Shown one piece after another: positions 1 to 20,939 of a stretch of DNA of 20,939 nt. The notes under the pieces are model-generated. The model did not search any database. It was not told the origin of the DNA and was given only the letters and a program-made list of their open reading frames with translations. Position numbers and translations under genes: made by a program. Each line of letters opens with the position of its first letter. The stretch's first letter is position 1. The stretch is from the IMG/VR virus record IMGVR_UViG_3300032954_000740, positions 1 through 20,939 of that record; one strand, 5' to 3'. The DNA comes from a virus.

Positions 1-141
1 AAAAAATGCCGGCTCGTACCGCATCGCCCATGGATTCCACCCCGACTCCTGCTCCACCACCGCGCACACCAGCGCCGGCTCAAGCCCTTCCATCTCCGCG
101 GCCCGGTGCGCCAGCGCAACGAGTTTTGCGTCAACCGGCAT
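1..141 (-). CDS. Lytic transglycosylase (SLT-like), N-terminal fragment cut by window edge
   Basis: The frame opens at an ATG (139-141), 3 bases after the stop of the upstream membrane-protein gene (TGA, 145-147), so the two are probably translationally coupled. Forty-seven codons are visible before the left edge, with no stop. The fragment reads MPVDAKLVALAHRAAEMEGL and then LVCAVVEQESGWNPWAMRYE. A helix followed by (V/I)xxQESGxNPxA is the signature around the catalytic glutamate of the SLT/goose-lysozyme-like transglycosylase fold, and Glu32 of ES is the likely catalytic residue. Such enzymes cleave the glycan strands of murein between MurNAc and GlcNAc. Lying last in the structural operon after a membrane protein, it could be the lysis enzyme or a virion-associated murein hydrolase used at entry. 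The family call is fairly sure. The role is not, because most of the protein lies outside the window. Confidence 0.75.
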   Translation of the reverse strand, partial: MPVDAKLVALAHRAAEMEGLEPALVCAVVEQESGWNPWAMRYEPAFF

Positions 142-144
142 GGC

Positions 145-402
145 TCACCGGTGCCGCCCGCCACCGTTCGCCAGATCGACGTAATTCACGATCGGCGTCT
201 CTTCGATCTCAATTCCCTGCCGTTCGGCGATGGTGTTCAGCGCCCGGTAAATATTCGGCAGGTGCCGCAGTGCGAGGTCGCGGACAAAAACGCGCTGGAT
301 CTCGTCGTCTCGCATCCTGCGGTGCATCCACCGGAGGAACACCACGAATTGCGCTCCCAACGAAAACACCACCACCAGATTCATCCAGCCCGAAGTTCCC
401 AT
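145..402 (-). CDS. Small one-helix membrane protein, possibly lysis-associated
   Basis: This is an 85-aa protein. Residues about 7-25 (MNLVVVFSLGAQFVVFLRW) form a single hydrophobic helix followed by a basic stop (MHRRMRD), which suggests an N-out, C-in protein with a roughly 55-residue cytoplasmic helical part. The ATG at 402 is preferred over Met7 because CCAAAGGG lies about 6 bases upstream. That SD sits on the flank of a palindromic repeat (412-445). It ends 3 bases before the transglycosylase fragment. One TM helix plus a helical tail beside a murein hydrolase resembles holin- or spanin-type accessory proteins, but no diagnostic motif is present. A virion membrane-penetration role is equally possible. 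Confidence 0.7.
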   Translation of the reverse strand: MGTSGWMNLVVVFSLGAQFVVFLRWMHRRMRDDEIQRVFVRDLALRHLPNIYRALNTIAERQGIEIEETPIVNYVDLANGGGRHR

Positions 403-411
403 GGGTTTCCC

Positions 412-445
412 TTTGGAGTGCGGGAGCGGGGCTCCCGCTTTTGCG
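412..445. repeat. REP-like palindrome, LECG-type copy A
   Basis: A perfect 8-bp stem (GCGGGAGC 420-427, GCTCCCGC 431-438) with a 3-base loop is flanked by TTGGAGT on the left and TTTTGCGG on the right. The same flanks and stem length recur at 5602-5634 with different but still complementary arms. On the minus strand the left flank reads CTCCAAAGGG directly before the ATG of the 85-aa membrane protein. I recognise the plus-strand reading (LECGSGAP) as a dispersed repeat of Acidobacteriota. That is recollection, not a search. Confidence 0.75.
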
Positions 446-511
446 GACGCGCCTGATTCTCGGCCGGGTGATGACCAGGTCTGCGGAATAGGTGAGGTTC
501 ACGGCTCTGTT

Positions 512-1072
512 CTACAAGAACAAGCCCGGAATGCCACCCAACGTCCCACCCAGGCTGGACCCAAGCGAGGTAAAGAATCCGGCGGGCCGCGACGCATTAG
601 CGCGCACGTTCAGCAATTCCGACGGAATCCCCAACGTCTTTCCTAGCAGTCCCGTGTCCACGCCGTACAGCCCGGAGAGCCCTTGCAACGCCGCCATCTG
701 CCGCTGGTATGCGGTGTTGCTGAAGTTCAACTGGTTCTGCTGCGCCAGCCCCGCTTCCTGCTGGGCCTTCTGCCGAGCCAGGTCGTCGGTCAGTTCGCTG
801 AACCCGGCAGAATTTCCCGTCCGCGCCACACGGTTCGCCGCTGCTTGTTGCAGCGAGTCAAACGCGCTGGCCAGCGCTCCCTGCGACTGCCCGGTGATCG
901 CCGCCTTGTCTGCGGCGCTGTACCCAGGATTGTTCAACATTGCCTGGTATTGCGGCGTCAGCAGATTTCCCAGCGACTGCTGCTGCCCCAGCAAGCTTTG
1001 ATTCACCGCATTCGTCTGGCCCAACTGCTGATCCGTCAACGCCTGTGTTTTTCCCTGCGCACCACGCCCCAT
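512..1072 (-). CDS. Gln/Ala-rich helical virion protein, possible DNA-ejection protein
   Basis: This 186-aa protein is dominated by polar helices rich in Gln, Ala, Asn and Leu (for example TDQQLGQTNAVNQSLLGQQQ near the N-terminus and LARQKAQQEAGLAQQNQLN in the middle). It ends in a Gly/Leu-rich, mildly hydrophobic tail (FFTSLGSSLGGTLGGIPGLF). There is no cysteine and no enzyme motif. Small helical Gln/Ala-rich proteins downstream of the nozzle gene in podoviruses are often internal or ejection proteins, and the glycine-rich tail could insert in a membrane. The ATG at 1072 is favoured because GAGGAGGGG lies about 5 bases upstream. That SD is directly downstream of a palindromic repeat (1092-1108). 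The coding call is firm; the ejection role is an inference from position and composition. Confidence 0.75.
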   Translation of the reverse strand: MGRGAQGKTQALTDQQLGQTNAVNQSLLGQQQSLGNLLTPQYQAMLNNPGYSAADKAAITGQSQGALASAFDSLQQAAANRVARTGNSAGFSELTDDLARQKAQQEAGLAQQNQLNFSNTAYQRQMAALQGLSGLYGVDTGLLGKTLGIPSELLNVRANASRPAGFFTSLGSSLGGTLGGIPGLFL

Positions 1073-1081
1073 GATTGCCCC

Positions 1082-1110
1082 TCCTCGTAGGGGCGGCTTT
1101 ATGCCGCCTT
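1082..1110. repeat. REP-like hairpin upstream of the 186-aa gene (GGCGGC type)
   Basis: GGCGGC (1092-1097) and GCCGCC (1103-1108) form a perfect 6-bp stem around TTTAT. On the minus strand the hairpin is followed by CCCCTACGAGGAGGGG, which holds the SD of the gene starting at 1072 and can itself pair (CCCCT with AGGGG), so it could hide that SD. A related but imperfect copy lies at 11949-11965, upstream of the adaptor gene. It lacks a T-tract on the minus strand, so it is not a classical terminator. Confidence 0.65.
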
Positions 1111-1112
1111 TG

Positions 1113-1523
1113 CTATTCCATGACGAGCTTCTTGCAGTGGGGGACCCAGGTATCGTCCCGCACCCAGCCGAGCCGCGTCAGCCGTTTCCCAAATTTAGTT
1201 GCAATTTCCGGCGGCAGCCACGCATGGACATCCTCAAGTCCCCGCGCCAAAGCGTCCCGCCGCGTCGCTTCATGCAATCCCAGAAGCCATTGCCATCGTT
1301 CCCGCGGACTACCCTCTTCCGGATCGAGCAGCAAGTACGCTTCGGCCGTCAGCCGCAACAGGGAAGCCGCCACAATTCCCTTCGCGCCCTCTTCCCTTCC
1401 CAGCACCAGCTTGGTGAGAAACAACGGATTCCCCAGATCGGGAAACGGATACCCAAATCCCTGCCGCGCATGGATCGCCCTTAACTCCTCCAGGTCCCTC
1501 TCTTCGTACTCACGAATCTTCAT
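1113..1523 (-). CDS. GNAT-fold acetyltransferase-like protein
   Basis: This 136-aa protein opens with MKIREYEERDLEELRAIHAR, the usual beta1-alpha1 start of GCN5-related N-acetyltransferases. It ends with a segment of the form FGKRLTRLGWVRDD and VPHCKKLV, matching the late helix-strand-strand part of the fold (roughly residues 105-135). A strand resembling beta4 (AAEAYLLLD-like, about 58-67) is present. The usual acetyl-CoA pyrophosphate-loop Q/RxxGxG/A is not obvious, so binding of acetyl-CoA is uncertain. It sits between two virion genes with the same orientation, so it is part of the late operon. GNAT-like proteins are recurrent in phage structural cassettes with mostly unknown substrates; modification of a virion or host protein is only a guess. 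The start ATG at 1523 has a weak SD (GGGTGCG). Confidence 0.7.
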   Translation of the reverse strand: MKIREYEERDLEELRAIHARQGFGYPFPDLGNPLFLTKLVLGREEGAKGIVAASLLRLTAEAYLLLDPEEGSPRERWQWLLGLHEATRRDALARGLEDVHAWLPPEIATKFGKRLTRLGWVRDDTWVPHCKKLVME

Positions 1524-1585
1524 CGCACCCGTGACCGCATTTCCGAATGCCGACTCCTGACTAAGTCGAATTACCTGTTCTCCGA

Positions 1586-2128
1586 TTACAAAACCGACTG
1601 CTTAACCACCCGCGCCCCCGGCACCACGCCAAATCCGTTTCCCCCGCGCAACAATCCATTGGGCAACGCGCCGCTCCCGCTGGAGGGCAAGGGCGTCGGC
1701 CCCGCGGTTCCGCCGCCAGCCACCGCCGTCGCCGGTGAGCCAAACGTCACGGGTGCCGAAGCCATTGACCCGACATACTGCGAATACGCCCGCCAATACA
1801 GCGTCTGATTCCCCAGCTGCACGTACAAATTCCGCGACGCGCCCAGGAAATACACGCGCGGCGCCGAAAATGCCGGCGTCGTGTCCGATTCCGCAAAGTA
1901 GAAAAGCCCCGGTCTTGTGACCGACGGATCGGCAATCGCCAGGTCAAACCATCCGTTTGCCGCTTGAACCGCTAACCCGGCAATCGGCGGAGGCGCCGGC
2001 GAGGGGTTCGACGGATCCACGCCTGAATTCGCACTTGTTGCGTTCACCGCCGCCACAATCTTCGCCAGCGTCTCATACAAATATGGATCGCGATTCTTCA
2101 GAGGTGCCAGTTGCGCCACGGTTAGCAT
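1586..2128 (-). CDS. Phage virion protein with fibronectin-III-like segment
   Basis: This 180-aa protein has an N-terminal helical region (MLTVAQLAPLKNRDPYLYET and the next 15 residues), a Pro/Ser linker (about 36-48), then a beta-rich stretch to about residue 140 (GLAVQAANGWFDLAIADPS, RPGLFYFAESDTTPAFSAPR, LGASRNLYVQLGNQTLYWRA) and a Gly/Pro-rich tail. The alternation of aromatic strands and the LYVQLG...YWRAYSQY pattern resembles fibronectin-III or Ig-like domains common on phage tails. No enzyme motif is seen. GAGGA about 6 bases upstream of the ATG supports the start. The position between the nozzle genes and the GNAT gene suggests a tail or neck component. I do not recognise a specific family. 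Confidence 0.7.
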   Translation of the reverse strand: MLTVAQLAPLKNRDPYLYETLAKIVAAVNATSANSGVDPSNPSPAPPPIAGLAVQAANGWFDLAIADPSVTRPGLFYFAESDTTPAFSAPRVYFLGASRNLYVQLGNQTLYWRAYSQYVGSMASAPVTFGSPATAVAGGGTAGPTPLPSSGSGALPNGLLRGGNGFGVVPGARVVKQSVL

Positions 2129-2172
2129 TTCATTCCTCGGGTGTCACAGCCATTGCTAGCTGCGCGCTTCAG

Positions 2173-2553
2173 CTACGAACTGATCTTCCCTGTCGCCGTC
2201 ACGTTGTTCGCCAGCGTCGCGACGTAGATTCGCGCGAACTTCGCCACCACGTCCGGAAACTCCGCCCGGGTCACATTTCCCGAGTTCACGGTCGTAATCG
2301 CCGAGCCTTCCTGTACGTAGGCCGCGTCAATATCCGTGTCCGCCGTCTGCAACTGCACTGAAATGGCCCCGGGAGCGCCGCTCCACTGCAATTCCACCGA
2401 CACGCGAATCTTCCCGCTGCTGAACGCCGGAGCCAGCGCCACCTGCGCGCTCTTATACGGCGCGGGGTAAATCGTGTCCGTGGACGCAATCACCGTCGCG
2501 CTCTCTCCGAATCCCACCGAAACCGGGGGCACCACATTTCCATAACTCGGCAT
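2173..2553 (-). CDS. Small beta-rich virion protein
   Basis: A 126-aa protein starting MPSYGNVVPPVSVGFGESAT. The ATG at 2551-2553 is chosen because GGAGG lies 5 bases upstream; the frame also continues four codons upstream to a TTG, which would absorb the SD. The body alternates hydrophobic and polar residues as in a beta-sandwich (KIRVSVELQWSG, AISVQLQTADTD, ARIYVATLANNVTATGKISS), with no cysteine and no catalytic motif. It is separated from the nozzle gene by a terminator-like hairpin (2566-2592), so its level may be set separately. A minor capsid-decoration or tail-tip protein is plausible. No specific family is recognised. Confidence 0.7.
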   Translation of the reverse strand: MPSYGNVVPPVSVGFGESATVIASTDTIYPAPYKSAQVALAPAFSSGKIRVSVELQWSGAPGAISVQLQTADTDIDAAYVQEGSAITTVNSGNVTRAEFPDVVAKFARIYVATLANNVTATGKISS

Positions 2554-2565
2554 CGTCCCCTCCAA

Positions 2566-2592
2566 AATAAAGAAGCCGGGCGCGAGCCCGGC
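2566..2592 (-). terminator. Rho-independent terminator after the nozzle gene
   Basis: On the minus strand GCCGGGC-TCGC-GCCCGGC (2575-2592) forms a perfect 7-bp GC stem with a 4-base loop and runs straight into TTCTTTATTTT. It lies 54 bases past the nozzle stop and 13 bases before the SD of the next gene. That is the layout of an intrinsic terminator inside an operon, giving partial termination. Confidence 0.7.
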
Positions 2593-2645
2593 CGTCAGTT
2601 ACCGTCCGTTTCCTGAAAACTTCCCACTTACAACGGAGCACCTTA

Positions 2646-5594
2646 CTAGTTCACTCCGCGCACTGGTGCCCACGGATCAACGCGCACCGACGGCACAAAT
2701 CGCTGCAGCTTGAACCACGCACCTGCCTGGTTCGTCCCCACTTGAAACGCCACGCGCTCCCCCAGAATATTGATCGGCAGCTCAAGATCCTCGGGCCCCG
2801 GTGTACTCATCCCCAGCGGCTGTTGCGCCGTCGCCGCGCTCTCCGAATCCACAAAACTGGTGAGCGCGAGGTTCCCCGCCCCTTCCACATACATCGTCAG
2901 GTAACTGAAGAGCTTGCGATGCGCGCCCAGACCTAGCGCGCTTTCGACCGCGCGCTCCGGGAAAAAATGTGTGGTGTAGTAGCTCGCGATCGCCGCGCCA
3001 TCATCTGAATATTGCGCATCGCTCAGCTGATAGATCTTCCCGGTCGCTCCGCCGCCGCCCACGCCCGGCGTCCCGCCGCCGAAGACGGCCACCGCGGTGC
3101 CGTCCGGCCGCTCGATCAACGCGCAGCAATTTGCCGCAATCGCCCACGGCGACCACTTCCGCGAATTGTCCGTGGCCGTCTTGCGCCCGGCGTAGGTGAT
3201 GTTCACCGGCGGCCGCGATTCAATGTCCGAGGCCGAATCCAGATCGTGATAGTCGAGCATCAATACCCGGTTGGGGGTCGTCGCGCTGCCGAATGGCGCA
3301 CCCACGTAAATCCGCCGCTCTTTCGTATCGACGGTCACCCAAAGCGTCTCCGCGTACTGCCAGTTGATCTGGTTCCACGTCGGTTGGATCTCTTGCGAGA
3401 TCTTCACCGGTTCCCCGCCCGAAAACAGGTACAAGCCTGTGCGGTGCGCAATCACCACCCAGTCTTCGCCAATTCCCACGCCGCGCACCGAGGGCGTCCC
3501 CACTCGCCGCGAAATTTCCGAAATGGACCAGAGCGCCGGCTCGTTCGTGCCGTCGTCCTGCGTCACGTGCACTGAGTGCTCCTTCACGAAGTAAAGCCGT
3601 TCGCGCAGCAGAAACGCCGCCCGGATTGCCTGTCCGTTGTTTTCCGCAACGCTCAGCATCCCGTCGATCCCGTCGTAGCTCTCCGGGTCTTCCACGCGGC
3701 TGGCGCGCACCAGCGATGCGTTCACAGGCTGTGCCGTCGGATAAATCTCAATGCCATCGATGTAAAACTGCCCGAACTGGTTCGGCGTCCCGTCGGCATA
3801 GACGCGCAGCACCAGGTCGATGGGTATCGTCGTCAGCGGCGCGGTCAGTTGCGCGCTGTATTCCACGTAATTCGTTGTGAGCTGTGCCGCGGTCAGTTGC
3901 AGCCCCGGGGTGTTGATTCCACCGCTTGCACTATACAAGTGGACGTGCAGCGTGCCCTGCACCAGCGCCGCGTTCCGCGCGCATCGTGCCCGCACCGTGT
4001 AATCCGTTCCCGCCTGAATGCGCGGCGCTCCCAGTGCGTCCTGCACTGCGCCCTGGGTCATCAACCCCCGCGTAACTGTCGTGCCATTTCCCACTATCGA
4101 ATACGCCGCGCCCCACACCACAAAATTCTGCTCGTCGGTTCCACCCGGTGCGAAGGTCGGATCGGCCGTCCATCCCAGCGGATAGTGCGGCAACGCCGGC
4201 CCGGTGAACCCGCCGTCGAATCCCAGGTTCACCCAGTTATTCATTTTGTTTCGCTCGCCCCACCAGAAGAGCCGCTCCGAATAACCGGTCACTCCCGCGC
4301 AATCGCCCAGCTCGATCAGGCGAAACAAATCGTCCACGTTCGTTCCCGCCAGCAGGACCGCATCCGAAAAATCCACAACAACCGACGTTGTCGTGTTGTC
4401 GCTGATCACCATGTTTCCGCTGAAAAGCGAAGATCCGCCGCCAACGTAAAAGAAGCTCGCCCCGCCCGCCCCTGTAAAGCACACAATCCGCGCCACCACA
4501 TTTGACGGGCCCGTCGGGATATTCGTCAGCACCGCGCGCTTGCCACCGCTTGCCGTCCAACTCGATGCCGGTCCGGGCGCCGTCAGATAGCCTTGCCGAG
4601 TTTGAAAAATGACGCAGCACTCGTGCGCGCCCTGGTCGACATACCCTGCCGCCGCAGCGGTTCCACCGCCGGACGCCGCCATCCCGCCGCTCGCGGCGTT
4701 AAACGTGAAGTGCGTCGAGTCAATCACGCTCGCAACGCTGAAAGTTCCGTTATATCCGCCCGCCCCCACGCCGCTGACCGTCACCAGTTGCCCCGCGCTC
4801 AATCCGTGCGCCCCCGTCGTCTGAATCGTTACCGCCGCCGAGGCTGCCGTGCCCCCGCCCGAATTCGCCAATCCCGTCGCCCCGGCAATGTACGTAAATT
4901 GCGTCGCGCTCATCACGCTCACCACCGGGAACGTTCCGTTGTAGGCGCTCACGCCCACGCCGCTGATGGTCACCGTCTGCCCGGCGCTCAATCCATGACC
5001 TGTGCTCGTCGTGATCGTTACCAGGTACCCGTTCTCGCTTGCGCCGCCGGGGCTTGCAACAATGGCCACTGCGGCGGGCTGCGTTGCGCCGCTCGGACTC
5101 GACGCGATCGCCGTGATCATATTCTCGTCTACCACGGTCGGCGCGCCGCCCGGCCCGCCCTGGCTCACGCGATCCAGGTTGCTGTCGTCATACTGCCTCG
5201 GCAAATCGTTGCCGGTCGCGCCATCGCTGGTCGCCAGATACTCGCGCCCAAACATCGTCGTCGAATTCGCGAATGCGTTCGGCGTCAAGCCTCTCGCAAT
5301 TGGAGTCAACGTTCCCGGCGACGTCTCCTTGTACAGAGTCCCGTTGGAATCCTGCGTTAACGTCCGGAGTGTCTCATTCGGCGTGATGTAGCTCTTCACA
5401 TAATTTACCGCCGGATTCCCGGCCAGTGGCCCGAACAGCGGCTGCAAACCCGGCCGCGTGGCCACTCCCCCGCTGCTGAATACCACGTCCTGGCAGTCCG
5501 GAGACACTCCATGCGGCAAATCCGCCGGGGCCATGTCCGTCACCAGCCCGCCGAAAATCTCAATCGGTACATCCACTGATCCAATCGTCGCCAT
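2646..5594 (-). CDS. Tail nozzle-like protein with tandem FCCH-like repeats
   Basis: A 982-aa virion protein. Near the N-terminus, LPHGVSPDCQDVVFSSGGVA then TRPGL (about 26-50) is a pattern I associate with large tail proteins of short-tailed phages such as nozzle/tubular proteins. Residues 189-250 and 253-312 are tandem repeats of about 63 residues sharing VTI-T-x-HGLSAGQ-VT-SGVG, YNGTF-V-SV, FT and SGGGTAA. This resembles the E1 FCCH-like small beta domain that recurs in phage tail proteins. From about 640 to 830 there are propeller-like strands (LRERLYFVKEHSVHV, GEDWVVIAHRTGLYLFSGGE, RRIYVGAPFG). The protein probably forms the tail tube below the adaptor. The ATG at 5594 is supported by CCAAGGG 5 bases upstream, at the edge of a palindromic repeat. 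The structural role is fairly sure; nozzle identity is inferred from size, pattern and gene order. Confidence 0.8.
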   Translation of the reverse strand: MATIGSVDVPIEIFGGLVTDMAPADLPHGVSPDCQDVVFSSGGVATRPGLQPLFGPLAGNPAVNYVKSYITPNETLRTLTQDSNGTLYKETSPGTLTPIARGLTPNAFANSTTMFGREYLATSDGATGNDLPRQYDDSNLDRVSQGGPGGAPTVVDENMITAIASSPSGATQPAAVAIVASPGGASENGYLVTITTSTGHGLSAGQTVTISGVGVSAYNGTFPVVSVMSATQFTYIAGATGLANSGGGTAASAAVTIQTTGAHGLSAGQLVTVSGVGAGGYNGTFSVASVIDSTHFTFNAASGGMAASGGGTAAAAGYVDQGAHECCVIFQTRQGYLTAPGPASSWTASGGKRAVLTNIPTGPSNVVARIVCFTGAGGASFFYVGGGSSLFSGNMVISDNTTTSVVVDFSDAVLLAGTNVDDLFRLIELGDCAGVTGYSERLFWWGERNKMNNWVNLGFDGGFTGPALPHYPLGWTADPTFAPGGTDEQNFVVWGAAYSIVGNGTTVTRGLMTQGAVQDALGAPRIQAGTDYTVRARCARNAALVQGTLHVHLYSASGGINTPGLQLTAAQLTTNYVEYSAQLTAPLTTIPIDLVLRVYADGTPNQFGQFYIDGIEIYPTAQPVNASLVRASRVEDPESYDGIDGMLSVAENNGQAIRAAFLLRERLYFVKEHSVHVTQDDGTNEPALWSISEISRRVGTPSVRGVGIGEDWVVIAHRTGLYLFSGGEPVKISQEIQPTWNQINWQYAETLWVTVDTKERRIYVGAPFGSATTPNRVLMLDYHDLDSASDIESRPPVNITYAGRKTATDNSRKWSPWAIAANCCALIERPDGTAVAVFGGGTPGVGGGGATGKIYQLSDAQYSDDGAAIASYYTTHFFPERAVESALGLGAHRKLFSYLTMYVEGAGNLALTSFVDSESAATAQQPLGMSTPGPEDLELPINILGERVAFQVGTNQAGAWFKLQRFVPSVRVDPWAPVRGVN
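4659..5030 (-). repeat. Tandem repeat within the nozzle gene (two FCCH-like units)
   Basis: Two adjacent units, 4845-5030 and 4659-4838, encode homologous stretches of about 62 residues ending in the same SGGGTAA. Both contain HGLSAGQ and YNGTF. The units differ at many codons, so the duplication is not recent. Confidence 0.75.
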
Positions 5595-5601
5595 GTTTCC
5601 C

Positions 5602-5634
5602 TTGGAGTGCGGAGGCCCGGCCTCCGCTTTTGCG
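5602..5634. repeat. REP-like palindrome, LECG-type copy B
   Basis: GCGGAGGC (5609-5616) and GCCTCCGC (5620-5627) form a perfect 8-bp stem with a 3-base loop. The flanks TTGGAGT and TTTTGCGG match copy A at 412-445, while the stem arms differ from copy A with pairing preserved. On the minus strand CTCCAAGGGAAAC joins it to the ATG at 5594. Confidence 0.75.
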
Positions 5635-5674
5635 GTTCACCCCGACTAGCAAACAATTTGTGCTGCTAAAATGC

Positions 5675-5735
5675 CTGGGCTTCTCGGGCGTGCCCAGAGC
5701 ACGTTGAACTTTCAGGGCGGCGTTCTTCGCCGCCC
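5675..5735. repeat. Two adjacent hairpins between the zinc-ribbon and nozzle genes
   Basis: AGGGCGGCG-TTCTT-CGCCGCCCT is a perfect 9-bp stem (about 5713-5735) starting just past the stop of the zinc-ribbon gene (5739). CTGGGC (5675-5680) pairs with GCCCAG (5692-5697). On the minus strand the big hairpin is followed by GAAAG rather than a T-tract, so it may be a transcript-stabilising or REP-type element more than a terminator. On the plus strand it is followed by TTTCTATTTT and would work as a terminator for antisense transcripts. Confidence 0.6.
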
Positions 5736-5738
5736 TTT

Positions 5739-6389
5739 CTATTTTCGCTTCCCTTTTTCCACCGCGTTCTCGGTCTTCTTGGCAGTTTCGCTCACCGGCT
5801 TCTCTTCCCTCCCCGCCAGCCCGAACTGCGCCGCTTTCTCCCGGTCCAGGATCGCACCGCACGACCGGCAAACCGCCACTCCCGGTTTGATTCGCTCCCC
5901 GCACGCCGGACACTCCGCCATCGGCTTACGGTCGTACAGCCATGGCTTCTCGAATCCCAATTCCCGCGCCGCCCGCCGCTCCAGGTCCGTGATGAACATC
6001 ATGTTGTGCGAACGCTCCCATTCGAGGTCCGCCGCGTCCACCAGTCGCAGTTGGAACGTCTCCAGCTTTCTCCGTGCGTCAGCAAGCTCCTCAGCCGTTG
6101 GCTGCGGGCCATCTGCCACAAACACGCCGTGAAAACTCCCGTCTCCCGAATCGCCATTAATTTCTCGCGCCAGGTCCTGCGCGATTTCCTTGGCCGACAG
6201 CCGGATTTCCATCGTCCTCTTATCGCCCAAGTCCATCACGCTGCTGCAACCGCGGATCGGCGTCACTGCATATGCCTGCCCGGGCTCCGGGGATTGAATT
6301 ACCAGCGACCCGAAATATGCCCTATGCCGCGGCGGCCATTTTTGCCCGGAGATGTTCACCAACGACACCACGTCGCCCTGTTGACTCAT
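5739..6389 (-). CDS. Phage protein with C-terminal zinc ribbon
   Basis: A 216-aa protein starting MSQQGDVVSLVNISGQKWPP. The ATG at 6389 has GAGGGA 4-5 bases upstream, and the frame further upstream overlaps the spike gene with unnatural composition, so the longer reading is rejected. The middle is helical and charged (ELADARRKLETFQLRLVDAA, DLEWERSHNMMF). Near residues 165-185 there is CPACGERI, nine residues, then CRSCGAIL, a classical two-CxxC treble-clef zinc ribbon. The tail is Lys/Glu-rich. It lies between the spike and nozzle genes, so it may be a chaperone or assembly factor or a minor tail protein. No specific family is known to me. Together with the portal it is the second zinc-binding candidate in this module. 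Confidence 0.75.
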   Translation of the reverse strand: MSQQGDVVSLVNISGQKWPPRHRAYFGSLVIQSPEPGQAYAVTPIRGCSSVMDLGDKRTMEIRLSAKEIAQDLAREINGDSGDGSFHGVFVADGPQPTAEELADARRKLETFQLRLVDAADLEWERSHNMMFITDLERRAARELGFEKPWLYDRKPMAECPACGERIKPGVAVCRSCGAILDREKAAQFGLAGREEKPVSETAKKTENAVEKGKRK

Positions 6390-6439
6390 ACTTCCCTCTT
6401 TGTTCTTGGTATCTGGCGGTGTCCCCGCCGGTTGAAAAC

Positions 6440-9400
6440 TCAATTTTCGATCGTATAACTGATGCACGCGGCATTCGCGCTCGGCGCCACCGGCAGCGTA
6501 ATCGTGAAACTCGTGCCCGCACTCAACCCGCTCACGTACGGCGGCAACATCGATCCGATGTTGCTCGGCCCAGGCGAACACCCCGTCCCGGTTGTCACAT
6601 ACGTGAACGCAAACCTGCTGCTCGCGGTCACCGCTGTCGTGTTCACCGTCAGCGTGGTCGCCGCCGCAGCCACCTGCACCAATCCCGTCGGTGCGCCTCC
6701 GCACACCGCCGGCGACGCCGTGGAATTACAATTGGAAATCGTTCCGATCGAGCTCGCTGTCAGGTTGCCATACAAGCCCGCTGGCGTAATGGTCTGCAAA
6801 GCTGTGGAATTTACGCTCGGCTGGCTGCCGCACTGGCTGGCCACTGAATCGGTAATGGTCGAGAACGAGACCGGCAGAAACGAAGGCCCGCAAAGTGAGC
6901 CATTGTGGGCAAAAACGCCGCCGGGGTTTGGGCTTGACCCGACGCGATACACGCCCCAATACGCTGTCCCCGGAGGCAGTGCCGGCTGGGTAATCACCGC
7001 GCACTGCGTCGAGCCGTCGAGTGTTACGCCGGTTGATGCTGGTCCCGGCGTGGTCACTCCTCCAGTTCCCGTGGTGTAGTTGGAACTCGCGTCCCACGCG
7101 ACCACCGCGTAGTAGTAGGTCCCCGCCGCCGGGAATCCCCCGCAGCCGGTGTTCGTTGCCGCCACGGTTGGCGCGGAGCTCGGCGTGACGATTTGCCCGG
7201 CGCTTATCTTTCCGCTTCCACCGATAGCAAGTTGTGTTCCGTTCCACACCCACTGATTGTTCGACAGGTTTTCATAAACCACGCCCGCCGTCGGGGGATA
7301 CCCCACGCCCGCCCCGCATGCTCCCTGCGAGAGTCTGACGTGAATTCCCTTGTAGCTGTTAGCGCTGTTTGTCTCGAGCAGAGGTTGGTAGCCGTTCGAG
7401 CAATCCGTGTACGAAAATTCAACGCCGCTAGCTCCCGAATTGGTCAAGTCCATATAAGGCGTGGCGGGACCGCCGGTATAATCGGAGAAATTTGTCTGCT
7501 GAAACGTGATTCCAGCCAATCCGTAAGGGAGCAAGTTCACCTTGAAAGCTGGGCCGGCGTTGTTTTCCGTCAAAACATTGTTGAACTGGACGTTGGTTCC
7601 GAATGTTCCCGCGGACATCCCGCAATTGGCGATCGTGAAGGTTCCGAAACTGTACGTGCCGTTCGTTGTCACGATATATGGCAATGACGCCTGTCCTTGG
7701 TACGCTCCCGACCCGCAATTCGGATGAATCGTGAAATTCCGGCTCTCCGAAAAGTTGCCCCCCGACGCGCTCCAACCGCCCAAATTCCAGAAATCTCCAA
7801 ACCCTGCCTTGAACACCACTGGATACGAGTGGGCGTTCCCGTCTACATGGGTATTGTCGAAGCGCAGGCCGGCTGTGCCGTCGCCATTTATCTGCTCGTC
7901 CAGGTACAGCCCGCTCTGGTACGCCTGGTTGGGGCTAAATTCCACGTCTTTCAAATGGTTCGAGCTCGACTGCTCCGGCTCGAAGTACACCATCGGATAC
8001 GCGGATCCGACAAAACAGGAAATCGACCCCATCTGATAAAACGCCGTCTGGCAATTCGTTCCGCCGAATCCTCCAGACAGGTTGGCGCCTTTTCCCAGCA
8101 GGATCGTTCCGTCGAGCCACGTCGTCGGTCCGAAATCAATCGTGACGCCTGGACAGTTCCGAGGAGACTGGCCGTATGCACCGGGCATGTCGAAGTTCGC
8201 GATCATCGGGAAGTACTGATAGATCGCTGAGGCGGCAGGAATCACAATGTGACCGGAGTTGGACCCGCTCGTGTTGGATGGCAGTGCCGCGCACGCCGCC
8301 AGCAGATTCGGCACGTTGTCGTGCCATGCTTTCGCGCTGCTTACGCTATTTGTGGCCGCGTTGGCGAGCGTCAAAGAAGTCGTCCCTCCGCCGCTCACAA
8401 TCGTCGTATCCAGATATTCGTTTGTGGCGTTCACCGGGGCCGTTGTCGGAGCATCTCCCGCATCCACTGAGGCCGTCGAAACGCTCCACCCGCGATCCAC
8501 AAAGTAGCCGTCGTTCCCCGTCGCAACTCCCGCCAGCGAATAATTCCCCGCATTGGCGGGCAGCGCGCACGAACTTCCCGTGCACTCATACACCAGGTGA
8601 TTCTTCACGGCCTTGCCGGGGACCGCCGTTAACGTTCCACCCGCGCCAACGTTCGTCACCCCCGTGCAGCTTCCCAATGAATACTGCACCGTGCTCCCCC
8701 CGGTGCCATAGTTGCCGATGGTGAACGCGCCGTTGTAATGCGAATCCAGCGCCCCTGAAATAATCGCCTTGATGTTCCAGGGTACCACCCAAGTAGAGGC
8801 CACCGTCCCGCCCGGGCCGTACATTCCCGGCGAGATCGCAACTGTCGCCGTGCCTCCCGAACAGGATGCCGACTGGATGTTGTAGGTATAGTGCGAATCC
8901 CATTTGAGAATAATCTGCGGGGCTACGCGCAGCGTTCCCCCGGAGCACCCCGGGTCGTTTTGCAGTTCGTTCCTCTGAAACTGCAGCGTCGTTGCTGAAG
9001 GCACTGCCGTCAGCGAAAATGCCCCCTCGCAAGCGCCCTTATTGGTTGTGCCCGCTTGTATCTCTACCTGCGCGTACGGGTCGCTCTGAATCCCGGAGGC
9101 GGTCGTTGGCATGTTGTGCGGTGATGACGTCGTGACCGTGAACGTGGCCGTGCTGGTGTTGAAGCTCCATCCGGAGATGCTATACGTCGCCAGCGCCATC
9201 GAAGCCGGCGCGTTCGTCGTCGTCCCCACGGCGCTGCACGACGTAAGGCCGCCTGCCCAATCCCGATCGGCAATGCAATAGTTGCGTGTCGTCGCACCCG
9301 TTTGGAAGAGGGTCGTCGCTGTCGGGGCCTGCGGCGTCGCAATTACCGGCACGGGTCCCGCGCCCAGAATCAGGATGCCATTCCCGTTAACAAAATCAGA

Positions 9401-10225
9401 AGCCGACGCACACGACGCCGTTGCCGATCCCACGCCGATAGAACAGGTCGTCGCGGCGGCACTCGCGTTTGGCCCGATGTACCCTCCGTATCGCGTGATA
9501 TCCAGCCAGGGATTCGGCCCCTTCGTATGAAAGTCCGCGTCAACGTTTTGCGGGGCTGTGAACGTGTTTGGCTGATTGGTTTGCGCGCCGCTGGCGCTCG
9601 CGATCGGCCCGATTTCCGTCCCGGTGTCATCCTTGTAGTAAAGCCGCTTGTCGGTGTTCTTCGTGTACAGGTTCACCGTGCCCGTGTTCGCGGCTCCCGG
9701 CGCGCTTCCCTGGTTCGAGAGCGTCAGCGTCCCGCTCGAGAGATTCCCTACCACGTTCGTGCTTCCGTTGACCGTCAGATTTCCGGCCAGCGACAACGAA
9801 AAGGCATTGATTCCACCCGTCGTGCTGATATTGCTGAACGTCGGCGACGATGGATCGCTCGGCAAGATCACGTTTGGCAATTGTTTCGTCGTGATTCCCG
9901 GGCCGCTGATTTCCAATTCGTATTTCCCCGGCGCCGCATAGAACGAATAATTCCCCAGCCCATCCGTCGCCGTCGGGTTCGCCATCGCCTGCGTCAGCGC
10001 GGCGTCCGAATAGATCTGCGCCAGGGGGGTGCATGGCTGCCCACTCGCCGGCATGGCGCAGACGCGCACCTGCGCTCCCGCCATCGGTACGCCTCGCGCA
10101 TTGAACACCACATCATCCTTGCGCGACCCCTGCGCGTGCGCCGGCTTCACCGCGCCAGGCCACATTTGCAGCCATAGCGCCAATATCACCCACAATATTC
10201 CGCTCACAGTCCTAAATCGTATCAT
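6440..10225 (-). CDS. Tail spike/fibre-like protein with Sec signal peptide
   Basis: A protein of about 1261 aa. The ATG at 10225 is chosen because AAAGG lies 8 bases upstream and the product then begins MIRFRTVSGILWVILALWLQ, a basic n-region plus hydrophobic core, ending in PAHA before QGS, a signal-peptidase-I AxA site (cut near residue 31). A frame extension to 10264 would add 13 residues. Residues about 36-125 (NARGVPMAGAQVRVC, TDGLGNYSFYAAPGKYELEI) resemble a carboxypeptidase-regulatory-like/prealbumin domain. NTDKRLYYKDDTGTEIG (about 210-230) is typical of phage fibres. A long Ser/Thr/Gly/Asn-rich beta region follows, helix-like in the part around IVIPAASAIYQYF and VTIDFGPTTWLDG, suggesting a pectin-lyase-type right-handed beta-helix. 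Many cysteines occur in pairs, unusual for a cytoplasm-assembled virion protein. Host-surface recognition or glycan cleavage is likely, though no catalytic pair was identified. Confidence 0.75.
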   Translation of the reverse strand: MIRFRTVSGILWVILALWLQMWPGAVKPAHAQGSRKDDVVFNARGVPMAGAQVRVCAMPASGQPCTPLAQIYSDAALTQAMANPTATDGLGNYSFYAAPGKYELEISGPGITTKQLPNVILPSDPSSPTFSNISTTGGINAFSLSLAGNLTVNGSTNVVGNLSSGTLTLSNQGSAPGAANTGTVNLYTKNTDKRLYYKDDTGTEIGPIASASGAQTNQPNTFTAPQNVDADFHTKGPNPWLDITRYGGYIGPNASAAATTCSIGVGSATASCASASDFVNGNGILILGAGPVPVIATPQAPTATTLFQTGATTRNYCIADRDWAGGLTSCSAVGTTTNAPASMALATYSISGWSFNTSTATFTVTTSSPHNMPTTASGIQSDPYAQVEIQAGTTNKGACEGAFSLTAVPSATTLQFQRNELQNDPGCSGGTLRVAPQIILKWDSHYTYNIQSASCSGGTATVAISPGMYGPGGTVASTWVVPWNIKAIISGALDSHYNGAFTIGNYGTGGSTVQYSLGSCTGVTNVGAGGTLTAVPGKAVKNHLVYECTGSSCALPANAGNYSLAGVATGNDGYFVDRGWSVSTASVDAGDAPTTAPVNATNEYLDTTIVSGGGTTSLTLANAATNSVSSAKAWHDNVPNLLAACAALPSNTSGSNSGHIVIPAASAIYQYFPMIANFDMPGAYGQSPRNCPGVTIDFGPTTWLDGTILLGKGANLSGGFGGTNCQTAFYQMGSISCFVGSAYPMVYFEPEQSSSNHLKDVEFSPNQAYQSGLYLDEQINGDGTAGLRFDNTHVDGNAHSYPVVFKAGFGDFWNLGGWSASGGNFSESRNFTIHPNCGSGAYQGQASLPYIVTTNGTYSFGTFTIANCGMSAGTFGTNVQFNNVLTENNAGPAFKVNLLPYGLAGITFQQTNFSDYTGGPATPYMDLTNSGASGVEFSYTDCSNGYQPLLETNSANSYKGIHVRLSQGACGAGVGYPPTAGVVYENLSNNQWVWNGTQLAIGGSGKISAGQIVTPSSAPTVAATNTGCGGFPAAGTYYYAVVAWDASSNYTTGTGGVTTPGPASTGVTLDGSTQCAVITQPALPPGTAYWGVYRVGSSPNPGGVFAHNGSLCGPSFLPVSFSTITDSVASQCGSQPSVNSTALQTITPAGLYGNLTASSIGTISNCNSTASPAVCGGAPTGLVQVAAAATTLTVNTTAVTASSRFAFTYVTTGTGCSPGPSNIGSMLPPYVSGLSAGTSFTITLPVAPSANAACISYTIEN

Positions 10226-10304
10226 CGCGTTACCTTTTTGGGGGCAAGTCCAATAAGTGTTCATTCACCGAACGCAGTCCGACTGTTAATCTGCCAGATA
10301 CGTT

Positions 10305-10829
10305 ATGGAACCCAAATCTGAATTGCGCTTTGATGTCCAGCTCAAAAGTAAGGACTATCTGGACCTCTGGAAGACATCACCGGTGCGCCATGCACTTTGG
10401 ATTTTGTATTTACTGGCGGCATTTTATGCTTATTGGGCGTTCGCCGTTTTCATGAACGAGGGTTTTACAACGGACACTGGGTCCACCATAGTCTCGTTCT
10501 GTGGTGTGTCTATATTTGCGCTTGCCGGTGCCTACTCCGTGCCACGGATTCGCAACAGGATGTCTTTCAGTGGGCCACTATCCAAGGAACCCAAGGAAAT
10601 GCTCGTGGACGATCATGGCCTACATTCGAGTTCTGCTCTCTGCGACGTACATTACCGCTGGGGCGCCTTTACATCGATACACGAAACGAAGGCTTCGTTT
10701 GTTTTCCACACGCATCCCCTAGTGGGGCTATTGGTTCCCAAGCGGTGCCTCACCAATGATCAAACTTCAACCGCATTGCGTGAGCTAATAGCGGCGAACT
10801 TTCCGGGTAAGAAGCGTCTCAATGAATGA
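10305..10829 (+). CDS. YcxB-like membrane protein, probable moron
   Basis: A 174-aa protein on the strand opposite to all other genes. Residues about 29-50 (HALWILYLLAAFYAYWAFAV) and 60-78 (IVSFCGVSIFALAGAY) are two membrane helices. After them come PLSKEPKEMLVDDHGL, a YRWGAF tryptophan, a conserved-looking IHETKASFVF and LLVPKRCL, then a closing helix. This is the layout of the YcxB-like C-terminal domain (two TM helices, GL, W, E, PKR). Function in that family is unknown. Its base composition is visibly more AT-rich (roughly half GC by eye) than the flanking phage genes. There is no clear SD before the ATG, and GTTAAT at 10285-10290 could be a weak -10 box. The 3' end overlaps the frame of the neighbouring minus-strand gene. 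Together these point to a separately expressed inserted gene that might serve a lysogen. Confidence 0.75.
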   Translation: MEPKSELRFDVQLKSKDYLDLWKTSPVRHALWILYLLAAFYAYWAFAVFMNEGFTTDTGSTIVSFCGVSIFALAGAYSVPRIRNRMSFSGPLSKEPKEMLVDDHGLHSSSALCDVHYRWGAFTSIHETKASFVFHTHPLVGLLVPKRCLTNDQTSTALRELIAANFPGKKRLNE

Positions 10830-10945
10830 ACCATCCTTCAAACCAACTTCCTTGCGGTAATCGTCATCTTCACCATGCTCCGGCCACACTCCCAGGGTAC
10901 GCCCCGCCGAAATCTCGGTCCCGCCGCCCCGGAACCCTTCAGCTT

Positions 10946-11074
10946 CTAGTAGTTCAACGCCGTTCCCTGAGCCGGAATGTAATTGCCAGAAAACGCCAGC
11001 GTCCCCATCCCATAAATGAAGTTGCTCGCTCTGCCGTCCACGTTCCCCGGCAGCAGCACAATCGTAATCGCCAT
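10946..11074 (-). CDS. Short N-terminal piece of a small virion protein, probably truncated or frameshifted
   Basis: The 42-residue frame begins MAITIVLLPGNVDGRASNFI and ends GTALNY at a TAG. The ATG at 11074 has GGAGGGAG about 9 bases upstream, a good SD. The opening (hydrophobic strand, LPGN, then GTLAFSGNYIPAQGTALN) looks like the beginning of a longer phage structural protein. If translation moved to the -1 frame near the stop it would continue LLEAEGFRGGGTEIS and on for about 58 residues to 10785, overlapping the plus-strand moron end. So this may be a gene broken by a frameshift, a gene truncated when the moron arrived, or a true small protein. I saw no slippery heptamer at the stop. 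Confidence 0.45.
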   Translation of the reverse strand: MAITIVLLPGNVDGRASNFIYGMGTLAFSGNYIPAQGTALNY

Positions 11075-11139
11075 GCTCGTTTCTCCCTCCGGCTCTGCGA
11101 ATCTCCGCGCCCTCCGAATTGGTCTTTCTTCTGCTCGCG

Positions 11140-11161
11140 GATATCTGATTTCTGATATCCA
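11140..11161. repeat. Palindromic element upstream of the 42-residue gene
   Basis: GGATATC (11140-11146) pairs with GATATCC (11155-11161) around TGATTTCT. Similar TATCTGAT/TGATTTCTGG words occur at about 14611-14645 before the capsid region, suggesting one dispersed low-complexity repeat type in two gaps of this module. Confidence 0.5.
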
Positions 11162-11194
11162 TCTCACCTTAACTGACTGGGAATCCCCTCTCGC

Positions 11195-11917
11195 TCAAAA
11201 TGGCGTATACCCGCTCCGCGATGAAAACGGCCTTCTCCGCCGCGCGGTCTGCTGTTCTCGCCGCGCTGCGGCCACCACAAGGTCCTCGATCGCGTCCGCT
11301 GCCGCGTCGTCCCACTTCTCCGCCAGCGGGCTCCCGCGCGCCCACGCCGCTCCCGCAGCCGTCGCATACGCCAGCGCCTCCTGCGCATTCCGCACCAGCA
11401 CCGGCGAAGTCGCATCCGTGAAGTCCGGGTACGCCTTCAGATAACGGAGCCGGATCTGCGTGTCCTGCGTCGCACCGAGGAACCACAATCCGTCCGCCCG
11501 CCATTCCCACACGCCCAGCGTCAAGTCCTGGGCGCGAGAAGGCAGCCCGCCGTGCCGCGTCAGGTCCACCATCTCGTCGAACTCTTGCGTCGACCCGTTT
11601 GGTCGTTCCCAGAGTTTCATCGGCACCAGTAAATCCGTCGGCAACTGGTTCGGCGGCGCCGTAGCATCGCTGATGCTCACCTGCAGCGACGCGTCCTGCT
11701 CCGTCACCCCCGTCACCACCAGCAGCACGTCGTCCTGGATGAATCCTCCGCCGCCGGCATTCCCGATCGCCCGTTGCACTTTTCGGTAGGCCGAATTCAG
11801 ATAAGGCAGCAGCAGCGTATCCGTAAACAAATTCCCCTGTGCGTCATTCAGCAGCGACCTCACCAGCGACGTAATCTGCCCTGCCGTGTTATATGCACTC
11901 GTTCCAACTACTGGCAT
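11195..11917 (-). CDS. Putative head-tail adaptor protein
   Basis: A 240-aa protein. The internal ATG at 11917 (start MPVVGTSAYNTAGQITSLVR) is preferred to the longer frame from 12052, because GAGGT lies 6 bases upstream and the extension overlaps the previous gene. The N-terminal part (SLVRSLLNDAQGNLFTDTLL, LPYLNSAYRKVQRAI) is helical with the short-helix pattern of phage adaptor/connector proteins. The middle is beta-rich (LLVVTGVTEQDASLQVSISD, LPTDLLVPMKLWER) and the C-terminus is a long helix region with an Arg/Ser-rich tail (ARRREQQTARRRRPFSSRSG). Position downstream of the capsid genes and before the tail genes matches the adaptor that docks on the portal (P22 gp4-like). The assignment rests on pattern and position only. 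Confidence 0.65.
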   Translation of the reverse strand: MPVVGTSAYNTAGQITSLVRSLLNDAQGNLFTDTLLLPYLNSAYRKVQRAIGNAGGGGFIQDDVLLVVTGVTEQDASLQVSISDATAPPNQLPTDLLVPMKLWERPNGSTQEFDEMVDLTRHGGLPSRAQDLTLGVWEWRADGLWFLGATQDTQIRLRYLKAYPDFTDATSPVLVRNAQEALAYATAAGAAWARGSPLAEKWDDAAADAIEDLVVAAARREQQTARRRRPFSSRSGYTPF

Positions 11918-11948
11918 GCCAACCTCGCTTGTTCCCAATCTCCCTAGT

Positions 11949-11969
11949 GCCGGCTTGACGCCGCCTTCC
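11949..11969. repeat. REP-like hairpin upstream of the adaptor gene
   Basis: GCCGGC (11949-11954), TTGAC, GCCGCC (11960-11965) form a 6-bp stem with one mismatch. It resembles the element at 1092-1108 (GGCGGC-TTTAT-GCCGCC), including a following CTT. It lies in the gap between the 91-aa membrane-protein gene and the adaptor gene, about 31 bases before the adaptor ATG. Confidence 0.5.
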
Positions 11970-12002
11970 GATGCAGCAATTTCTGTCTGGGTCGCGCGGG
12001 CC

Positions 12003-12278
12003 TTAGCCTCTCTCTTCCCTTGCCTCACCGTCCCGGTACGTCCGCACTTCATCCCCCGGCAACGGCGACTTCTGCAAATACGCCGCCACCCCGATCACCG
12101 CATTAATCAGCGCCGCCGCCGCGCCAATCCGTACCGTCGCGCCCATGCCCGCTTGTAAATTGAAATGTCCCGGATCGATCCCGACCGCCGCCAGTCCCGT
12201 CATCACTCCTCCCGCCGCCCCGCTGATTCCCGCAGCCACCATCCCTTTCAACCAGATCTCCACCCGCCTCAATCGCAT
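12003..12278 (-). CDS. Two-helix membrane protein, holin-like
   Basis: A 91-aa protein. The ATG at 12278 (start MRLRRVEIWLKGMVAAGISG) is preferred to an upstream frame start at 12332 because AGGAG lies 6 bases before it and the longer frame overlaps the preceding gene. Two Ala/Gly-rich hydrophobic segments, about 11-34 and 48-68 (TVRIGAAAALINAVIGVAAY), are joined by a short polar loop (DPGHFNLQAG). A basic N-terminus and a charged tail (PLPGDEVRTYRDGEAREERG) flank them. Size, two helices and charged tail fit small phage holins (class II type), but its place between capsid-proximal genes also fits a virion membrane protein. The function is not proven by any motif. Confidence 0.7.
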   Translation of the reverse strand: MRLRRVEIWLKGMVAAGISGAAGGVMTGLAAVGIDPGHFNLQAGMGATVRIGAAAALINAVIGVAAYLQKSPLPGDEVRTYRDGEAREERG

Positions 12279-12315
12279 GGCCGCTCCTCTACTTCCGTTA
12301 CCTCCTGAACCTCCT

Positions 12316-12909
12316 CTACCCCACTGCCACAAACGGAACTCCGTGCATTGCCGGCGCCGCGTCGCCCATCATGTCGAACGCCCACTCTTCGTACGCCCGC
12401 TCGCGTCGCTCTTCGCGCTCATACAATTTTGCGCGCTGCATTGCCCGTCCTTGCCCGCGTGACCACTCGATCGCCCGCGACACCTGCTCCACGATCGTGG
12501 AGGTGAGCTGCACAAACTCCCCGCGCGGCCCCTGCAGCGTGAAGCAATGCTCATACTCGCCGCGCGCCGGATACGGCCCCAGCGCCGCCACACTCACGCC
12601 GTCCGCGCGTTCCATCGTCTGCGCATACCAAGTTCGCGGCGATCCGTACGCCTCCGGCGGCACCCATCGCTCGACATGCCACCGATTCACCTTCGGATAC
12701 TTCGGCTCCCACCGTAGCTCCACCACTTCCCGCAGCAATTTCCCCGCCGCGTCTCGATCCTCGAACTTTCCGCCAATCCATCCCAGCCGGTTCCAACCCC
12801 AAATCGCCCGGTAATTCGCTTCTCCATACCGATTCGCGCCACCTGCAAGGCGCAGCCGTCGCGCCACGCTCGCCGGCGTCTCGTGTCTCTCCCGTGTGAC
12901 CTGAATCAT
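12316..12909 (-). CDS. Phage protein of unknown function (197 aa)
   Basis: The frame continues upstream to 13308 inside the capsid gene, but the upstream part reads through intergenic repeats and has implausible composition. ATG 12909 (MIQVTRERHETPASVARRLR) is the first start past them. Its SD is poor (AGGA touching the ATG). The alternative ATG at 12990 would put a dispersed repeat in the coding region. The protein is rich in Trp, Tyr, Arg and Glu (RAIWGWNRLGWIGG about 34-47, NRWHVERWVPPEAYGSPRTW), with a C-terminal helix (AMQRAKLYEREERRERAYEE). No family is recognised. Placement right after the capsid gene suggests a head-completion or capsid-associated role. Confidence 0.65.
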   Translation of the reverse strand: MIQVTRERHETPASVARRLRLAGGANRYGEANYRAIWGWNRLGWIGGKFEDRDAAGKLLREVVELRWEPKYPKVNRWHVERWVPPEAYGSPRTWYAQTMERADGVSVAALGPYPARGEYEHCFTLQGPRGEFVQLTSTIVEQVSRAIEWSRGQGRAMQRAKLYEREERRERAYEEWAFDMMGDAAPAMHGVPFVAVG

Positions 12910-13201
12910 TCCTGTACTGCCAGCGTTCCTAACTTTTGTAGCGGCCGCCACTTGTCCTGAGCGCAATCGAAGGGTCGCCTGCTGGCGCATGTCATCCACT
13001 CGGAAAAAGCGAACTAAAGAGAATGAACACAGTTGTAGCGGCTGCCTTCTGAGGCGGGCGCTTTCGATCAACCCCGAATAAGTGAGGTAAAGGAAGTTAG
13101 AAAACACAAAGAAGTAAAAGACAGAATCGCGCACGCTCGTCCACGCCGCCGGATTCCGCTCCTTTACCTCGCTGCCTCCTGAACTTCCTTTACCTCCGTT
13201 C
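12910..13201. repeat. Repeat-rich 292-bp gap after the capsid gene
   Basis: This is the longest gene-free stretch. It holds an element at 12951-12979 (starts CTTGTCCTGAGCGCAATCGA), a word I know from dispersed repeats of Acidobacteriota and other phyla. TTGTAGCGGC(C/T)GCC occurs twice (12936-12949 and 13033-13046), as do two CCTTTACCTC words (13161 and 13187). A perfect 15-bp inverted repeat pairs GAGGTAAAGGAAGTT (13084-13098) with AACTTCCTTTACCTC (13182-13196). No plausible gene is seen. A transcript of the minus strand could fold into a long stem across about 80 bases just after the capsid stop. Confidence 0.65.
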
Positions 13202-14458
13202 CTAGTAGCCCGACGGCCGCGCCAGCGTATCGATATACGCCCCGCTCCGCGGCGAATCGCTCCACACCTGAAACGCCGTATCGAAGTAGAAGATGTACGA
13301 CGCCGCAAGCCCGCCGCTTGCCCCGTAAATCGGGAACACCGTGTTGCCGTTGACCTCGTAAAAATCGATGTCCTTCAACACGGCCCGTCCCCAGTGCGAC
13401 AGGTCCAGGAAGTCCACGCGCGTCTGGTCCGCGTTCACGCTCGACTTGATCGGAATCCCGCTCATCGTCTTGCGTCCCGTGAACAACAGGTCCAGGTCGT
13501 TCCCGCTACCGCTCCCGCCTTCCTTGATGATCTGGCTTACCGTGATTCCCAGGTTTTCCCACGCGTGCTCCTGCTCCACGGCCATGTACGCGATCAGCTT
13601 GCTCAGGTGATTGATGCCCAGCGCCTTTCTTACCTTGTTGATCGCCAGCCGTACCGCCGCCGGCGTCAGCGCGGCGTTGCCGGCGTTCACACGGGGAGTT
13701 TGCAGGATCACCGGATAGGTCGCGCGGTTCAGGTTCAGCCATGTCCCTGTCGTCGCGTTGTTCTGGTGATACTTGATTCCATAGAGCGACACCGGCTGCG
13801 ACCCGCTCAAACCGTCATGCACGATCACGTCGCCGGCGGTCAGCCCGCTCGGATTTGCGTCAACCGTGATCGTCTGCGTCGAGCTGATCGGATCGGCAGC
13901 TTGCACCTGGCATGACCCGCGGTTCGTCGTCAGCGTCGAGTCGTACACCTGGATCGTCTGTCCCGGATAGACCAGCGCCGCGCCCGGCGGCGTGGCCATC
14001 GTCCAGGTCGTGCTCGCAAACGAGCCGATCGTCCCCAGTACGCCGTTCCCGGCCGTTTGCATCAACTTGTCCAGGAACGCGCGGAACTGCCGCATCCCGT
14101 TCGCCACTTCGCGCTTCGCCGCATTCTCCACCGCGCGCTCTTTCCCATTCGTCGCGTATTCCACCAGCTTCGTGATTTCAATCGCGAAGCGGAAGAATAT
14201 CGGCGACACCTGTGCCACGTCGTACTGTGTCCCCGATCCGCGTCCCAGGTCGCCGCCGTCCGCGTTGTACGAACCGGCCTTGCCCCCGGGGTTCACTTGC
14301 AGCGGCAGCCGCATGTTCCGGCTGGATACTCTCTCGATGTCTCCCCGCTGCTGGATCATCGTCAAAAGAATGTCGTCGCGCTCATAGAGCAGGGGCACTT
14401 TGTCGCGCACCTTCTCGAGCTGCAACGCGATGACATTCGCGTTCGCCTGTGCTGGCAT
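13202..14458 (-). CDS. Major capsid protein (HK97-fold type)
   Basis: A 418-aa protein beginning MPAQANANVIALQLEKVRDK, immediately downstream of a scaffold gene in the portal-scaffold-coat order. Helical N-arm (about 1-40), then strand pattern (NMRLPLQVNPGGKAGSYNAD), then a long spine-helix-like stretch (EITKLVEYATNGKERAVENA, AKREVANGMRQFRAFLDKLM, about 92-135). A beta-rich insertion follows (PGQTIQVYDSTL, QTITVDANPSGLTAGDVIVH), and the C-terminal part has KLIAYMAVEQEHAWENL and FPIYGASGGLAASYIFYFDT. Length matches P22-type coats (about 400-430) and there is no fused protease or delta domain, in line with the separate scaffold. A strong SD, AAAGGAGAG, lies 6-8 bases before the ATG, suiting the most abundant virion protein. 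A hairpin with a T-tract stands upstream (14529-14561). Confidence 0.85.
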   Translation of the reverse strand: MPAQANANVIALQLEKVRDKVPLLYERDDILLTMIQQRGDIERVSSRNMRLPLQVNPGGKAGSYNADGGDLGRGSGTQYDVAQVSPIFFRFAIEITKLVEYATNGKERAVENAAKREVANGMRQFRAFLDKLMQTAGNGVLGTIGSFASTTWTMATPPGAALVYPGQTIQVYDSTLTTNRGSCQVQAADPISSTQTITVDANPSGLTAGDVIVHDGLSGSQPVSLYGIKYHQNNATTGTWLNLNRATYPVILQTPRVNAGNAALTPAAVRLAINKVRKALGINHLSKLIAYMAVEQEHAWENLGITVSQIIKEGGSGSGNDLDLLFTGRKTMSGIPIKSSVNADQTRVDFLDLSHWGRAVLKDIDFYEVNGNTVFPIYGASGGLAASYIFYFDTAFQVWSDSPRSGAYIDTLARPSGY

Positions 14459-14464
14459 ATTTTC

Positions 14465-14475
14465 TCTCTCCTTTA
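14465..14475 (-). promoter_or_regulatory. Strong ribosome-binding site of the capsid gene
   Basis: Minus-strand AAAGGAGAGAG sits 6-8 bases before the ATG at 14458 and is the best SD in the window. Between it and the upstream terminator (14529-14561) I see no convincing -35/-10 pair, so a dedicated capsid promoter is not demonstrated. Confidence 0.7.

Positions 14476-20939: not shown

Follow-up and report, generated by a model that had tools for sequence, protein, structure and literature searches.

The closest described systems are the REP, BIME, and REPIN repeats with their RAYT (TnpA_REP) transposases, exemplified by the REPtrons of E. coli, Pseudomonas, and Stenotrophomonas (PMC2817692, PMC3116915, PMC8266576). 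A canonical REP carries a GTAG or GTGG guide tetranucleotide placed 0–2 nt 5′ of its stem (PMC6006769). The same paper describes Class 3 TnpA_Y1 of Planctomycetes and Acidobacteria, a class in which transposase genes are flanked by high-copy palindromes; its foot is CnGA and its motif Y----Q. Acidobacterial TIRYT elements are described as tyrosine transposases whose flanking terminal inverted repeats are long, have no relation to REPs, and in some cases contain the motif GGGGWSAS (PMC3733652).

We analyzed a window of 20,939 nucleotides—positions 1 to 20,939 of IMG/VR virus record IMGVR_UViG_3300032954_000740—and two palindromes within it (Table 1). Taken as a whole, our best explanation, which we hold with high confidence, is that both are copies of a RAYT-linked REP family guided by GGAG(T), residing in an inherited chromosomal phage-like cluster. 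The family shares with REP/RAYT systems a short, dispersed, extragenic hairpin, a conserved guide 5′ of variable but paired stems, inverted pairs, and a linked HUH/Tyr transposase flanked by copies. It differs in its guide letters and their spacing (1 nt from the stem), in the phyla that carry it, and in the many single copies inside a phage-like cluster. Its RAYTs resemble Class 3 TnpA_Y1 as acidobacterial Y1 transposase genes flanked by high-copy palindromes, but combine a Y---N[A/P] motif with the GGAG guide; TIRYTs, although likewise flanked by inverted repeats, are set apart by their description. The accessible main texts on REP/RAYT with phage or Acidobacteria, supplements aside, describe neither a GGAG-guided REP nor REPs in such clusters, and the literature matches listed for the letters GGAGTGCGG look unrelated by title.

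Table 1. Palindromic elements and principal genes of the window
Feature	Coordinates	Strand	Description
g1	145..402	-	85 aa; ATG 10 nt from REP copy 1; matches nothing in PHROGs or Pfam
REP copy 1	413..446	+	TTGGAGT-GCGGGAGC-GGG-GCTCCCGC-TTTTGCGG; GGAGT guide, 8-bp stem GCGGGAGC/GCTCCCGC, loop GGG, tail TTTTGCGG
g2	512..1072	-	Adjoins copy 1 on its TTTTG side; weakly matches a pilot protein
g6	2646..5594	-	Virion structural/tail-fibre-like, 982 aa; ATG 7 nt from REP copy 2
REP copy 2	5602..5635	+	TTGGAGT-GCGGAGGC-CCG-GCCTCCGC-TTTTGCGG; GGAGT guide, 8-bp stem GCGGAGGC/GCCTCCGC, loop CCG, tail TTTTGCGG
g7	5739..6389	-	Zinc-ribbon protein, on TTTTG side of copy 2; kept in related clusters
g12	13202..14458	-	Major capsid protein; homologs single-copy, syntenic, chromosomal in related acidobacteria
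g15	19112..20677	-	Terminase large subunit

The two matching palindromes had been reported in a sequence-only reading, and both exist, with perfect stems, 3-nt loops, and paired differences between the copies; the first is shifted rightward by one base from the 412–445 given there. The ATGs at 402 and 5594 adjoin the elements as that reading had it. Its further proposal, that the palindromes place an SD-like sequence directly before these starts, fails on strand: GGAG offers no SD in the mRNA because it lies on the plus strand, opposite to both genes, and the transcript there reads ACUCC. The sole SD-like letters in the mRNA, AAGG(G), fall outside the palindrome. As hairpins alone the elements are at chance level, with three palindromes of such size in the window vs 0–5 in 20 shuffles. 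The spaced flank pattern matched twice in the window; its reversed control matched nothing there, nor in any of the 7, 297, and 95 genomes searched. The common flanks and the wider family are beyond chance. An Rfam scan of the window matched no family.

The element is dispersed across genomes of Acidobacteriota, Verrucomicrobiota, and a few others, reaching 121 strict copies per genome, although only 18 of 297 phylum genomes hold a strict match. Strict copies numbered 10, 11, 121, and 14 in genomes G003, G005, G006, and G007 (reversed control 0), and a covariance model raised these to 53, 27, at least 136, and 73; model matches ranged from 14 to at least 136 per genome among seven genomes picked for holding the element or its RAYT. 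The model was trained on 53 copies, the two in the window among them, so that the scores of these two follow by construction. In those 53 rows, chosen for pairing, 96.7% of cells are paired over an 8-bp stem and a loop of 2–3 nt. Without such filtering, the inner stems of 53 distinct inserts showed 191 paired cells, whereas 2000 shuffles averaged 144.6 and never exceeded 158. The earlier claim that the fold matters thus stands at the family level, through unfiltered covariation. By our own gene caller, just 2 of the 77 copies fall within an ORF, and inverted pairs of the BIME/REPIN type occur around a RAYT (L068) and at a second locus (L006). The guide occupies the correct place 5′ of the stem; because its letters, GGAG followed by T, differ from GTAG and GTGG, the element is REP-like with a variant guide rather than a canonical GTAG REP.

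The variant guide coincides with a distinct set of transposases. In the acidobacterial MAG G005, a RAYT gene sits between inverted pairs of the element, and among loci as returned by the searches (mostly 3 kb), the element flanks the RAYT in 15 of 18 at ≥41% identity to the G005 protein and in none of 42 below. A 45% cut gave 14/17 vs 1/43 (Fisher P = 5.5e-10). The three exceptions above 41% are L265 and the pair L268 and L281, which are halves of one split gene. When 56 RAYTs were placed on a tree, the 14 flanked rows all fell within one supported group of 17, which carries HUH and Y motifs and matches NCBIfam REP_Tyr_transpos; the curated cut-off of 80 was passed by 5 of 10 proteins scanned, P0001 scoring 79.4. 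Across 95 genomes of one order, the RAYT was present in 6 of 17 genomes with a strict element vs 1 of 78 without (P = 9e-5). G003 holds its model matches with no cognate RAYT in the assembly (best identity 32%). None of the 50 viral records carried a RAYT, and a sequence search of the PDB returned no relative. From the flanking of one RAYT clade we therefore recognize a REP family that uses GGAG(T) as its guide, and its pairing with its own RAYT (TnpA_REP) clade in Acidobacteriota and Verrucomicrobiota shares the high confidence of the overall explanation.

Site-by-site comparison of relatives adds a view of individual copies. Before g6, related clusters form a nested series: the GGAGT REP alone (L099), with one GTAG REP (L100), and with a second (L103). 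The series suggests REP insertions; deletion would look alike. At one orthologous insertion site with five copies, leaving out two records with a longer stem there (L102 and L121), no two-sided change was found (0/8 pairs) and 2 of 39 cells were unpaired. The compensatory change that had been read from the two window copies is accordingly a difference between paralogous REPs, and the orthologous site shows none.

Gene transfer agents and domesticated prophages are vertically inherited phage structural clusters with a fixed chromosomal place. The cluster studied here shares both features with them; no sign of particles, DNA transfer, or lysis genes emerged for it, and we make no claim of gene transfer agent function. 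The elements had been taken to precede phage genes, a label that the relatives revise, for they carry the cluster as a single-copy syntenic chromosomal locus: the capsid gene is single-copy in 44 of 95 genomes (a few split over fragments), and related clusters keep the same gene order and lie between conserved host genes. The more alike two capsids are, the more alike their flank genes tend to be (Spearman 0.76, from 29 pairs that are not independent). The window's own record ends inside the cluster, and no version of it with host flanks was found. As part of the same high-confidence explanation, we regard the window as a piece of an old, vertically inherited, chromosomal phage-like cluster of soil Acidobacteriota. 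That a free phage acquired host REPs during infection would fit the viral classification of the records and their terminase, capsid, and tail genes, but is highly improbable given the fixed chromosomal place of the relatives, two cluster proteins without a relative in 50,697 phage records, and the rarity of a known host REP in those records (53/50,697). The same collection held no similar phage DNA or proteins. Among ten listed phage records with a known host REP, one carries it on transduced host DNA and another has a bacterial name.

The remaining alternatives turn on orientation. Inside the cluster, the GGAGT end points toward a start codon in 28 of 29 copies, and of the 25 copies for which both distances are available, 22 lie closer to the start (medians 11 vs 173 nt). 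Our gene calls came from a simple ORF scorer of our own, which missed g7 in the window, so the start-facing count also used protein matches. These numbers, and a fold that is stable in mRNA, would suit a 5′-leader hairpin acting on translation or mRNA stability, transcribed just upstream of the start and held by selection. Outside the cluster, however, this end points to a stop in 46 of the 67 intergenic copies and to a start in the other 21, so the start-codon preference proposed earlier is not general; the earlier reading had itself named such an outcome as one that would refute it. Different relatives also carry copies before different genes, and together with the missing GGAG in the mRNA, the lack of compensatory change at the orthologous copies, and the empty Rfam scan, this makes a leader hairpin quite improbable. 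Between co-directional genes, chromosomal copies are 28 sense and 14 antisense, cluster copies 0 and 25 (Fisher P = 1.1e-8, copies being non-independent; the collapse to 15 sites was made by hand). A weak intrinsic terminator on the plus (guide) strand, compatible with the REP reading, would explain this one-sidedness if it served a purpose downstream of host genes and a phage-like operon could bear it only in antisense. The GC-rich stem followed by TTTTG is in keeping with it, as are G003 and G007, where all four cluster copies are antisense and three single copies flanking the cluster in G007 vary in orientation. Yet only four T follow the stem, short of at least five T in 8 bases at both window elements, and a terminator scan of window positions 1–7000 lists neither. 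GTAG-tagged cluster repeats are one-sided too, with opposite sign in different genomes, and we consider the terminator doubtful.

Single GTAG repeats run 68 to 12 one way in viral records, their sign mostly constant within a genome and different between genomes; some may be halves of pairs with a GTGG-tagged partner, given their opposite signs. Since they are one-sided, a replication-strand cause of orientation was considered; the few GGAGT copies that flank the cluster in G007 point both ways.

For the REP explanation that we favor, one mechanism is the most likely. A host RAYT would recognize guide and hairpin as single-stranded DNA and spread copies into intergenic DNA. The cluster has gathered several REP families between its genes. 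Because the enzyme would need a paired stem, differing self-paired stems could coexist, giving the family-wide covariation. Simple spreading does not account for the near-uniform orientation in the cluster. Copies there may have a secondary role, as their start-facing placement hints. One bolder form of this idea, unlikely on our assessment, has a selfish RAYT-spread palindrome repeatedly recruited beside start codons of a domesticated cluster, the guide strand always antisense, tuning or insulating single genes of the operon. Alternatively, the one-sided orientation could be a fossil of strand-specific, single-stranded insertion.

It has long been an open question whether REP movement is driven by RAYTs. 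With its altered guide and its own RAYT clade, this REP family provides a natural test of guide recognition, and a syntenic cluster in dozens of related genomes allows filled and less-filled REP sites to be compared without laboratory movement. Viral contig collections hold inherited chromosomal clusters, and a "phage" regulatory element from such a collection may be a host repeat. If the recruitment reading is true, a host REP/RAYT system shapes the expression of inherited particle genes.

The sequence-only reading had described two palindromes with the same flanks, an 8-bp stem and a 3-nt loop, and both are present in the window (table). Both elements lie on the plus strand and the window genes on the minus strand; the ATG codons of g1 (402) and g6 (5594) stand 10 nt from element 1 and 7 nt from element 2, respectively. 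The accompanying description of Shine–Dalgarno-like sequence directly before start codons fails because GGAG sits on the strand opposite the mRNA, which reads ACUCCAA at the 3′ flank of the stem. The window has no more perfect 8-bp short-loop palindromes than chance would give (3 vs. 0–5 in 20 shuffles); the non-chance part is the flanking sequence common to both elements, together with the wider family.

Hairpin features of the window
Feature	Position	Strand	Description
Element 1	413-446	+	TTGGAGT + 8-bp stem + 3-nt loop + TTTTGCGG
Element 2	5602-5635	+	TTGGAGT + 8-bp stem + 3-nt loop + TTTTGCGG
Terminator-like hairpin, strong	2574-2593	-	just upstream of g5, gene strand
Terminator-like hairpin, strong	5714-5736	+	after g7, strand opposite gene

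A pattern with only GGAGTGCGG and CCGCTTTTG fixed matched 26 viral-contig stretches; 12 of these matches, in 9 viral contigs, share the window copies' short spacing, and the remainder carry longer inserts, several apparently unrelated. A stricter pattern returned 10 stretches of genome contigs whose titles name Acidobacteria, Verrucomicrobia, Planctomycetota and, for one MAG, Bordetella parapertussis. With a shorter gap, the first pattern gave 2, 1, 10, 1, 11, 121, and 14 matches in seven bacterial genomes (G001–G007, in order), across which a reversed control pattern gave 0. Strict matches were found in 18/297 genomes of G005's phylum and 17/95 genomes of G007's order. R1, a covariance model built with both window copies included, matched 53 times in G003, 27 in G005, 73 in G007, 23 in G369, 32 in G377, 14 in G340, and at least 136 times in G006 (150 candidates scored per genome). 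Longer versions also occur: viral contig L027 holds three long-armed copies of the GGAGTGCGGTGGC...GACACCGCTTTTG type plus further copies, and locus L234 has long versions beside a REP-associated tyrosine transposase (RAYT). The Bordetella-titled GTDB contig (L029), whose name is possibly a misassignment, carries the element and belongs to G001, which has two strict copies and, flanked by the element, a RAYT of the group defined below.

For covariation, we took all strict copies with 10–11 nt between the fixed parts, a set not selected for pairing (94 copies, 53 distinct inserts). Inner-stem cells were paired in 191/212 cases across the distinct inserts, against a shuffled-partner mean of 144.6 and a maximum of 158 in 2000 trials, and two-sided changes occurred at 5/8 stem pairs of a 53-row alignment whose rows, the window's excepted, were picked with ≤2 mismatches. 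The fold is therefore constrained at the family level, where the earlier proposal that it matters holds. At the g6 site with a common flank, no two-sided change was found among 5 orthologous copies, a set that omits L102 and L121 (longer stem there).

Y1_Tnp genes are present in all seven genomes (G001–G007), and one from G005, P0001, sits between inverted pairs of the element. The search for P0001 homologs covered 95 genomes from a single order plus 19 others, and the 60 RAYT loci returned were scanned for nearby GGAGTGCGG or its complement. The element flanks 15/18 loci at ≥41% identity to P0001 vs. 0/42 below 40%; the three without it are L265 (G006) plus L268 and L281, a single gene split in two. 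A tree covering 56 RAYTs (omitting, among others, L273 and L281) places all 14 flanked rows within one supported group of 17, most of which carry the HUH and Y...N[A/P] motifs. Against the NCBIfam REP_Tyr_transpos cut-off of 80, P0001 scored 79.4 bits and an L233 frame 75.5 bits; of 8 further group members, 5 exceeded it and 3 did not. Across the 95 genomes, such a RAYT occurs in 6/17 with the element vs. 1/78 without (P = 9e-5). G003 has many copies yet no such RAYT in its assembly, and 50 of the viral records contain no RAYT at all.

Most likely, a host RAYT would bind the single-stranded form of guide and hairpin and would spread copies into intergenic DNA, steps drawn from accounts of other REPs (PMC8266576, PMC3116915). 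REPs, RAYTs, and their linkage are already known. In the main-text descriptions, however, REPs have GTAG/GTGG guides, class 3 elements a CnGA foot, and acidobacterial TIRYTs long inverted repeats, whereas the present element is a short hairpin guided by GGAG(T). No word starting GGAG appears in the main text of the REP papers searched; judged on those descriptions, and with caution, we therefore regard the GGAG-guided family as a new variant.

The proposed start-codon position holds inside the cluster and fails outside it. Relatives from viral contigs (63 for the capsid gene, 11 for g6) contributed to 80 sources scanned with R1, giving 29 matches at E < 0.1 after duplicates were dropped. The GGAGT side faces a start codon in 28/29 copies and a stop in one (L130); the start is nearer in 22/25 copies with both distances (median 11 vs. 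173 nt). Co-directional gene pairs hold 25 antisense and 0 sense copies. Many of the cluster copies share descent; collapsed by hand, the count is 15 sites vs. 1. Outside the cluster, only 2/77 bacterial copies lie inside ORFs (7 G006 copies counted apart). For 67 copies a gene was called on either side, and the GGAGT end points toward a stop codon in 46 of them and toward a start in 21; in G006, 5/7 point toward a start. Co-directional pairs at chromosomal sites outside the cluster hold 28 sense and 14 antisense copies. Despite the absent family-wide start preference, the GGAGT end generally lies close to genes, being the nearer end in 52/67.

Within the cluster, the element precedes g1, g3, g5, g6, g7, g12, g13, or g15, varying among relatives; copies have therefore been gained or lost over time. 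Upstream of g6, a nested series runs from a GGAGT repeat (L099) through one added GTAG-tagged repeat (L100) to a second (L103). In relatives of the window (L099–L172), the intergenic regions of the cluster are rich in REP-like hairpins with a GTAG tag (194 across 75 loci; e.g., L103:4254-4377, L100:5955, L112), mostly one-sided; next to intergenic hairpins on the antisense strand, no 4-mer is more enriched than GTAG (28-fold). In chromosomal clusters and flanks (L301–L340), the single GTAG repeats of a given genome mostly share an orientation throughout cluster and flank (e.g., 12/12 in G332); the sign differs between genomes, and GTGG-tagged repeats often have the opposite sign.

The near-uniform orientation of the element in the cluster may reflect selection against sense copies, but the elements are absent from the terminator-scan results; it may also reflect strand-specific insertion, but GTAG repeats switch sign from genome to genome.

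The window's genes had been read as those of a phage, and its relatives instead place the cluster on the chromosome at a fixed syntenic site. Capsid homologs (54–93% identity) occur in 44/95 genomes of the order, and among 20 fetched regions the window gene order is largely kept in nearer genomes and partly in distant ones. A common set of host genes, arranged alike, borders the cluster in G335, G337, G328, G332, G007, and G003, and on the downstream side also in G338; G392 and G389 have part of the upstream flank in common. Capsid identity tracks flank-gene identity (Spearman 0.76, 29 nonindependent pairs). Viral loci seldom extend into these flanks, 2/75 carrying one such gene. A free phage is rejected, with capsid homologs syntenic on chromosomes of relatives and host genes flanking; we infer that the window is a piece of a vertically inherited chromosomal phage-like cluster. 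The cluster (window 1-20939; G335:C2:1364000-1423999; relatives) is conserved and single-copy, with terminase, podovirus-type capsid, and tail genes; across an acidobacterial order it lies at a single syntenic site on the chromosome, and it appears as phage in viral collections. It may be a domesticated prophage or a gene transfer agent.
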